In this document: positions 1-64,000 of the stretch, piece after piece
Position numbering within the stretch: the first letter of the stretch is position 1
How the letters are laid out: each line of letters begins with the position of its first letter
Assembly: GCF_038006205.1 (NCBI RefSeq)
Contig: NZ_JBBOUU010000001.1
Span: forward strand, 498,001-562,000
Origin: Solibacillus sp. FSL R7-0668
Lineage (GTDB): Bacteria; Bacillota; Bacilli; Bacillales_A; Planococcaceae
Direction: 5' to 3'
DNA length: 64,000 nt
Made by a program: the position numbers and the translations under genes
Notes under the pieces: model-generated
Databases searched by the model: none
What the model was told of the DNA's origin: nothing
What the model saw: only the letters and a program-made list of their open reading frames with translations

Positions 1-9
1 TTCCTTCAT
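1..9 (-). CDS. 5' end of an unidentified gene running off the left edge
   Basis: On the minus strand an AAAGGAG ribosome binding site is followed after seven bases by ATG AAG GAA, which leaves the window. Only three codons are visible, so no function can be given. It reads in the same direction as the pyridoxine kinase gene to its right, but a terminator separates the two. Confidence 0.5.
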
Positions 10-107
10 CCTAATTCTCCTTTCGAATCTAGTTACTACTAGTATAGTAAAATTTCATGCTTGATGAAAAGAAAAAGTCGTATAAGTCACGATTTCTTCG
101 TTAAAAA

Positions 108-151
108 TAAAAAACAACATTTCACGCCAGTTGACGCAAAATGTGTTTTTT
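108..151 (-). terminator. Intrinsic terminator after pdxK
   Basis: On the minus strand an imperfect stem (ACATTTTGCGT against GCGTGAAATGT) with a short loop is followed by a run of six T. It lies just past the pdxK stop codon. Confidence 0.6.
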
Positions 152-161
152 AGTGATGTCA

Positions 162-1007
162 TTAAGCTTGTGTATAACTTGGAATCGTTGTTACCGTAAC
201 TTCCGGTGCACCGAAACGAGGTTTTGCACCGTGCATAACAGGTCCAACAAATTGATTTAACGCCCAACCATGTTGAATTGCCGCCGAAACGAATTCTTTT
301 GCTTCGATAACGGATTCTTCAACCGAAAGTCCATTTGCTAAGTTTGCACATACGCTCGCGGCAAATGTACAGCCAGCCCCGTGATTATAAGGCGCAGCAA
401 ATTTTTCTGTTTCTAATAATTTAAATTCTGTACCATTATAAAATAAATCGACCGCTTTTTCATGTGCCAACGCTTTACCGCCCTTGATGACTACGTTTTT
501 AGCACCTAATGCATGAATTTTTGCGGCAGCAACTTGCATTTCTTCAATCGTTTTCGGTGTACGAGTACCCGCTAATTGACCAGCTTCAAATAAGTTTGGT
601 GTTACAACCGTTGCGTAAGGTAATAGGTGGTTAATCATCGCTGTTGTATTACCAGGATTTAAAACCTCATCGTCGCCTTTACATATCATAACTGGGTCAA
701 TGACAACCTTGTCCGTGCCAGAAGCTTGAATCGCCTTTGAAGCCGTTTGAATAATTTCTTCTGTAGAAAGCATACCTGTTTTAATCGCATCCACACCTGT
801 AGATAAGGCCGTATCGATTTGCTTTTGTAATAATTCAGTTGGCAGTGGTGTCACGCTATGGCTCCATGTTTTTGGGTCCATTGTTACGACTACAGTTAGT
901 GCAACCATTCCATATGTGCCATGCTCTTGGAAGGCCTTTAAATCTGCTTGCATCCCTGCGCCGCCTGATGTATCTGACCCGGCAATTGTTAACGTTTTTT
1001 TCAACAT
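162..1007 (-). CDS. pdxK: Pyridoxine/pyridoxal/HMP kinase PdxK (ThiD family)
   Basis: ATP-dependent cytosolic kinase of the ribokinase fold. It phosphorylates pyridoxal or pyridoxine, and possibly hydroxymethylpyrimidine, for B6 salvage. The N-terminal substrate motif LTIAGSDTSGGAG and the C-terminal anion-hole motif HGAGCTF are clear, and 281 residues fits the family. Cys213 replaces the usual Asp of the GxGD motif and Cys109 sits in the VMICKGD lid segment. This cysteine pair is known from the CC-type pyridoxal kinases of Firmicutes, which use a hemithioacetal mechanism, so I prefer PdxK over the thiamine ThiD. An AAAGGAG site precedes the ATG. It is divergent from ung, as in the B. subtilis ywdB-ywdG area. 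Confidence 0.88.
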   Translation of the reverse strand: MLKKTLTIAGSDTSGGAGMQADLKAFQEHGTYGMVALTVVVTMDPKTWSHSVTPLPTELLQKQIDTALSTGVDAIKTGMLSTEEIIQTASKAIQASGTDKVVIDPVMICKGDDEVLNPGNTTAMINHLLPYATVVTPNLFEAGQLAGTRTPKTIEEMQVAAAKIHALGAKNVVIKGGKALAHEKAVDLFYNGTEFKLLETEKFAAPYNHGAGCTFAASVCANLANGLSVEESVIEAKEFVSAAIQHGWALNQFVGPVMHGAKPRFGAPEVTVTTIPSYTQA

Positions 1008-1169
1008 AAGTCAAAACTCCTTTAAATACATATTCGAAAATAATTGCTTCTATTATAACGCTTGTCTGGCTATATAAAAATGGTCAGAAATAATAAAAAC
1101 TAAAAGGTCAGATAAATGAACTTGAATTTAGCGCGAATTTTCACTACTGTTTGATGTGAGGTGAAAAGA

Positions 1170-1871
1170 ATGATTGAGCAAATACCAAATGAATGGCGAC
1201 AAATTTTGGCATCGCAACAACAAGAAACGTACTACCAAAATTTAATGCAATTTGTAACGCAGCAATATGAAACAGCGACGGTCTATCCAAAGAAAGAGCA
1301 AATAGTAAACGCGCTGCATTATACCGATTATAAAGATGTCAAAGTAGTGCTCTTAGGCCAAGATCCGTATCATGGACCGAATCAAGCACATGGCTTAAGC
1401 TTCTCCGTTGAGCCGGGTCAAAAGCTCCCACCATCCTTAAAAAATATGATGAAGGAATTACAGGACGATTTGGGCTGCCCAATGCCTGATCACGGAGCAT
1501 TATTTGATTGGGCAAAACAAGGCGTTCTTCTATTAAATACGGTACTCACGGTACGTCAAGGTGAGGCCAATTCCCATAAAGGACAAGGCTGGGAACAATT
1601 TACGGATATCATCATTGAAAAATTAGCTGCGCGCAAACAGCCGATTGTGTTCTTATTATGGGGCAAACCAGCGCAAAGTAAGCGTGCCATTATCGAACGA
1701 ATTTCTAATCAGCATATTATTTTAGAGGCACCGCATCCAAGTCCACTAAGTGCGCATCGCGGCTTTTTTGGTAGCAAGCCGTATTCCAAAGCAAATGCAG
1801 CCTTAGTGGCACTGGGGCAACAGCCAATTGATTGGTGTATTCAAAGCAAACAGGCTAAACTTTTTGACTGA
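1170..1871 (+). CDS. ung: Uracil-DNA glycosylase, family 1
   Basis: Removes uracil from DNA as the first step of base excision repair. The water-activating motif GQDPYHG is at residues 63-69 (Asp65) and the DNA-clamping [10 protein letters not shown] motif begins at His189. The length of 233 residues is normal. An upstream in-frame GTG at 1161 overlaps the GAGGTG ribosome binding site (1157-1162), so ATG at 1170, seven bases downstream, is the better start. It heads a cluster with three small genes (1910, 2089, 2380) that ends at the terminator near 2764. Confidence 0.95.
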
Positions 1872-1909
1872 AGCATGGTAAAGTAAGGAAAGAAAGAGAG
1901 GGCAAGCTG

Positions 1910-2092
1910 ATGAAAATTGATTGCTTTAAATGTCAGCATTTTCGTGTGACATGGGATCAAGCCAATCCGCGTGGTTGCACGGCATACGGCTTTAAAACAA
2001 AACAGCTGCCATCATTAGTAGTACGGCAGTCGAGTGGCATGGATTGTTTGAAATTTATGCCAAAGGTGAGACAGGGGGATACGGGGCGATGA
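1910..2092 (+). CDS. Small cysteine-rich protein downstream of ung
   Basis: A 60-residue protein with Cys5, Cys8, Cys23 and Cys45, the first two as CxxC, which suggests a small metal-binding or redox fold. I do not recognise a named family. It begins 38 bases after ung with a GAGAGGGC ribosome binding site and its TGA overlaps the ATG of the next gene (ATGA). It is therefore translationally coupled in the ung operon. A role alongside DNA repair is only inference from position. Confidence 0.75.
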   Translation: MKIDCFKCQHFRVTWDQANPRGCTAYGFKTKQLPSLVVRQSSGMDCLKFMPKVRQGDTGR

Positions 2093-2358
2093 TTACACAG
2101 CAGGCGATTTTAACGCAAATGGAAAAGCTGACTGCAGAGGCACGCCAAGCAAGCTCTGAGCAACAGGCGCGCGAATGTTTTGCGGCGATTAAGGCACTGT
2201 GCGAGGTGGTGCTTGCAGATCAAACGACAAAAAAGCAGCAGTCCACTAGTAGCACACCCATCACACCATCCGTAAACGCCTTCACGCAGCCCGTTGCCAT
2301 TCCGTCGCAAAAGTTGCAAGAAGACGATGCAAACGGTGATTCGCTATTTGATTTTTAA
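2089..2358 (+). CDS. ywdI: YwdI-like DUF5327 family protein
   Basis: An 89-residue protein with a helical N-terminal half (MITQQAILTQMEKL, then an Ala/Glu-rich helix) and a polar Ser/Thr/Pro-rich linker ending in an acidic tail, DSLFDF. This layout and the position after ung match YwdI of B. subtilis, whose function is unknown. The start is ATG at 2089, overlapping the previous stop and preceded by an AGGGGGAT site. A longer frame from TTG 2044 lies inside the upstream gene and is not needed. Confidence 0.7.
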   Translation: MITQQAILTQMEKLTAEARQASSEQQARECFAAIKALCEVVLADQTTKKQQSTSSTPITPSVNAFTQPVAIPSQKLQEDDANGDSLFDF

Positions 2359-2379
2359 CTAGAGAAAGAGGTATAGAGA

Positions 2380-2757
2380 ATGAAAGGTTCAATTATATCT
2401 GGTGCGATTCACGGCTTTTTAGCAGTCGCACTAGGCGCATTTGCAGCACATGGTTTAAAGGATGTTTTAGATGATTATGGTACAGGTATTTGGAATACGG
2501 CAGTACAATATCAAATGTTCCATGCGACGGCCTTAATCTTAGTCGGTATTTTAATGGCTCGCTCCATTCTAGGAGAAGTAAAGCAATTGAAAATCGCGAT
2601 GATTTGCTTTAATTTAGGAATTCTTATTTTCTCAGGAAGCTTAATGGTACTGGCTTTAACAGGGATTAAAGTATTAGGTGCAATTACCCCAATTGGTGGC
2701 GTTTTATTTTTAGTAGGCTGGGTCATGGTTATGCTGGCTGCTGTAAAAAAAGCATAA
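2380..2757 (+). CDS. ywdK: DUF423 small membrane protein (YwdK type)
   Basis: A 125-residue protein with four predicted membrane helices and the DUF423 signature GAFAAHGL near the N-terminus, followed by YQMFHATAL. This is the UPF0382/YgdD family, found in most bacteria and without a proven biochemical role. The start is ATG after AGAAAGAGG, 21 bases after ywdI, and a strong terminator follows, so it is the last gene of the ung operon. Confidence 0.85.
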   Translation: MKGSIISGAIHGFLAVALGAFAAHGLKDVLDDYGTGIWNTAVQYQMFHATALILVGILMARSILGEVKQLKIAMICFNLGILIFSGSLMVLALTGIKVLGAITPIGGVLFLVGWVMVMLAAVKKA

Positions 2758-2763
2758 AAAGTA

Positions 2764-2801
2764 AGCATATACTTCTAGTATTGGAAGTATATGCTTTTTT
2801 T
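2764..2801 (+). terminator. Intrinsic terminator after ywdK
   Basis: A perfect 12 bp stem (AGCATATACTTC paired with GAAGTATATGCT) with a short loop is followed by a run of T. Confidence 0.9.
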
Positions 2802-2891
2802 AGTATATTAGTAATAAAATCAAAACATTTTATCTAAATTATCGGAATTTATTGTATAGTTAAAAAGTAACTTATTGAAGGAGCGGGGACA

Positions 2892-4088
2892 ATGAATCAG
2901 TTATTAATGAAGCTACAAGAGCATTATGAAGAGATGGTTATCATTCGACGCTATTTACATGAATATCCGGAAATTTCACATGAAGAAGTACACACACCTG
3001 CATATATTGCCAACTTCTATCGTGAGCTAGGTTTAGAAGTTCGTGAACAGGTAGGCGGACGTGGGGTAGTTGCGACTTTACGTAGTGGGCGTCCTGGAAA
3101 AACCGTGGCATTACGGGCTGATTTTGATGGTTTGGCCATACAAGAATTAAACGATGTTCCATATAAATCGAAAAACGATGGGGTCATGCATGCCTGTGGT
3201 CATGATGGGCATACGGCATCACTTCTTGTTTTAGCAAAGGTATTAACTGAAATACATGAGTGCTTAGAAGGAAATGTTGTGTTTATTCATCAGCATGCCG
3301 AGGAAGTCGCACCAGGTGGGGCAAAGGCAATGATAGAGGATGGTTGTCTAGAAGGTGTTGATGTTATTTTTGGCACGCATTTATGGGCTCCGACTCCATT
3401 AGGCGAGGTTTTAGTGCGTGATGGGGCAATTATGGCGGCAGCGGATCGCTTTGAAATTGTCATTCAAGGCAAGGGAGGGCATGGCGCAGAACCACAGCAT
3501 TCTATAGATGCCATTGTCGTAGGAGCACATTTTGTCACGCAATTACAAACGCTTGTATCGCGCAGAATCGCCCCGCTTCATTCAGCGGTTGTGACAGTAG
3601 GGCATTTTGAGGCCATCAATCCGTTTAATGTTATTGCAGATACCGTAAAAATTAAAGGAACGGTCAGAGCGTTTGATGAAGCCGTACGTCAGCAAATTAA
3701 AGAAGAAATCGAAACGCTGTTAAAGGCCACTTGTTTAGGAATGCATGCGCACTATGAGTTTGCTTATTTTGATGGCTACCCACCGGTAATCAATCATACA
3801 AATGAGACGCAATACCTTCAAACGATTGCTGAGCAAATTCCAACGGTAGAGCAGGTAACGGTTTGTCCGCCGTTTATGATTGGTGAGGACTTTGGGTATT
3901 ATATGCAGCATGTTCCGGGGACATTTTTCTTTACGGGTGCTAAAAATCCTGAATGGGAGACAGTTTATCCGCATCATCACGCTAAATTTGATTTTGATGA
4001 AAGGGCAATGTTAATAGCAGCCCAAGTTTTAGGGGCAGCGACATGGAACTTTTTAACGAGCCAAAATAATGGAGATGTAGTATTATAG
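2892..4088 (+). CDS. M20 family amidohydrolase (N-acyl amino acid / hippurate hydrolase type)
   Basis: A cytosolic metallopeptidase-like amidohydrolase of the M20D group (YxeP, AmhX, hippurate hydrolase relatives) that cleaves N-acyl or N-carbamoyl groups from amino acids. The di-metal ligands are visible: Cys102 and His104 in HACGHDGH, Glu137-Glu138 in HQHAEE, His163 in GTHLW and a histidine in YPHHHAKF near the C-terminus. The dimerisation lid lies in the middle (DRFEIVIQGKGGH). The length of 398 residues is normal. It starts after AAGGAGCGGGG and is monocistronic between a terminator and a chemoreceptor. The substrate cannot be told. YxeP relatives act in sulfur-compound salvage, but this gene is far from the sulfur-type operon at 21.5 kb. 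Confidence 0.85.
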   Translation: MNQLLMKLQEHYEEMVIIRRYLHEYPEISHEEVHTPAYIANFYRELGLEVREQVGGRGVVATLRSGRPGKTVALRADFDGLAIQELNDVPYKSKNDGVMHACGHDGHTASLLVLAKVLTEIHECLEGNVVFIHQHAEEVAPGGAKAMIEDGCLEGVDVIFGTHLWAPTPLGEVLVRDGAIMAAADRFEIVIQGKGGHGAEPQHSIDAIVVGAHFVTQLQTLVSRRIAPLHSAVVTVGHFEAINPFNVIADTVKIKGTVRAFDEAVRQQIKEEIETLLKATCLGMHAHYEFAYFDGYPPVINHTNETQYLQTIAEQIPTVEQVTVCPPFMIGEDFGYYMQHVPGTFFFTGAKNPEWETVYPHHHAKFDFDERAMLIAAQVLGAATWNFLTSQNNGDVVL

Positions 4089-4135
4089 ATTATGTAATTT
4101 TTAGGATGGATAGTAAAAAAGAGGGGGATGGATAA

Positions 4136-5824
4136 ATGAGTGTTGGTGCAAAGTTAAATATAGCCTTTTATTCAATGATTGCTATGTTTGCGATTTCAAT
4201 AGGGATTACCTTTGTGAGCTTGGGGAATATTGAGGCTAAAACAGAAGAAGCTTTAGACAATCGCGTTGCTCAAATTCGTTCAGCTGATGAAATTCGCTTC
4301 GGATTATCGATGCAAGGGCTGTATGCACGTGCTGTTGTATTGGATGGTACGGATGAATCATTCGCAAACTTTGAGTATTACAAAACATTACTAACGGAAG
4401 AAATTCTTCACTTAGAAACGTTAGTGTCAAGCGATACGATGATAGAGTATATTGCGCAGCTTAAAGCATTTAACGAGGACTTTAACAGAGGCTCTTTAGA
4501 TATGCTCGATGCGATTGAACGTGGGGATAATCGCTTAGCAAATGGTTTTATTAACACAAAGCTACGAGAAGCAAACAATGGAATTTTAAGCGTGGCAGAG
4601 CAAATTGTTGACTATCAAGAGCAGCAATTAGATAAGATTAATAAACAAACAGATAACGCAATCGTATTAACGAAATCGATAGCTGCAATTGCCTTAGTAG
4701 TAAGCATTGCTATTGTCTTTTTCTTTATCCTTTATATTCGCAGAACGATCACAAGCCCACTCAAACTGGTTGTGAATGGAGCGAATATTGTAGCTTCAGG
4801 TGATTTGTCACAGCAGGATTTAGTTGTAAAATCAAAAGATGAAATTGGTCAGCTTGGACAAGCCTTTAATTTAATGAAAACCAATTTATCGCACTTAATC
4901 AAAAATATTCAAGTAAACGCAGAGCAATTAAGTGGCTCTGCTCAAGAACTTTCAGCAAGTACAGAGGAAATTACGGCAAGTACAGAGGATATTACAACGC
5001 GTGTAAGCAACACAGCAGAGACGGCACATATTTCAGCGCAAGCCTCAAATGAAAGTGCGCGTGCAATGGAAGAAACGGCTTCTGGTGTACAACGAATCGC
5101 AGAAGCAACGCAATTTTTACATGGCAGCTCGCTTGATGCATCGAAAACGGCACAAAATGGTGGGGCAATCATTCAAAATGCCCAAACTCAAATGGACATC
5201 ATTAGCGCGTCTACTAACTCGGTGAATCAATTAGTACAAAAGCTAGCCCAACAAACAGAGGAAATAAATAATATTTCAAAAGTCATTACAGATATTACAG
5301 ATCAAACGAATTTACTTGCCTTGAACGCGGCAATTGAAGCAGCACGCGCGGGTGAGCACGGAAAAGGGTTTGCCGTTGTAGCAGATGAAGTGCGCAAATT
5401 AGCAGAGCAATCCAAAACCTCTGCAACATCCATTGTTAATTTAACGCTTGAAATTAAATCAGATACGGAAAATGTAGAGCGCGCGGTATCAGAATCGCTA
5501 GTATCTGTACGAGATGGCGTTGAAATCATTACAGAGGCTGGGGACTCATTTACTTCGATTGTCGAAGCAGTGACAAAAATGTCCACACAAATCGAAGAAA
5601 TTTCCGCAACTTCTGAACAACTTTCAGCAAGTGCCGAGCAAGTAAGCGCATCAATCAATGAAATTGCAATCGGCTCTAACGAATCAAGCGGTAACCTGGA
5701 AATGATCGCGGCTGCGGTGGAAGAGCAAACCGCAACAATGCAACAGGTGAGTGCTGTAGCGGTTACACTAAGTGGAAATGCACAAGATTTACAACAAGAA
5801 ATTCAGCAATTTAAGGTGCGCTGA
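4136..5824 (+). CDS. Methyl-accepting chemotaxis protein with extracellular four-helix sensor
   Basis: A transmembrane chemoreceptor that signals to CheA/CheW. There is a membrane helix at about residues 8-30, an extracellular helical ligand domain of the 4HB_MCP type at about 31-180, a second membrane helix at about 182-204, a HAMP domain and then the long signalling coiled coil. The highly conserved hairpin tip ([18 protein letters not shown]) and Glu/Gln-rich methylation stretches are present. The length of 562 residues is standard. Start ATG follows GAGGGGGAT. A terminator follows directly, so it is a single-gene unit. The ligand is unknown. Confidence 0.93.
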
Positions 5825-5825
5825 T

Positions 5826-5874
5826 GAAAGAAGGGACTGTTCGGAAGTAATTTCTGAACAATCCCTTTCTTCAT
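5826..5874. terminator. Bidirectional terminator between the chemoreceptor and gerQ
   Basis: A long inverted repeat (GAAAGAAGGGACTGTTC against GAACAATCCCTTTCTTC, one mismatch) lies between two convergent genes. Confidence 0.8.
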
Positions 5875-5891
5875 TTGAAATCCAAAAATTT

Positions 5892-6227
5892 TTAAGGTGA
5901 TTGAGTAAAATAATTTAGCTCTTCATCAAACTCAGCATAATCAAAATAAATCATTGGGAATAAAAAGCGATGATTTGATTTCAGTTCACGTAAAATAACG
6001 TGATCGCGCCCAGCTGCTTCTACCATACCTCTTACTGTACGCGTATTACTACCAGCAACGGCATTGTCAAACGAAAAATAGAAGGTGCCCGGTTTTCCTT
6101 TGTTAAGTCGTAAAATATTTTCGATATAAGACTCTTCACGTGGGAATGAAGCGCCTGGCATAGTCGATTGCGTAGGGATACCAGAAGGAGTCATTTGAGG
6201 CATTGGCGATGTCCAATAATAAGTCAA
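5892..6227 (-). CDS. gerQ: Spore coat protein GerQ
   Basis: Inner spore coat protein needed for localisation of the cortex hydrolase CwlJ. In B. subtilis it is cross-linked by transglutaminase Tgl. The conserved C-terminal core is present (ESYIENILRLNKGK, then TFYFSF, GRDHVIL and MIYFDYAEFDEELNYF). At 111 residues it is shorter than the 181-residue B. subtilis protein, because the Gln-rich N-terminal tail is reduced to about 30 residues with few glutamines. The start is TTG at 6227, preceded by AAAGGA on the minus strand. Expression is expected late in the mother cell, but I did not fix a promoter. Confidence 0.9.
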   Translation of the reverse strand: MTYYWTSPMPQMTPSGIPTQSTMPGASFPREESYIENILRLNKGKPGTFYFSFDNAVAGSNTRTVRGMVEAAGRDHVILRELKSNHRFLFPMIYFDYAEFDEELNYFTQSP

Positions 6228-6469
6228 ATCTATATCCGTCCTTTCAAAAATGGTGTCATACGAAGGGGGGTCCCTTGTTTTCGGTTTAGTATATGCAATA
6301 CGGTATGAGAAAGATACCTAGCAAAATTAAAATGAGGCGTATGCTTTTGCAAAAGATGAATATACTATAGGAAATTAATGTGAAAACTCTCAAGGACTTG
6401 GGTAAAATTACAGTACAAAATGAAAAGAAATGTTGCCTTGTGTAAATGAAAATTCGGGGAGTGAATGTG

Positions 6470-6640
6470 ATGAAGTTAGGCATATGGGTTGGCATGATGA
6501 TTAGTGCGATATTGTCATTTGCAATCGCGGCGTTTTACGGTGAGCCACTGCATTGGTATTTACTCATCATATTAATAGTCGTTGGATTATTCATTAATAC
6601 CATTATCATGATTTTAAAAATACGGGATGACCACACTTGA
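6470..6640 (+). CDS. Small two-helix membrane protein, unknown function
   Basis: A 56-residue protein with two hydrophobic helices (about residues 4-22 and 28-48) and a charged tail KIRDDHT. I do not recognise the family. ATG at 6470 lies eight bases after GGGGAG. The earlier in-frame ATG at 6446 would place that site inside the gene, so 6470 is preferred. It is monocistronic and ends at a clear terminator, which supports it being real. Confidence 0.6.
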   Translation: MKLGIWVGMMISAILSFAIAAFYGEPLHWYLLIILIVVGLFINTIIMILKIRDDHT

Positions 6641-6641
6641 A

Positions 6642-6673
6642 AGGATGAGTTGATTTTCTAACTCATCTTTTTT
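6642..6673 (+). terminator. Intrinsic terminator after the small membrane protein gene
   Basis: Perfect stem GATGAGTT / AACTCATC with an 8-base loop followed by TTTTTT. Confidence 0.85.
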
Positions 6674-6698
6674 CAAGGGCTGCTCGAAATGCTGGTGG

Positions 6699-7064
6699 TC
6701 AATCACGCTTCTTTTTTTGTTGCATACGTAAAAAATCCTCGTCCTCAACCTTTAAAATGGAGCGACCAATCGTAACTAAAATCATAAACATAATTCCTAC
6801 ACCAACCATTAAATAAATCATCGTAAAGATTTTGCCAAAAGTTGTGACCGGCGTAAAGGTAGTCGTCACAGAGGTCGGAATTAAGCTAATAAATGAGAAA
6901 TAGAACGAATCCAACCAAGACCACTTTTCGACACCACGGTAGAAAAGTGTGCCTGATAATAAAATGAAGCATAATGTTGCAAATAATGATAAGAAATCTT
7001 GACGCTTAAATGCATGAAATAACCCTTCAAGTAAACGCTTCAATGACAGAATAAATGAAACCAT
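6699..7064 (-). CDS. Two-helix ion-channel-like membrane protein with non-canonical filter
   Basis: A 121-residue protein with the topology of a 2TM potassium channel pore: membrane helix at about 26-44, a re-entrant pore segment at about 55-70, and membrane helix at about 79-100, with a charged cytosolic tail. The segment TPVTTFGKIFTMIYLMVGVG aligns with the region just after the filter of bacterial K+ channels (Ion_trans_2). The filter itself, normally TVGYGD or TVGFGD, reads as TSVTTTF (residues 64-70), so K+ selectivity is doubtful. There is no RCK or nucleotide-binding domain. Start ATG follows AAGGAG. Its neighbours are unrelated. Confidence 0.65.
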   Translation of the reverse strand: MVSFILSLKRLLEGLFHAFKRQDFLSLFATLCFILLSGTLFYRGVEKWSWLDSFYFSFISLIPTSVTTTFTPVTTFGKIFTMIYLMVGVGIMFMILVTIGRSILKVEDEDFLRMQQKKKRD

Positions 7065-7156
7065 TTTGAAAACTCCTTATTAGAAAGTAGAGCTTGTGCC
7101 ATCAGAGGACAAGTTCTTTTTATGTATATCTTTTTAAAACGGTATATTTACCAATG

Positions 7157-7192
7157 AAAAGGGCTATTTGATAGTTTCAAATAGCCCCTTTT
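7157..7192 (-). terminator. Intrinsic terminator after hemQ
   Basis: A 15-16 bp near-perfect stem (AAAAGGGGCTATTTGA / TCAAATAGCCCTTTT, minus strand), 5-base loop, T-rich 3' arm, five bases past the hemQ stop. Confidence 0.85.
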
Positions 7193-7196
7193 ACAA

Positions 7197-7934
7197 TTAA
7201 ATCGCTAATAGCTTTTCTAATTTTTCATTGTCTAATAAATTCCCCACAAGGAACTCACCGAACTCACCATAGCGAGCTGATACTTCGTCAAAGCGCATTT
7301 CGTAGACAATTTTTTTGAATTGCAGCATATCATCAGAGAATAATGTTACGCCCCATTCGTGATCGTCTAAACCAACCGAACCTGTGATAATTTGCTTGAT
7401 TTTGCCTGCATAGCTACGGCCAATGAGTCCGTGTGCATGCATTAGCTGACGGCGCTCTTCCATTGAAAGCATATACCAATTGTCATTGCCGTCACGTTTT
7501 TTGTCCATTGGGTAGAAGCAAACATATTTTGATTTTGGTAATTCAGGGTACAGACGCGCACGTACATGCGGGTTTTGATATGGATCTTCGTCTGATTTAC
7601 CTGCTAGGTAGTTTGATAATTCTACGATTGACACATAAGAATATGTTGGAATCGTGAAATCTGCAATCGCTAATTTTGCAAAGCGTGTTTCAATATCCCC
7701 TAATTCTTCAGGTGTTTCGCGTAATGTCATGATCATAAAATCTGCTTTTTGCCCAATAATGGAGTAGAAAGCGTTGGAGCCTGTATCTTGATTTAAGTCC
7801 TCTAAAAATGCGATAAACTCTTTCGTTGCGGCTTCGCGTTCCTCGGCAGAAACTAACTTCCAAGATGCCCAATCGATTGAGCGGAAATCATGTAGTGCAT
7901 ACCAGCCATCTAACGTAATTGCTGCTTCATTCAT
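7197..7934 (-). CDS. hemQ: Coproheme decarboxylase HemQ (chlorite dismutase-like)
   Basis: Catalyses the last step of the coproporphyrin-dependent haem pathway of Firmicutes, converting coproheme III to haem b with peroxide. The length of 245 residues is typical. The family's catalytic tyrosine is Tyr141 in YPMDKKR, followed by Lys145 and Trp153. The proximal haem ligand is most likely His168 in [10 protein letters not shown]. All four keep the spacing known from the Geobacillus and Staphylococcus enzymes. It was called chlorite dismutase in older annotation, but the Arg/Gln distal pocket of true chlorite dismutases is not evident. Start ATG follows AAGGAGTG. It is divergent from lipL as in B. 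subtilis (ywfI-ywfL). Confidence 0.94.
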
Positions 7935-8035
7935 ATGTAAACACTCCTTGTAATTGAAAATGATTCACAGTTAGTGTAGCACAAAACGGGTAAAAAAAAT
8001 CATTTATGCACTTCAAAATCAACAATTTCACCAAT

Positions 8036-8063
8036 TTGACATGACTCTGAATTGCGGTATGCT
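8036..8063 (+). promoter_or_regulatory. Sigma-A promoter for lipL
   Basis: TTGACA at 8036 and TATGCT at 8058 with a 16-base spacer, 35 bases before the lipL start codon. Confidence 0.65.
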
Positions 8064-8097
8064 AAAGTGAGAAAAATGTGAAGCTAGGAGTAATTAT

Positions 8098-8925
8098 ATG
8101 AATGAACGATTACAGCAAACAACTTGGCGCTTTGTCGACCAATCTATTAGCGCAAATCAGCGTTCCCCATTAGAATCCTTTGCGATGGACGATACCCTCT
8201 GTCATTTAGTCGGGCAGGAAATGTCCAATGCTACTATCCGTACGTGGGTGCATGAGGGTTCGGTCGTTTTAGGCATACAAGATCACCGCTTACCGCATAT
8301 TGACCAGGGGATGGCACAGCTGCGAGCCAATGGGTATGAGCCAATTGTTCGCAATTCAGGCGGACTGGCAGTGGTATTAGATGCAGGCGTATTGAATATC
8401 TCCATTGTAAGAGATGAAACAACGCCGCTTAGTATTAATGCGGCATTTGATGTGATGGTCGATTTTATTCGCGCTTTATTTCCGCAGATAGCCCATAAAA
8501 TCGAAGCCTATGAAATTGTAGGCTCGTATTGTCCAGGCTCCTATGATTTAAGTATCGATGGCAAAAAGTTTGCGGGTATTTCGCAGCGCCGCATGAAAAA
8601 TGGCATTGCGGTGCAAATTTACTTATGTGTAGAGGGCAGTGGGAGCAAGCGTGCGGAGCTCATTCGTGAGTTTTATGCTGCGGGCTTACAAGGAGAAGAA
8701 ACGAAATTCCACTATCCAATTATTACGCCACATGTGATGGCGTCCTTACAGGAGTTAACAGGAGAGCTTATCACCGTTCAAGAGGTCAATGAGCGCATTC
8801 GACAATTGCTTAAGGCATGGAATGGGATGCTAGTAGAGCTACCTTTACAGGAAAATGAGCACGAATTATACACATATTATTTACAACGTATTATCAAGCG
8901 CAATGAATCCATGCTAAAGAAATAA
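8098..8925 (+). CDS. lipL: Octanoyl-[GcvH]:protein N-octanoyltransferase LipL
   Basis: Amidotransferase of the biotin/lipoate ligase fold. It moves octanoyl groups from GcvH to the E2 subunits of 2-oxoacid dehydrogenases through a thioester intermediate. The acyl-accepting cysteine is Cys145 in VGSYCPGSYDLSI, the LipL/LipM signature. VRNSGGLAVV and DGKKFAGISQRR are the substrate-pocket motifs, with the conserved Lys in KKFAG. The length of 275 residues is normal. AGGAG lies eight bases upstream of ATG. LipL is favoured over LipM by the match to YwfL and the conserved position next to hemQ and rsfA. Confidence 0.88.
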   Translation: MNERLQQTTWRFVDQSISANQRSPLESFAMDDTLCHLVGQEMSNATIRTWVHEGSVVLGIQDHRLPHIDQGMAQLRANGYEPIVRNSGGLAVVLDAGVLNISIVRDETTPLSINAAFDVMVDFIRALFPQIAHKIEAYEIVGSYCPGSYDLSIDGKKFAGISQRRMKNGIAVQIYLCVEGSGSKRAELIREFYAAGLQGEETKFHYPIITPHVMASLQELTGELITVQEVNERIRQLLKAWNGMLVELPLQENEHELYTYYLQRIIKRNESMLKK

Positions 8926-8955
8926 AAAAACGACGTGCACTATGGATGCACGTCG
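8926..8955 (-). terminator. Intrinsic terminator overlapping the 3' end of rsfA
   Basis: Stem CGACGTGCA / TGCACGTCG around a short loop. On the minus strand it is followed by seven T. The last codons of rsfA form part of the stem. Confidence 0.8.
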
Positions 8956-9584
8956 CCTACTTCTGTGATGGCTGATTGTGTAATGAGATTGCCGTTTTTC
9001 TCCATTTTAAAGGTCGGTGTTGCAAGTTCGCTCTCGTCCTCAAAGGCTACGAGACGTCTTGCGCGGTTCATAATGGAAACAAATTGCTCGTAATCTTCTT
9101 TAATGGCTTTGTTTTCTTTTTGTAATGCCTGTAATTGCTGTTCAAGCTGCTGCTTTTGTTCTGTTAATAATGTTGTGAGTTTGCGCCATTTTAGTACATC
9201 CTGTTCGCTAGAATGATTGTGTTGCAAACGTACTAAATAGGCAATGACGATATCGAGTGATAGTGCAGATAATGGAATCGACATCGGCTGCTCTTCATTT
9301 GACGGTAGTAAATAGAGTGGTGTTGTACGTCGTTTTGTTGCTTGATTCATTAGGCGCATCCGCTCTTTACGTTCCTTTTTGGCCTGTGCTAAATCCTCCT
9401 CGTAAATACGACGAACGACCGCATTCCAACGAAATCCACAGGCAGCAGCGGTACGGTTTAATAGATCCCCCGCTTCCTCAAATGCATTTAACTGTGTACT
9501 ACCTTCCTTCACATGACGAATGACCGCTTCAGCTAGCAATGCGTCATTTTCTTCAATCCATGCATCCTGTCTTGTTTTTGTCAT
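8940..9584 (-). CDS. rsfA: Prespore-specific transcriptional regulator RsfA
   Basis: A 214-residue DNA-binding protein that tunes sigma-F-dependent genes in the forespore. The N-terminal 60 residues form a MYB/SANT-like helix-turn-helix (AWIEENDALLAEAV, then FRWNAVVRRIYE). The C-terminal half holds a glutamine-rich coiled coil (LLTEQKQQLEQQLQALQKEN) for dimerisation. It matches YwfN of B. subtilis in layout and place. Start ATG is preceded by AAGGGGGA. The family is forespore-expressed in relatives; I did not identify a sigma-F promoter. Confidence 0.88.
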   Translation of the reverse strand: MTKTRQDAWIEENDALLAEAVIRHVKEGSTQLNAFEEAGDLLNRTAAACGFRWNAVVRRIYEEDLAQAKKERKERMRLMNQATKRRTTPLYLLPSNEEQPMSIPLSALSLDIVIAYLVRLQHNHSSEQDVLKWRKLTTLLTEQKQQLEQQLQALQKENKAIKEDYEQFVSIMNRARRLVAFEDESELATPTFKMEKNGNLITQSAITEVGDVHP

Positions 9585-9720
9585 AAATATCCCCCTTAAG
9601 TTGTTGTAAATCTATCATGTCCAACGCTCGAAAGATTTATTCACTGTATGGTAAATTGTTGCTAGAATTATCGTGAGCGTAGCAGCTATCAGACCTTTGA
9701 CGGAAATACTAGGATAATAC

Positions 9721-9750
9721 TTGAATGAAGTGCGCGATTTAAGCTACAAT
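9721..9750 (+). promoter_or_regulatory. Sigma-A-type promoter before the palindromic repeat
   Basis: TTGAAT at 9721 and TACAAT at 9745 with an 18-base spacer. Transcription from it would begin just before the 46 bp palindrome and run into the DUF1450 gene at 9921. Confidence 0.5.
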
Positions 9751-9760
9751 AGCTCTTAGG

Positions 9761-9806
9761 TTAACTTGATTCAGCAGGGGTTTAAACCCCTGCTGAATCA
9801 AGTTAA
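9761..9806. repeat. Perfect 46 bp palindrome
   Basis: 20 bp arms flank a TTTAAA centre that is itself palindromic, with no mismatch over 46 bp. The arms contain TTGATTCAGCAGGGG and its complement. There is no T-run, so it does not look like a plain terminator. It is the first module of a larger hairpin-rich element that runs to about 9900. Confidence 0.9.
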
Positions 9807-9837
9807 GCCCCGGCAGATGTCACAGATTTTTAGAGGG

Positions 9838-9900
9838 ATTTTTCAAGTGAACTTGAAAAAATCTGGACGCAATTACGTCGAGGCGTAATTGATACTAGAT
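9838..9900. repeat. Hairpin modules of a dispersed repeat element
   Basis: Two more inverted repeats follow the palindrome: ATTTTTCAAG / CTTGAAAAAT (9838-9861) and CAATTACG / CGTAATTG (9870-9891). The second, with its flank ending in TAGATA, is matched by a diverged copy at 43513-43547 before rpoE. The element ends about 20 bases before the DUF1450 start codon. Confidence 0.65.
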
Positions 9901-9920
9901 AAGAAAGAGGTGTTGACACT

Positions 9921-10145
9921 ATGGCAAACTTATTTCATGTTTGCGATGAATGTCAGGCCGTTAATTTAAAGACGTTAATTCCCAAATTACAAGAGATTGA
10001 TCCAGAAGCAACGATTGAAATTGGCTGTCATTCATATTGTGGTCCCGGCCGCAAAAAAACATTTACTTTTGTAAACAACCGTCCAGTCGCCGCATTAACT
10101 GAAGAGGAGTTAATGGTAAAGGTGTTAGACAAGCTAAAAAAGTAA
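9921..10145 (+). CDS. DUF1450 family protein (YuzB-like)
   Basis: A 74-residue protein with the DUF1450 layout: Cys8 and Cys11 (CDECQ), then [10 protein letters not shown] with Cys36 and Cys40, and a C-terminal helix [14 protein letters not shown]. The fold resembles thioredoxin-like ferredoxins, and metal or redox function is inferred only from the cysteines. AAAGAGGTG precedes ATG. It is monocistronic, read from the promoter before the repeat element and ended by the hairpin at 10152. Confidence 0.8.
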
Positions 10146-10151
10146 CGACCT

Positions 10152-10187
10152 AAATCACTAGTCATGCAATAGGGCTAGTGATTTTTG
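10152..10187 (+). terminator. Intrinsic terminator after the DUF1450 gene
   Basis: Stem AAATCACTAG / CTAGTGATTT with a 13-base loop and T-run. Confidence 0.8.
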
Positions 10188-10260
10188 TATGCTATCAATT
10201 CTTTTTTACTACGAAGTTCATTATAATGAAGGAAAGAGGCTTTAAAAGGAGGTCGTTTGG

Positions 10261-11565
10261 ATGTCTACATATGGACAAATGAAAATGCCAGAAGAAAAGG
10301 TATTTAAAGACCCGGTGCATCGTTATGTGCATGTGCGCGATCAGGTGATTTGGGATTTAGTAAAGACGCGTGAATTCCAACGCTTGCGCCGTATTAAGCA
10401 GCTTGGTACAACCTATCTTGTATTCCACGGTGCTGAACATAGCCGCTTTAGCCATTCACTAGGCGTGTATGAAATTGTACGCCGTATTGTTGATGATGTC
10501 TTTAAAGGACGTCCGGAGTGGGATGATTCGGAGCGCTTACTGGTTCTATGTGCGGCGTTGCTTCACGATTTAGGGCACGGGCCATTTTCGCATGCATTTG
10601 AAAATGTTTTTGAAACCGACCATGAATATTTCACGCGTCAAATTTTACTAGGAGATACGGAGGTAAATGCGGTGTTGCGCCGTGTTGCAGCGGATTTCCC
10701 TGAAAAGGTAGCACAGGTCATTGAAAAGACATATTCGAATGATTTGGTTGTGAGCTTAATTTCGAGCCAAATTGATGCCGACCGTATGGATTATTTGCAG
10801 CGTGATGCGTATTATACAGGCGTGAGCTACGGGCATTTTGATATGGAACGGATTATGCGTGTCATGCGTCCACGAGAAAATGGGGTAGTGATCAAGGAAA
10901 GTGGGATGCATGCAGTGGAGCATTATATTATGAGCCGTTATCAAATGTATTTGCAAATTTATTTTCATCCGGTGTCACGCAGCGCGGAAGTCGTCTTGAA
11001 CCATATTTTGCAACGAGTAAAGGCATTATGGCAAGAAGGCTACCAATTCAAAGTGCAGCCAAAGCCGTTTGAGTCATTCTTTGAAAATAATGTTTCGTTA
11101 GAGGATTATATTGCGCTGGATGAAAGTATAATGCTTGCCTACTTCCAATTTTGGCAGCATGAAGACGATGCCATTCTCCGTGACTTAAGTCGCCGTTTTG
11201 TCAATCGGAAGCTTTTTCAATATATCAATCTCAACCCATTTGAGCGTCCAGAGGTGTATTCCGAACTACGCCGATTATTTAGGGAGGCAGGATTAGACCC
11301 AGCCTATTATTTAGTGCATGATTCGACATCCGATTTACCGTATGATTTTTACCGTCCAGGTGTGGAAGGAACGAAAAAGCCAATTTTCTTGTTAATGCAG
11401 GACGGACAGCAGCGTGAATTATCAGAACGCAGCCAAATCGTAGAAGCCATTGCTGGACACATTAAGGTAGATCATAAAGTGTATTACCCAGAGGAAATTT
11501 TCGCGGATGAAGGAATCCCGAAATCATTACGGGATGAAATCTTTAGATTAATCGAATCTGTATAA
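10261..11565 (+). CDS. ywfO: HD-domain (d)NTP phosphohydrolase, YwfO type
   Basis: A 434-residue HD superfamily enzyme of the dGTPase/SAMHD1-like group. The metal-binding residues are His65 in SRFSHSLGVYE, His102-Asp103 in LLHDLGHGPFSHAFE and a later Asp in SSQIDADRMDYLQRDA. This motif set is that of dNTP triphosphohydrolases, which adjust nucleotide pools. The exact substrate is not certain. The ribosome binding site AAAAGGAGG is strong. Position after rsfA matches B. subtilis. Confidence 0.88.
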   Translation: MSTYGQMKMPEEKVFKDPVHRYVHVRDQVIWDLVKTREFQRLRRIKQLGTTYLVFHGAEHSRFSHSLGVYEIVRRIVDDVFKGRPEWDDSERLLVLCAALLHDLGHGPFSHAFENVFETDHEYFTRQILLGDTEVNAVLRRVAADFPEKVAQVIEKTYSNDLVVSLISSQIDADRMDYLQRDAYYTGVSYGHFDMERIMRVMRPRENGVVIKESGMHAVEHYIMSRYQMYLQIYFHPVSRSAEVVLNHILQRVKALWQEGYQFKVQPKPFESFFENNVSLEDYIALDESIMLAYFQFWQHEDDAILRDLSRRFVNRKLFQYINLNPFERPEVYSELRRLFREAGLDPAYYLVHDSTSDLPYDFYRPGVEGTKKPIFLLMQDGQQRELSERSQIVEAIAGHIKVDHKVYYPEEIFADEGIPKSLRDEIFRLIESV

Positions 11566-11644
11566 ATGCAAAACTCTTATTGACTATCAATGCGGTATCT
11601 AAGTAGTTCCTATTTTTCAAACTAATTGATCTCTAATAAAAACA

Positions 11645-11671
11645 AAAAAAGAGAACCTTCTCAGATTCTCC
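11645..11671 (-). terminator. Probable terminator after ywhB
   Basis: Weak stem GAGAA / TTCTC, read on the minus strand, followed by seven T. Confidence 0.4.
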
Positions 11672-11690
11672 TTTGCCTAACTCTATGGTA

Positions 11691-11876
11691 TTACTTGTCG
11701 CTGTAGCGTACGCCAGCTGTTGCGTAATGGTTTTTGGACATTTCTTCGATAATAATGGATACATTTTCTACTGGTGCGTTGACTGTTTTGGATACGGCTT
11801 GTGTCACTTCTTCTACTAGCGCGCGCTTTTGTTCGTCAGTGCGGCCCTCGATCATTTTGATTGTAACGATTGGCAT
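11691..11876 (-). CDS. ywhB: 4-oxalocrotonate tautomerase family enzyme YwhB
   Basis: A 61-residue tautomerase subunit. After removal of Met the catalytic base Pro1 is exposed (PIVTIKMIEGRT) and Arg11 is present. The Arg39 of classical 4-OT is not at the usual place, as in B. subtilis YwhB, whose physiological substrate is unknown. It assembles as a hexamer in the family. It starts after GGAGGCGAC on the minus strand and is divergent from ywhD with only 65 bases between start codons. Confidence 0.88.
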   Translation of the reverse strand: MPIVTIKMIEGRTDEQKRALVEEVTQAVSKTVNAPVENVSIIIEEMSKNHYATAGVRYSDK

Positions 11877-11941
11877 ATTGTCGCCTCCTACGTAAAATAT
11901 AGTGTATAGTAATAATAATATCGTATTTGGAGGTATTTACA

Positions 11942-12454
11942 ATGGCAAACGATGAAAAATCAAAACCAAAAATGGGCTTTACCATTATAAAAAATGATCC
12001 GACAGACGGACATAAGGGCTTTGGAATTGGCTCGCTTTCATTAGAAAATGTGTCGCCAGTTATTATTGATGTGGCAGAGGGTACGGCGATTGTGGATGTC
12101 GGCGCAATGCATGCCAAAAGTGATGTAGAGCGTGGAATTAAATTTACGACAAACCGCGAAGATTCAGCGGGTGGTAAAGATTACTGGCTTGTGTGGGTAA
12201 CGATTGATCATAAAGAATCGGGCGCTTACTTTGCAGGGGTAACAGCTTGTGAGATGGTTGTAAATCGTGAAAAACGTCGTGGGTACAAAATTTTAGCAGA
12301 TCATGTCAATAAGATGGATAAATCAATGAAACGTAAAATTATTGTCGAGCATATGGACGAGCCTTCAAAAAAAATATTAGCAGACTTCCTCAAAAATCAT
12401 GATGAAGCAATGTGGCTTAATAGCGATGAGCAATTGCGCAATCATTTGAAGTAA
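11942..12454 (+). CDS. ywhD: YwhD family protein
   Basis: A 170-residue soluble protein of the YwhD family, function unknown. The start is ATG 11942 after TTGGAGGT; a TTG 15 bases upstream overlaps that site and is rejected. Regions rich in conserved residues include GFTIIKNDPTDGHKGFG and GAMHAKSDVERGIKF. It lies between ywhB and pbpG as in B. subtilis. The site-2 protease gene ywhC found there is absent here. Confidence 0.85.
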   Translation: MANDEKSKPKMGFTIIKNDPTDGHKGFGIGSLSLENVSPVIIDVAEGTAIVDVGAMHAKSDVERGIKFTTNREDSAGGKDYWLVWVTIDHKESGAYFAGVTACEMVVNREKRRGYKILADHVNKMDKSMKRKIIVEHMDEPSKKILADFLKNHDEAMWLNSDEQLRNHLK

Positions 12455-12899
12455 TTGCTACAAGACGGAAATAGAATTTATGCAGTCAATGACTTTTTTA
12501 GGGAAATGAATCCATTCGGTGAACAATATGTGACATTTCGGGCACAACGAAAATCCGTGGTTGAAACTGCTTCCAAAAGAAAGTAAACTGAATTTAAAGC
12601 TTGCAAAATAGTAGGCTAGGACACGCGGGAAATGAATAGTGATGAGGGTTATGCGGCATTTGTAATTTCCCAAGTCGAATGCCCCATGATTCTCATTCTT
12701 TCATTGACCCCAATAGAAAAGCTCTTTCGTTTTACGGACTAGAACCGGAGACGAAAGAGCTTTTTTATTTTTGATCCTTTAAAGCTAGGGCTTAAACGAT
12801 GCTAAGAAAAATGGGTACTAACTGGGGATTCACACATATTTCCACCCGCCCGTACTAGAATGAACCACTACCACAAATGACTAAATTAAAGGAGATGAT
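12455..12899. other. 445-base gap between ywhD and pbpG
   Basis: No convincing gene. It holds a strong terminator near 12717 and an unassigned AT-rich stretch. A minus-strand frame over 12458-12673 has a CPKC motif but starts with TTG without a ribosome binding site, so I do not call it. It could be a decayed element. Confidence 0.5.
12717..12770 (+). terminator. Strong intrinsic terminator
   Basis: 14 bp perfect stem AAAAGCTCTTTCGT / ACGAAAGAGCTTTT with a 20-base loop, followed by a T-rich tract. It most likely ends the ywhD transcript. Confidence 0.8.
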
Positions 12900-14954
12900 T
12901 TATTCCCAAAAACTTCTGAACGCCTCCATAGGGGATTCTAAAAAATCATCCCATGAATTCGAATCGAAGAAATCAAATGTTGTACAGGTTTCTGTTGGTA
13001 TATCCTTTGTTTTAAAATAAACGACCCGTTGATTTTTACAGGCATTGCTTGCAAGCTTGCCACTTTCAATATCTACGGTTACAGGTGCAACACCCTTTGG
13101 AATATCAAATGCTTCATTTGACTTGCCATCTAATGCGGCTTCCATGAAATCAATCCATACTTGTTTAGAGGCAGCCATATCTGCTTTTACCGATAAGGTT
13201 TTGCCTTGATCGTAGCCATTCCATACACCTGCAGTTAAGCTTGGTGTAAAGCCAATCATCCATTGATCTGAATTGGTTGTACCTGATTTTGCGGCATACG
13301 TATGTGTCATACGTGAGCGCAGGGAAAGCCCGGTTGCAGGCGAGTAATCACTGAAAATCGGGTCAAACATACCAGTCATCATATGCGTTAAAACGGATGC
13401 ATCTTCTTTTGAAATGACTTGCTCTTTCTCAGGCGCTTTATATTCGTAAACGACTTTACCCTTTGCATCGGTAATTGAAAGGACCGTTGTTGCATTGCGC
13501 TTTTCGCCACCAGCGGCAATGATATTATAAGCATTTGTTAAATCATAAAGTGAGTTTTCCATTGTACCAAGCGCGACCGCTGGATTATCCTTGTCGGAAT
13601 AGGCTAAGCCAAAACGTTTTTGCATGTCGCGGAATGAGCGATAGCCGATATCCTCTAATGTTTTAACGGCATAGACATTATCAGAAATTGCGAGTGCCTG
13701 AGCCATGGACAATTCGTGCTCGGCATATTGTTTATTAATATTTTGTGGTGTGTAGGTAGCACGTCCACTATCATACGTAAAGGTTGTTTCACTTACATCT
13801 AAAAACGACATCGGATTATAACCCTGCTCAAAAGCCGCTGCGTACAAGATAGGCTTGATCGCAGAACCGGGCTGACGATTGCCGAGTGCGACGCGATTGA
13901 ACGAACTCGAGCTATAATCACGACCACCGACAAGAGCCGTTACGAATCCAGTATCGGCATCCATACTTACAAAGCCGACTTGTAGGTCACTGTTCGGCAT
14001 ATTTTTTTCGATTGATTTTTCAGCTGCGCGTTGGTGTGCTTGGTTCAATGTTGTTTGAATCGTCCAGCCACCTTCACTAATATTTAAGTTTTTCTCTGCT
14101 AAAATATCACTAGCCTCTTCCCAGACGACATCTAAAAAGTAAGGGGCAATGGATTTTGTTGCAATCCATTCGTCACTTTTTAAGGCGACTTGTTCTTTTT
14201 GAGCATGTGATTTTTCTTCGTCTGTGATTTTCCCTTGCTCATTCATTAAACGTAAAATGACCTGCTGCCGATTCGTCGCCTTCTCTAAATTATTGAGCGG
14301 CGAATAATACGTTGGCCCCTTTGGCACACCGGCAAGCATGGACGCTTCAGATAAAGTTAAATCCTTTGCCGATTTACCGAAAAAGTAACGGCTTGCGGCC
14401 TCGGCACCATACATACCATGTCCGTAATAGACAGTATTTAAATAGCCCTCTAAAATTTCCTCCTTCGAATAAAAGAGCTCTAAACGATAGGCATAAAGCG
14501 CTTCGTTAATTTTACGCGTCCATGTTTTTTCATGCGATAAATAAAGATTACGCGCGTATTGCTGTGTTAATGTACTAGCGCCTTGAACCTTGTCACCAGC
14601 TTTTAAATCTGCTAAAACAGCACCAGCAATACGTGAATAGTCGAAGCCACGATGTTGTAAAAAGTCCTTATCTTCTACAGCGATTGTTGCATCTATTAAA
14701 TAGGGAGAAATATCCTCATAGGCTGTCCAATAGCGGCGCTCCTCGGTGAAATAATCCCCGATTTGGTTGTTATCGCTATCTAAAAAGATGGATGCTTTGG
14801 GCACGGTAAGCGGTGGCGCACCAGCGACCTGTGCATATATACGTAATGAAAGGAAGATGACAGCGAAAAAGCATAGCAAGGCGATCGCAACAAGACCAAT
14901 TCGTTTACCAAATCTTCTACGATTTTTTTGTTTTTGATATTGCTGTCTTTTCAA
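12900..14954 (-). CDS. pbpG: Class A penicillin-binding protein, PbpG type
   Basis: Bifunctional membrane-anchored peptidoglycan synthase. A positively charged N-terminus precedes a membrane helix at about residues 20-40. The GT51 transglycosylase domain follows, with Glu94 in VEDKDF and the QGASTLTQQ motif at 124-132. The transpeptidase domain carries Ser364 in GSAIKP, SDN at 424-426 and KSGT at 556-559. ATG at 14969 has no ribosome binding site, whereas GAGGTGG lies just before TTG 14954, giving 684 residues, so I choose TTG. Position between ywhD and speB matches pbpG (ywhE), which acts in sporulation in B. subtilis. Sporulation use here is inferred from that. Confidence 0.88.
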   Translation of the reverse strand: MKRQQYQKQKNRRRFGKRIGLVAIALLCFFAVIFLSLRIYAQVAGAPPLTVPKASIFLDSDNNQIGDYFTEERRYWTAYEDISPYLIDATIAVEDKDFLQHRGFDYSRIAGAVLADLKAGDKVQGASTLTQQYARNLYLSHEKTWTRKINEALYAYRLELFYSKEEILEGYLNTVYYGHGMYGAEAASRYFFGKSAKDLTLSEASMLAGVPKGPTYYSPLNNLEKATNRQQVILRLMNEQGKITDEEKSHAQKEQVALKSDEWIATKSIAPYFLDVVWEEASDILAEKNLNISEGGWTIQTTLNQAHQRAAEKSIEKNMPNSDLQVGFVSMDADTGFVTALVGGRDYSSSSFNRVALGNRQPGSAIKPILYAAAFEQGYNPMSFLDVSETTFTYDSGRATYTPQNINKQYAEHELSMAQALAISDNVYAVKTLEDIGYRSFRDMQKRFGLAYSDKDNPAVALGTMENSLYDLTNAYNIIAAGGEKRNATTVLSITDAKGKVVYEYKAPEKEQVISKEDASVLTHMMTGMFDPIFSDYSPATGLSLRSRMTHTYAAKSGTTNSDQWMIGFTPSLTAGVWNGYDQGKTLSVKADMAASKQVWIDFMEAALDGKSNEAFDIPKGVAPVTVDIESGKLASNACKNQRVVYFKTKDIPTETCTTFDFFDSNSWDDFLESPMEAFRSFWE

Positions 14955-15245
14955 ATTTTTCCACCTCATTTATTGTTAAAATACGTGCATGCTAAAAGCA
15001 GTAAAGATTTATGAAAAATCATATAAAGTCTATTGCACTTTTAGTGAAAACAACTATACTTTTTCGTAGCACTCTGCAAAAAAAGTGTCGAATGATGTCG
15101 GTTGCACTTAATTATACGAAAATAGCGAACTAAAGTTTCATATGCTAAATTTAGTATGAGCAAATACAAGGAAACATATGCAAACTTTATCTATAAAAAT
15201 TTGCAAACGGCAGCTTCACTACGAGAGAAGGTTTGGTGAGTATAC
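14955..15245. other. Divergent regulatory gap between pbpG and speB
   Basis: About 290 bases without a gene, rich in A and T, expected to hold both divergent promoters. A CTAAATTTAG palindrome flanked by CATA and TATG lies near 15140-15160. I could not fix a promoter with confidence. Confidence 0.4.
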
Positions 15246-16118
15246 ATGAGATTTGACGAAACTTATGCGGGAAATATGTTTATTAAAAGCAATCAAAATT
15301 ACGAGGACTGTCAGGCAGTGCTTTACGGCATGCCAATGGATTGGACAGTGAGCTATCGTCCGGGGCAGCGTTTTGGCCCAGCGCGAATTCGTGAAGTATC
15401 GATTGGATTAGAGGAATATAGCTTCTATTTAGATCGTGAATTAGGAGACGTTCCATTTTTTGATGCGGGCGATATTCCGTTACCATTCGGAAATGCAGAA
15501 AAATCATTAGCTGAAATTAAAACATTTGTCCGAAAAGTATTAGCAGATGGCAAGGTGCCCGTTGGAATGGGTGGCGAGCATTTAGTATCATTGCCTGTTA
15601 TGGAGGCTGTTTACGAAAAGTATCCAAACTTAGCGATTATTCATTTTGATGCTCATACCGATTTACGTACGGATTATGAGGGAGAAGAGTATTCACACGC
15701 AACGCCAATCCGTAAAATTGCCGATACTATTGGACCGAACAATGTGTATTCATTTGGCATTCGCTCTGGCTTGAAAGAGGAACTACAGTGGGCAAAGGAA
15801 AATGGCATGCATATTTCCTTATTTGAAGTATTCGAGCCGTTAAAGGCAGTGCTTCCTTCATTAAAGGGTCGCCCGGTTTATGTAACGATTGATATCGATG
15901 TGTTAGACCCCGCACATGCACCAGGTACCGGTACTGTGGATGCGGGCGGAATTACACCAAAAGAGCTGCTAGCATCCATTCATGAAATTGCGCGTTCAGA
16001 GGTAAATGTTGTAGGCTGCGATTTAGTAGAAGTCGCACCGGTGTATGACCATTCTGAAATAACAGCCAATACAGCTGCTAAATTAATTCGTGAAATGATT
16101 CTTGGCTGGGTGAAATAG
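15246..16118 (+). CDS. speB: Agmatinase
   Basis: Ureohydrolase that converts agmatine to putrescine and urea. The Mn ligands are in order: His112 in GGEHLVS, Asp135, His137 and Asp139 in DAHTDLR, and Asp216 and Asp218 in TIDIDVLDPAHAPGTG. The length of 290 residues is normal. In B. subtilis speB follows the spermidine synthase gene speE, but here speE is missing next to it and pbpG is the neighbour. The ATG at 15246 has only a weak GGTTTGGTGAG ribosome binding site. Confidence 0.92.
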   Translation: MRFDETYAGNMFIKSNQNYEDCQAVLYGMPMDWTVSYRPGQRFGPARIREVSIGLEEYSFYLDRELGDVPFFDAGDIPLPFGNAEKSLAEIKTFVRKVLADGKVPVGMGGEHLVSLPVMEAVYEKYPNLAIIHFDAHTDLRTDYEGEEYSHATPIRKIADTIGPNNVYSFGIRSGLKEELQWAKENGMHISLFEVFEPLKAVLPSLKGRPVYVTIDIDVLDPAHAPGTGTVDAGGITPKELLASIHEIARSEVNVVGCDLVEVAPVYDHSEITANTAAKLIREMILGWVK

Positions 16119-16156
16119 TAGGGGAGCCTACTAGATTATTTGGATAAAGATAAAAA

Positions 16157-16212
16157 TAAAGCCTTCCTCAACATGCTAGGAGTTAGCGGAGATGTTGAAG
16201 AAGGCTTGTTTA
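16157..16212. terminator. Bidirectional terminator between speB and the SLH-CAP gene
   Basis: 16 bp near-perfect stem AAGCCTTCCTCAACAT / ATGTTGAAGAAGGCTT between convergent genes. Confidence 0.8.
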
Positions 16213-16213
16213 A

Positions 16214-17563
16214 TTATTGGTTATAAATCGTTCCAAACTTTGTCGTATAGTACACATTGTAATCACTTTCGTTTGAGTAACCAACACCATAGCCGATTAC
16301 TTTAAAGCGTTCGTTTAATAAATTATTTCGATGCCCTAAAGAATTGATGAGCCCCGTATGAGAAGAAAAGATGGAGCTATAGCCTGCCGAAATATTTTCT
16401 CCCCACGAATAAAAATCGACGCCAGTTGCCAATTTATCGATACGATCTCCGGGTGATAGGCCTTCTGGTGTATGATGATCAAAGTAATTACGCTTTGCCA
16501 TATCCTCACTATGTCCTTTTGCCGCCATGGTTAAAATTGAATTTGTTGCTAAAGCAGAGACACCATTTTTCGCTCGGAATTCATTGGCTAAATCTGCATA
16601 AAGCTGTGCTATATTTTCCGTTTCCTTTGATGTATGAAGTTTCGTTGCTTTTGCTACGATATCCTTGTAGTTAGCATTGTTGTACCAATACGATACAGCA
16701 CGAACCTCATTATTTTTATGCTTATCAATATGTGGCTCTACTTGAAAATGAGTAGGTGCTAAGGGAACAGCTGTTGGAGATGGCTTGCCAATTTGATAGC
16801 CGAACAAATCGGCACCAGGTATGGAGTTGTAGCCACCGATGACTGTATCGTCATAAGTTATTACGACTTCATAATTGGCGATGGGTTCCTCGTTGTGCAT
16901 AACATGATAAACAATATTATCGCCCATTTCATAGCTACGTAATACACGGTCCTGTTCTTTAAATATTGGTGGCTCTGCTAAAAAACGTACCGAATCTGCC
17001 AGTGATGCTAAATTCATTTGCGACGCACGATATAAAAACGCCACAGCCTGTCCGCGCGTTAATGTGTTGTGAGAACCGTAAATGCTTGTTACATTCTTTC
17101 CTGACATTTGTCCTGTGGAAAGCTTCGTATCGAGCATATATTGGGCACCGTTTTTATAATGAATCGACAAATCATCGTATGCTTCATAATTGGGTACATT
17201 TCCCGCTGCATAGGCAAGTAGTACCGACACATCGCCACGCGTAATATTCCCATAAGTCGCAGCAGTATTGAATATTAATCCATAATTAGCTAACACCTTA
17301 TAAAAATCCTCGTATGTATTTGCTTGGTTTTTCTTGAAATCATAGGTGTTTGTATACATTTTCACAAAATGATTAAATGTGACCTTATTATTTGGCTTGA
17401 ATGTATTGTCAGGGTAGCCAGATACAATATTTTCGGCAACCGCCCATTTTACGGCCTCTTCATAGTATGCTCCATTTGGCACATCCGAAAAAGCATGACT
17501 AACTTTTGTTGGCACAACGATTAGCGTAACTACTAATAAAAGCATTCCAACGTATTTTAACAT
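16214..17563 (-). CDS. Secreted SLH-domain CAP (SCP/PR1-like) surface protein
   Basis: A 449-residue exported protein. There is a signal peptide at about residues 1-24 (MLKYVGMLLLVVTLIVVP, cut after HAF region). Two to three S-layer homology repeats follow at about 25-190 (AFSDVPNGAYYEEAVKWAVA, SGYPDNTFKPNN), which anchor to pyruvylated cell wall polymer. A variable middle region comes next, and a C-terminal CAP domain at about 315-449 (HSEDMAKRNYFDHHTPEGLS, WGENISAG, GHRNNLLN). This resembles the YkwD group. The function is unknown. AAAAGGAGGAT precedes ATG. It is a single-gene unit between two terminators. Confidence 0.88.
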   Translation of the reverse strand: MLKYVGMLLLVVTLIVVPTKVSHAFSDVPNGAYYEEAVKWAVAENIVSGYPDNTFKPNNKVTFNHFVKMYTNTYDFKKNQANTYEDFYKVLANYGLIFNTAATYGNITRGDVSVLLAYAAGNVPNYEAYDDLSIHYKNGAQYMLDTKLSTGQMSGKNVTSIYGSHNTLTRGQAVAFLYRASQMNLASLADSVRFLAEPPIFKEQDRVLRSYEMGDNIVYHVMHNEEPIANYEVVITYDDTVIGGYNSIPGADLFGYQIGKPSPTAVPLAPTHFQVEPHIDKHKNNEVRAVSYWYNNANYKDIVAKATKLHTSKETENIAQLYADLANEFRAKNGVSALATNSILTMAAKGHSEDMAKRNYFDHHTPEGLSPGDRIDKLATGVDFYSWGENISAGYSSIFSSHTGLINSLGHRNNLLNERFKVIGYGVGYSNESDYNVYYTTKFGTIYNQ

Positions 17564-17732
17564 GAATGGATCCTCCTTTTGTTATATTTTTACATATAGT
17601 CAAGTGTAGTGGAAATGTGTAGGAGTTACAAGTGTAAAAAATGATAGGATTACGCGTCTCGTTTTGGGGAAGCAATTTATATAAGAGCTAGTTCTCATCC
17701 CAACGTATCCACTTTTGACTCGATAAAACAAT

Positions 17733-17771
17733 AAAAACGCAGGACGATGCTTACCGATCGTCATGCGTTTT
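17733..17771 (-). terminator. Intrinsic terminator overlapping the end of the GGDEF gene
   Basis: Minus-strand stem AAAACGCATGACGAT / ATCGTCCTGCGTTTTT with an 8-base loop and T-run; the last codons lie inside it. Confidence 0.75.
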
Positions 17772-18848
17772 ATTGTACTTATTTTTCAACTGATTATCGT
17801 GATAAATCCAGATGGATGGCTGTTTTTTAGCGAAATCTAACGCACGATATGCCGCGTTTAATAGCAAAGGCAATTGTGCATAATTGTTTGAAGAACTAAT
17901 GCCAATATTGGCTGTGATTTGAAGGGTAGGGTCCTGCGTAAATACAATTTTCTTTATGGCCTCATTGATCTGATTTGCCTGCATAATGGCTTCTGCAGGT
18001 GCCAAGTTTAAAAGGATGATATAAAATTCATCGCTATCAATACGCCCGATATGACTTTCTGAAGGTAGCTGCTGTTCAATCGTTTTCGCTATTTTGGCAA
18101 AAATGGCATCCCCTACTTCATAACTATATTGATGGTTAACCGTACTAAATTTTCGTAAATCCAAATGCAGCAATTCAAATGGAATCTTTGCTTGCATAAG
18201 CCATTTAAGACGCTGTTCTATTGCGACATGATTCGGTAGCTGTGTTAACAAATCCATTTGCTTCAATTCGTATATTTGCCTAATTTGCTTATGTCGATGA
18301 TCGAGCTGAATCAAAATAATACGAAGTAAATAAAAGGCAAGCGAAGAAAATAGCAAATAGATAACTGTGTAGTACAGACTCTGTAATGTAATACCAAAAT
18401 AAATAAGTAAAAGCAAACAATGCTCAAATGTAATAGCAAAAAAGTAATAGGCAATATTACGATAAGTCATCGGATATTTATGAGCGGCATACGCCATTGC
18501 GAGTGTTATAACAAGTAAATTAATCATCATAATAAATGCTATTGTGGAAGTATAAAATATGGCAGAGCGGCTAATAAAAATCAAAATACTAGAAATAAAA
18601 ATCGAAACTGGCCCACCAAGTAAACCGCTAAAAAGAACAAAAATATTGCGATTGTGAATAAAAATACCATTACCAAAAGGAGCCGTGACGACGGTCAAAA
18701 TAAATGCCGCAACCCCAAACGCAAGCCCAACGAGCACCGATTTATATTTTTGAATAAACGGCACATCTTCGTAATGGATAAATGACCAATAGATTAACGT
18801 AGTGAAGCAAAACAAAATTGAAAAATTAATAATAAATTCTAAAAGCAT
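17751..18848 (-). CDS. Membrane protein with 5TM sensor and degenerate GGDEF domain
   Basis: A 365-residue protein. The N-terminal part (about 1-190) has five to six membrane helices with the 5TMR-LYT-like stretch FSGLLGGPVSIFISS. A short linker leads to a GGDEF domain (about 205-355) that starts with DLLTQLPNH. The catalytic motif reads DSDEF instead of GGDEF, so the two glycines that hold GTP are lost and cyclase activity is unlikely. It may act as a c-di-GMP or GTP sensor, which is inference. I chose ATG 18848, eight bases after TAAGAGGT, over an upstream in-frame start that gives an odd 55-residue extension. Confidence 0.8.
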   Translation of the reverse strand: MLLEFIINFSILFCFTTLIYWSFIHYEDVPFIQKYKSVLVGLAFGVAAFILTVVTAPFGNGIFIHNRNIFVLFSGLLGGPVSIFISSILIFISRSAIFYTSTIAFIMMINLLVITLAMAYAAHKYPMTYRNIAYYFFAITFEHCLLLLIYFGITLQSLYYTVIYLLFSSLAFYLLRIILIQLDHRHKQIRQIYELKQMDLLTQLPNHVAIEQRLKWLMQAKIPFELLHLDLRKFSTVNHQYSYEVGDAIFAKIAKTIEQQLPSESHIGRIDSDEFYIILLNLAPAEAIMQANQINEAIKKIVFTQDPTLQITANIGISSSNNYAQLPLLLNAAYRALDFAKKQPSIWIYHDNQLKNKYNKTHDDR

Positions 18849-19031
18849 ATTAATACCTCTTAAGTAGATAGTGGTATCCTCTATTCTAAGTGACACGTAA
18901 AAAAATAGGAAGAAATTCAATTTGCGTGTGTGCAAATAACTACAAAGATTTATGTTTCTATCTTGCTTAAAGTGAAAGATGTAGCCTATAATAAGAAGGT
19001 TATAGAAATACAAGTATAGGGGCTGACTGCT

Positions 19032-19472
19032 GTGGCGAACGAGAATGGGAAAACAGTCAAAATTAAGCTAGTTTCCTCGATCATTCCAACCGAGGGCGAG
19101 CTTGAACAATATGAAATGTGGCTAGAGGGTAGCTGTATTGAAAAGGGCGAAAGTTACTATTTACGCTATGAGGAAGTTCAGGAAGAATTACACATTCAAA
19201 CAACGATTAAATTAAACGACAACCGCGGTTTTATCAATCGAAGTGGCGGCGTCATGATGCGCTTACCACTCATTCCTGGCATGCGTGAAAACGGTCATTA
19301 TGAAAGTCCATTTGGCTCTTTACCAATCATTACAGATACGCATCAGTTAGCAATTGACGTACAAAAAAATGAACAAGTATCAGGGCGTTTTCATACGCAA
19401 TATGATCTTATTATAGGCGGCAATTCAGTTGGCCGTTACACATTAGATATTCAATTTACGGAGGTACAGTGA
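19032..19472 (+). CDS. ywiB: DUF1934 family protein YwiB
   Basis: A 146-residue beta-barrel-type protein of the DUF1934 (YwiB) family, similar in fold to lipocalin-like small barrels, with no known activity. It starts at GTG 19032 after TAGGGGCTG. Its TGA overlaps the ATG of argS, so the two are translationally coupled, the same arrangement as in B. subtilis. Confidence 0.85.
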
Positions 19473-21139
19473 TGAACGCAGTAGAACAATTACAGCAATC
19501 GATTAAAGCGGCACTTGCAGCAGCAATCGAAAAAGCCGGCCTAGTAGAAGCAGGCACAGAAGTAAACATTCACTTAGAAACACCAAAAGATAAGGCAAAC
19601 GGTGACTACGCAACAAACGTCGCGATGCAATTAACAAAATTAGCGAAAAAGCCACCTCGTGCCATCGCAGAAAGCATTTTAGAAAACTTAGAAACAGCGG
19701 ATACCGAGATTGAGAAAATCGACATCGCGGGTCCAGGTTTCATGAACATTACCGTGCGTAAAGACTTTTTAGCGAGTGTTGTAAAAGCAGCATTCGAGCA
19801 AGGGGCAAACTACGGTCGTTCAAATGCAGGAAATGCTGAAAAGGTACAAGTAGAGTTCGTTTCAGCGAACCCAACTGGTGACTTACATTTAGGACATGCG
19901 CGTGGTGCATCTGTAGGGGATTCATTATGTAATGTAATGGACTTTGCAGGCTACGCAGTATCACGTGAGTACTATATTAACGATGCGGGTAACCAAATTA
20001 ACAATTTAGCGTATTCTTTAGAGGCTCGTTACAAACAAGCACTAGGGATGGACGCTGACATGCCAGAAGATGGCTATCATGGCTCAGACATTATCGAAAT
20101 CGCAGGCAAACTAGCTGAAGAATTCGGTGCAGCCATTTTGGAAAAATCAGAGGAAGAGCGCTTCAAATTCTTCCGTCAGCACGGCTTACAATTAGAATTA
20201 GCCAAATTACAAAACGATTTGAAAAACTTCCGCGTAGAATTTGACGTTTGGTATTCAGAAACTTCATTATACGAAAACGGTAAAATCGATGTGGCGTTAA
20301 ACAAATTACGTGAAAACGGTCATGTCTTTGAAGAAGAAGGCGCGACTTGGTTCCGTTCGACAACATTTGGTGACGACAAAGACCGCGTATTAATCAAAAA
20401 CGATGGCTCATTCACTTATTTAACACCAGATATCGCTTATCACGAGGACAAATTACAACGTGGCTTCAATAAATTAATCAATATTTGGGGAGCAGACCAC
20501 CACGGTTATATCCCACGTATGAAAGCAGCGATTGAAGCACTTGGCTATGACCGCGGTACATTAGAAGTGGACATTATCCAAATGGTACAGCTTTATAAAA
20601 ATGGTGAAAAATTCAAAATGTCAAAACGTACAGGTAACGCGGTGACGATGCGTGAATTAGTAGAAGAAGTAGGCTTAGATGCGGTACGTTATTTCTTCGT
20701 AAAAACAGCGGGCGACTCTCATATGGACTTCGATTTAGATTTAGCCGTTTCACAATCAAACGAAAACCCAGTGTATTACGCACAATATGCACATGCACGT
20801 ATTTCTTCCATCTTACGTTCAGCGGCGGAGCAAGGTTATGCGGCAACACTTGAAAACTTAAATCTGTTAACGGCTGAAAAAGAAGAGGATGTACTGAAAA
20901 AAGTAGGCGCATTCCCACAAATCGTGGCGGACGCAGCGAAACACCGTACACCACACCGTATTGCGAACTACATTCAGGAATTAGCGGCTGCATTCCACAG
21001 CTTCTACAATGCTGAAAAAGTATTAAACCAAGACAACAAGGAGCTAACAGAAGCTCGTCTTGCATTAATTACAGCAGTTAAAACAACTTTAGCGAACGCA
21101 TTAAAATTAATTGGCGTAAGCGCTCCAGAAAAAATGTAA
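19472..21139 (+). CDS. argS: Arginyl-tRNA synthetase
   Basis: Class I synthetase that charges tRNA-Arg. An N-terminal additional domain (about 1-110) precedes the HIGH-type motif LHLGHARGA at 138-146. The KMSKR motif is in [12 protein letters not shown], near residue 370, and the helical anticodon-binding domain is at the C-terminus (HARISSIL onward). The length is 555 residues. GTG at 19469 is also in frame, but GGAGGT at 19460-19465 is only three bases from it and six from ATG 19472, which I choose. A strong terminator follows. Confidence 0.97.
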
Positions 21140-21150
21140 TCACTAATTGT

Positions 21151-21197
21151 AATCCCCCTATTTGTTGCATGATGCAGCGAATAGGGGGATTTTTTTG
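21151..21197 (+). terminator. Intrinsic terminator after argS
   Basis: 12 bp stem AATCCCCCTATT / AATAGGGGGATT, T-run of seven. Confidence 0.9.
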
Positions 21198-21250
21198 CGT
21201 TCTAAGAAATAAAAGTGGTGTCATTGAAATTGTGGATCTTGTTGGGTGTT

Positions 21251-21349
21251 CGCAAATATATGTGAAAAACGCTAATATCTCGGCGATTTCGCAAATAAGT
21301 TCTGAATATCGCAAATAAAATCCAAAAGTCGCAAATATCCCCTACGCAC
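21251..21349. repeat. Five-unit CGCAAATA array, 20-base period
   Basis: CGCAAATA (one copy CGCTAATA) begins at 21251, 21270, 21290, 21310 and 21330, a spacing of 19, 20, 20 and 20. The 12-base intervals between core motifs differ from one another. The array starts 54 bases after the argS terminator. It is homologous unit by unit to the array at 62198. Function unknown. Confidence 0.85.
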
Positions 21350-21390
21350 GTCCCACGTCCCTGAGAGTAAAAGCATATGCTAATAATACG

Positions 21391-21480
21391 AATAATTCCT
21401 ATAAAAAAACTTAGAATTAGCTATTGACTTCTAAATATTCAGAAAGTATGATTAATTCCAATAAGAAAACTTAGTTATTA
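21391..21480 (+). promoter_or_regulatory. Two CymR-like operator boxes flanking the promoter
   Basis: Direct repeats at 21391-21420 and 21451-21480, exactly 60 bases apart, share TAATTCC(A/T)ATAA and AAAACTTAG, about 22 of 30 positions. Read on the minus strand they give CTAAGTTTT and GGAATTA, which resembles the CymR (cysteine metabolism repressor) consensus of Bacillus and Staphylococcus. Box 1 abuts the -35 and box 2 overlaps the -10 and start of transcription, as expected for repression. Confidence 0.6.
21424..21452 (+). promoter_or_regulatory. Sigma-A promoter of the sulfur-type operon
   Basis: TTGACT at 21424 and TATGAT at 21447 with a 17-base spacer, followed by the operon whose first gene starts at 21503. 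Confidence 0.8.
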
Positions 21481-21502
21481 ACTAGGGATTGGATGGTGCT
21501 GT

Positions 21503-22681
21503 ATGAGTAAGCAATTATTTATTAAAACAGATGAGCAGCGTCAATGGCTCGCAAAATTAGCAACGGTAGAACAAAGCTTTAAAGATCGAGCACAGCAAAT
21601 TGATGAGGATTCGGTTTTTCCGTTTGAAAATTTCAAGAAGCTTCGTGAAATCGGCTATACAAAAATAACATTGCCAAAGGAATTTGGAGGGGAAGGGCTT
21701 TCTGTTTACGATGCGATACTTCTACATGAAACACTTTCAAGCTATTGTGGTAGCACCGGCTTAGCGGCTTCCTGGTCGATTCAAAATATTGGTGAAATCT
21801 TTGAAAATCGTTATTGGCAGTCTGATACACTGACATCGTTTGGAGAGCAAGTGAAAAATGGAGCCACTGTGAACCGTGCAGTAAGTGAATTTGCAATGGG
21901 AAGCCCAGTACGTGGTGGAAAACCAGCAACTTCCGCCAAGCATGACGGAGAAGACTATGTGATTAATGGCCGCAAAAATTATACGAGTGGTGCGCCGGAT
22001 TTAGATTATTTTTTAGTTTCGGCTTGGATAGAGGACGACAATCAGCTTGGCTTTTTCTTAATTCCAAAAACAGCACAAGGCGTTACCGTCGAAAATACAT
22101 GGGATGTTGCATCGATGCGCGGTACAGGGAGTGATGATTTAGTCTTACAAAATGTACGTGTCGCATCCTCTTCTTTAGTTGAAATCCCTAGTTATTCTAC
22201 AGGTTTTAAATTGAATGGCTGGCTGCTCTTAATTCCAGCAACCTATTTAGGTATTGCACAGGCTGCGCGGGATTATGCTGTGAAATTTGCGACAGAGCAC
22301 TCGCCAAACAGTATTCAAGGAACAATTGCCGAGTTACCAAATGTGCAAACCCTGATCGGAGAAATGGATTTAGCGTTAACGAATGCGCGCTTTACGCTTT
22401 ACGGTGTAGCAGCGCTTTATGAGGACCCAGCGAAAAAATCAGAAATTATTAATGAAGTCAATATCGCAAAGCATGTGGTGACAAATATTGCAATCGAAGT
22501 TGTAGACAAGGCAATGCGCTTAGTAGGAGCAAAAAGCCTACAGCGCGCCAATCCATTACAGCGCTATTACCGAGATGTACGTGCAGGGTTGCATAATCCA
22601 CCAATGGATGACTTGACGATTAAGCGCTTGGCAGAAACGGCAATTCAAAATCAATTAAAAGAGAAAGAGGTATCTGTATGA
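21503..22681 (+). CDS. Acyl-CoA dehydrogenase-like flavoprotein (DszC/SfnB type)
   Basis: A 392-residue FAD/FMN enzyme of the acyl-CoA dehydrogenase fold: helical N-terminal domain (about 1-125), beta domain (MRGTGSDDLVLQNVRV) and C-terminal four-helix bundle. The catalytic Glu of true acyl-CoA dehydrogenases is not seen at the usual C-terminal spot (the area reads YYRDVRAGLHNPPMDD). This matches the flavin monooxygenase-like branch used in sulfur acquisition (DszC, SfnB). It is first in an operon with a solute-binding protein and two permeases, behind CymR-like boxes. A role in breaking down an imported organosulfur compound is inferred. Confidence 0.75.
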   Translation: MSKQLFIKTDEQRQWLAKLATVEQSFKDRAQQIDEDSVFPFENFKKLREIGYTKITLPKEFGGEGLSVYDAILLHETLSSYCGSTGLAASWSIQNIGEIFENRYWQSDTLTSFGEQVKNGATVNRAVSEFAMGSPVRGGKPATSAKHDGEDYVINGRKNYTSGAPDLDYFLVSAWIEDDNQLGFFLIPKTAQGVTVENTWDVASMRGTGSDDLVLQNVRVASSSLVEIPSYSTGFKLNGWLLLIPATYLGIAQAARDYAVKFATEHSPNSIQGTIAELPNVQTLIGEMDLALTNARFTLYGVAALYEDPAKKSEIINEVNIAKHVVTNIAIEVVDKAMRLVGAKSLQRANPLQRYYRDVRAGLHNPPMDDLTIKRLAETAIQNQLKEKEVSV

Positions 22682-23550
22682 AATTCAAACAAATCGTAAA
22701 ATTAACTTCCATTAGTATCGTTGCTGCAGCTTTGTTAACAGCTTGCGGTGATGAGCCACAATCAGGATCGGCTTCATCAAAAGAAGAAGGAAAGGATGGC
22801 GTAACGGTTGTCAAAGTGGCATATGACCAAGCAAGTAAGCCAATGACTTATTTAGACGAAAACGGCAACCCAACAGGTTATGACGTTGAAGTAATGAAAT
22901 TAGTAGACGAAGCGTTACCACAATATGAGTTCGATTATGTAGGAACAACAAGTGATGACTTACTCATTGGAGTAGAGCAAGGGAAATATCATGCGGGGGT
23001 CAAAAATGCGTTCTGGACAGAGGAGCGCACACAGAAGTACATTTTCCCGAAAGAGTTTTTAGGCTTAAGTAGCGCTGGCTTAGTGCTGAAAAAAGAAAAT
23101 GCCCATATTAAAAACTTAAGTGATTTTGCCAAGGCTGGTTACACATTAGCACCAATCGCCGCAAATAATGCGCAATATACGGTCATTGCCGAATACAATG
23201 AAGCCAATCCAGATAACCCAGTAAAGCTACAAGCGGGTGAGGAGTTTACAGTCGATGTCGTGCAATGGGTAAATGAAGGCCGTGTGGATGGTGGTGTCCA
23301 AATTGAAGGGGCATTCAACGGGCAAGTATTAACTGAGGGCGGCCCTTACTATAATTTAAAAGATGAAGTGGTATATAACGAATTTGCAGTTATTAAAACA
23401 TGGCCGCTATTTAATAAAAAGCAGCAGGAATTTGCCGATGCCTACGATCAAGCCATCGCTGAAATTAAAAAGACTGATGCGCTCCAACAGCTCAGCAAAG
23501 AATTTTATGGCAAAGATTTATTTGAAGTGTTAGATTCGGTCAATCGCTAA
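22678..23550 (+). CDS. Amino-acid-type ABC transporter substrate-binding lipoprotein
   Basis: A 290-residue extracellular family 3 binding protein. The lipobox is LLTAC with Cys23 as the lipidation site, then a Ser/Glu-rich linker and the SBP_bac_3 fold (VAYDQASKPMTYLDENGNPTG is the start of lobe 1; GYDVEVMKLVDEA follows). Its ATG overlaps the previous stop (ATGA). The context of a flavin enzyme and CymR-like control suggests cystine, an S-substituted cysteine or another sulfur compound as ligand, comparable to YxeM. This is not proven by sequence. Confidence 0.85.
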   Translation: MKFKQIVKLTSISIVAAALLTACGDEPQSGSASSKEEGKDGVTVVKVAYDQASKPMTYLDENGNPTGYDVEVMKLVDEALPQYEFDYVGTTSDDLLIGVEQGKYHAGVKNAFWTEERTQKYIFPKEFLGLSSAGLVLKKENAHIKNLSDFAKAGYTLAPIAANNAQYTVIAEYNEANPDNPVKLQAGEEFTVDVVQWVNEGRVDGGVQIEGAFNGQVLTEGGPYYNLKDEVVYNEFAVIKTWPLFNKKQQEFADAYDQAIAEIKKTDALQQLSKEFYGKDLFEVLDSVNR

Positions 23551-23558
23551 AATGCCGG

Positions 23559-23592
23559 AGCTGCTTAAGGAGGTTGCTTAAGTAGCTTTTTT
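23559..23592 (+). terminator. Partial terminator or processing hairpin inside the ABC operon
   Basis: AGCTGCTTAAG / CTTAAGTAGCT stem with a loop of seven and six T, nine bases after the binding-protein gene. Such intra-operon hairpins commonly raise binding-protein mRNA relative to the permease genes. Confidence 0.65.
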
Positions 23593-23657
23593 CATACAGC
23601 TCTTGTAGCGGGCGTTTTTGAAAGTGATGAAGCGAATCGATGAAGGTGGGGAAGCAA

Positions 23658-24368
23658 TTGGAAAAATACTTTGATATGTCGTATATTTGGGCGGCCTTAC
23701 CCGATTTATTGCCCTATTTATGGGTGACCTTATATATCGTGGCCTTTTCGGTGATAGGTGGCTCTCTATTCGGCTTCGTGCTCGCTGCGGCGAAGTTAAG
23801 CAATAACCAATTATTACGCGCTTTAGCAAATGCGTATACAACCGTTATGCGCTGTACACCGGCAATTGTTTTATTGTTTTTAGTGTACTACGGCATTCCT
23901 GCTTTTGCAGAAGGGGTATTCGGCATTTATTTGCAGGATGTATCCACTGGGGTATTTGTTGTTGTGACCTTTAGTCTGCAATTTGCGGCGATGATGTCAG
24001 AAGTCATTCGCTCTTCCTATTTAGCGATTGATAAAGGGCAATTTGAAGCAGCGGTCAGTGTTGGCTTAACACCGTTTCAAGCCTATCGCCGCATTATTTT
24101 CCCGCAAGCATTGGTCGTGGCACTGCCAAACTTCGGCAATGGGCTCATTTCGGTATTACAGGAAGGCGCACTTGCGTATACAATTGGCTTTATTGACATT
24201 GTTGGCAAGGCAAATTTAATTATTGCGAATAATTATGGTACGCATACATTAGAAATTTATATCGCATTAGCGGTCATTTATTGGGTGTTATCGATTTCCA
24301 TCGAGAAACTCTTCGCAGTGCTTGAAAAGATGCTTAGTAAAGGAAAGCAAACGATAAAAACAACGTAG
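23658..24368 (+). CDS. ABC transporter permease, amino-acid (HisM) type, first copy
   Basis: An integral membrane subunit of 236 residues with five to six helices and the EAA loop (EAAVSVGLTPFQAYRRIIFPQA, contact to the ATPase). AAGGTGG lies eight bases before TTG 23658, which I take as the start; an in-frame ATG at 23640 lacks a clear ribosome binding site. It pairs with the second permease at 24379, so the transporter would be a heterodimer in the membrane. Confidence 0.85.
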   Translation: MEKYFDMSYIWAALPDLLPYLWVTLYIVAFSVIGGSLFGFVLAAAKLSNNQLLRALANAYTTVMRCTPAIVLLFLVYYGIPAFAEGVFGIYLQDVSTGVFVVVTFSLQFAAMMSEVIRSSYLAIDKGQFEAAVSVGLTPFQAYRRIIFPQALVVALPNFGNGLISVLQEGALAYTIGFIDIVGKANLIIANNYGTHTLEIYIALAVIYWVLSISIEKLFAVLEKMLSKGKQTIKTT

Positions 24369-24378
24369 GAGGTACGCT

Positions 24379-25080
24379 ATGAATTGGCCATTTTTAATTG
24401 ATACATTTTTTGTCGCATTAAGTGGCGTTCCAGTTGCGCTACTCGTAACCGTTGTTTCGCTGTTTATTGCGGTACCATTTGGTTTTTTACTAGCACTGGC
24501 ACGTATTTATGAAGTACCTGTAATCAATCAGTTCGCAAAAGTGTATATTTCATTCGTTCGTGGGACACCGGTCATTATTCAAATTTTCGTGCTCTATGCA
24601 ACGATTCCGTTAATACTAAGTGGCATTTTTGAAAAGTATCAGATTGATTATCCCATTTATGAAATTAATCCACTCTGGTATGCCTTTATTATTTTCTCGT
24701 TTAATACGGCAGCCATCTTAATTGAAATATTTCGTTCGGCCTTACAAACCGTTGCAAAAGGTCAGCTGGAGGCGGCGCAGTCAGTAGGTTTGACGACAGC
24801 CCAGGCATACCGCCGCATCATTATTCCACAGGCGCTTGTTTCCGCGATGCCTAATTTGTGCACAGCAACGATTAACTTAATTAAAGCGACATCGCTTGGC
24901 TATGCGATTTCCTTGCAAGAAATTACGTTAAAGGCCAAGGTAGAGGCAAATTTAGGCTACAACTATTTAGAAGCCTATCTTGATATATTTGTTGTTTATC
25001 TACTTATTTGTATGACAGTAGAATATTTATTTAAATGGTCTGAAAAACGGTTAAGTCGTTATAAGGTAGCGACTGTATAA
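24379..25080 (+). CDS. ABC transporter permease, amino-acid (HisM) type, second copy
   Basis: A 233-residue membrane subunit. The EAA loop reads EAAQSVGLTTAQAYRRIIIP; five or six helices are predicted. GTAGGAGG precedes ATG, 10 bases after the first permease. The gene is intact, but the insertion sequence that begins about 50 bases downstream separates it from the ATPase gene at 26880. Confidence 0.87.
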   Translation: MNWPFLIDTFFVALSGVPVALLVTVVSLFIAVPFGFLLALARIYEVPVINQFAKVYISFVRGTPVIIQIFVLYATIPLILSGIFEKYQIDYPIYEINPLWYAFIIFSFNTAAILIEIFRSALQTVAKGQLEAAQSVGLTTAQAYRRIIIPQALVSAMPNLCTATINLIKATSLGYAISLQEITLKAKVEANLGYNYLEAYLDIFVVYLLICMTVEYLFKWSEKRLSRYKVATV

Positions 25081-25196
25081 GGAGCATTCCTGTTAGAAGA
25101 ATTTTCAGGGACTTGAAAAGAAAAAAGCCCTCTCGTATGATGTTTGAGTGTCAACCAGACAATTGACTCGCACATCTACAGAGAGGACTTACAACA

Positions 25197-26474
25197 ATGA
25201 ATTTTAATACGAATGAAAAAATTAATCAAGTTTCTGAAAATACGTTAGTCATTGGCATCGATATTGCCAAGCATAAGCACTTCGCTTGTGCTGTGGATGA
25301 TCGCGGTCGCGTGCTCCAAAAATCATTTCCTATCGTGCAATCACGTATCGGATTTGAAGCGTTTTATGAGCGTCTGCTTACGTTAAAAACGGCACATGAA
25401 AAACAAGAAATCCTCGTTGGTTTCGAGCCAACTGGTCACTACTGGATGAACTTAGCGGCGTTTTTAACACACTATGGGATTCCGTTTGTGATGGTCAATC
25501 CGATGCACGTCAATCGCTCGAAAGAACTCGACGACAACCTGCAGACGAAAAATGACCAAAAAGATGCGCTTGTCATCGCCCGTCTAATGCGAGATGGACG
25601 CTTTAGCTATCCTCGTCTTTTAGAAGGCGTGGAAGCGGAATTACGAAATGGTGCGACGTTGCGTTCAAAAATTCAAGAGGATTTAAACGCCCTTCAAAAC
25701 CGCATCATTCGTTGGTTAGACCGTTTCTTCCCAGAGTTTACACAAGTCTTTAAAAATTTTGGAAAAATGGCGTATGCGGTGCTGGAAAAAACGCCGCTGC
25801 CAATGGATATTCAAGGGAAAACACCGGAAGAACTGCTCTTCCTTTATCGCCAAGTAGACGGGATGAAAAGTCCTCAACTACCGAAAGCGAAACAATTAGT
25901 CGAACTGGCACCTCATTCAATTGGACTGACGGAAGGACTGGTGATGGCCCGTTATGAAATCGCCACACTGCTTTCTCAAGTGAAACTAATGCAGGCACAG
26001 CTCGATGAATTGACTGTACAATTAACGGAATTAGCGAAACAAATGACGGATTATGACTACCTAGCATCTGTACCCGGAATCGGCGATGTCACGATTGTCG
26101 AATTACTATCAGAAGTCGGTTCGCTCACGCAATATACGCATCCACGCCAATTAATCAAACTCGCGGGACTCACATTGCGTGAAAACTCTTCAGGTAAACA
26201 AACCGGACAAAAACGGATTTCTAAACGTGGAAGACGCAAACTTCGCGCCCTCCTATTCCGTGTCATGATGCCATTGATTCAACATAATCTAGCGTTTAAA
26301 GCGTTACACGAACATTACACCACACGCACCAACAATCCACTGCGTAAAAAGCAATCGATTGTCGTCCTGTGTGGGAAGTTACTGAAGATTTTACATGCCT
26401 TGTGTAACAAGAAAATTTATTTTAATCCAGACCAAATGATGAACGATTTCACCCAGCTTCAAACGGCTGCGTAA
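25197..26474 (+). CDS. IS110-family transposase (bridge-RNA-guided recombinase type)
   Basis: A 425-residue enzyme with an N-terminal RuvC-like DEDD domain: Asp in IGIDIAKHKH, Glu in VGFEPTGHYW, and two Asp in TKNDQKDALVIARL. A coiled-coil middle region (about 270-310) leads to the C-terminal Transposase_20 domain, with SVPGIGDVTIVELLSEVG and the serine-bearing ENSSGKQTGQKRISKRGRRK. All catalytic positions are present and the frame is intact, so it may be active. Enzymes of this family are guided by an RNA from the element's own non-coding end. The start ATG follows GAGAGGAC. Confidence 0.92.
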   Translation: MNFNTNEKINQVSENTLVIGIDIAKHKHFACAVDDRGRVLQKSFPIVQSRIGFEAFYERLLTLKTAHEKQEILVGFEPTGHYWMNLAAFLTHYGIPFVMVNPMHVNRSKELDDNLQTKNDQKDALVIARLMRDGRFSYPRLLEGVEAELRNGATLRSKIQEDLNALQNRIIRWLDRFFPEFTQVFKNFGKMAYAVLEKTPLPMDIQGKTPEELLFLYRQVDGMKSPQLPKAKQLVELAPHSIGLTEGLVMARYEIATLLSQVKLMQAQLDELTVQLTELAKQMTDYDYLASVPGIGDVTIVELLSEVGSLTQYTHPRQLIKLAGLTLRENSSGKQTGQKRISKRGRRKLRALLFRVMMPLIQHNLAFKALHEHYTTRTNNPLRKKQSIVVLCGKLLKILHALCNKKIYFNPDQMMNDFTQLQTAA

Positions 26475-26790
26475 GCGACACCATCAGAAGTCACAAACAA
26501 GAGGATGACACGGAGAAGCCGGCACTATTTCCACCATTCGACCGTGCGAATCGCAAAGAGTCCCTAAGGGAGCATCGCCAGCCTCTGCCTTATGAATAGA
26601 CCGAACGAAGGAATGTACGCGCATCAGACGCCTAGAGATATGGGAGGGTCCGTCATCATAAGCAACGCAGAGATCCAAAAGTGCATCGATATAGCGCACA
26701 GGATCAGAGGGATAATTACCATTTACTGGTTTATCCTATAGCGAAGCGTACGGACTGTTTGTAAAAAAAATCAAGAATTACAAAATAACG
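26475..26790 (+). ncRNA. Candidate bridge (seek) RNA region of the IS element
   Basis: The long 3' non-coding region is GC-richer than its surroundings and can form nested helices. CTCTGCCTTATGA (26583-26595) pairs with TCATAAGCAACGCAGAG (26656-26672), enclosing an internal loop where GACC pairs with GGGTC, and GGATAA...TTATCC lies further on. IS1111-type elements encode their guide RNA downstream of the transposase. Structure and position support this, but loops that pair with donor and target were not matched. Confidence 0.5.
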
Positions 26791-26879
26791 ATAGATGTAC
26801 GTGTCGAAAAATATTTTTTGGACACTCGAAAACGGTGCAAACCATTGATATATCAACATTTATAGAGGGAGGGGATAGC

Positions 26880-27635
26880 ATGCTGGAAGTAAAAAATGTG
26901 CATAAAACTTTTGGTGGAAATGAAGTGTTAAAAGGGGTCGATTTAACGATAGCTAAAGGCGATGTAGTTGTCATTTTAGGGCCGAGTGGTTCAGGGAAAA
27001 CGACCTTGCTACGCTGCATAAATTTTTTAGAGCATGCAGATGTGGGGACTGCCCATTTTGATGAAATTGCGGTGGATCTACATAAAGCCTCGAAAAAGGA
27101 TATTTTGGCTATTCGTAAAAAAACGGCTTTCGTCTTTCAAAATTATAATTTGTTTAATAATAAAACTGCGCTTGAAAATGTGGCAGAAGGTTTAATTATT
27201 GGGCGCGGCATGAAAAAGGATCAGGCCTATGACATTTCGAAAACAGCGCTCGATAAAGTCGGATTATCGGCGAAATATGATGCTTACCCAAGTCAGCTAT
27301 CAGGAGGCCAACAGCAGCGTGTCGGTATTGCACGCGCGGTCGCCTTAAATCCAGATATTATTTTATTTGACGAACCCACTTCTGCACTCGATCCAGAATT
27401 GGTTGGCGAAGTGCTAACGGTGATGAAGGATATCGCAAAAGAAGGGACAACAATGCTCGTAGTGACACATGAAATGTCATTTGCTAAGGAGGTGGCCAAC
27501 CGGATAATTTTCATGGATGGTGGTCATGTTATCGAAGAGGGCTCACCACATGAAATATTCGTGCAGCCAAAAGAAGACCGCACAAAGCAATTTCTACGCC
27601 GCGTCCTACCAGAAGAATACACGTATCATATTTAA
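26880..27635 (+). CDS. Amino-acid-type ABC transporter ATP-binding protein
   Basis: A 251-residue ATPase. Walker A is GPSGSGKTT at about 32-40, the Q-loop is VFQNYNLF, the signature is [14 protein letters not shown] and Walker B is [12 protein letters not shown]; the switch His is in VVTHEMSFA. The start is ATG 26880 after GAGGGAGGGG; a longer frame from 26835 is rejected. It is the natural partner of the binding protein and permeases upstream, but is now split from them by the IS, so expression depends on read-through or a new promoter near the IS right end. Confidence 0.92.
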
Positions 27636-27728
27636 TGAATTAAGAGGAATTATCTGAAAATAAGTATAAGTTTGCGTACAAAACGAAATTTATCCGCTAT
27701 AATAAAAGATAAATTTCATATCGATTGT

Positions 27729-27905
27729 AAAGGTTCTTATTCAACAATAAGAAGTAATAGGGAAATCGGTTAAATGCCGATGCGGTCCCGCCACTGTAAA
27801 TGCGAGTTTAAAGCATGATGCCACTGTATCATACGGGAAGGCGCTATTAAACGTTTGAACGCATAAGCCAGGAGACCTGCCTTTATAATGCCCAAAGATA
27901 CGCCT
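27729..27905 (+). promoter_or_regulatory. Cobalamin (AdoCbl) riboswitch
   Basis: Conserved elements appear in order: AGGTTCTTATT near 27731, AATAGGGAA, GATGCGGTCCCGCCACTGTAA at 27779-27799 and the B12 box GCCAGGAGACCTGCC at 27867-27881. A TATAAT -10 box lies at 27698. It precedes the B12 uptake operon and would lower its expression when cobalamin is plentiful. Confidence 0.95.
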
Positions 27906-27961
27906 ACGAGGATAGGATGTGGCAGATAAGTTCCGGTTAGTTGAATTTTATTTGCATACGT

Positions 27962-28000
27962 AAAGCTTCCTTCTCATATGAGGTGGGGCTTTTTCTTTTT
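27962..28000 (+). terminator. Riboswitch-controlled terminator
   Basis: Stem AAAGCTTCCTTCTCAT / ATGAGGTGGGGCTTT with T-rich tail, located between the aptamer and btuF, the expected expression platform for transcriptional control. Confidence 0.8.
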
Positions 28001-28080
28001 GCTAAATAACAGGTGATCAGGGCTTATGAAACAATGAGCACAGTAGATGTGTTTTCTAAATCCAAGGAGGCAGTTTTACA

Positions 28081-29028
28081 ATGAAAAAATGGCAAGCACT
28101 TTCTTCAGTAGCCGTATTAACAGTAGCATTAGCAGCATGCGGCGAGGAAGAAGCAGACAAAGTAAAAGAAAATGAAACTACCGAGGCAACAGAGCAAGCC
28201 CAATTTCCAATTACACAAATGGATGCATTAGGCAAAGATATTACAATCAAAAAAGCTCCGGAGCGTATTATTTCACTCGTTCCATCAAATACAGAAATCT
28301 TATTTGGCTTAGGCTTAAACGATCAAATTATTGGTGTTTCTGACAATGACACATACCCAGAGGAAGCGTTAACGAAGGAAAAGGTTGGCGGCATGGAATT
28401 TAATTTAGAGCAACTCATTGCCTTAGAACCCGATTTAGTATTGGCGCATGAATCAGGTATGTATAGCTTTAATGAAGAAGCGATTGCACAGCTAGAAGCA
28501 GTTGGGATTCCGGTATTTGTTGTGAAAGATGCTAAAACATTTGAAGAAACATATACGACGATTGAGCAAATTGGGCGTTTGACAAATAAGGTACAAGAAG
28601 CGAACGATATTATCGCTTCAATGAAAGAAGACATTGAAGAAATCGAAGTGAAGGTGGCAGACTTAGAAGAAAAGTCGGTATTTATCGTTGTTGGTACAGA
28701 CCCTGACCTTTATGCAGCAGGGCAGGATACCTTTATTAATGAAATGTTAGAAGTACTAAATGTGGAAAATGCTGTACCCGAACTAGGCTGGCCAATGTAT
28801 AGCGCTGAGCAATTCGTCAGCAGTAACCCAGATGTTATTTTAGCGACGTATGAAAATGATATTGAGGAACTTACAACAAATGATGCCTATGCAGAGATGA
28901 CTGCGGTGAAAAACAGCAACGTAAAATTAGTGGATGCGGATACGACAAGTCGTCAAGGTCCACGTCTAGTGGAGGGCATTGAATCGATCGCGGAGGCTAT
29001 TTATCCAGAGGTATTTAATGAACAGTAA
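28081..29028 (+). CDS. btuF: Cobalamin-binding lipoprotein BtuF
   Basis: A 315-residue cell-surface binding protein for cobalamin or cobinamide import. The lipobox is ALAAC with Cys20. The class III (TroA/BtuF) fold begins at RIISLVPSNTEILFGLGL, the typical BtuF start, and has the long connecting helix near residues 165-195. The preceding riboswitch makes the ligand assignment firm. GGAGG is nine bases upstream. The gene overlaps btuC by 11 bases. Confidence 0.9.
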   Translation: MKKWQALSSVAVLTVALAACGEEEADKVKENETTEATEQAQFPITQMDALGKDITIKKAPERIISLVPSNTEILFGLGLNDQIIGVSDNDTYPEEALTKEKVGGMEFNLEQLIALEPDLVLAHESGMYSFNEEAIAQLEAVGIPVFVVKDAKTFEETYTTIEQIGRLTNKVQEANDIIASMKEDIEEIEVKVADLEEKSVFIVVGTDPDLYAAGQDTFINEMLEVLNVENAVPELGWPMYSAEQFVSSNPDVILATYENDIEELTTNDAYAEMTAVKNSNVKLVDADTTSRQGPRLVEGIESIAEAIYPEVFNEQ

Positions 29029-30016
29029 ATATTCAATCGCCTATATTTTATCGATTGGATTACTTTTAGCGAGTATGTGGATTGGGATTTCATTTGGTTC
29101 GGTCGACATTCCGCTCTCTACTCTGTGGGATAAAACGACAGACCCCGTTGCCTACAGCATTCTTTGGAAAATACGAATGCCACGTGTTATTTTAGCGGCA
29201 TTAATTGGTGCGTCTCTTGCAATTGCGGGAGCTGCCTTCCAAGGTTTGCTGAAAAATCCATTAGCAGACCCGTATACACTAGGCGTTTCCTCGGGAGCTT
29301 CTGTTGGGGCTGTAATGACGATTTTTTTAGGTATTTCGATTCCATTCCTTGGCTCGTTTACGCTCCCAATCTTTAGTATGCTAGGCGCGGCGATAACAAT
29401 TGTCATCGTGCTTCTGTTTGCTCGTTTAGTAGACCGTACGATGAAAATGGAAACATTGATTTTAACTGGAATTATTTTTAGTTCATTTTTAGGTGCCTGT
29501 ATTTCATTGATGGTAGCATTGACGGGCGAGCAGCTGCGTGAAATTATCGGCTGGTTACTTGGTAGTGTGTCGATGCGTGGCTGGCCCTATGTGAGAATGG
29601 TTATACCGTTTATGATCATTGGCGCATTAATTATTTGGCTGAATCGTCGCGAGCTAAATGCAATGGTTTACGGTGAGGAGCGCGCGCAATATTTAGGAGT
29701 CAATGTAAAGCGTAGTAAATATATGATTTTAGCAGGAGGCTCGATTTTGACGGGTGCTGCGGTTGCGGCGTCAGGAACGATTGGCTTTGTTGGGTTAGTT
29801 GTGCCGCATATGATTCGTATTTTAATTGGTGCAGATCATCGACATTTGCTCAGCCTTTCGTTTTTAAATGGCGCGAGTTTGCTCGTAATTTGTGATTTAG
29901 TGTCGCGTACGATTATCGCGCCAATCGAATTGCCGATAGGTGTCATTACGTCCTTTATAGGTGCACCAGTATTTGCGTATATTTTCTTTAAGCAACGTAG
30001 AAAGGGTGTTGCATAA
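29018..30016 (+). CDS. btuC: Cobalamin ABC transporter permease BtuC
   Basis: A 332-residue FecCD-family membrane subunit with about ten helices. Family motifs are LLKNPLADPYTLGVSSGAS and GFVGLVVPHMIRIL with the cytosolic L-loop that contacts the ATPase. I choose ATG 29018 after CAGAGGT, inside the 3' end of btuF. An in-frame start at 28979 would only add 13 residues read within btuF. Its last base is shared with the next start codon. Confidence 0.92.
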   Translation: MNSKYSIAYILSIGLLLASMWIGISFGSVDIPLSTLWDKTTDPVAYSILWKIRMPRVILAALIGASLAIAGAAFQGLLKNPLADPYTLGVSSGASVGAVMTIFLGISIPFLGSFTLPIFSMLGAAITIVIVLLFARLVDRTMKMETLILTGIIFSSFLGACISLMVALTGEQLREIIGWLLGSVSMRGWPYVRMVIPFMIIGALIIWLNRRELNAMVYGEERAQYLGVNVKRSKYMILAGGSILTGAAVAASGTIGFVGLVVPHMIRILIGADHRHLLSLSFLNGASLLVICDLVSRTIIAPIELPIGVITSFIGAPVFAYIFFKQRRKGVA

Positions 30017-31485
30017 TGTTACAGGTAAATGACTTAAGCGGTGGCTATAGCGGCAAGAGTGTTGTGAAAAATGTGACGTTTCACGTGAAAAAAGGTCGAA
30101 TTTTGGGGATACTAGGTCCGAATGGTAGCGGAAAATCGACATTATTAAAAATGATTAGCGGCATTATTAATCCCACTACGGGTGAAGTATTAATCGAAAA
30201 TCAGCCGATTAAAAGCTATGATGTGAAGCAACTAGCCAAAAAAATGGCGGTGCTCCCACAATTAAATGCGAGTACATTTTCAAATCGTGTTTATGATGCG
30301 GTTTCACTAGGTCGTTACCCCCATCAAACAGGCTTTTTTTCGACTTGGTCAGATGTGGATGAACAGATGGTACAGCATGCTATGGAAAGCACCGGTGTTA
30401 CGCGCTACAAGGAGCATTATTTAGAGTTTTTATCTGGCGGCGAGCAGCAACGTGTATTTATCGCACAGGCACTGGCTCAAAACTCGGAGCTCCTTCTGCT
30501 GGATGAACCAACGAATCATCTAGATATCGCGCATCAAAAGCAAATTTTAGATATGATTCGTCTGCAAGTAGAACAGCATGGACTAACGGTTGTGTCGATT
30601 TTCCACGATATCAACTTAGCCTCGTTATATTGTGATGAATTACTACTGTTAGAAGATGGCGAAGTGCGCGCATATGGCTTGCCACATGAGGTCATTTTAC
30701 AGCAGCAAATTGCCGATGTATATAAGGCGCGAGTTGCAACGTATCCACATCCAGAAGTACCAAAGCCACAAATTACAATGCTGCCTACGAATGAATTACA
30801 GCGTGAGGAAGCGCGAATTCAAGTAGCGAATTTTACAATTACGAACGCATATATTCAATTAAAAGCAAATGCACCATTAAAGGTCATTTCATCAGCAGTG
30901 CATAATGCAGGAATAGGCTGGTATGATACATTTTTAAATCGTTCGATTGCGCCAGACTATGATATATACAGTGTAGAAGAAGAGACGGTTAACTTTTTAG
31001 TAGCTAATCATTTTGCGCCGACGAGTACGGTTGTGATGCTGACCGCTGTAGCCACAAAATGTGTGGAAATTCAGTCGTTTACACAGCATGATTTAGAAGT
31101 AATCATTATGGTAACAGCGGGTGTTGGCAATAGTGTCGATGTGACGAAGACTTATTTACGCGATGAAGAGCCGCATGCTGGAACGATTAATACATGGGTA
31201 GTCATTAATGGTAAGCTAACAGATGAAGCCTTTATTCAAGCGATGATTACCGCAACGGAAGCAAAAACAAAGGCACTCGCGGATCAGCAAATTAAAGATG
31301 CCGTGACAGGTACGATTGCAACGAGTACCGCGACAGATAGCATACTGATTGCAGCAACACAGCAAGGGCAAGAGCTACCCTATGCAGGACCTATTACAGA
31401 AATCGGTAAATTAATCGGGCGCGGTGTTTTCGAAACGACGATAGCGGCAATAAAAAAGTATCAGCAATTCATTGAACATGAGTGA
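30016..31485 (+). CDS. btuD-cbiZ: BtuD ATPase fused to adenosylcobinamide amidohydrolase CbiZ
   Basis: A 489-residue fusion. Residues 1 to about 255 are a FecE/BtuD ATPase: Walker A GPNGSGKST (34-42), signature LSGGEQQRV, Walker B LLLLDEPTNHLDI. Residues about 270-485 are a CbiZ domain, recognised by SAVHNAGIG, VGNSVDVT, AGTINTWVVINGKL and the C-terminal TGTIATSTATDSILIA. CbiZ opens adenosylcobinamide to adenosylcobyric acid, allowing salvage of foreign cobinamides or pseudocobalamin. Fusion of import and remodelling suggests the salvage enzyme acts at the membrane. Such fusions are known in some Bacillales. ATG overlaps the btuC stop. Confidence 0.92.
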   Translation: MLQVNDLSGGYSGKSVVKNVTFHVKKGRILGILGPNGSGKSTLLKMISGIINPTTGEVLIENQPIKSYDVKQLAKKMAVLPQLNASTFSNRVYDAVSLGRYPHQTGFFSTWSDVDEQMVQHAMESTGVTRYKEHYLEFLSGGEQQRVFIAQALAQNSELLLLDEPTNHLDIAHQKQILDMIRLQVEQHGLTVVSIFHDINLASLYCDELLLLEDGEVRAYGLPHEVILQQQIADVYKARVATYPHPEVPKPQITMLPTNELQREEARIQVANFTITNAYIQLKANAPLKVISSAVHNAGIGWYDTFLNRSIAPDYDIYSVEEETVNFLVANHFAPTSTVVMLTAVATKCVEIQSFTQHDLEVIIMVTAGVGNSVDVTKTYLRDEEPHAGTINTWVVINGKLTDEAFIQAMITATEAKTKALADQQIKDAVTGTIATSTATDSILIAATQQGQELPYAGPITEIGKLIGRGVFETTIAAIKKYQQFIEHE

Positions 31486-31503
31486 AAGGGAAGGGTGAGT
31501 GCG

Positions 31504-32064
31504 ATGAAATTATACACAAAGCAAGGGGACACGGGGAAAACAAGCATAATCGGGGGTCGTGTTGACAAAGATCATTTACGCGTCGAGGCATATGGGACAA
31601 TTGATGAACTGAATTCCTTTATCGGAAAAGCCGTTTCAGAGCTAAATCAGGAGAAATTTGAAGACCTTATCAAAGATTTAACAGCCATTCAGCATGAGTT
31701 ATTCGATGGTGGCGGCGATTTAGCGAATGTCATGAAAGAGCGTCATTATAAGCTGAAAGAGGAGCCAATTACGATTTTAGAAGAGCGAATTGATGTGCTT
31801 TCAGAAGAGGCACCAGCGCTACAGCGTTTTATTTTGCCAGGTGGTGCACCCGCAGCAGCAACGCTTCATATTGCACGTACGGTAGCGCGTCGAGCCGAAC
31901 GTCAAACGGTGTCCTTAATGAAGGAAATTGAAGACGTCTCACCGGTTGTCCAAAAATATTTAAACCGTTTATCGGATTATTTATTCGCGGCGGCACGTGT
32001 TGTCAACCATCGCTTAGATATTCCGGATGTCGAGTATATTCGTAGCGCCAACGTATTTAAATAA
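31504..32064 (+). CDS. pduO: Cob(I)alamin adenosyltransferase, PduO type
   Basis: A 186-residue trimeric-type enzyme that transfers the 5'-deoxyadenosyl group of ATP to cob(I)alamin. Motifs: YTKQGDTGKTSIIGGR at the N-terminus (ATP binding), VEAYGTIDELNSFIG, and FILPGG followed by ARTVARRAERQTV (ATP and cobalamin contact). GTG 31495 is in frame, but ATG 31504 matches the family start (MKLYTK) and the AAGGGTGA spacing. It is last in the B12 operon and supplies AdoCbl needed by IcmF at 39853. Confidence 0.93.
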   Translation: MKLYTKQGDTGKTSIIGGRVDKDHLRVEAYGTIDELNSFIGKAVSELNQEKFEDLIKDLTAIQHELFDGGGDLANVMKERHYKLKEEPITILEERIDVLSEEAPALQRFILPGGAPAAATLHIARTVARRAERQTVSLMKEIEDVSPVVQKYLNRLSDYLFAAARVVNHRLDIPDVEYIRSANVFK

Positions 32065-32067
32065 TGT

Positions 32068-32114
32068 AAAAATGCTAGCTTAAACAATGAAAATTGTCGA
32101 GCTAGCATTTTTTG
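32068..32114 (+). terminator. Intrinsic terminator ending the B12 operon
   Basis: 12 bp stem AAATGCTAGCT / AGCTAGCATTT, T-run of six. Confidence 0.9.
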
Positions 32115-32152
32115 TGTATTCATTTAATTTTCAGAATTAATGACGAATTTTG

Positions 32153-32181
32153 TTGACTGAATGCTCATTCATAATTACAAT
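32153..32181 (+). promoter_or_regulatory. Promoter with FadR-type operator before fadF
   Basis: TTGACT at 32153 and TACAAT at 32176 with a 17-base spacer. The imperfect palindrome TGACTGAATGCTCATTCA (32154-32171) overlaps the -35 and spacer and closely matches the B. subtilis FadR operator consensus (TGAATGA...TCATTCA). Long-chain acyl-CoA is expected to relieve repression. Confidence 0.75.
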
Positions 32182-32269
32182 GGATTTATAGATTAATATG
32201 GAAATAGAGATTGTTATTAGTGAAAAATAACAAAGGGGTTTAGCTTTCAGTTTTCTAGGGGGGAAAAGG

Positions 32270-34513
32270 ATGAATACATTTTTAATTATTAACTGGATTG
32301 CATTTATTGCTGTGTTGGCATATGCGCTTGGCTTATTCGCATATCTCTTAAAAACACGCTACGCCTATGTACAATTAGGTCGTAAAGAAGAATTCAATAT
32401 TAAAATGTCACAGCGTATTAATGATATTGTCGAAAAGGTATTTGGCCAATCGAAATTATTGAAAGACAAAAAGATGGGTCTTGTACACGTACTGTTTTTC
32501 TATGGATTCTTGATGGTACAGCTCGGTGCGATTGATTTGATTTGGAAGGGGTTAGCACCAGGCTCTCACATTCCTTTGGGTGGCTTATATCCAATGTTTA
32601 CATTTACACAGGAGCTTGTTGTTTTAACCATTTTAATTGCGGTAGCGGTGGCATTTTACCGTCGTTATTTAGAAAAGCTGGTCCGTTTAAAACAAGGCTT
32701 TAAAAATGGTTTAGTGTATTTATTCTTATCTGTTTTAATGTTTGCGACATTGTTTGGCAATGGCTTTTATTTAATTTGGCAAGATCACGGCTTAGCAGGT
32801 TCTGAGCCAGTTGCGTCTGCGATTGCGTGGGCATTCCAGTGGATGAGCCCAACAATTGCGGCAGCAGGGTTCTTCATCATGTGGTGGGCGCACTTACTGG
32901 CATTATTAGCATTCCTTGTGTACATTCCACAAGGCAAGCACTTCCACTTAATTACGTCGATTTTAAACGTTTACTTCAACCGTCAAGAGCGTATCGGTAC
33001 ATTACGTCCAATTGACTTTGCGGCATTAGAAGAAGCTGAAGATGAAGAAAGTATGCCACCACTGGGCGTAGGGAAAATTCAGGACTTCACACAAAAGCAA
33101 ATGTTGGATTTATATTCTTGCGTAGAGTGTGGGCGCTGTACGAATATGTGTCCAGCGACAGGGACAGGAAAAATGCTGTCACCAATGGACTTAATCGTTA
33201 AACTACGTGATCATTTAACATTCACAGGTGCGGTGGAAACAAAGCAAAAGCCTTGGGTACCATTCCAATTCTTTAGCAACACACAAGGCAATCAGCTAGC
33301 AATGGCTGCAGGTGCTGAAGGTGCGGTGATCGAAAATATTTACAGTCCATCATTAATTGGGGATGTCATTACAGAAGAAGAAATTTGGGCTTGTACAACA
33401 TGTCGTAACTGTGAAGACCAATGCCCAGTTATGAATGAGCATGTCGATAAAATTATTGATTTACGTCGTTATTTAACGATGACAGAAGGAAAGGTTAACC
33501 CGGATGCACAGCGCGCGATGACAAATATCGAGCGTCAAGGCAATCCATGGGGCTTAAACCGTAAAGAAAAAGAAAACTGGCGCGAGCTAGATGAAAAAGT
33601 GCATATTCCAACAGTAAAAGAGCTGAAAAAATCAGGCGAAGAAATGGAGTATTTATTCTGGGTAGGCTCGATGGGCTCATTCGACAATCGTTCACAAAAA
33701 ATTGCATTAGCCTTTGCGCGTTTAATGAATCAAGCTGGCGTGAAATTTGCGATTTTAGGCAACAAGGAGAAGAACTCGGGGGATACACCACGTCGCTTAG
33801 GTAATGAATTCCTATTCCAAGAAATTGCTGGGGAAAATATTGCAGAGTTCGAGAAAAATAATGTCAAAAAAATCGTAACAATCGATCCACATGCCTATAA
33901 TATTTTCAAAAATGAATACCAGGATTTCGGCTGGAAGGGCGAGGTGCTGCATCATACTGAATTATTATATGATTTAGTGCAGCAAGGACGATTGACAATG
34001 GATCACCGTGTGGATGAAACAATCGTATTCCATGATTCTTGCTACTTAGGCCGTTACAATGATGTATACGACCCGCCACGCGAACTTTTAAAAGGCATCC
34101 CAGGTGTAAAGCTTGTAGAAATGGCACGTAACCGTGAAGAAGGCATGTGCTGTGGCGCTGGTGGTGGCTTAATGTGGATGGAAGAGCATGTAGGGAATCG
34201 TATTAATGTCGCACGTACAGAACAAGCGATTGCGACACAGGCTTCGGTAATTTCTTCAGGCTGTCCATACTGCTTAACGATGCTTTCAGATGGTACGAAG
34301 GCGAAGGAAGTAGAGGATACAGTAGGCACATACGATATCGCAGAGTTATTAGAGCGCGCGGTATTCGGTACACCTCAAGCAGTACCAGTAGAAGAAGTGG
34401 AAGTTGCATCGGATGTAGAAGAAGAAGCCGTGACAGCTGTTCAACTAGAAGTAGCTTCTGAAGTAGTAGCGACTGTAGAAGATACTCAAAAAGCTGAGGA
34501 AACAGAAAAATAA
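32270..34513 (+). CDS. fadF: FadF-like iron-sulfur electron transfer protein
   Basis: A 747-residue membrane Fe-S protein thought to pass electrons from acyl-CoA dehydrogenase/ETF to quinone. The N-terminal part (about 1-235) has six membrane helices like the nitrate reductase gamma subunit. Two 4Fe-4S clusters follow (CVECGRCTNMCP and CTTCRNCEDQCP, about 284-385). The C-terminal half has two CCG domains (HDSCYLGRYN, CCGAGGGLMW, SSGCPYCLTM), as in heterodisulfide reductase. A Glu/Val-rich tail of about 45 residues is unusual. The FadR-type promoter and following beta-oxidation genes match the YwjF (FadF) context. Confidence 0.88.
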   Translation: MNTFLIINWIAFIAVLAYALGLFAYLLKTRYAYVQLGRKEEFNIKMSQRINDIVEKVFGQSKLLKDKKMGLVHVLFFYGFLMVQLGAIDLIWKGLAPGSHIPLGGLYPMFTFTQELVVLTILIAVAVAFYRRYLEKLVRLKQGFKNGLVYLFLSVLMFATLFGNGFYLIWQDHGLAGSEPVASAIAWAFQWMSPTIAAAGFFIMWWAHLLALLAFLVYIPQGKHFHLITSILNVYFNRQERIGTLRPIDFAALEEAEDEESMPPLGVGKIQDFTQKQMLDLYSCVECGRCTNMCPATGTGKMLSPMDLIVKLRDHLTFTGAVETKQKPWVPFQFFSNTQGNQLAMAAGAEGAVIENIYSPSLIGDVITEEEIWACTTCRNCEDQCPVMNEHVDKIIDLRRYLTMTEGKVNPDAQRAMTNIERQGNPWGLNRKEKENWRELDEKVHIPTVKELKKSGEEMEYLFWVGSMGSFDNRSQKIALAFARLMNQAGVKFAILGNKEKNSGDTPRRLGNEFLFQEIAGENIAEFEKNNVKKIVTIDPHAYNIFKNEYQDFGWKGEVLHHTELLYDLVQQGRLTMDHRVDETIVFHDSCYLGRYNDVYDPPRELLKGIPGVKLVEMARNREEGMCCGAGGGLMWMEEHVGNRINVARTEQAIATQASVISSGCPYCLTMLSDGTKAKEVEDTVGTYDIAELLERAVFGTPQAVPVEEVEVASDVEEEAVTAVQLEVASEVVATVEDTQKAEETEK

Positions 34514-34622
34514 TCATCGAACGAGGAAAACAAGGTTTAATGAGCATAAACTATTAATTTCTGTATATTCGAATAATTTTGTTGCGAAATAATGAAGGAT
34601 TTAATACAATAAAATTAGTTAA

Positions 34623-34654
34623 AAAATGAGAGTCTTTGTTACTCTCATTTTTTT
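34623..34654 (+). terminator. Intrinsic terminator after fadF
   Basis: Perfect 11 bp stem AAAATGAGAGT / ACTCTCATTTT, T-run. Confidence 0.9.
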
Positions 34655-34664
34655 AGAAATCAAA

Positions 34665-34693
34665 TTGAGCGAGCGTTCAGTCGAATGTAAATC
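34665..34693 (+). promoter_or_regulatory. Promoter with second FadR-type operator before the thiolase gene
   Basis: TTGAGC at 34665 and TAAATC at 34688 with a 17-base spacer. TGAGCGAGCGTTCAGTCG (34666-34683) keeps the GA and TC half-site pattern of the FadR operator, though less closely than the site before fadF. Confidence 0.55.
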
Positions 34694-34746
34694 AAAGGGA
34701 ATTTCTGGAACGATAGTTCGATTATTCAAACAAAGGGGTGTATGGA

Positions 34747-35931
34747 TTGTCGAGAACAGTCATTTTAGATGGGGCAAGAACGCCATTTGGTAAATTTGGC
34801 GGTGCATTAAGCACATTAACAGCCAGTGATTTAGGTGGTGTTGCCATAAAAGCTGCTTTGTCTAAGGCAAATGTAGCGGCAGAAGAAGTAGGAGAAGTCA
34901 TTATCGGAACCGTTTTACAGGCGGGGCAAGGGCAAATTCCATCTCGCCAAGCAGCGACGAAGGCTGGTATTCCATGGGCTGTAAAAACAGAAACGATTAA
35001 TAAAGTATGTGCATCAGGTATGCGCAGTGTAACATTAGCCGATCAGCTTATCCGTTTAGGGGACGAAGAGGTAATTGTTGCTGGGGGCATGGAATCCATG
35101 TCCAATGCACCGTACTATATGCCGAAAGGGCGCTTTGGCTTACGCATGGGGGATGCGAGCTTAGTAGATGGCATGATTTATGATGGCTTGTCCTGTGCAT
35201 TCCATCCGAAACAAGTACATATGGGCATTTACGGAAACGGTACTGCCGACAAATTCACGATCTCTCGTGAAGCGCAAGACGCATGGGCGGTTCGTAGTCA
35301 TGAGAAGGCTTTAGCGGCAATCGCAGAAGGAAAATTTGCTGAAGAAATCGTGGCAGTCGAAATTCCACAGCGTAAAGGAGAGCCAATCACCGTTGCACAA
35401 GATGAAGCACCACGAGTAGGCACAACGATGGAAACGCTTGCAAAACTAAAGTCTGCCTTTAGTCAAGACGGTACGATTACAGCAGGAAATGCACCAGGCG
35501 TTAATGACGGAGCCTGTGCGCTAGTGTTAATGAACGAAGAAAAGGCTAAGCAAGAAAATCGTCCCGTACTCGCAACAATTGTAGGTCATGCGGAAGTGGG
35601 CGTTGCACCAGAGGATTTCCCACAAACACCGGGGCTTGTCATTAATGAGCTCCTGAAGAAAGCAGGGAAGTCAATTGAGGAAATTGATTTAATTGAAATT
35701 AACGAAGCCTTTGCTGCAGTCGCACTTGTAAGCAATCAAATTGCAGGGCTAGATGCAGAAAAAGTAAATGTCAACGGTGGCGCGGTAGCACTTGGTCATC
35801 CAATTGGTGCAAGTGGGGCACGCATTATTTTAACGCTTGCCTACGAGCTGAAGCGTCGCGGTGGGGGCTTAGGAATTGCGGCAATTTGTTCAGGTGGCGG
35901 TCAAGGTGATGCGGTATTAATCGAAGTATGA
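34747..35931 (+). CDS. Acetyl-CoA C-acyltransferase (thiolase)
   Basis: A 394-residue thiolase that cleaves 3-ketoacyl-CoA or condenses acetyl-CoA. Cys88 (NKVCASGM) is the acyl acceptor, GHPIGASGAR holds the catalytic His and CSGGGQGD the second Cys. TTG 34747, eight bases after AAAGGGG, gives the family N-terminus (MSRTVILDGARTPFG); GTG 34738 overlaps the ribosome binding site. It is first in the gene block thiolase, hydroxyacyl-CoA dehydrogenase, two acyl-CoA dehydrogenases and regulator, resembling mmgA-mmgB-mmgC order. Confidence 0.92.
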   Translation: MSRTVILDGARTPFGKFGGALSTLTASDLGGVAIKAALSKANVAAEEVGEVIIGTVLQAGQGQIPSRQAATKAGIPWAVKTETINKVCASGMRSVTLADQLIRLGDEEVIVAGGMESMSNAPYYMPKGRFGLRMGDASLVDGMIYDGLSCAFHPKQVHMGIYGNGTADKFTISREAQDAWAVRSHEKALAAIAEGKFAEEIVAVEIPQRKGEPITVAQDEAPRVGTTMETLAKLKSAFSQDGTITAGNAPGVNDGACALVLMNEEKAKQENRPVLATIVGHAEVGVAPEDFPQTPGLVINELLKKAGKSIEEIDLIEINEAFAAVALVSNQIAGLDAEKVNVNGGAVALGHPIGASGARIILTLAYELKRRGGGLGIAAICSGGGQGDAVLIEV

Positions 35932-35949
35932 TATTAAGGGGATGAAGGA

Positions 35950-36804
35950 ATGAACATTGAAAAAGTGATGGTTATTGGCGCGGGGCAAATGGGTTCAGGA
36001 ATTGCTCAAGTATGTGCTCAGGCTGGTTTTACAGTCATTTTAAACGATGTAAAAGACGAATTTTTTGAGCGTGGCTTCGCGACAATTACGAAAAATTTGG
36101 CGCGTGATGTGGAAAAAGGGCGAAAAACAGAAGAAGAGAAATCACAAATCCTCGCACGTATTACGAAATCCACGTCAATTGATGATGCCAAACATGTAGA
36201 CATCGTTATTGAGGCAGCCGTTGAAAATATGGAAATTAAACAGTCCATTTTTAAGCAGCTTGATACTATTGCGCCAGCACACGCAATTTTAGCGACAAAT
36301 ACATCTAGCTTACCTATTACAGAAATTGCAGCCGTGACCAATCGTCCTGAAAAAGTAATTGGGATGCACTTTATGAATCCAGTGCCTGTCATGCAGCTAG
36401 TTGAAATTATTCGGGGCTTAGCGACAGCGGATGAGGTTTATGAAGCGGTGGCTACAATGACAACGCGTTTAGGGAAAACAGGTGTTGAAGTAAACGACTT
36501 CCCGGGCTTCATTTCAAATCGAATTTTATTGCCGATGATCAACGAAGCGATCTATGCGTTATATGAAGGGGTTGCAACGAAGGAAGCTATCGATAGTGTC
36601 ATGAAGCTGGGGATGAATCATCCAATGGGGCCATTAACATTAGCAGATTTTATTGGCTTAGATACATGCTTATCAATCATGGAGATTTTACATGAGGGGC
36701 TTGGAGATAGTAAGTACCGCCCATGCCCGTTATTACGTAAATATGTAGCAGCAGGCTGGTTAGGAAAAAAATCCGGACGTGGCTTCTATGTATACGAAAG
36801 CTGA
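35950..36804 (+). CDS. 3-hydroxybutyryl-CoA dehydrogenase
   Basis: A 284-residue NAD-dependent short 3-hydroxyacyl-CoA dehydrogenase. The Rossmann motif is [11 protein letters not shown] at 10-20, [11 protein letters not shown] follows, and the catalytic His-Glu pair is in GMHFMNPVP and VEIIRG. The C-terminal domain has [12 protein letters not shown] and [15 protein letters not shown]. It starts 18 bases after the thiolase with AAGGGGATGAAGG upstream. It catalyses the step before the thiolase (MmgB or Hbd type). Confidence 0.93.
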
Positions 36805-36815
36805 GGTGTGCACGT

Positions 36816-37952
36816 ATGAACCTACAATTTACCGATGAACAGCTCATGATGCGTAATATGGTGCGTGATTTTGCCCAAACCGAAATTGCCCCATTTGTGG
36901 AACAGATGGAGCAAGGCCATTTTCCACGCCATTTGCTAAAAAAAATGGGTGAGCTTGGCTTGATGGGCATTACAGCACCTGCAGAATATGGTGGCGCAGA
37001 AATGGATTTTACTTCATATATCATTGCGATTCACGAGCTATCGAAGGTCAGTGCCGTTATGGGCGTTATTTTATCCGTACATACATCGGTTGGAACAAAT
37101 CCTATTTTGTATTTCGGAAATGATGATCAAAAGCAGTTGTACGTACCAAAGCTTGCGAATGGTGAATTAATCGGTGCCTTTTGTTTAACAGAGCCGAGTG
37201 CGGGTAGTGATGCGGGCTCATTAAAGACACGTGCTGTCCGTGATGGTGATGACTATGTTTTGGACGGCTCGAAGGTGTTTATTACAAATGGTGGTGAGGC
37301 AGACGTTTACATCGTGTTTGCTTCAACAGATCCTGAAGCGGGGACGCGTGGTATTTCCGCATTTATTGTGGAAAAGGACACAGCGGGCTTTATTATCGGG
37401 AAAGATGAGAAAAAGATGGGGCTACACGGCTCGCGTACAGTGCAATTAACGTTTGAAAATATGCGAATCCCGGCTGAAAATCGGCTAGGAGAAGAAGGTC
37501 AGGGCTTTAAAATCGCCATGGCTAACTTAGATGTAGGACGTATCGGTATTGCGGCACAAAGCTTAGGCATTGCAGAGGCAGCGCTTGAAGCAGCAACAGA
37601 TTATGCCAAACAGCGCGTGCAGTTCGGAAAGCCAATTGCTCAGCAACAGGCAGTGGGCTTTAAGTTAGCCGACATGGCAACCGCAGTAGAGGCCGCCAAG
37701 CTACTCGTTTATCGCGCAGCCCATTTACGAAGCGAAGGGTACCCATGTGGCAAAGAAGCGTCCATGGCAAAATTATTCGCCTCACAAACGGCTATGGATA
37801 CAGCAATTGAAGCGGTACAAATTTTTGGGGGGTATGGCTACACCGAGGATTACCCAGTAGAGCGCTATTTCCGCGATGCCAAAGTAACACAAATTTACGA
37901 AGGAACAAGCGAAATCCAGCGCATTGTCATAAGTAAGCATGTGCTCGGATGA
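36816..37952 (+). CDS. Acyl-CoA dehydrogenase, short/branched chain type (first)
   Basis: A 378-residue FAD enzyme that introduces the 2,3 double bond in acyl-CoA. Signatures are [12 protein letters not shown] for FAD and substrate, and [11 protein letters not shown] and [13 protein letters not shown] at the C-terminus. The Glu of YEGTSEIQ is the usual catalytic base of short-chain enzymes. It begins 11 bases after the previous gene. MmgC-like by position; chain length cannot be read from the sequence. It may feed electrons to FadF through ETF. Confidence 0.92.
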
Positions 37953-37987
37953 TGTAAATATAACAAATACAAAAGGGGTTATGAGAA

Positions 37988-39124
37988 ATGAACTTTCAAT
38001 TATCTGAAGAACATCAACAATTACGCGATATGATTCGCGATTTTGCACTAAATGAAGTAGCACCAACAGCAGAACACCGTGATGAACATGAGGAGTTTGA
38101 CCGCGGCATTTTCGACAAGATGGCGGAGCTTGGTTTAACAGGTATTCCGTGGCCAGAAGAATACGGCGGCGCAGGCTTTGATTACTTAGCATACTGTATC
38201 GCAGTAGAAGAATTATCACGTGTTTGTGCATCGACAGGGGTAACATTATCTGCGCATACATCACTAGCGGGCTGGCCAATTTTTAAATTTGGTAACGAAG
38301 AGCAAAAGCAAAAATACCTACGTCCAATGGCAGAAGGGAAAAAAATCGGTGCATATGGTCTAACAGAGCCAGGCTCAGGATCTGATGCGGGCGGTATGAA
38401 AACGTATGCGGTTAAAGATGGCGATGATTACGTGATAAATGGCTCGAAAATCTTTATTACAAACGGTGGCGTTGCAGATATTTATGTTGTATTCGCGGTA
38501 ACAGACCCGGATGCGAAAAATGGAACGACGGCATTCATCGTAGAAGCGGATACGCCAGGCTTCTCTGTTGGGAAAAAGGAAAAGAAACTGGGTATTCGTT
38601 CATCACCGACAACAGAAATTATTTTCGACAATTGCCGTGTACCAAAAGAAAACGTACTTGGTGAAGAGGGCCAGGGCTTCATTATCGCGATGAAAACATT
38701 AGACGGAGGTCGTAATGGAATCGCCGCTCAAGCCGTTGGAATCGCGCAAGGTGCACTTGATGCAGCAGTAGACTATGCGAAAGAGCGTGTCCAATTCGGT
38801 AAACCAATTACGGCAAACCAAGGCGTATCGTTTAAATTAGCGGATATGGCAACAGAAATTGAAGCTTCTCGTTTATTGACATATCAAGCAGCATGGTTAG
38901 AATCAAATGATTTACCATATGGAAAGGCATCAGCTATGGCAAAGCTGCTTGCGGGGGATACAGCGATGAAGGTAACGACAGAAGCGGTTCAAGTATTTGG
39001 TGGCTACGGCTATACAAAGGACTACCCAGTAGAGCGCTATATGCGTGATGCAAAAATTACGCAAATTTACGAAGGTACACAAGAAATTCAACGCCTTGTA
39101 ATTTCGCGTATGATTACGAAATAA
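37988..39124 (+). CDS. acdA: Acyl-CoA dehydrogenase, short/branched chain type (second)
   Basis: A 378-residue paralogue of the preceding gene, with [24 protein letters not shown] and [13 protein letters not shown]. The two differ over much of their length, so they are likely different in substrate, not a recent copy. It starts after AAAAGGGG. Position shortly before rpoE fits AcdA of B. subtilis. The following regulator gene begins only three bases after its stop. Confidence 0.9.
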
Positions 39125-39127
39125 TGT

Positions 39128-39760
39128 ATGACAAACAAAGATAAGCTGCATGTAGAATCGTCAATAAAAGATGAAAACAAAATTATTGAACGACGCCAAC
39201 AAATTGTAGATGCCGGTGTGAAGCTTTTTAAAGAAAAGGGCTTTCACCGCGCAACAACACGTGAGCTCGCCAAAGCAGCAGGTTTTAGCATTGGTACGTT
39301 ATACGAGTATATTCGAACGAAGGAAGATGTGCTGTTTTTAGTGTGTGACAATATTTTCAATGAAGTTACGAAATGCTTATCGCAATTTCCAGCTGACACG
39401 GGCACGCTTACAGCACTAGAAGAGGCGATTCGTCAATATTATTTACTAATCGACAAAATGCCAGAAGAATTTACGATTATGTATCAGGAAACGAAGTCAC
39501 TGCCAAAAGAGGCCATGCACTACATTTTAGATAAGGAATTTGAAATGGTTGCCATTTTTGAGCGCATGTTAAAGGGCTGTGTCGAAGCAGGTAGCTTAAA
39601 TTTGGATGACAACGCGATTTATTTAGCGGCCAACCAAATTGTTATTCAAGGTCAAAGCTGGGCGTTTCGTAAATGGGCATTGCAAAAGCGCTATACAATA
39701 GAACAATATATTAAATTACAAACAACAATGTTATTACAAGGCATTTTGAAGTTTGGATAA
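39128..39760 (+). CDS. TetR-family regulator (FadR-like)
   Basis: A 210-residue repressor. The N-terminal helix-turn-helix spans about 20-70 (RRQQIVDAGVKLFKEKGF, ELAKAAGFSIGTLYEYI), and the C-terminal ligand domain is helical. It begins three bases after acdA with no clear ribosome binding site, so it is probably translationally coupled. As a TetR protein inside a beta-oxidation operon it is a good candidate to bind the two FadR-type operators at 32154 and 34666. Acyl-CoA sensing is inferred. Confidence 0.83.
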   Translation: MTNKDKLHVESSIKDENKIIERRQQIVDAGVKLFKEKGFHRATTRELAKAAGFSIGTLYEYIRTKEDVLFLVCDNIFNEVTKCLSQFPADTGTLTALEEAIRQYYLLIDKMPEEFTIMYQETKSLPKEAMHYILDKEFEMVAIFERMLKGCVEAGSLNLDDNAIYLAANQIVIQGQSWAFRKWALQKRYTIEQYIKLQTTMLLQGILKFG

Positions 39761-39766
39761 TACTTA

Positions 39767-39822
39767 GAAATCTGCCAAGTGGAGCGTGAAAAAACACCAG
39801 CTTTATATGGCAGATTTTCTTG
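39767..39822 (+). terminator. Probable terminator before icmF
   Basis: AAATCTGCCA / TGGCAGATTT stem, long loop of about 30 bases with a small inner helix, then TTTTCTTG. It may be partial, leaving icmF joined to the operon. Confidence 0.55.
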
Positions 39823-39852
39823 TTTCATTACATCACAAAGGGGTAGAAAATT

Positions 39853-42800
39853 ATGGGGAAAATCGAAGTATATAAGCCAAAAAATCACGTTCGTTTTGTT
39901 ACGGCATCCAGCCTTTTTGATGGGCACGATGCATCCATTAATATTATGCGCCGTATTTTACAAGCAAGTGGCGTGGAAGTCATCCATTTGGGGCATAATC
40001 GCTCTGTGGAAGAGGTGGTAAATGCCGCGATTCAAGAAGATGCGCAAGGAGTGGGGATTTCTTCGTATCAAGGTGGGCATATGGAGTACTTCAAATATAT
40101 GTATGACCTATTACGCGAAAAAGGCGCACCACATATTAAAATTTTCGGCGGTGGTGGGGGTGTTATTTTACCACGCGAAATTAATGAGCTCCATGAATAT
40201 GGAATTGCGGGCATTTTTTCTCCGGAAGATGGTCGTCAATTAGGATTGCAGGGCATGGTTAATAAAAAAATTGAAGGTGCGGATTTTTCAACATTAAAAG
40301 GGAATTACAGTGCGTTGCTCGAAAAGGTAACAACAGAAACACCTGAAATTTTAGCGAATTTAATTACAGCTGCTGAAAATGGTCAGGATGATGAAATTGA
40401 AGCCATGTTGGAACTGGCACGTAAAAAGTCGAAAAACACACCGATTCTCGGCATTACCGGAACAGGTGGCGCAGGGAAATCTTCATTAACAGATGAATTG
40501 ATTCGTCGCTTCCTACAGGAGTTCCCAGATAAGAAAATCGCGATTTTATCAGTCGACCCTACAAAGCAAAAAACAGGTGGGGCCTTACTTGGCGACCGAA
40601 TTCGTATGAACGCCATCTTTAATAATCGTGTCTATATGCGAAGTTTGGCAACGCGCGGCTCCCGCACAGAATTATCGAATTCGATTGGTGATGTGCTCGA
40701 TGTCGTGCGTGTTGCAGGATTTGACTTAATCGTTGTTGAAACAAGTGGTATCGGTCAAGGGGACGCAGAAATTACGAAGTACACCGATCTATCTATGTAT
40801 GTGATGACGAGCGAGTTCGGAGCGCCAACGCAGCTCGAAAAAATCGATATGATTGATTATGCCGACTTAATTGCGATCAATAAATTCGAACGAAAGGGTT
40901 CTGAAGATGCGCTAAGACAAGTGCAAAAGCAATACCAGCGTTCGCGTGAGTTATTTGAGGAATCAATCGACACTATGCCGGTGTTTGGCACAATCGCCTC
41001 ACAATTTAATGATTTAGGAACAAATTCATTATTCGCGGCACTTATTGGCAAAATTAATGAAAAATTTGGCTTTTATTGGCAAACATCATATGAGCAATTT
41101 GTAAAAACACAAAAGCAAAACGTCGTCATCCCAACAGATCGTCGCTATTATTTACGTGAAATATCAGAAGCAGTGCGCAATTACCATAAGCAAGCTGAAC
41201 AGCAAGCTGAATTCGCAACAAAATGGTACCAATTAGAAGGAACAAAAGCACAATTAGCGCCATCTGAAACAGCCTTAATTGCTTCATTGGATGCGTTAAT
41301 GGAAGGTGTGCAAAATGAATTAACAGCTGAATCCAAACGCATTTTAAACAATTGGTATGCACTAAAAGAGGCCTACGCGGGTGATGAACTTATTACAAAA
41401 GTACGCGATAAAGAAATTAAAACAATTTTACGTACGGAATCCTTGTCTGGCTTAAAAATTCCGAAAGTGGCATTGCCGAACTTTAAAGATTACGGAGATA
41501 TTTTACGCTGGGTCTATAAAGAAAATGTACCAGGCGAGTTTCCGTATACAGCGGGCGTATTCCCATTCAAGCGTGAAGGAGAAGACCCAAAACGTCAATT
41601 TGCGGGGGAAGGCACACCGGAGCGAACGAATAAACGCTTCCACTATTTATCAAAGGACGATGATGCGAAGCGACTATCTACAGCATTTGACTCGGTAACT
41701 CTATATGGGGAGGACCCACACACAAGACCGGATATTTACGGGAAGGTGGGAGAGTCAGGTGTAAGCATTTGTACATTAGATGATATGAAAAAGCTGTATG
41801 CCGGCTTTGATTTATGTGCACCGTCAACATCTGTTTCTATGACGATTAATGGTCCAGCGCCGATTATTTTAGCGATGTTTATGAATACAGCCATCGATCA
41901 GCAAATACAAAAACGGGAGCAGGAGCTTGGGCGTACATTAACGGTAGAGGAATTTACTGAAACACGTGAGAAAACACTACAAGTGGTGCGCGGTACAGTG
42001 CAGGCAGATATTTTAAAAGAAGACCAAGGCCAAAATACGTGTATCTTTTCAACGGAATTTGCACTGCGTATGATGGGCGATATTCAGCAATATTTCATTG
42101 ACCATAAAGTACGAAATTATTATTCGGTTTCGATTTCGGGCTACCATATTGCAGAAGCGGGTGCCAATCCAATCTCACAATTAGCATTTACATTGGCAAA
42201 TGGCTTTACGTACGTGGAATATTACTTGAGTCGTGGCATGAATATCGATGATTTTGCGCCGAATTTAAGTTTCTTCTTCTCAAACGGCTTAGATCCAGAG
42301 TACACAGTAATTGGTCGCGTTGCTCGTCGCATTTGGGCAGTGGTGATGCGTGACAAATACGGTGCGAATGAGCGCTCACAAAAGCTGAAGTACCATATCC
42401 AAACATCGGGTCGAAGCTTGCACGCACAGGAAATTGATTTTAATGATATTCGTACAACACTACAGGCATTAATGGCATTGCAGGACAACTGTAATTCATT
42501 GCATACAAATGCCTATGATGAAGCCATCACAACACCAACAGAGGAATCTGTACGACGTGCCATGGCCATCCAAATGATTATTACAAAGGAGCATGGCTTA
42601 TCAAAAAATGAAAATCCACTACAAGGGGCGTTCATTATTGAGGAGCTAACGCAATTAGTAGAGCAAGCGGTATTAGAGGAATTCGACCGTATCAATGATC
42701 GTGGCGGTGTGTTAGGTGCGATGGAAACGCAATATCAACGCGGTAAAATTCAAGAGGAATCGATGTACTATGAGCATTTGAAGCATTCAGGTGAGCTACC

Positions 42801-43095
42801 GATTATCGGCGTAAATACGTACTTGAATCCAAATCCACCATCAGATGAAGCGATAGATAATATGGAAATCGCGCGTGCCTCTACAGAAGAAAAGGATTTA
42901 CAAATTACGAATTTACAAAGCTTCCAGGCACGTCACAAGGCAACGAGTGAAGCGGCTATCGAGCAACTAAAGCAAGTAGCCAAAACAAACGGCAATATTT
43001 TTGAGCAGCTAATGGAAACAGTCAAAGTAGCCAGCCTAGGACAAATTACGAATGCCCTTTATGAAGTAGGCGGACAATATCGCCGAAATATGTAG
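39853..43095 (+). CDS. icmF: Fused isobutyryl-CoA mutase IcmF
   Basis: A 1080-residue B12-dependent acyl-CoA mutase with its own chaperone. Residues 1-140 are the cobalamin-binding domain with DGHDA at 23-27 (His25 is the lower ligand of Co). Residues about 195-410 are a MeaB-like G-protein domain with the P-loop GTGGAGKSS at 203-211. Residues about 540-1080 are the mutase TIM barrel, for example [15 protein letters not shown] and [13 protein letters not shown]. It interconverts isobutyryl-CoA and butyryl-CoA, or isovaleryl-CoA and pivalyl-CoA. AAAGGGG precedes ATG. It links valine/leucine breakdown with beta-oxidation and depends on the B12 operon at 28 kb. Confidence 0.95.
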
Positions 43096-43245
43096 GTAAA
43101 ACTAGCTACTTTAGTAATTAAAATAGCTTCTAAAATGAAGATTTCTCAAAAAAATGCAAAAATTGCGACTTGAAATTCCACGTTTGTAAAAAATTTCGTT
43201 ATACTAGATAGCATAAACAACTATTTAGAGAGAAGGTGCGGCACG

Positions 43246-43404
43246 TTGCGACAATATTCACATTACATTTTGATTTTAGCTTGCCTATTGGCGACCTTCT
43301 TTTTATATAATAAACAACTAGCTGCAATCCCCTTGCTTCTGTTATCATTAATCTTGTTTTACGTAGCTTATAAAAAAGCAACAAATTTAAAAAACAAGAA
43401 ATGA
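43246..43404 (+). CDS. 52-residue two-helix membrane protein
   Basis: A short gene from TTG 43246 to TGA 43404, preceded by AGAGAAGG. It encodes RQYSHYILILACLLATFF then a loop and a second helix LLLLSLILFYVAY, with a basic tail KKATNLKNKK. A TATACT -10-like box is at about 43200. I do not recognise it. The hydrophobic pattern and ribosome binding site support it, although no homologue could be checked. Confidence 0.6.
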   Translation: MRQYSHYILILACLLATFFLYNKQLAAIPLLLLSLILFYVAYKKATNLKNKK

Positions 43405-43447
43405 AGCTAGCATAGTAGGAGCATGATTGTATATAATGGGTATTATG

Positions 43448-43547
43448 CTTATCTTTATTCAATCTGAATTCAGATTCTGATTCAAGGAAGATAAGGTCTT
43501 TGGCGGATTCGACCGCAATTACGCCTAGGCACAATTCATTAATAGAT
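43448..43547. repeat. Diverged copy of hairpin repeat before rpoE
   Basis: CTTATCTT (43448) pairs with AAGATAAG (43488), with the perfect palindrome ATCTGAATTCAGAT (43462-43475) inside. Then CCGCAATTACGCCTAGGC...AATTCATTAATAGATA (43513-43547) matches the 9866-9900 module at most positions. Both copies end shortly before the ribosome binding site of the next gene. Confidence 0.6.
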
Positions 43548-43575
43548 ATGTGATAAAGGAAAGGACGTGCACGAT

Positions 43576-44151
43576 TTGAACTTTCGTGGTATGACAGATG
43601 AACAATTAGCAGAAGAGTCATTAATCGACTTAGCATACGCAATTTTAGAAGATAAAAAACAAGCAATGCCTTTAAATGATTTATTAAAAGAGATTCAAAA
43701 ATTAAATGGTATTTCAAATGAGGACTTAAAGTCACGTTTAGTACAATTCTACACAGATTTAAACGTAGAAGGTCGTTTCTTATTAAATCAAGAAAATGGC
43801 TGGGGCTTACGTGAATGGTACAAAGTAGAAACAATCGAAGAAGAAACAGCACCAACAATCAAAACGCGTAAAAAGAAAGCAAAAGCTGTTGATGAAGAAG
43901 ATGAGGATTTAGTTGAACTAGAGGAAGAAGATGTATTATTTGAGGAAGACTACGATGAGTTCGTAGACGGCGAAGATGATGCAGAAGACGATGCAGAAGA
44001 AGATATTGATTTCGTTGAAGAAGATATTGAAGACATCGATGCAGATATCGACGAAGAATTAATTGACGAAGAAGAGGATGGCTTTATTATCGAAGACGAT
44101 GATGAAGAGGAAGTAGAGGATGAAGAAGAGTTAGAAGAAGATTTAAAATAA
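43576..44151 (+). CDS. rpoE: RNA polymerase delta subunit
   Basis: The Gram-positive-specific polymerase subunit that speeds recycling and promoter selectivity. The N-terminal globular HARE domain (about 1-90) includes GMTDEQLAEESLIDLAYAIL and a GRFLLNQENGWGLREWY segment. The C-terminal tail is unstructured and almost wholly Asp/Glu. The start is TTG 43576, ten bases after AAGGA, or GTG 43567; they differ by three residues. It is followed by pyrG as in B. subtilis. Confidence 0.93.
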   Translation: MNFRGMTDEQLAEESLIDLAYAILEDKKQAMPLNDLLKEIQKLNGISNEDLKSRLVQFYTDLNVEGRFLLNQENGWGLREWYKVETIEEETAPTIKTRKKKAKAVDEEDEDLVELEEEDVLFEEDYDEFVDGEDDAEDDAEEDIDFVEEDIEDIDADIDEELIDEEEDGFIIEDDDEEEVEDEEELEEDLK

Positions 44152-44177
44152 GCACGATAGTTTTTTGTTTAAAGTAC

Positions 44178-44204
44178 TTGACTTCTAATTCACTTCCGTA
44201 TAAT
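44178..44204 (+). promoter_or_regulatory. pyrG promoter
   Basis: TTGACT at 44178 and TATAAT at 44199 (15-base spacer), with the likely start at GGGCTCC, 44214. Confidence 0.75.
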
Positions 44205-44213
44205 CTTTTACTT

Positions 44214-44293
44214 GGGCTCCTTTAAAGAGGAGAATGACCGTATAAGTAATACGCTCCCCCTGCAAGCAATATGCAGGTGGAGCGTTTTTTTAT
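44214..44293 (+). promoter_or_regulatory. CTP-sensing pyrG attenuator
   Basis: The transcript is predicted to begin with GGGCUCC. A terminator hairpin follows at 44251-44293 (ACGCTCCCCCTGCA / TGCAGGTGGAGCGT, T7), whose 5' arm is C-rich. This is the arrangement of B. subtilis pyrG, in which low CTP causes extra G residues to be added at the 5' end; the poly-G then pairs with the C-rich arm and blocks termination. Confidence 0.85.
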
Positions 44294-44397
44294 TTTTTCG
44301 TGGGTTGAAAGTATATTTTTTTAACGAAATCCACATAAGAAAAGACAGCATTTCAGGCAAATGGTATGTACTGCGCTTTTCAAATAGGACACTTTTT

Positions 44398-44439
44398 AGA
44401 AAAACATTCATTTGCACTGGGAGCAACGAATGTTTTTCT
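44398..44439 (+). other. Second hairpin in the pyrG leader
   Basis: AGAAAAACATTC pairs with GAATGTTTTTCT, with an inner TTGC / GCAA stem, ending about 15 bases before the pyrG ribosome binding site. The role is unclear; it could shield the mRNA 5' region. Confidence 0.6.
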
Positions 44440-44469
44440 AATTTGTTTAGCAACGAGGAGGAATTAGCA

Positions 44470-46074
44470 ATGACAAAGTATATTTTCGTAACAGGTGGCG
44501 TCGTTTCATCACTTGGTAAAGGAATCGTAGCAGCATCTTTAGGACGCTTATTAAAAAATCGTGGATTAGAAGTAACAATCCAAAAGTTTGACCCTTATTT
44601 AAACATCGACCCAGGTACGATGAGCCCGTATCAGCACGGGGAAGTTTTCGTAACAGATGATGGGGCAGAGGCAGACTTAGATTTAGGACACTATGAGCGT
44701 TTCATCGACATCAATCTTGGGAAACATTCAACAGTAACTTCTGGTAAGGTTTACCAATCTGTATTGAACAAAGAGCGCCGTGGTGATTATAACGGTGGTA
44801 CAGTCCAAGTAATTCCTCATGTAACAAACGAAATTAAAGACCGCGTGCAACGTGCAGGTCGCGAAACTTCTGCCGATGTCGTGATTACAGAAATCGGTGG
44901 TACGGTAGGTGACTTCGAATCACTATCTTTCTTAGAAGCAATTCGTCAAATGCGTCGTGACTTAGGGCATGAAAATGTAATGTATATTCACTGTACGCTA
45001 ATGCCATATATCGCAGCTGCTGGTGAAATGAAAACAAAGCCAACACAGCACTCTGTCAAAGAGCTACGTTCATTAGGGATTCAACCAAATATTATCGTAT
45101 TACGTACAGAGCAACCTGTACCACAAGATATGAAAGAAAAAATCGCGTTATTCTGTGATGTTCGTTCATCAGACATTATCGAATCCCGTGATGCAGAGCA
45201 CCTATATGAAGTTCCATTAAACTTACATGCACAAGGCTTTGATCAAATCGTTCTTGACCACTTCGGCATTAAAGCGCCACAAGCAGATATGGAAGACTGG
45301 AAAGAGCTTGTACATCTAGTAAAACATTTAGAGCACAAAACTCGTATCGCCTTAGTTGGGAAATATGTGGAGCTACAAGATGCCTATATCTCAGTAGTAG
45401 AGGCGCTTAAACACGCTGGCTATGTGTACAATTCAGATATCGAAATTGACTGGGTAAACGCTGAGGAAATAACAGCAGAAAATGCTGACGAATTACTTGG
45501 TCAAGCGGATGGGATTTTAGTACCAGGTGGCTTTGGCGATCGTGGTGTTGAAGGTAAAATCGAAGCGATTCGCTATGCACGTGAAAAGGATGTACCATTC
45601 TTCGGTATTTGTTTAGGTATGCAAATGGCTACAGTTGAATTCGCACGTAATGTAATGGGCTTAGAAGGTGCGCATTCTACAGAACTAAACAAAGATACGA
45701 AATACCCAATTATTGACTTCTTACCAGAACAATCAGAAAGTACGGATCTTGGTGGAACATTACGTCTTGGTTTATATCCATGTAAATTAAAAGAAGGCTC
45801 CGTTGCACGCGCAGCATATAACGGTGAAGCATTAGTGTATGAACGTCACCGCCATCGTTATGAGTTCAATAACGAATTCCGCGAAGCAATGGAAGCGGCA
45901 GGTATGGTATTCTCAGGTCTTTCTCCAGATGGCAAATTAGTTGAAATCATTGAGTTACCAGAGAAGAAATTCTTCGTGGCTGGACAATTCCACCCAGAAT
46001 TAATTTCACGCCCACAACGTCCACAACCTCTATTCCGTGAGTTTATAGGCGCGGCGTTTACTAACCGTAAATAA
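44470..46074 (+). CDS. pyrG: CTP synthase
   Basis: Converts UTP to CTP using glutamine. The N-terminal synthetase domain starts [18 protein letters not shown] (P-loop) and contains [15 protein letters not shown]. The C-terminal glutaminase domain has the nucleophile elbow FGICLGMQ and the His-Glu of [11 protein letters not shown]. The length is 534 residues. GAGGAGG precedes ATG 44470. A longer open frame back to 44212 runs through the attenuator and is not real. Confidence 0.97.
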
Positions 46075-46083
46075 TGTAAAATA

Positions 46084-46124
46084 GAAAGGGAATGTCCGTT
46101 TATACATCGGACATTCCCTTTATA
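46084..46124. terminator. Bidirectional terminator between pyrG and ywjG
   Basis: 14 bp perfect stem AAAGGGAATGTCCG / CGGACATTCCCTTT between convergent genes. Confidence 0.9.
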
Positions 46125-46126
46125 CT

Positions 46127-46690
46127 TTATGCAAATGGTGAAGTGCTTTCGAAATCGTCCTCATCTTCATCATCCATGACCATTTCATCAAATTCCATTT
46201 TGATTGCTTCATAAATGTACAAGGCAGCCATTATATGTGGGAAAACAATGCGCTCGCCAAGCTTTGTTGGGTGTGGTAAGATGCCACCACGCATTTTTAA
46301 TGAAATATACGTATACGCTAAATTGCTTAATTCATTGTCATCTGAGGCCATTTCGCTTGCTACTGCAGCAAATGGAATAAAATCAGCATGTAGTTTCTTT
46401 GCTAATTGGATTGCTTGTGCATCATTTGCCTGTCGAGCGAAAATAATGACACGATCTGCGGGGGAGAGCTCTACTGAACCATGATAGCGCGAAAATTTTG
46501 TAAAAGGCTGTACACCTTGCGCGGCTTGAATGGCGATAGCTTCCATTTCGCCAAATGTAGCAAAGTACACCGTTCCCTGACCAATAGCAGCTTGAGCAAG
46601 TAGTCGTGCTGTTTCTTCAATCGCTTCTTCTTCGGATTGCTCGATACGCTGAAAAAGCCCTGTTAATTGAGTTGTTAATATTTTTGACAT
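46127..46690 (-). CDS. ywjG: DUF2529 family protein YwjG
   Basis: A 187-residue protein whose pattern (GTVYFATFGEMEAIA, then DRVIIFARQANDAQAIQLAKKL) resembles a SIS-type sugar-phosphate-binding fold; the family has no known function. The C-terminal 20 residues are acidic. It is transcribed against its neighbours between pyrG and spo0F, as in B. subtilis. Minus-strand GAGGTGG precedes ATG. Confidence 0.82.
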   Translation of the reverse strand: MSKILTTQLTGLFQRIEQSEEEAIEETARLLAQAAIGQGTVYFATFGEMEAIAIQAAQGVQPFTKFSRYHGSVELSPADRVIIFARQANDAQAIQLAKKLHADFIPFAAVASEMASDDNELSNLAYTYISLKMRGGILPHPTKLGERIVFPHIMAALYIYEAIKMEFDEMVMDDEDEDDFESTSPFA

Positions 46691-46763
46691 GATTCCACCT
46701 CAAAACTATTATAAAATTGAAGGTACAAAAAAGCAAAGATGGTCAAATAGTGGTTTATAAAAG

Positions 46764-46792
46764 AAGGAAATCAACTGTTAATAGTGGAAATA
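46764..46792 (+). promoter_or_regulatory. Possible sigma-H promoter of spo0F
   Basis: AAGGAAAT at 46764 and GGAAATA at 46786 with a 14-base gap resemble the sigma-H -35 (AGGAWWT) and -10 (GAATW). B. subtilis spo0F is known to have a sigma-H promoter. Confidence 0.45.
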
Positions 46793-46826
46793 TAACTTAC
46801 AAACCAAATTCAAGAGGAGGATGGCT

Positions 46827-47198
46827 TTGAAGGAAATTTTAATTGTAGATGATCAGCCAGGTATTCGACTGTTGCTGAATGAAGTATTTAAAAAAGAAGG
46901 CTTTCACACACATTTAGCGGCAAATGGATTTGATGCATTAAAAATAGCAGAAACAGTCACACTAGATTGTGTATTATTAGATATGAAAATTCCAGGAATG
47001 GATGGTCTTGAAATTTTAGCGCGTTTAAAAAGGAAGCAGCCTAATCTGCCCGTTATTATGATGACAGCCTATGTTGAGCAACATATGATTGATAGCGCGA
47101 CGGAACTGGGTGTAAACAAATATTTTACAAAGCCATTTAATATTTTTGAAGTGCGTGATGAAGTCGGAAAAATATTAGCGGTTCCAGAAAAAATATAA
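46827..47198 (+). CDS. spo0F: Sporulation response regulator Spo0F
   Basis: A single-domain receiver that passes phosphate from sporulation kinases to Spo0B in the phosphorelay. Asp8 and Asp9 (IVDDQ), phospho-acceptor Asp52 (LLDMKIPGMDG), Thr in MMTAYV and Lys in FTKPF complete the active site. TTG 46827 lies six bases after AGAGGAGG; ATG 46821 touches that site, so TTG is preferred. The length is 123 residues with no output domain. The neighbours ywjG and fba are conserved. Confidence 0.93.
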   Translation: MKEILIVDDQPGIRLLLNEVFKKEGFHTHLAANGFDALKIAETVTLDCVLLDMKIPGMDGLEILARLKRKQPNLPVIMMTAYVEQHMIDSATELGVNKYFTKPFNIFEVRDEVGKILAVPEKI

Positions 47199-47213
47199 TG
47201 AAAAACAAGTCGG

Positions 47214-47242
47214 CAGGCAGTAGCGCATACTGTCTGTTTTTG
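47214..47242 (+). terminator. Intrinsic terminator after spo0F
   Basis: CAGGCAGTA / TACTGTCTG stem with a 5-base loop and T-run. Confidence 0.75.
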
Positions 47243-47389
47243 TTATGATTAACCTGAATGTTTTTTGGCGTTTCATCTTTTAATTATTAATGATTTCTGT
47301 CAAAAAACACAGAACTTCAAAAGCATAGGATACACGAAATGCTTTACTAGTCGTAAATTATCTATTTATCTTCGGGGAGGATTTTAATA

Positions 47390-48244
47390 ATGGCATTAGT
47401 TTCAATGAAAGAAATGTTAATAAAAGCAAAGGCAGAAGGTTATGCGGTAGGTCAATTCAATATTAATAATTTAGAATGGACACAAGCAATTTTACAAGCA
47501 GCAGAAGAAGAAAAATCACCAGTTATTTTAGGCGTTTCTGAAGGCGCGGGTAAATATATGGGTGGTTTCTTTACAGTTGTGAAAATTGTTGAAGGATTAA
47601 TGGAATCATACAAAATTACAGTTCCAGTCGCGATTCATTTAGACCATGGATCAAGCTTTGAAAAATGTAAAGAAGCGATTGATGCTGGTTTCACTTCGGT
47701 AATGATTGATGCATCTCACCACGCATTTGATGAGAACGTAGCGATTACAAAAGAAGTTGTAGCATATGCACATGCTAGAAATGTATCTGTAGAAGCAGAA
47801 TTAGGTACAGTTGGTGGGGAAGAAGACGGTGTAATTGGTGGTATTATGTATGCCAATCCACAAGAATGTAAAGCATTAGTAGAAGCAACAGCCATTGATT
47901 GTTTAGCTCCTGCACTTGGCTCTGTACATGGTCCATACAAAGGCGAACCAAACTTAGGCTTCGCTGAAATGGAAGAAATCTCGACATTAACAGATTTACC
48001 TTTAGTATTACATGGCGGTACTGGTATTCCAACAAAGGATATCCAACGCTCAATTTCTTTAGGTACAGCAAAAATTAACGTAAACACAGAAAATCAAATC
48101 GCGGCTACAAAGGTTATCCGTGAATTTTTAGATAACGATAAGAAAACTTACGATCCACGTAAATTCTTAGGCCCAGCTCGTGAAGCGATTAAAGCAACGG
48201 TAATCGGTAAAATGCGCGAATTTGGTAGCTCTCAAAAAGCGTAA
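47390..48244 (+). CDS. fbaA: Class II fructose-bisphosphate aldolase
   Basis: A 284-residue Zn-dependent glycolytic aldolase. Zn and substrate motifs are [15 protein letters not shown] and LHGGTGIP. It starts after GGGGAGGA. It is placed after spo0F and before transaldolase, as in B. subtilis. The likely preferred direction in the cell is glycolytic cleavage of fructose-1,6-bisphosphate, with gluconeogenic GlpX nearby at 50.4 kb. Confidence 0.95.
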
Positions 48245-48261
48245 TTTATGATGGATTCAAC

Positions 48262-48306
48262 GAAGAAGGGATGTTCTGCCACAGCTTTTCCGGACAGACC
48301 CTTCTT
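48262..48306 (+). terminator. Possible terminator after fbaA
   Basis: AAGAAGGG / CCCTTCTT stem with a long partly paired interior (TCTG / GGACAGA area). The T-run is weak. Confidence 0.4.
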
Positions 48307-48401
48307 TGTGAACATTTGTTTTCTACTTAAGCATCTCGTTCACAATAGAGCGGGATGCATTTTGTGCATTATAAGAGAATTTATTTTGGAGGAGCTCATT
48401 C

Positions 48402-49052
48402 ATGAAATTTTTTATCGATACAGCGAACTTTGAGGAAATCAAAGAAGCCTATAATTGGGGTATTTTATCAGGTGTAACAACAAACCCATCATTAGTAGCA
48501 AAAGAATCAGGCGTTAACTTCCATGATCGTTTACGTGAAATCGCAGAATTAGTAAATGGTTCAGTTTCTGGAGAAGTAATTTCTCTAGACGCGGAAGGTA
48601 TGATTCGAGAAGGAGAAGAGCTCGCAGCGATTCACCCAAATATTACAGTGAAGTTACCAATGACACCTGCAGGTTTACAAGCTTGCCGTCATTTTGCAAA
48701 TAAAGGGATTAAAACAAACGTAACATTAATTTTTTCTGCAAACCAAGCATTAATGGCAGCTCGTGCAGGTGCAACTTATGTATCGCCATTTATCGGTCGT
48801 TTAGATGATATTGGTCAAGATGGTTCAGAATTAATTTCAACAATTGCGGAAATGTTTGCGATTCACGGTATTGAGACTGAAATTATTGCGGCATCGATTC
48901 GTCATCCACAGCATATTCAAGCAGCAGCTTTAGCAGGTGCGCATATTGCAACAACACCATTTAAAGTATTACAACAATTGTTCAAACATCCATTAACAGA
49001 CAAAGGAATTGAGGGATTTTTAGCGGATTGGGCAAAGCGAGAAGGGAAATAA
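48402..49052 (+). CDS. tal: Transaldolase, small (TalC/FSA-like) type
   Basis: A 216-residue Schiff-base aldolase of the pentose phosphate pathway. [11 protein letters not shown] and GVTTNPSL at the N-terminus, the lysine in VKLPMTPAG as Schiff-base residue, and SPFIGRLDD are diagnostic. The short form may act as transaldolase (YwjH in B. subtilis) or fructose-6-phosphate aldolase; context favours transaldolase. TTTTGGAGGAG precedes ATG. Confidence 0.9.
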
Positions 49053-49114
49053 TATATGTAACCTTTAAAAGCGGATGTGTAATTGCTCAATTGTAAAGTA
49101 AGGGAGAACTCAAA

Positions 49115-50392
49115 ATGGATGTTTATAAAATTAAGGGCGGAAATCGTCTACAAGGTAAAGTAACTGTAAGCGGCGCTAAAAATAGTGCGGTCGCTTTAAT
49201 TCCTGCATCAATTTTGGCAGGTTCTTCCGTAACGATTGGCGGAATTCCTGAAATTTCTGATGCATGGACGTTAAAAGCATTATTGGAAGAAATTGGCGGT
49301 AAAGTGTCGTTCGAAAATGGCATCATGACGATTGATCCAACAAAAATGATTGCAATGCCTTTACCAAATGGCAATGTAAAAAAGCTGCGCGCTTCGTATT
49401 ATATGATGGGTGCGATGCTAGGCCGTTTTAAAAAGGCCGTAATTGGGTTACCTGGTGGCTGTTTTTTAGGACCGCGACCAATCGATCAGCATATTAAAGG
49501 CTTCGAGGCGTTGGGCGCAAAGGTAACAAATGAGCACGGTGCGATTTATTTACGTGCGGATGAATTAATCGGTGCGAAAATTTATTTAGATGTTGCAAGT
49601 GTAGGTGCGACAATCAACATTATGTTGGCAGCAGTACGTGCCAAAGGGAAGACGGTTATCGAAAACGCAGCAAAAGAACCAGAAATCATTGATGTAGCCA
49701 CGCTATTGACGAATATGGGTGCCAATATTAAAGGGGCGGGAACAAGTGTTATTCGTATAGAAGGCGTCGATGAGCTCAAAGGCACGAATCATACGATTAT
49801 TCCTGACCGTATTGAAGCGGCAACCTTTATGATTATGGCTGCTGCAATTGGCGATGGGGTGTTAGTTGATAATGTTATTCCATTGCATTTAGAGGCAGTA
49901 ACGGCAAAGCTGCGTGAAATGGGCATTAAAATCGAGGAAAACGAAGAAAGTATTTACATTCCAAAGCAGGATAATTTCCGTGCAGTTGATGTGAAAACGC
50001 TTGTTTATCCAGGTTTCCCGACAGACATTCAGCAGCCTTTATCGGTGCTAATGACTCAAGCAGAAGGTACATCAAAAGTGACGGATACCATTTATTCAGC
50101 TCGCTTTAAACATATTGACGAATTGCGTCGCATGAATGCAAAAGCGCGAGTAGAAGGCAGTACAGCCATTATTCAAGGTCCGTCCGCTTTAGAAGGCTCG
50201 ACAGTTACAGCAACTGACCTTAGAGCAGGTGCTGCACTTGTTTTAGCAGGTTTAATTGCAAAGGGTGAAACAGAAATTCACGACATTTATCATATAGAAC
50301 GTGGTTATAGCGAGCTAATCGGAAAGCTTTGCGCACTTGGGGCAAATATTCGAAAAGAATCAATTATGGTAAATACAAATAATAAGGCGTAA
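49115..50392 (+). CDS. murZ: UDP-GlcNAc 1-carboxyvinyltransferase MurZ (MurA2)
   Basis: Adds enolpyruvate to UDP-GlcNAc, the first committed step in peptidoglycan synthesis and target of fosfomycin. Lys22-Asn23 (SGAKNSAV) and the loop Cys116 ([14 protein letters not shown]) are present. The length is 425 residues. Of the two Firmicute paralogues, the place between tal and glpX/rho is that of murZ (murAB). AGGGAGA precedes ATG. Confidence 0.92.
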
Positions 50393-50445
50393 AATAGTGT
50401 AAGACAGTTTCGGTTTTAACCGAACAATCAGGAGGCAAATAGAAA

Positions 50446-51411
50446 ATGGAACGTAGTTTATCAATGGAAGTAGTTCGTGTAACAGAAGCAGCAGCAATTG
50501 CATCAGCAAAATGGATGGGGCGCGGACTTAAGAACGAAGCAGACGACGCAGCGACAACAGCGATGCGTGTTATGTTTGATACAATCCCAATGCATGCGAC
50601 AGTTGTAATTGGTGAAGGTGAAATGGATGAAGCGCCAATGCTTTACATCGGTGAAGAATTAGGACTTCGTAACGGCGGACCGGAAGTTGATATTGCAGTC
50701 GATCCATTAGAAGGTACTAATATCGTAGCAAAAGGTACAAATGGTGCGATTACGGTACTTGCAATTGCAGACCGAGGTAATCTTTTAAATGCACCAGATA
50801 TGTATATGGAAAAAATCGCAGTTGGCCCAGAAGCAGCAGGTAAAGTCGATATTAACGCATCTGTAACATATAACTTATTACAAGTAGCAAAGGCGAAAAA
50901 TAAAGACATTTCAGACGTAGTGGCGACATTACTTGATCGTCCACGTCACCAAGCAATTGTTGACGAAATTCGTGAAGCAGGTGCGCGTATTAAATTTATC
51001 CAAGATGGCGATGTAGGTGCTGCAATTAATACAGCATTCGATGAAACAGGTATCGATATTATGTTCGGTACAGGTGGTGCTCCAGAGGGTGTCATCTCGG
51101 CTGTAGCATTAAAATGTTTAGGGGGCGACTTCCAAGCGAAATTAGTACCCGAAGATGAAGAACAATTAGAACGTTGCAAAAAAATGGGCATCGATGTCAA
51201 CAAAGTATTAATGATGAATGACTTAGTAAAAGGTGATGACGCTATTTTCGCGGCGACAGCAGTAACAGACTCAGAGCTATTACGCGGTGTTCAATACAAA
51301 GGTTCATATGCATTAACGCATTCAGTTGTTATGCGTGCAAAAACAGGTACAGTGCGCTTTATCGAAGGACGTCACAGTATTGAGAAAAAGCCAAAATACA
51401 GTCAAAAATAA
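50446..51411 (+). CDS. glpX: Fructose-1,6-bisphosphatase, class II
   Basis: A 321-residue gluconeogenic phosphatase with the Li-sensitive phosphatase motifs [10 protein letters not shown] and DPLEGTN, and [10 protein letters not shown] near the C-terminus. It begins 53 bases after murZ with CAGGAGG. It opposes phosphofructokinase; B. subtilis has an orthologue (YwjI) in this place. Confidence 0.93.
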
Positions 51412-51643
51412 CGTTCAAAAGAGAAATAATCTTTAACTTCAGTAAGCAGGCATCCAACCGCTTGTATTGTGAAGAAAAAACTATTTTCACAACCTTTACG
51501 CTAGTATATAATGAATGCCCGGTGACTTTTTGCCGGGCATCTTTCAAATAAAGTAAATACACTTCTTCTACTAAACCCTTAAGCTCACACATTCATATGT
51601 TATTACCCACAAACCGAAACTATAAAGAGACTGGAGAAATATT
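51412..51643. other. Gap between glpX and rho
   Basis: About 230 bases. It holds an inverted repeat (TTGTGAA...TTCACAA, 51475-51492 region), a possible TATAAT box at 51507 and the terminator at 51514. No gene is seen; part may serve as the rho leader. Confidence 0.5.
51514..51546 (+). terminator. Intrinsic terminator after glpX
   Basis: GATGCCCGG-type stem: ATGCCCGG pairs with CCGGGCAT around a 10-base loop, T-rich tail. Confidence 0.8.
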
Positions 51644-52927
51644 ATGACAGCATTAACAATTGCTCAATTAGAAAGCATGACGTTAAAAGAATTATATGCT
51701 TTGGCAAAGCAATACAAGTTAACAAATGCGAGTAAACTAAATAAAAAGGAACTGATTTTTGCAATTTTAAAATCTCGTTCTGAACAAGAGGGCTTCTTTT
51801 TCATGGAAGGCGTACTAGAAATTATTCCTACAGATGGTTTCGGTTTCTTACGTCCAATCAACTATTCGCCATCAAAGGAAGATATTTATATTTCAGCTTC
51901 ACAAATTCGCCGTTTTGATTTACGAAACGGGGATAAAGTTTCAGGGAAAGTGCGCCCGCCGAAAGAAAATGAGCGTTACTACGGCTTATTACAAGTAGAT
52001 GCCGTAAATGGGGAGGATCCTGAAGTTGCAAAAGAGCGTGTCCATTTCCCTGCTTTAACACCACTTTACCCAGATCGTCATATGAAATTAGAAACTACAT
52101 CTAGCAATCTTTCAACGCGTATTATGGATTTAGTAGCGCCAGTTGGTTTTGGTCAACGTGGTTTAATCGTAGCGCCTCCAAAAGCGGGGAAAACATCTTT
52201 ATTAAAAGAAATTGCGAATTCAATTACAACGAATTATCCTGAAGCAGAGTTGATTGTATTATTAATTGACGAGCGCCCAGAAGAGGTAACAGATATTGAA
52301 CGTTCGGTAAAAGCTGATGTTGTTTCATCGACATTTGACCAAGTGCCTGAAAATCATGTGAAAGTTGCGGAAATGGTATTGGAGCGCGCGCGTCGTTTAG
52401 TAGAGCATAAGCGCGATGTCATCATATTAATGGATTCGATTACACGTCTTGCACGTGCCTACAACTTAGTTATTCCGCCAAGTGGACGTACATTATCAGG
52501 TGGGATTGACCCAGCTGCATTCCATCGTCCAAAACGATTCTTCGGTTCGGCGCGTAATATTGAAGATGGCGGTAGCTTAACGATTTTAGCGACAGCACTA
52601 GTAGATACAGGTAGCCGTATGGATGAAGTCATTTACGAAGAATTTAAAGGTACAGGTAACTTGGAGCTTCACTTAGACCGTAATTTAGCAGAACGTCGTA
52701 TTTTCCCTGCGCTTGATATTCGTCGCTCAGGTACACGTAAGGAAGAGCTGCTTATTCCAAAAGATCAGCTTGATAAATTATGGGCCATTCGTAAAACCTT
52801 CAGTGACTCTTCAGACTTTGCGGAGAAGTTTTTACGCAAATTACGTCCCACAAAATCAAATGAAGAATTTTTTGCAAAGCTTGATGCCGATATGAAAAAA
52901 GCAACGAACGGTAAAGGGCTGCTGTAA
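51644..52927 (+). CDS. rho: Transcription termination factor Rho
   Basis: A 427-residue hexameric RNA helicase. The N-terminal RNA-binding domain (about 1-125) has the Rho_N helix bundle and the cold-shock-like [16 protein letters not shown]. The ATPase has Walker [12 protein letters not shown] and Walker [17 protein letters not shown], with the Q- and R-loops around [30 protein letters not shown] precedes ATG. A very strong terminator follows. Confidence 0.96.
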
Positions 52928-52947
52928 AGGATAAAAAATAGCTATTA

Positions 52948-52991
52948 AAAACGCCTAAACTTTTATAATTTTATAAAAGTTTAGGCGTTTT
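52948..52991. terminator. Bidirectional terminator after rho
   Basis: 21 bp perfect arms AAAACGCCTAAACTTTTATA / TATAAAAGTTTAGGCGTTTT with almost no loop, between convergent genes. Confidence 0.92.
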
Positions 52992-53004
52992 CGTATTTAA
53001 CTGG

Positions 53005-54525
53005 TTAACGATAGTGAACCTTTTTTAGCTTTTTCATTTCATACATAGATTGGTCTGCTAAAGAAACAAGTGTATCAATCGAAGTACTATCAGATGGATA
53101 ACAGCTATAGCCAATACTCGTTCCAACAGGGATGTTGTCAAAGCAGGCGACTTGCTCATGAAATGCCGTTTGTACATGCTGAATAAAGTCATCGGTATGA
53201 TAGCCACTTTTCGTTTCATTTAAGGCTACGATAAATTCGTCGCCACCAAGACGTGCTGCAATACCGAAGTCTTCTACAAGCTCCATAAGCACCGTGCCTA
53301 GCATCATAATGGATTGGTCTCCAGCCTCATGTCCACGGAAGTCATTGAGCATTTTTAAATTATTAATATCCATTAAGTAAATGGCGATGACATCTTCCTC
53401 GATATATGCATTAGCTAAAATATTTTGTAGCTCCTCGAAAAAATAACGTCGATTCGGTAATTTTGTCAGTGGATCATGATAGGCTAAAAATTTGATTTCG
53501 CGTTGCTGTTCCTTAATGGCTGTAATATCCCGTATGAGAAGAATGATATGTTGTTCAAACTCAATTATTACTTGGTCAATATTTAGAAGTAAATCATATT
53601 CAACTTCATCAAACTTTAATACGAATTCGAAATCACGTATAGACTCAGCATTACGTATCTTTTTTTGAATGGTTGGTGCTAATAAAGTATATACATCCTT
53701 AAGTTGGATATGATGTTGTTCAATAAATTTTTGTGTAACTGGATTAATTTCACGAACTTTTAACTTTGAATCTAATAAAATAATAGCATCGGGATTCATG
53801 AAAAATAATTTTTCATAGCGCTTATCGAAATTATGCAGATAATCGGATTTCTTCATAATTTGACGGAGCATAAAGCAAAAGATAATACCTACATATAAGT
53901 ATGGATAAGGCGGTATAAAATCAGGAAACTTAATGAAGCCAAATACAACATCTAAAATCGCTAGTATAATAAACATCTTTATTAAGGTTTTATAGAGCGA
54001 TTGCTGTTCCGCAGAGCCTTTATTGCGCATGATAAATAAAGGAATTAAGGAAATGAATATAGTAACAATGCTTCCTATTAAAGTGAAATAATAGTTGGCA
54101 TTATAAATAGGTGCATTCCAAATCCCTACTTTTTCAAAAGACTGCGTAGAAAGTAATTGGGCGCCGGAAAGTAGATTAAAGACGACCAAAATTAAAGGTG
54201 CATAAAAGATAGATGGATTTAACCATTTAGGTAATTTTTCAGTTAGTTTTGAAATATACATAACATAATGTATGGTGAAGCTTAGTGTGAGCAACCCCAT
54301 AGAACTAAACCAAGCAGAGGAAAGAAGCGGACTGTATTCAATACTGGCTAAATTTCGAACAAGCTCCTCTAAAAACATGAAAAGATATGTAAAGGATAGA
54401 CAAGCGATTAGAATATGCTCTTTATTGCGATGATTTCTTAAAAGTATATCCGTGCCCATGATAAGTAAGAATGCAATGGGAATAACGTAGGTTGCGATGA
54501 TAATTAGTAAGTGTTCAAGTGGCAT
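53005..54525 (-). CDS. Membrane diguanylate cyclase with 7TM sensor, PAS and GGDEF
   Basis: A 506-residue protein: seven predicted membrane helices (about 1-225, like the 7TM region of receptor kinases), a PAS-like domain (about 235-335, MNPDAIILLDSKLKVREINP), and a GGDEF domain (about 345-505) with DPLTKLPNRRYFF and an intact RLGGDEF. It should make c-di-GMP. The inhibitory RxxD site just before the motif is absent (EDFGIAAR), so product inhibition is likely lost. Minus-strand AAAGGAG precedes ATG. It is not in the B. subtilis rho-rpmE interval, so it is a lineage-specific insertion. Confidence 0.88.
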   Translation of the reverse strand: MPLEHLLIIIATYVIPIAFLLIMGTDILLRNHRNKEHILIACLSFTYLFMFLEELVRNLASIEYSPLLSSAWFSSMGLLTLSFTIHYVMYISKLTEKLPKWLNPSIFYAPLILVVFNLLSGAQLLSTQSFEKVGIWNAPIYNANYYFTLIGSIVTIFISLIPLFIMRNKGSAEQQSLYKTLIKMFIILAILDVVFGFIKFPDFIPPYPYLYVGIIFCFMLRQIMKKSDYLHNFDKRYEKLFFMNPDAIILLDSKLKVREINPVTQKFIEQHHIQLKDVYTLLAPTIQKKIRNAESIRDFEFVLKFDEVEYDLLLNIDQVIIEFEQHIILLIRDITAIKEQQREIKFLAYHDPLTKLPNRRYFFEELQNILANAYIEEDVIAIYLMDINNLKMLNDFRGHEAGDQSIMMLGTVLMELVEDFGIAARLGGDEFIVALNETKSGYHTDDFIQHVQTAFHEQVACFDNIPVGTSIGYSCYPSDSTSIDTLVSLADQSMYEMKKLKKVHYR

Positions 54526-54602
54526 AGAGAGCTCCTTTAGTATTTTGAGTACTATTTTACAATTAGTGTAACACAGACATATTCAAAGTATGTTAAAAAA
54601 TA

Positions 54603-54630
54603 TTGCAAAATAAAAAAATAGTGATATAAT
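54603..54630 (+). promoter_or_regulatory. rpmE promoter
   Basis: TTGCAA at 54603 and TATAAT at 54625 with a 16-base spacer, about 130 bases before the rpmE start. Confidence 0.75.
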
Positions 54631-54645
54631 TGTCTAGGTATGTAT

Positions 54646-54712
54646 CGTGCACATATATAGCTGACCTCAAACATTGCTTAGCAGTGATATATTCGGGCTA
54701 TGTAAGGTGCAG
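54646..54712 (+). promoter_or_regulatory. Structured leader of rpmE (candidate L31 leader)
   Basis: TGCACATATATAGC can pair with GCTATGTAAGGTGCA, enclosing an inner hairpin CATTGC / GCAGTG. It lies between the promoter and GAGAGGAG site. A ribosomal-protein leader of this kind is reported for Firmicute L31, and could let L31 repress its own translation. The match to the published motif was not checked. Confidence 0.5.
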
Positions 54713-54762
54713 TACGAAAATACTCTGTTCCAGATGGTTCAGGGCGAGAGGAGAAAACGAAT

Positions 54763-54963
54763 ATGAAACAAGGTATCCACCCAGATTACAAAACTGCAAC
54801 AGTAACTTGCTCTTGCGGTAACACATTTGAAACTGGTTCAGTAAAAGAAAAGATCGTTGTCGAGTTCTGTAACGAATGTCACCCATTCTACACAGGTCGT
54901 CAAAAGTTCGCTTCTGCTGACGGTCGTGTTGATAAATTCAACAAAAAATACGGTATCAAGTAA
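54763..54963 (+). CDS. rpmE: Ribosomal protein bL31, zinc-binding form
   Basis: A 66-residue large-subunit protein. Cys16, Cys18, Cys36 and Cys39 mark the zinc-binding (C+) form, which can give up zinc when replaced by the C- form (YtiA in B. subtilis) in zinc shortage. GAGAGGAG precedes ATG. Placed between rho and tdk as in relatives. Confidence 0.97.
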
Positions 54964-54971
54964 TATCGTCG

Positions 54972-55003
54972 CCCATTTCCACATTTGTGGAGGTGGGTTT
55001 TTT
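54972..55003 (+). terminator. Intrinsic terminator after rpmE
   Basis: CCCATTTCCAC / GTGGAGGTGGG stem, small loop, six T. Confidence 0.85.
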
Positions 55004-55024
55004 CATGTTCCACGAAATGATACT

Positions 55025-55108
55025 TATTAGAATAAAAAGGTAGGATATTAGAACGAAGGCGACCCTTATTAGAAGAAAATGAGAAGATATTAGAATTCAT
55101 ACCGACAA
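55025..55108. repeat. Four-unit TATTAGAA array, exact 21-base period
   Basis: TATTAGAA begins at 55025, 55046, 55067 and 55088, each 21 bases apart. The 13 bases between copies vary. It starts 22 bases after the rpmE terminator. It is not a gene; the frame stays open only in short pieces. Function unknown. Confidence 0.85.
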
Positions 55109-55214
55109 ATTATACATATTCAAAGGCAACATACTAAATTATTTAAAAAGTATGCATGATTCACAATAGACGAATGAATGAAAACTAGCTAAGATAAAAG
55201 AAGTGAAAAAGTTG

Positions 55215-55243
55215 ACCTTGAGATTCATGCTCAAGGTTTTTTC
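55215..55243 (+). terminator. Terminator or attenuator before tdk
   Basis: ACCTTGAG / CTCAAGGT stem with a 7-base loop and TTTTTTC, 55 bases upstream of the tdk start. It could end read-through from rpmE or control tdk. Confidence 0.7.
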
Positions 55244-55297
55244 TTGATGGAATGGGAGCAATAATCAAGAGGCAATGTACGAAATGGGGTATTAAAA

Positions 55298-55870
55298 GTG
55301 GCACAATTATTTTATAAGCACGGCGCAATGAATAGCGGAAAGTCGATTGAAATTTTAAAAGTCGCACACAATTATGAAGAGCAACAAAAAGCGGTCTTAA
55401 TTTTTACATCAGGGATTGATACACGGGATGAAGTGGGGACAGTTTCGAGTCGTATCGGATTACGTCGACCAGCCATTGCGGTATTTGAAGATACCAATTT
55501 ATATGACATTGTAAAGCAGCATGACGAAAAATTATACTGTGTGTTAGTCGATGAAGTGCAGTTTTTAACAAAGGAGCATGTCCTGCAATTAACGCAAATT
55601 GTGGATGAGTTAAATATTCCAGTAATGGGCTTTGGCTTAAAAAACGATTTCCAAAACGAACTTTTTGAAGGCAGCCGCTATATGATGATTTATGCGGACA
55701 AAATTGAGGAAATGAAAACGATTTGCTGGTTCTGCCACAAAAAAGCGACGATGAACTTACGTGTCGATGAAAACAAAAAACCGGTCCGTACAGGTGACCA
55801 AATTCAAATTGGGGGGAATGATCGTTATTACCCGGTATGCCGTCAATGTCATACAAACCCACCCTTATAA
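55298..55870 (+). CDS. tdk: Thymidine kinase
   Basis: A 190-residue type II thymidine kinase for deoxythymidine salvage. The P-loop is GAMNSGKS at 9-16, DEVQF holds the catalytic Glu, and the lasso zinc site is formed by CWFC and CRQC. It starts at GTG 55298 after TGGGGT. Conserved place between rpmE and prfA. Confidence 0.95.
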
Positions 55871-55995
55871 AATCTAAAGAAATATAAGTAGCAACAAGGC
55901 TAAAATTTCTTTATACTAGTATAGGTACATTTTACAAAGAGTTAAGTGGAAAATTGATTTTATATAAAGAAAAATATCTCTAGAGGTGAAAATAG

Positions 55996-57072
55996 ATGTT
56001 TGATCGTTTACAGGCGGTTGAAGACCGTTACGAAAGATTAAATGAATTACTAAGTGACCCGGATGTCGTTAGTGATTCGAATAAATTACGTGAGTATTCT
56101 AAGGAACAATCGGATATTCAAGAAATGGTAGATGTATACCGCGAATACAAATCGGTAAAAGAACAGTTAGCGGATACGCGCGAGCTAATGGATATGGAAA
56201 AAGATGCAGAAATGCTAGACATGATGAAGGAAGAGTTTAACGATTTAAACAAGCAAATTCCAGAGTTAGAGGACCGTCTACGTATTTTATTAATTCCCAA
56301 AGACCCGAATGATTCGAAAAACGTAATTATGGAGGTTCGTGGTGCAGCAGGTGGTGACGAAGCGAATATTTTCGCGGGCGATTTATTCCGTATGTATACA
56401 CGCTATGCAGAAGCACAAGGCTGGAAAATTGATGTCATGGAAGCGACGCCAAACCCAGCTGGCGGCTACAAAGAGGTTATCTTTATGATTAACGGACAAG
56501 GTGCTTATTCGAAATTCAAATATGAAAATGGCGCGCACCGTGTACAACGTGTGCCAGCTACAGAGTCACAAGGCCGTATTCACACGTCTACAGCGACAGT
56601 AGCATGTTTACCAGAGGTGCATGTGGAAGAAGTAGAAATCCATGAAAAAGATATTCGCGTAGACACATTTGCATCATCTGGTGCAGGTGGGCAGTCAGTA
56701 AATACAACGATGTCAGCCGTACGTATGACCCACTTACCAACAGGGGTTGTCGTGTCGATGCAAGATGAGCGTTCACAAATTAAAAACCGTGAAAAAGCAA
56801 TGAAAATTTTAGTAGCGCGTGTAGCAGACTTACATCGTGCTGAGGCGCAAGCAGAAATCGATTCTACGCGTAAGTCAGCAGTCGGAACAGGCGACCGTTC
56901 TGAGCGTATCCGTACTTACAACTATCCACAAAACCGTGTAACTGATCACCGAATTGGTTTAACGATTCAAAAATTAGACCAAATTGTTGAAGGTAAGCTG
57001 GATGAGATTATCGATGCACTTATTTTAGATGAGCAAGCAACACGCTTAGCGAACTTAAACGAAAATGCATAA
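55996..57072 (+). CDS. prfA: Peptide chain release factor 1
   Basis: Recognises UAA and UAG and triggers peptide release. The GGQ motif is in [12 protein letters not shown], near residue 232, and the PAT codon-reading motif is in [16 protein letters not shown]. The length is 358 residues. AGAGGTGAAA precedes ATG. Its 3' end overlaps prmC by eight bases; PrmC methylates the Gln of this GGQ. Confidence 0.96.
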
Positions 57073-57919
57073 AACAATTTTTGAGGCCCTTCATTGGGCT
57101 TCTTCTTATTTAGAAGCCAATGGTCGCGAAGGTAATGCTGCAAGATTGCTTTTACAGCATGTAGTGCAAACGAATTATTCTGGCCTCATGATGAAAATGC
57201 ATGATGCCATTTCAGAAGCGCAAGTGCAACAATTTACGAATGCTATCGAAGCACATGTCAAGGGACGCCCTGTACAGTATATTACCGGTGTTGAGGAATT
57301 TTATGGGCGCATATTCGAGGTAGATGAATCGGTATTAATTCCCCGACCTGAAACAGAGGAATTAATTGTTGGCACAATCGAACGTATGCGAAAATTATTC
57401 CATACGCAAAAGTTAACGCTAGCTGATATTGGGACAGGTAGTGGTGCAATAGCTATTACAATGAAAAAAGAATGGCCAGATTTAGACGTTACCGCTACGG
57501 ATCTTTCAACTGCCGCATTAAATACGGCGCGAAAAAATGCGGAGAACCTACAGGCCGAGCTTATATTTGCTGAAGGCGATTTAACAGCGCCAATCGCCCA
57601 TCAAAAATGGGATGTTGTGTTATCCAACCCGCCGTATATCGCGTTTGATGATATGCCGTCCATGTCTGATGTGGTAGTGGAGCATGAGCCGCATAGCGCG
57701 TTGTTTGCGGAAGAGGATGGGCTTATTTTATATCGAAAATTGGCTGAGCAATTACCCCCGCTTATGAATACACCGGGTCTGATTGGTTTAGAAATCGGAT
57801 ATACACAGGGAGAGACCGTCGCCAATTACTTCCGTGAGCATTTCCCACAAGCAAAGGTTTCAATTGTAAAAGATATTAATGGCAAAGATCGTATAATATT
57901 TTGTGAAATAATTGAATAA
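57065..57919 (+). CDS. prmC: Release factor glutamine methyltransferase
   Basis: A 284-residue SAM-dependent enzyme that N5-methylates the GGQ glutamine of RF1 and RF2. The helical N-terminal domain is followed by the SAM-binding [11 protein letters not shown] and the catalytic NPPY motif ([10 protein letters not shown]). ATG 57065 lies inside the end of prfA, so the two are coupled. Confidence 0.94.
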
Positions 57920-57963
57920 AGTCTTCTATTCTTGCAAACAATGTGTTGCAAGGGGGAGAGAAT

Positions 57964-58551
57964 ATGTTACATGATTACGAGATTATAAAAAAGACACAAT
58001 GGTGGATTGCTAGCTTGAAGTTGCTCACAATGACCTTTATTTTATATAGTGCATTTATTATCATTCCAACAATGGTAGATAATGTGCAGGCTGAACGGGA
58101 GCAGCTAAATAGTGAAATGAAGGTGCGCGTGATTGCTAATAGTTCATCAGAGTCGGATCAGCTTATTAAAATGCAGGTTGTGGATAATCTTCAATATTTA
58201 CTGGAACGTTCAGGTGAGACAACTGTGGATAACAAAGTGATGGAGAGAATTGTTCAAGAAATCCAAAAAAATTACCCACAATTACAATTACGCTATGAAA
58301 TTGGGGATAACTTAGTGCCACCAAAATGGCAATTCGGTGCGTTTTATCCACAGAACCATTATTATTCGGTGAACGTGATTATCGGACAAGGGCGCGGTGA
58401 AAATTGGTTTTGTGCCGTATTTCCAACGCTTTGCACACCGAAAGAGCAGGCTAAAAGTGAACGACCGTCATTTTATTTGAACGAATGGTGGCATAAAAAG
58501 AATAATAAAAAGAATCCACAAATTTCAGAAAATTACCCACAAAAAATGTGA
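57964..58551 (+). CDS. spoIIR: Stage II sporulation protein R
   Basis: Forespore signalling protein, exported to the intermembrane space, which activates SpoIIGA so that pro-sigma-E is processed in the mother cell. The N-terminal membrane segment spans about residues 15-40. The conserved core has KVRVIANSSSESDQ and KMQVVDNL. The start is ATG 57964 after AAGGGGGAGA, with 195 residues; an upstream TTG overlaps that site. Several DnaA-box-like sequences lie inside the gene. Confidence 0.9.
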   Translation: MLHDYEIIKKTQWWIASLKLLTMTFILYSAFIIIPTMVDNVQAEREQLNSEMKVRVIANSSSESDQLIKMQVVDNLQYLLERSGETTVDNKVMERIVQEIQKNYPQLQLRYEIGDNLVPPKWQFGAFYPQNHYYSVNVIIGQGRGENWFCAVFPTLCTPKEQAKSERPSFYLNEWWHKKNNKKNPQISENYPQKM

Positions 58552-59750
58552 ATAGTTAATAATTTGTGGATAGATCATAGAAAAGTTTTAGAAAGGAGCA
58601 CAAAAAATGGAGACCTTATTATTAACTGTGGATGAATTTGTGGATAATTCAGAAAATTATACACAGGCCGTAAATTGGTTCAACAGCGGGGAAGTGGTAG
58701 CTTTTCCTACTGAAACGGTTTATGGCTTAGGCGCAGTAGCAACGGACGAGCAGGCAGTAAAAAAAATATTTGCTGCGAAAGGTCGTCCTTCAGATAATCC
58801 ACTAATTGTCCACATCGGAACAATGGAAGAAGTAGCGCGCTATGTTGTGGATATCCCGGAAATAGCAAAGAAATGTATGGAAGCATTTTGGCCGGGCCCG
58901 TTAACATTAGTGATGAAGGTAAAGCCAAATGTATTGGCAGCAAGTGTGACGCCGGGTATGCAAACGGTAGGGCTTCGAATGCCGAATCATCCTGTCGCAC
59001 TTCGATTATTACAAACATTGAAAAAACCATTAGCTGCACCGAGCGCCAATCGTAGCGGCAAACCAAGTCCTACGAAGGCAATGCATGTATGGGAAGATTT
59101 ACAAGGGCTTATACCATGTATTTTAGATGGTGGGATGACGGGAATCGGTGTGGAATCCACTGTGCTTGATGTGACTTTAGCGCAGCCAGTCATTTTACGC
59201 CCGGGTGGTGTGACAAAAGAAATGCTGGAGCAAGTGATAGGGCCAGTATTAGAGCCAAACTTCGAACAGCAAAAAATCGAATCCACACCAAAAGCACCAG
59301 GCATGAAATATACGCACTATGCTCCCAACGCACCTGTTTATTTAATAGCGCAGGACAAACAGCAAATTGAGTGCGCGCTAGAGGAGCTACAGCAGCAACA
59401 GCACACAGTAGCCCTACTTGCCCCTCAAAATTTCGCTAATGTAAAAGCAGATTATTTTTTCTCATTTGGAGATGAGCATGAGCTAGAGCAAATGAGTGCG
59501 ACATTGTATGATGCCTTACGTGCCTGCGACAAAACAAACGCCACAATTATTTTGGCAACGGTAACGGAACGAAAAGGTGTTGGTACAGCCATTATGAATC
59601 GCCTCGAAAAAGCGGCGGGTGGCAAATGGTATCAACGATAAAGGAATCCATGTTTTACACGAGAGATGTGTAGAATGTGGATTTTTTTGTGTTGAAGGAA
59701 TTTAGAATTATTCACACTGTGGATAGTTTTTGACTTCTTGATAATCCACA
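58179..59750. promoter_or_regulatory. DnaA-box cluster across spoIIR and ywlC
   Basis: Exact TTATCCACA (either strand) at 58179, 58224, 58344 and 58639. One-mismatch copies lie at 58272, 58302, 58533, 58565, 58627, 58657, 58806, 58846, 59708, 59718 and 59742. Chance predicts far fewer than one exact box in this length. In B. subtilis ywlC is a known DnaA-binding locus, so this is likely a conserved DnaA-titrating or regulatory cluster. Confidence 0.8.
58607..59641 (+). CDS. ywlC: L-threonylcarbamoyladenylate synthase
   Basis: A 344-residue TsaC/Sua5 enzyme that makes the activated carbamoyl-threonine for t6A in tRNA. The N-terminal YrdC domain (about 1-210) has AFPTETVYGLGA and KGRPSDNPLIVHI; the C-terminal SUA5 domain follows a linker (PGMKYTHYAP). 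AAAGGAG precedes ATG. DnaA boxes surround the start region, so transcription may follow replication status. Confidence 0.93.
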   Translation: METLLLTVDEFVDNSENYTQAVNWFNSGEVVAFPTETVYGLGAVATDEQAVKKIFAAKGRPSDNPLIVHIGTMEEVARYVVDIPEIAKKCMEAFWPGPLTLVMKVKPNVLAASVTPGMQTVGLRMPNHPVALRLLQTLKKPLAAPSANRSGKPSPTKAMHVWEDLQGLIPCILDGGMTGIGVESTVLDVTLAQPVILRPGGVTKEMLEQVIGPVLEPNFEQQKIESTPKAPGMKYTHYAPNAPVYLIAQDKQQIECALEELQQQQHTVALLAPQNFANVKADYFFSFGDEHELEQMSATLYDALRACDKTNATIILATVTERKGVGTAIMNRLEKAAGGKWYQR

Positions 59751-59859
59751 AAAAATTTTTGGACAACCGTGCTTGTAGGCGTAATTGAAAAGGTAGACGC
59801 ATACCGTATAAGAGGAATGGATTTTTTGTCGTAATAAAAACGGATGAAAGAAGGCTAGT

Positions 59860-60354
59860 ATGCAGGAAATTGTAGCAGGCATATTAATGTCATTTGATGT
59901 AGTGGCGCTGTATTTAGTCGCAAACAATGTAAAATATAAGTGGCTGCTCGCCAGTTGGACAGCCTGTTTACATATGGTATTTCCGTTAATTGGTTTTTAC
60001 TTCGGGCAGTGGCTTGCCAATATATTTTTGCAATGGTCGAATAGTATTTCCGTGTTGCTATTATTTTTTATCGGGCTCCAATTACTGCTTTCGAGAAAAA
60101 ATGAAGATTTTCCAGCAAAAACTTTACCTATTATCGCAATATTTGCGAGCATTGATACCTTTTCAGTAAGTCTATCTTTTGGTATGCTAAAATTAGAGAA
60201 AATCGCTTTTATATTGAGTGCGGGCATTTCGACGTTAATTTTTTCGTATATTGCACTCCTTGTAGCGCAAAAAAGTACCATTTTAAATAATGGCCTGCTA
60301 AAAAAGTTGGCGGGATTAGCATTAATTATTATGAGTATTTTACTATTAATTTGA
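59860..60354 (+). CDS. mntP: MntP-family manganese efflux pump
   Basis: A 164-residue inner membrane protein with six predicted helices built as two repeats. The paired motifs SFDVVALYL and SIDTFSVSLSFG correspond to the acidic-residue helices of MntP (DUF204), which expels Mn. It is somewhat shorter than usual, mainly in the loop between repeats. GAAAGAAGGC precedes ATG. Position between ywlC and ywlE matches mntP (ywlD). Confidence 0.83.
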   Translation: MQEIVAGILMSFDVVALYLVANNVKYKWLLASWTACLHMVFPLIGFYFGQWLANIFLQWSNSISVLLLFFIGLQLLLSRKNEDFPAKTLPIIAIFASIDTFSVSLSFGMLKLEKIAFILSAGISTLIFSYIALLVAQKSTILNNGLLKKLAGLALIIMSILLLI

Positions 60355-60367
60355 GGACTGATTGTAG

Positions 60368-60814
60368 ATGAAAATCATTTTTATTTGTACCGGAAATACT
60401 TGTAGAAGTCCAATGGCGACCGCAATTTTAATGAGTAAACAGCTTCCGAATGTAGAGGTGCGCTCGGCAGGGGTTTATGCACATCCTGGTAGTGCGATGT
60501 CCAGTCAAGCACAGCAGGTGTTAAATCAAAAAAATATTAAACATAATCATTCTTCCGCAATATTTAACGAGGAGGATGCACAGTGGGCAGATTTAATTTT
60601 GACAATGACCTCGGCCCATAAAGAACTCGTATTACAATTAGTAGATCAGGTTGAACATAAAACCTTTACATTAAATGAATACGTAGGACTGGGGAGCTGT
60701 GATATTCAAGATCCTTATGGTGGTAATGTAGCCGTTTATGAACGAACATACGAACAATTAGAGGAAGCAATCGCAAGACTAGAGTCAAAAATACGTTTGG
60801 AGGAACATCATTAA
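60368..60814 (+). CDS. ywlE: Protein arginine phosphatase YwlE
   Basis: A 148-residue low-molecular-weight phosphatase. The P-loop reads CTGNTCRS, with Cys7 as nucleophile and Arg13. Thr11 is the residue that gives specificity for phospho-arginine over phosphotyrosine. The general acid is Asp115 in IQDPYGG. It counters the McsB arginine kinase. It starts 13 bases after mntP. Confidence 0.93.
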
Positions 60815-60815
60815 T

Positions 60816-62105
60816 ATGGAAACAAACAAAAAACTATTTACACTACGTCGTAAGCTTGTCTTATTTGTAGGGATTTTGGCATTAATCACGTATACAACAA
60901 GCTTTCTTTTTATCGAGTTTATCCATCCAATGTTTTTTGAACAAACAAATCCAATAATATTCCAAATTATTACATACGCACTAGGGATAATTTGGTCGTG
61001 CATACTAGCAGCGGTATTTAGCTTAATTCTTGTGCGTCCATTACAGCGCTTAGAAAATAGTGCTAATCTAGTAGCAGAAGGCAAGATTGGTAAGGATGTC
61101 GAAATGCCAAAAACAAATGATGAAATTCGAAGCGTTGGTGAAGCATTTCAGGCAATGGTCGAGAATTTACGCAAAATGGTTAGCGGCATCGAGGACAACT
61201 ACAAGTCTACAGATGCGACGATTGAAGACTTATCTAAGCAAAGTAGCTCAGTCGCAAAAAATGCAGCAGCCATTTCAAGCAATATCGGGCAAATTTCATC
61301 GGGTGCTGAATCTTCGGCTATGGCCATTCAGGAAACAGCAGAAGCAATTGAGGAAGTTCGTGAATTGGCAACAGAAGTGAATTCCAAGGCGGTTGAATCA
61401 GCAAATCGTTCCAAGGAAATTATAGACGAACTTACTTCGACAACAGCGGCTATCCATGGGGTTGTATTAAGTATTCAGAAAATTGCTGCTGATAATGAAA
61501 ATGCGTTAATCAATATTCGAGAGCTTGAAAAAAATGCAGGGCAAATCGAGCATATTATAGGTTTAGTGGGAGATATTGCAGGGCAAACGAACTTGCTTGC
61601 CTTGAATGCCTCAATCGAAGCGGCACGAGCTGGCGAACATGGAAAAGGCTTTGCAGTTGTTGCAGAAGAAGTGCGTGGCTTGGCCGATGAAAGCGCCAAT
61701 GCGGTGAAGGGGATTACGACATTAGTGCAAACGATGCAACAAAATGTCAATGTAGTCGTAGCACAAATGAATGAGCAGGTTACATTTGCTGTATCTGAAT
61801 CTTCACGAGTATCTGAAACAACCTCAGCCGTAGAAGGTATGTCAAAGGCCGTGCATGAAATGGCGGATGATGTTGTACAAATTTCTCAACTGGTAGGTCG
61901 ACAAATGCATAATATTGAACACACGTCACGCCAATCTCAAGAGGTAGCGGCTATTGCAGAGCAGACGTCGGCGAGTGCACAAGAAGTGAGCGCGGCTTCC
62001 AATGAACAGTCCTTCGCAATCAAACAAGTGGAGGCATTAGCAAACGATTTACAACAACAATCAGCTGAGCTATACAAAATGATTCAACAATTTGATCGTA
62101 ACTAA
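60816..62105 (+). CDS. Methyl-accepting chemotaxis protein without large extracellular sensor
   Basis: A 429-residue receptor with two closely spaced membrane helices (about 14-36 and 48-72) and only a ten-residue outer loop, followed by HAMP (about 73-125) and the signalling coiled coil with [17 protein letters not shown]. There is no outside ligand domain, so it may sense membrane state or interact with a partner. It begins one base after ywlE; ywlE ends at 60814. This gene is extra relative to B. subtilis order. Unrelated to the receptor at 4136 beyond the signalling domain. Confidence 0.9.
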
Positions 62106-62130
62106 TTGATTTCGGCGTACCTATATTTCT

Positions 62131-62169
62131 AAAAAGCATTATGCTTAAAAATGGGCGTAGTGCTTTTTC
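62131..62169 (+). terminator. Intrinsic terminator after the chemoreceptor
   Basis: AAAAAGCATTATGC / GCGTAGTGCTTTTT stem, T-run. Confidence 0.8.
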
Positions 62170-62197
62170 TATGAAGTAACGGAGATTTTTATGGATT

Positions 62198-62276
62198 TGC
62201 AAATATATAGAAAAAACGCAAATATCCCCATGATTTCGCAATTAAAATCCTAAAGTCGCAAATATCCATTACATAT
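62198..62276. repeat. Four-unit CGCAAATA array, 20-base period
   Basis: Units begin at 62198 (TGCAAATA), 62217, 62237 (CGCAATTA) and 62257, spaced 19, 20 and 20, starting 29 bases after the terminator. Unit 1 matches unit 1 of the 21251 array in 16 of 19, unit 3 here matches unit 4 there in 18 of 20, so the two are homologous, with one unit missing here. Confidence 0.85.
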
Positions 62277-62535
62277 TCACAAAGAACAACGCGTTTCGTG
62301 TAATTAATCTGATAATACAAAAAATAGTCTATAATAACATTTTTACGTATATTGATTGGGGAAACCTACTCAAATCTACCGAAAAAACTAATGATTATGC
62401 CTTTGTAGACGTAAATATTCGTGTTTTATGCCGGAAAATCAAAATCATTATGGAAAATACGTGTCAATCTGGTGTAATAAATGGTACACTGTTGATGAAA
62501 ATAAAAGTAAAACTAGTTTAGGGAGGAAACCCTCT

Positions 62536-62982
62536 ATGAAAATTGCCATTTCTTCAGACCATGGCGGCAATAATTTACGTAAAGAAATTATGGCATTATT
62601 AGATGAATTAGCAATCAGCTACGAAGACTTTGGACCACAATCAAACGACTCAGTGGACTACCCAGATTATGCACGCCCTGTTGCGGAGCGTGTGGCTTCA
62701 GGTGAGTTTGACAAAGGGATTTTAATTTGCGGAACAGGGATTGGTATTTCGATTGCTGCCAACAAATTCAAAGGTATTCGCTGTGCATTAGTACACGATA
62801 CATTTTCTGCAAAAGCGACACGTAATCATAATGACTCAAACATTTTAGCGATGGGTGAGCGCGTGATTGGCCCGGGTTTAGCACGTGAAATCGTGACGAC
62901 TTGGTTACATGCAGAATTCGAAGGTGGACGTCATATCCGCCGTGTTGAAAAAATTTCTGAAATTGAAGACCTACAGCAATAG
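62536..62982 (+). CDS. rpiB: Ribose-5-phosphate isomerase B
   Basis: A 148-residue pentose phosphate isomerase. Motifs are ISSDHGG at the N-terminus and ICGTGIGISIAANK with the catalytic Cys. The start is ATG 62536 after GGGAGG; a longer frame from 62428 is rejected. The AGGG of the ribosome binding site could pair with CCCT just before the start codon (a 4 bp stem). Place matches ywlF. Confidence 0.94.
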   Translation: MKIAISSDHGGNNLRKEIMALLDELAISYEDFGPQSNDSVDYPDYARPVAERVASGEFDKGILICGTGIGISIAANKFKGIRCALVHDTFSAKATRNHNDSNILAMGERVIGPGLAREIVTTWLHAEFEGGRHIRRVEKISEIEDLQQ

Positions 62983-62990
62983 GTGATCAC

Positions 62991-63536
62991 ATGACAAACT
63001 TACGTGATGTTCAAAAACAGTTGGCCAGTGCCTTACATGAATTCGAGCAGCAAGTGAAGTTTACGGAGGGGCAGCTATTTGTTGTCGGCTGTTCTACGTC
63101 CGAAATCATCGGCGAAAAAATCGGAACAGCCGGTGCACTCGATGTTGCGCAAATGCTTTATACGGAATTTTCCAACTTTGCGCACAAGCATAAGATGTAT
63201 TTAGTTTTCCAAGGCTGCGAGCATATTAACCGTGCGTTAACATTAGAAGCAGCAGCCGCTAAAAAGTACCATTTAGAGCCTGTTTCAGTCGTCCCTGTAC
63301 GAACTGCAGGTGGCTCCATGTCGGCTTATGCCTATACACAAATGCACGAGCCGGTTGTTGTGGAGGCCATTCAAGCACATGCGGGGATTGATATTGGTCA
63401 AACACTAATCGGCATGCATTTAAAGCATGTGGCCGTACCTATTCGTACATCAATTAAATGTGTAGGAGAGGCAGTCATTACACTAGCTACAACACGTCCA
63501 AAGCTAATTGGCGGCGAACGTGCGCAATACAAGTAA
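62991..63536 (+). CDS. ywlG: UPF0340 family protein YwlG
   Basis: A 181-residue protein of the UPF0340 (YwlG) family, function unknown. Conserved stretches are GCSTSEIIGEKIGTAG, QGCEHINRALTLE and RTAGGSMSAYAY. It begins eight bases after rpiB and precedes glyA, as in B. subtilis. Confidence 0.88.
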   Translation: MTNLRDVQKQLASALHEFEQQVKFTEGQLFVVGCSTSEIIGEKIGTAGALDVAQMLYTEFSNFAHKHKMYLVFQGCEHINRALTLEAAAAKKYHLEPVSVVPVRTAGGSMSAYAYTQMHEPVVVEAIQAHAGIDIGQTLIGMHLKHVAVPIRTSIKCVGEAVITLATTRPKLIGGERAQYK

Positions 63537-63617
63537 CGTCACCACGTTATAGGATTATCATTTTGAATTGGAAACTCCGAAGTCCATTCGGAACAAAATT
63601 TAGGAGGATTTAGACAA

Positions 63618-64000
63618 ATGGCATTTGAAAAATTAGCAGGACAAGACAAGGCAATCTTAGACGCAATTTTATTGGAGAAAAAACGTCAAAACACAAACAT
63701 CGAATTAATCGCATCAGAAAACTTCGTATCAGAAGCGGTAATGGAAGCACAAGGCTCATACCTTACAAACAAATACGCTGAAGGCTACCCAGGCAAACGC
63801 TACTATGGTGGCTGTGAACATGTAGACGTAGTAGAAGATATTGCGCGCGACCGTGCAAAAGAATTATTCGGTGCAGCTTATGTAAACGTACAGCCTCACT
63901 CAGGTGCACAAGCGAACATGGCAGTGTATCATACAATTTTACAACCAGGTGATACAGTACTTGGTATGAACCTTTCACATGGTGGTCACTTAACACATGG
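63618..64000 (+). CDS. glyA: Serine hydroxymethyltransferase, N-terminal part
   Basis: The gene starts at ATG 63618 after AGGAGGA and runs off the right edge; 127 codons are visible. It encodes a PLP enzyme that moves the hydroxymethyl group of serine to tetrahydrofolate. Recognised by [38 protein letters not shown], and [14 protein letters not shown] and [10 protein letters not shown] at the end. No frameshift in the visible portion. Confidence 0.95.

Follow-up and report, generated by a model that had tools for sequence, protein, structure and literature searches.

What is the run of evenly spaced octamers that follows argS in Solibacillus sp. FSL R7-0668? The repeats lie in a window of 64,000 nucleotides, which is the whole stretch of DNA that was analysed (positions 498,001 to 562,000 of contig NZ_JBBOUU010000001.1). 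argS (19469..21139, plus strand; PF00750, PF05746 and PF03485) is followed by its terminator hairpin at 21151..21191 (plus strand; an inverted repeat, then a T run), a neighbour outside the repeat element, and array 1 is placed 3' of this hairpin. The first-pass annotation had counted five copies of an 8-base core. Their coordinates and their start-to-start steps of 19/20/20/20 stand, but only four of the five are exact: within 21251-21337 on the plus strand, the exact word CGCAAATA occupies 21251..21258, 21290..21297, 21310..21317 and 21330..21337, and word comparison shows that the core at 21270..21277 is CGCTAATA, with one mismatch. The whole element with its conserved flanks, as delimited by a sequence model and an alignment of 17 arrays, covers 21226..21346 (plus strand). 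It comprises a 5' flank at 21226..21250, for which the array alignment gives the family consensus AATGGGGATTTTTGGGTATT, the five cores, and a 3' end at 21338..21346 that array comparison and the model identify as TATCCCC-like in many copies. The gene downstream is acyl-CoA dehydrogenase-like (21503..22681, plus strand; PF02770 and PF08028).

Several other features surround the array. Two 40-bp direct repeats (21375-21414 and 21435-21474; 78% identical, 60 bp apart) lie upstream of the acyl-CoA dehydrogenase-like gene; they resemble the box of a CymR-like sulfur-metabolism repressor, and similar sequence occurs at the same place in several Solibacillus relatives. An open reading frame near array 1 (25197-26474) resembles an IS110-family transposase, the family being assigned by eye, and shows no sign of a link to the array. 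The window also holds a cobalamin riboswitch (27714-27898) and an L31-Firmicutes ribosomal-protein leader (54723-54753) that is barely over its gathering score. At gathering thresholds, no Rfam covariance model matched either of the two arrays in the window.

Array 1 is one of about 40 scattered copies of a dispersed repeat family. The pattern CGCAAATA-N11..13-CGCAAATA has 90 matches in the 4.23-Mb genome and its reversed control has none. Distances between exact cores were tallied up to 130 bp in the window and in 23 own-genome stretches picked for holding arrays. On the same strand they peak at 20 bp (87 pairs), 40 (60), 60 (40), 80 (21) and 100 (9), most distances in these array-bearing stretches lying within 2 bp of a multiple of 20, and a single opposite-strand pair was counted. 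The earlier proposals of a dispersed element and of a fixed two-turn register are thus borne out, the former also by arrays in other Bacillales, and the 20-bp spacing recurs in the other copies of the genome, a check that the first-pass annotation had named beforehand as its refuting test. Chance or low-complexity similarity has in its favour that the word is short, the DNA AT-rich and the single-word frequency in the window near chance: CGCAAATA is not clearly enriched there, with 9 matches against 5.7 expected, 6 of the 9 inside the two arrays. The reversed-pattern control and the core-distance peaks near multiples of 20 refute this explanation, and we give it practically no weight.

The second array of the family in the window (62173..62288, plus strand; model match with E 5.6e-18) lies between a chemotaxis-receptor-like gene and a gene for a LacAB/RpiB-type isomerase, and core comparison places its cores at 62198 (TGCAAATA), 62217, 62237 (CGCAATTA) and 62257 on the plus strand. 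Alignment of 17 arrays from this genome yields one element, consisting of the 5' flank AATGGGGATTTTTGGGTATT, up to five 20-base units and a last core, with TATCCCC at the end of many copies; shorter arrays are without one or more units. Since the spacers are position-specific and common to different arrays, these arrays are multiple copies of a single element, about 100-145 bp long, that has flanks of its own. A sequence-only model of the 17 arrays gave at least 57 own-genome matches at E <=0.1 (150 of 2,281 candidates scored). After merging of one split array and removal of one opposite-strand duplicate and seven matches of E >=0.005, 48 were retained, 38 of them below E 1e-5. The match for array 1 (contig positions 519226-519346) has an E value of 1.2e-24, both window arrays being among the 17 used to build the model. 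With gene positions from a home-made gene caller, 28 of the 29 own-genome arrays of three or more cores fall outside predicted genes and one overlaps a gene end by a few bases. Arrays cluster along this chromosome (median nearest neighbour 12.6 kb vs 37 kb, p 0.001); no clustering was found along the chromosome of genome G067 (p 0.51). One own-genome array (L187:5760-5896) has recA on one side and a gene encoding an RNase Y-like protein on the other.

An asymmetric motif some 15 bases long, approximately RAANTCGCAAATAAA, forms the repeating unit and recurs every 20-21 bp. In the own genome the eight core letters carry 1.7-2.0 bits, in arrays found with up to two core mismatches allowed. The letters directly before the core (A, A, T), which played no part in array finding, carry 1.1-1.7 bits against 0.1-0.4 in mid-spacer. 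With the motif itself conserved, the earlier suggestion that selection acts on spacing rather than on sequence is not supported. Over 16 taxon groups the consensus reads CGCAAATA, then A or W, A or M, about 5-6 free bases and, before the next core, mostly AA followed by a pyrimidine or T. The mean step is 19.9-20.9 bp across the 16 groups and the commonest step is 20 or 21 in every group; since the finder admits steps of 18-22 bp and cores with up to two mismatches, it predetermines the range of means and some of the core conservation. No such restriction affects the two-core and three-core searches and their control, the unrestricted distances or the letters before the core. The groups represent selected loci, with arrays of fewer than four cores dropped outside the own genome and G067, and two of them (BHI2 and G066) are probably one species.

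Motif and period are the same across many genera, with different spacers, unit types and flanks, and alternating 20/21 steps with unlike units are present. The core itself varies by lineage: it is CGCAAGTA in Ureibacillus, where 18- or 19-bp steps stand next to 21s (mean 20.4), and CGCAGATA at some Metasolibacillus loci. Relaxed cores such as TGCAAACA, CGCAAACA and CGCAATTA form 20-21 bp arrays at loci of Planococcus and of G144. Four Planococcus arrays of relaxed cores (TGCAAACA, CGCAAACA and CGCAAAGA) are found at L402:5823-5935, L402:7251-7363, L403:7502-7612 and L394:991-1082, likewise at 20-21 bp. Judged from these variants, the exact word probably understates the extent of the family. 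Long arrays in many cases consist of tandem copies that are almost identical, and some contain higher-order repeats.

The scan of Planococcaceae that had been proposed for spaced cores found two exact cores in register in 29 of 261 genomes and three in 17 of 261. In a class-level sample 5 of 398 genomes matched, four of them of the own family; the fifth, G485, carries a perfect 19-base tandem and was left out as a member. Lone two-core pairs in unrelated phyla we take as chance. Among 16 Solibacillus genomes (E <=1e-4, 150 candidates per genome scored), the model had at least 43 matches in the own genome, at least 21 in G150, at least 9 in G151 and at least 1 in G153, and none in the other 12. 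This patchy spread (17 of 261 genomes with three cores, 12 of 16 Solibacillus without a match) indicates that the family is dispensable. Arrays of four or more cores occur, among the matches listed, in Metasolibacillus, Gottfriedia, Bacillus infantis, Metabacillus mangrovi, Neobacillus, Robertmurraya and others, the longest reported among them being one of 56 cores in Ureibacillus acetophenoni. Outside the own genome 40 of 42 arrays of four or more cores are clear of predicted genes, and the remaining two are long Ureibacillus arrays beneath opposite-strand open frames. In these Ureibacillus arrays (L142:82-1209 and L209:5123-5742) the steps are mostly 21 and 18 bp, multiples of three, with the open frame on the other strand; the gene caller was trained on the same locus, and the open frame is no proof of coding. 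A scan of viral contigs returned three matches, with no array of this kind around any of them: two come from nearly identical GC-rich three-core contigs and one lies in apparent coding repeats. Two array queries against a plasmid collection and one against phages gave no BLAST match with the low-complexity filter on, which may hide such DNA.

Conserved structure in the arrays was also sought. RNAalifold predicted no conserved pairs on the 17-array alignment, and fold energies were ordinary on both strands for RNA (z -1.51 to +0.14, 8 folds) and likewise for DNA (z -0.46 to +2.23, 6 folds), on which grounds an RNA or single-strand DNA structure was rejected. Predicted curvature, calculated from a table of wedge angles, exceeded that of spacer-shuffled arrays in G067 (9.6 vs 7.3 degrees per turn, p 0.0007), in other taxa (8.7 vs 7.1, p 0.0015) and in the own genome (7.7 vs 6.8, p 0.075). 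The excess is only modest, and strong intrinsic curvature was rejected.

The arrays lie mostly on the leading strand. The leading strand of Firmicutes carries a G excess, and the GC skew of the own genome changes sign near 1.9 Mb. By this measure 22 of the 27 strongest model copies are leading (p 0.0015), against 4 of 11 weak copies (E 1e-10 to 1e-5; Fisher p 0.017), 3 of the 10 weakest, and 29 of all 48 matches (p 0.19); by local skew, 22 of 29 arrays of three or more cores are leading. G067 is a single contig of 3.96 Mb; each of the 23 loci detected there at E <=1e-6 is on the G-rich strand (at least 23 loci, with 150 of 2,152 candidates scored), and the core finder re-found 21 of them with concordant local skew in each stretch. 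Leading orientation was seen in 19 of 20 arrays from G065, G102, G106, G110, G117 and G144, the sole discordant array being L394:991-1082 of Planococcus. This count draws on 20 further stretches from seven genomes and excludes two stretches of G091 and one of G144 without a three-core array; of the exact pairs in these three, two agree with local skew and one (skew 0.010) disagrees. Of the 42 non-own arrays with at least four cores, 31 are leading; their loci are mostly 8 kb long and from drafts, and skew is a noisy measure at this length. This set omits arrays of fewer than four cores, neighbouring arrays within 700 bp and two duplicate loci. One of its 11 discordant arrays, L073, has the same units as a G066 array that is orthologous to a concordant array of G067.

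Gene direction is a possible confounder of this polarity and bears on a transcript-level explanation, according to which repeated CGCAAAUA acts in the 3' RNA, for example as a protein sponge or 3' stabiliser. Co-orientation with the upstream gene speaks for it outside the own genome: 28 of 37 in the 42-array set, 19 of 21 in G067 and most of the set with 19 of 20 leading arrays. Against it, only 14 of 28 own-genome arrays run with their upstream gene and 14 run against it (a further array has no such gene within its stretch), array 1 is separated from argS by the terminator hairpin, and conserved RNA structure was not found; we consider a role in the transcript unlikely. The downstream gene is co-oriented with 16 and opposed to 13 own-genome arrays, and opposed in 21 of 36 cases in the 42-array set. 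A pooled table of 112 arrays from the four sets (own genome, G067, 19-of-20 set and 42-array set) crossed array orientation with gene direction and skew. With a lagging upstream gene, 14 of 19 arrays are leading (p 0.064; 8 of 10 in the own genome, 2 of 2 in G067, 2 of 3 in the 19-of-20 set and 2 of 4 in the 42-array set), and where it is leading, 75 of 87. With a lagging downstream gene 36 of 40 arrays are leading (p 2e-7), and with a leading one 51 of 66. The orientation p values assume independent arrays, an assumption that related species and common loci break. Gene direction thus explains part of the replication polarity but not all of it; when only the upstream gene is considered, the evidence for an effect of replication is no more than suggestive.

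Conserved in many genera, repeated at every second helical turn, without structure and oriented mostly with replication, the motif has the look expected of polar protein-binding sites in an array. We tentatively favour the reading that array 1 is a copy of a chromosomal, satellite-like family of head-to-tail putative protein-binding sites, while rating it somewhat short of an even chance. That a protein is bound on one face of the DNA, as the first-pass annotation had surmised, is plausible. A sequence-specific DNA-binding protein would bind the motif at every second turn and on the same face each time, and neighbouring bound proteins may touch, giving a one-directional assembly. The asymmetry of the site and its orientation could then be relevant to a process that follows fork direction, such as segregation, fork/transcription traffic or the guidance of a DNA translocase, and arrays would be retained in the leading orientation and decay otherwise. 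Weak copies being less often leading than strong ones, the locus at which four species keep an array in one orientation (3,535,204) and the slight curvature that spacer order adds also speak for this reading. Against it, no binding protein was found, the family is patchy, only 29 of all 48 own-genome matches are leading, many long arrays could be products of slippage, arrays outside the own genome often follow a co-oriented gene, and loci common to related species make the counts dependent.

The main competitor, which we hold to be a serious though less probable account, is a neutral or selfish satellite: replication slippage or unequal exchange would duplicate a short seed word in tandem, and no protein would read the product. 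Its polarity would arise if arrays tended to expand with one strand on the lagging template and to be deleted with the other. The near-identical tandem copies of long arrays are what slippage alone would yield, and the higher-order repeats, the absence from most relatives and from orthologous sites, and the commoner discordance among weak copies agree with it. Patchy spread, tandem turnover and decay of discordant copies also fit a neutral satellite with replication-dependent expansion. Against it stand the constancy of the motif and of the 20-21 bp period across genera while spacers differ, and the 20/21 alternation with unlike units. Nor is length a precondition for polarity, since short arrays show it as well, namely 4 of 4 arrays of 4-5 cores in G102 and 8 of 8 arrays of 4-7 cores in G067. 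Because the upstream gene shares in the orientation effect, we lowered our estimate for polar protein binding slightly and raised that for the neutral satellite by a still smaller step.

Histories of four of the many loci illustrate the turnover of units. At G067 locus 3,157,588 there are 35 cores in G067 and 10 in G066, between the same boundaries and with flanks 97-98% identical, a copy-number change in line with neutral turnover, as are the degenerate end units. G068 has 30 cores there, mostly CGCAGATA, G069 has a degenerate run of 6, and in G065 the flanking alignments are about 67 bp apart, against 800 bp in G067. Locus 3,535,204 carries arrays of 23, 26, 15 and 10 cores (up to two mismatches each) in four species, in the same orientation and with unlike units at 80-97% flank identity; G065 had no flanking match. 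Locus 550,253 has 23 cores in G066 and 22 in G067; the stretches taken from the three remaining species yielded no array. Behind argS both flanks match in 15 of 15 other Solibacillus genomes, none of which was reported to match the array part of the query; in G164 the flanking alignments are about 55 bp apart, against about 195 bp in the own genome, and no clean insertion boundary was seen among the relatives listed. These alignments show that some loci outlast speciation while their units turn over. In a separate case, the Solibacillus relative G162 repeats the end of argS and the following stretch several times in a row (L214:1100-1600).

The same loci bear on a single-strand mobile element, an IS200/IS605-like passenger that would enter the lagging-strand template and thereby acquire polarity. 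The link between orientation and replication, the dispersed own-genome copies with common ends and the missing array match at argS in relatives would suit such an element. It would be expected to carry conserved hairpins, which were not found, and a clean boundary is missing at argS among the relatives listed; furthermore, flanks vary between genera while the array stays, and arrays remain at their loci instead of moving. We consider this origin improbable, more so than a role in the transcript.

How do the arrays compare with known systems? In plasmid iterons and ParR-type centromere arrays, asymmetric sites of about 20 bp follow one another head to tail next to rep or par genes, and a cognate protein binds once per unit and is loaded on one face. 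The present arrays are likewise head-to-tail asymmetric sites at about 20 bp but occur in tens of chromosomal copies, and a Pfam check of 10 flanking genes gave nine ordinary matches and one gene without a match, with no replication or partition gene and no cas-like gene among them. KOPS and SpoIIIE recognition sequences (SRS) are isolated octamers, over-represented along the whole chromosome and polar with replication. The arrays share an orientation that follows replication, more weakly in the own genome; in the window the word is above chance only inside arrays. CRISPR arrays have regularly spaced repeats, each longer than 20 bp, and spacers that are unique; here, too, short repeats are separated by spacers at a regular period, but the motif has 8-15 bp and the spacers are common to arrays. 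Dispersed intergenic repeats of bacteria include bcr of Bacillus and REP-type elements, the latter palindromic and folding. The arrays are dispersed and intergenic in the same way, but differ from REP-type elements and IS200/IS605 passengers in having no terminal or internal hairpins (0 conserved pairs; z -1.51 to +2.23 over 14 folds).

No description of this repeat family was found in the open-licence literature. Among the titles listed of open-licence papers containing the letters TCGCAAATA, none concerns such a repeat; one Deinococcus genome paper has two occurrences. The nearest described kind are the STAR elements of staphylococci, which are described as interspersed intergenic direct repeats with a short conserved motif, variable spacers and a start signature, varying in copy number at fixed loci, patchy between species and of unknown function and mode of spread (PMC3532100). 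Their motif is GC-rich, T(G/A/T)TGTTG(G/T)GGCCC(C/A), with spacers of at least 40 bp, and the word 'orientation' does not occur in the main text (PMC3532100). The arrays resemble them, as there described, in being interspersed intergenic direct repeats with locus-wise change of copy number. They differ in a CGCAAATA-centred motif and a start-to-start step of 20-21 bp; since neither the STAR motif nor the STAR spacer length is found, we file the family as a variant and not as a STAR element.

A more specific form of the protein-binding reading is that the arrays are chromosome polarity marks, serving as loading or stop sites for a protein filament from which a replication-linked machine, such as a translocase, an SMC complex or the fork, would read its direction of travel. 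We regard this as rather unlikely, if less so than a role in the transcript. By analogy, and with the same reserve, the arrays might then be called a bacterial 'centromere-like satellite', resembling in form those eukaryotic satellites that have a conserved protein box. A family in two-turn register is common to several Bacillales genera, and every array found on one whole chromosome is oriented with replication. Either the family is the mark of a DNA-binding system with polarity, or it offers a clear example of bacterial repeat DNA that has been shaped by the direction of replication.
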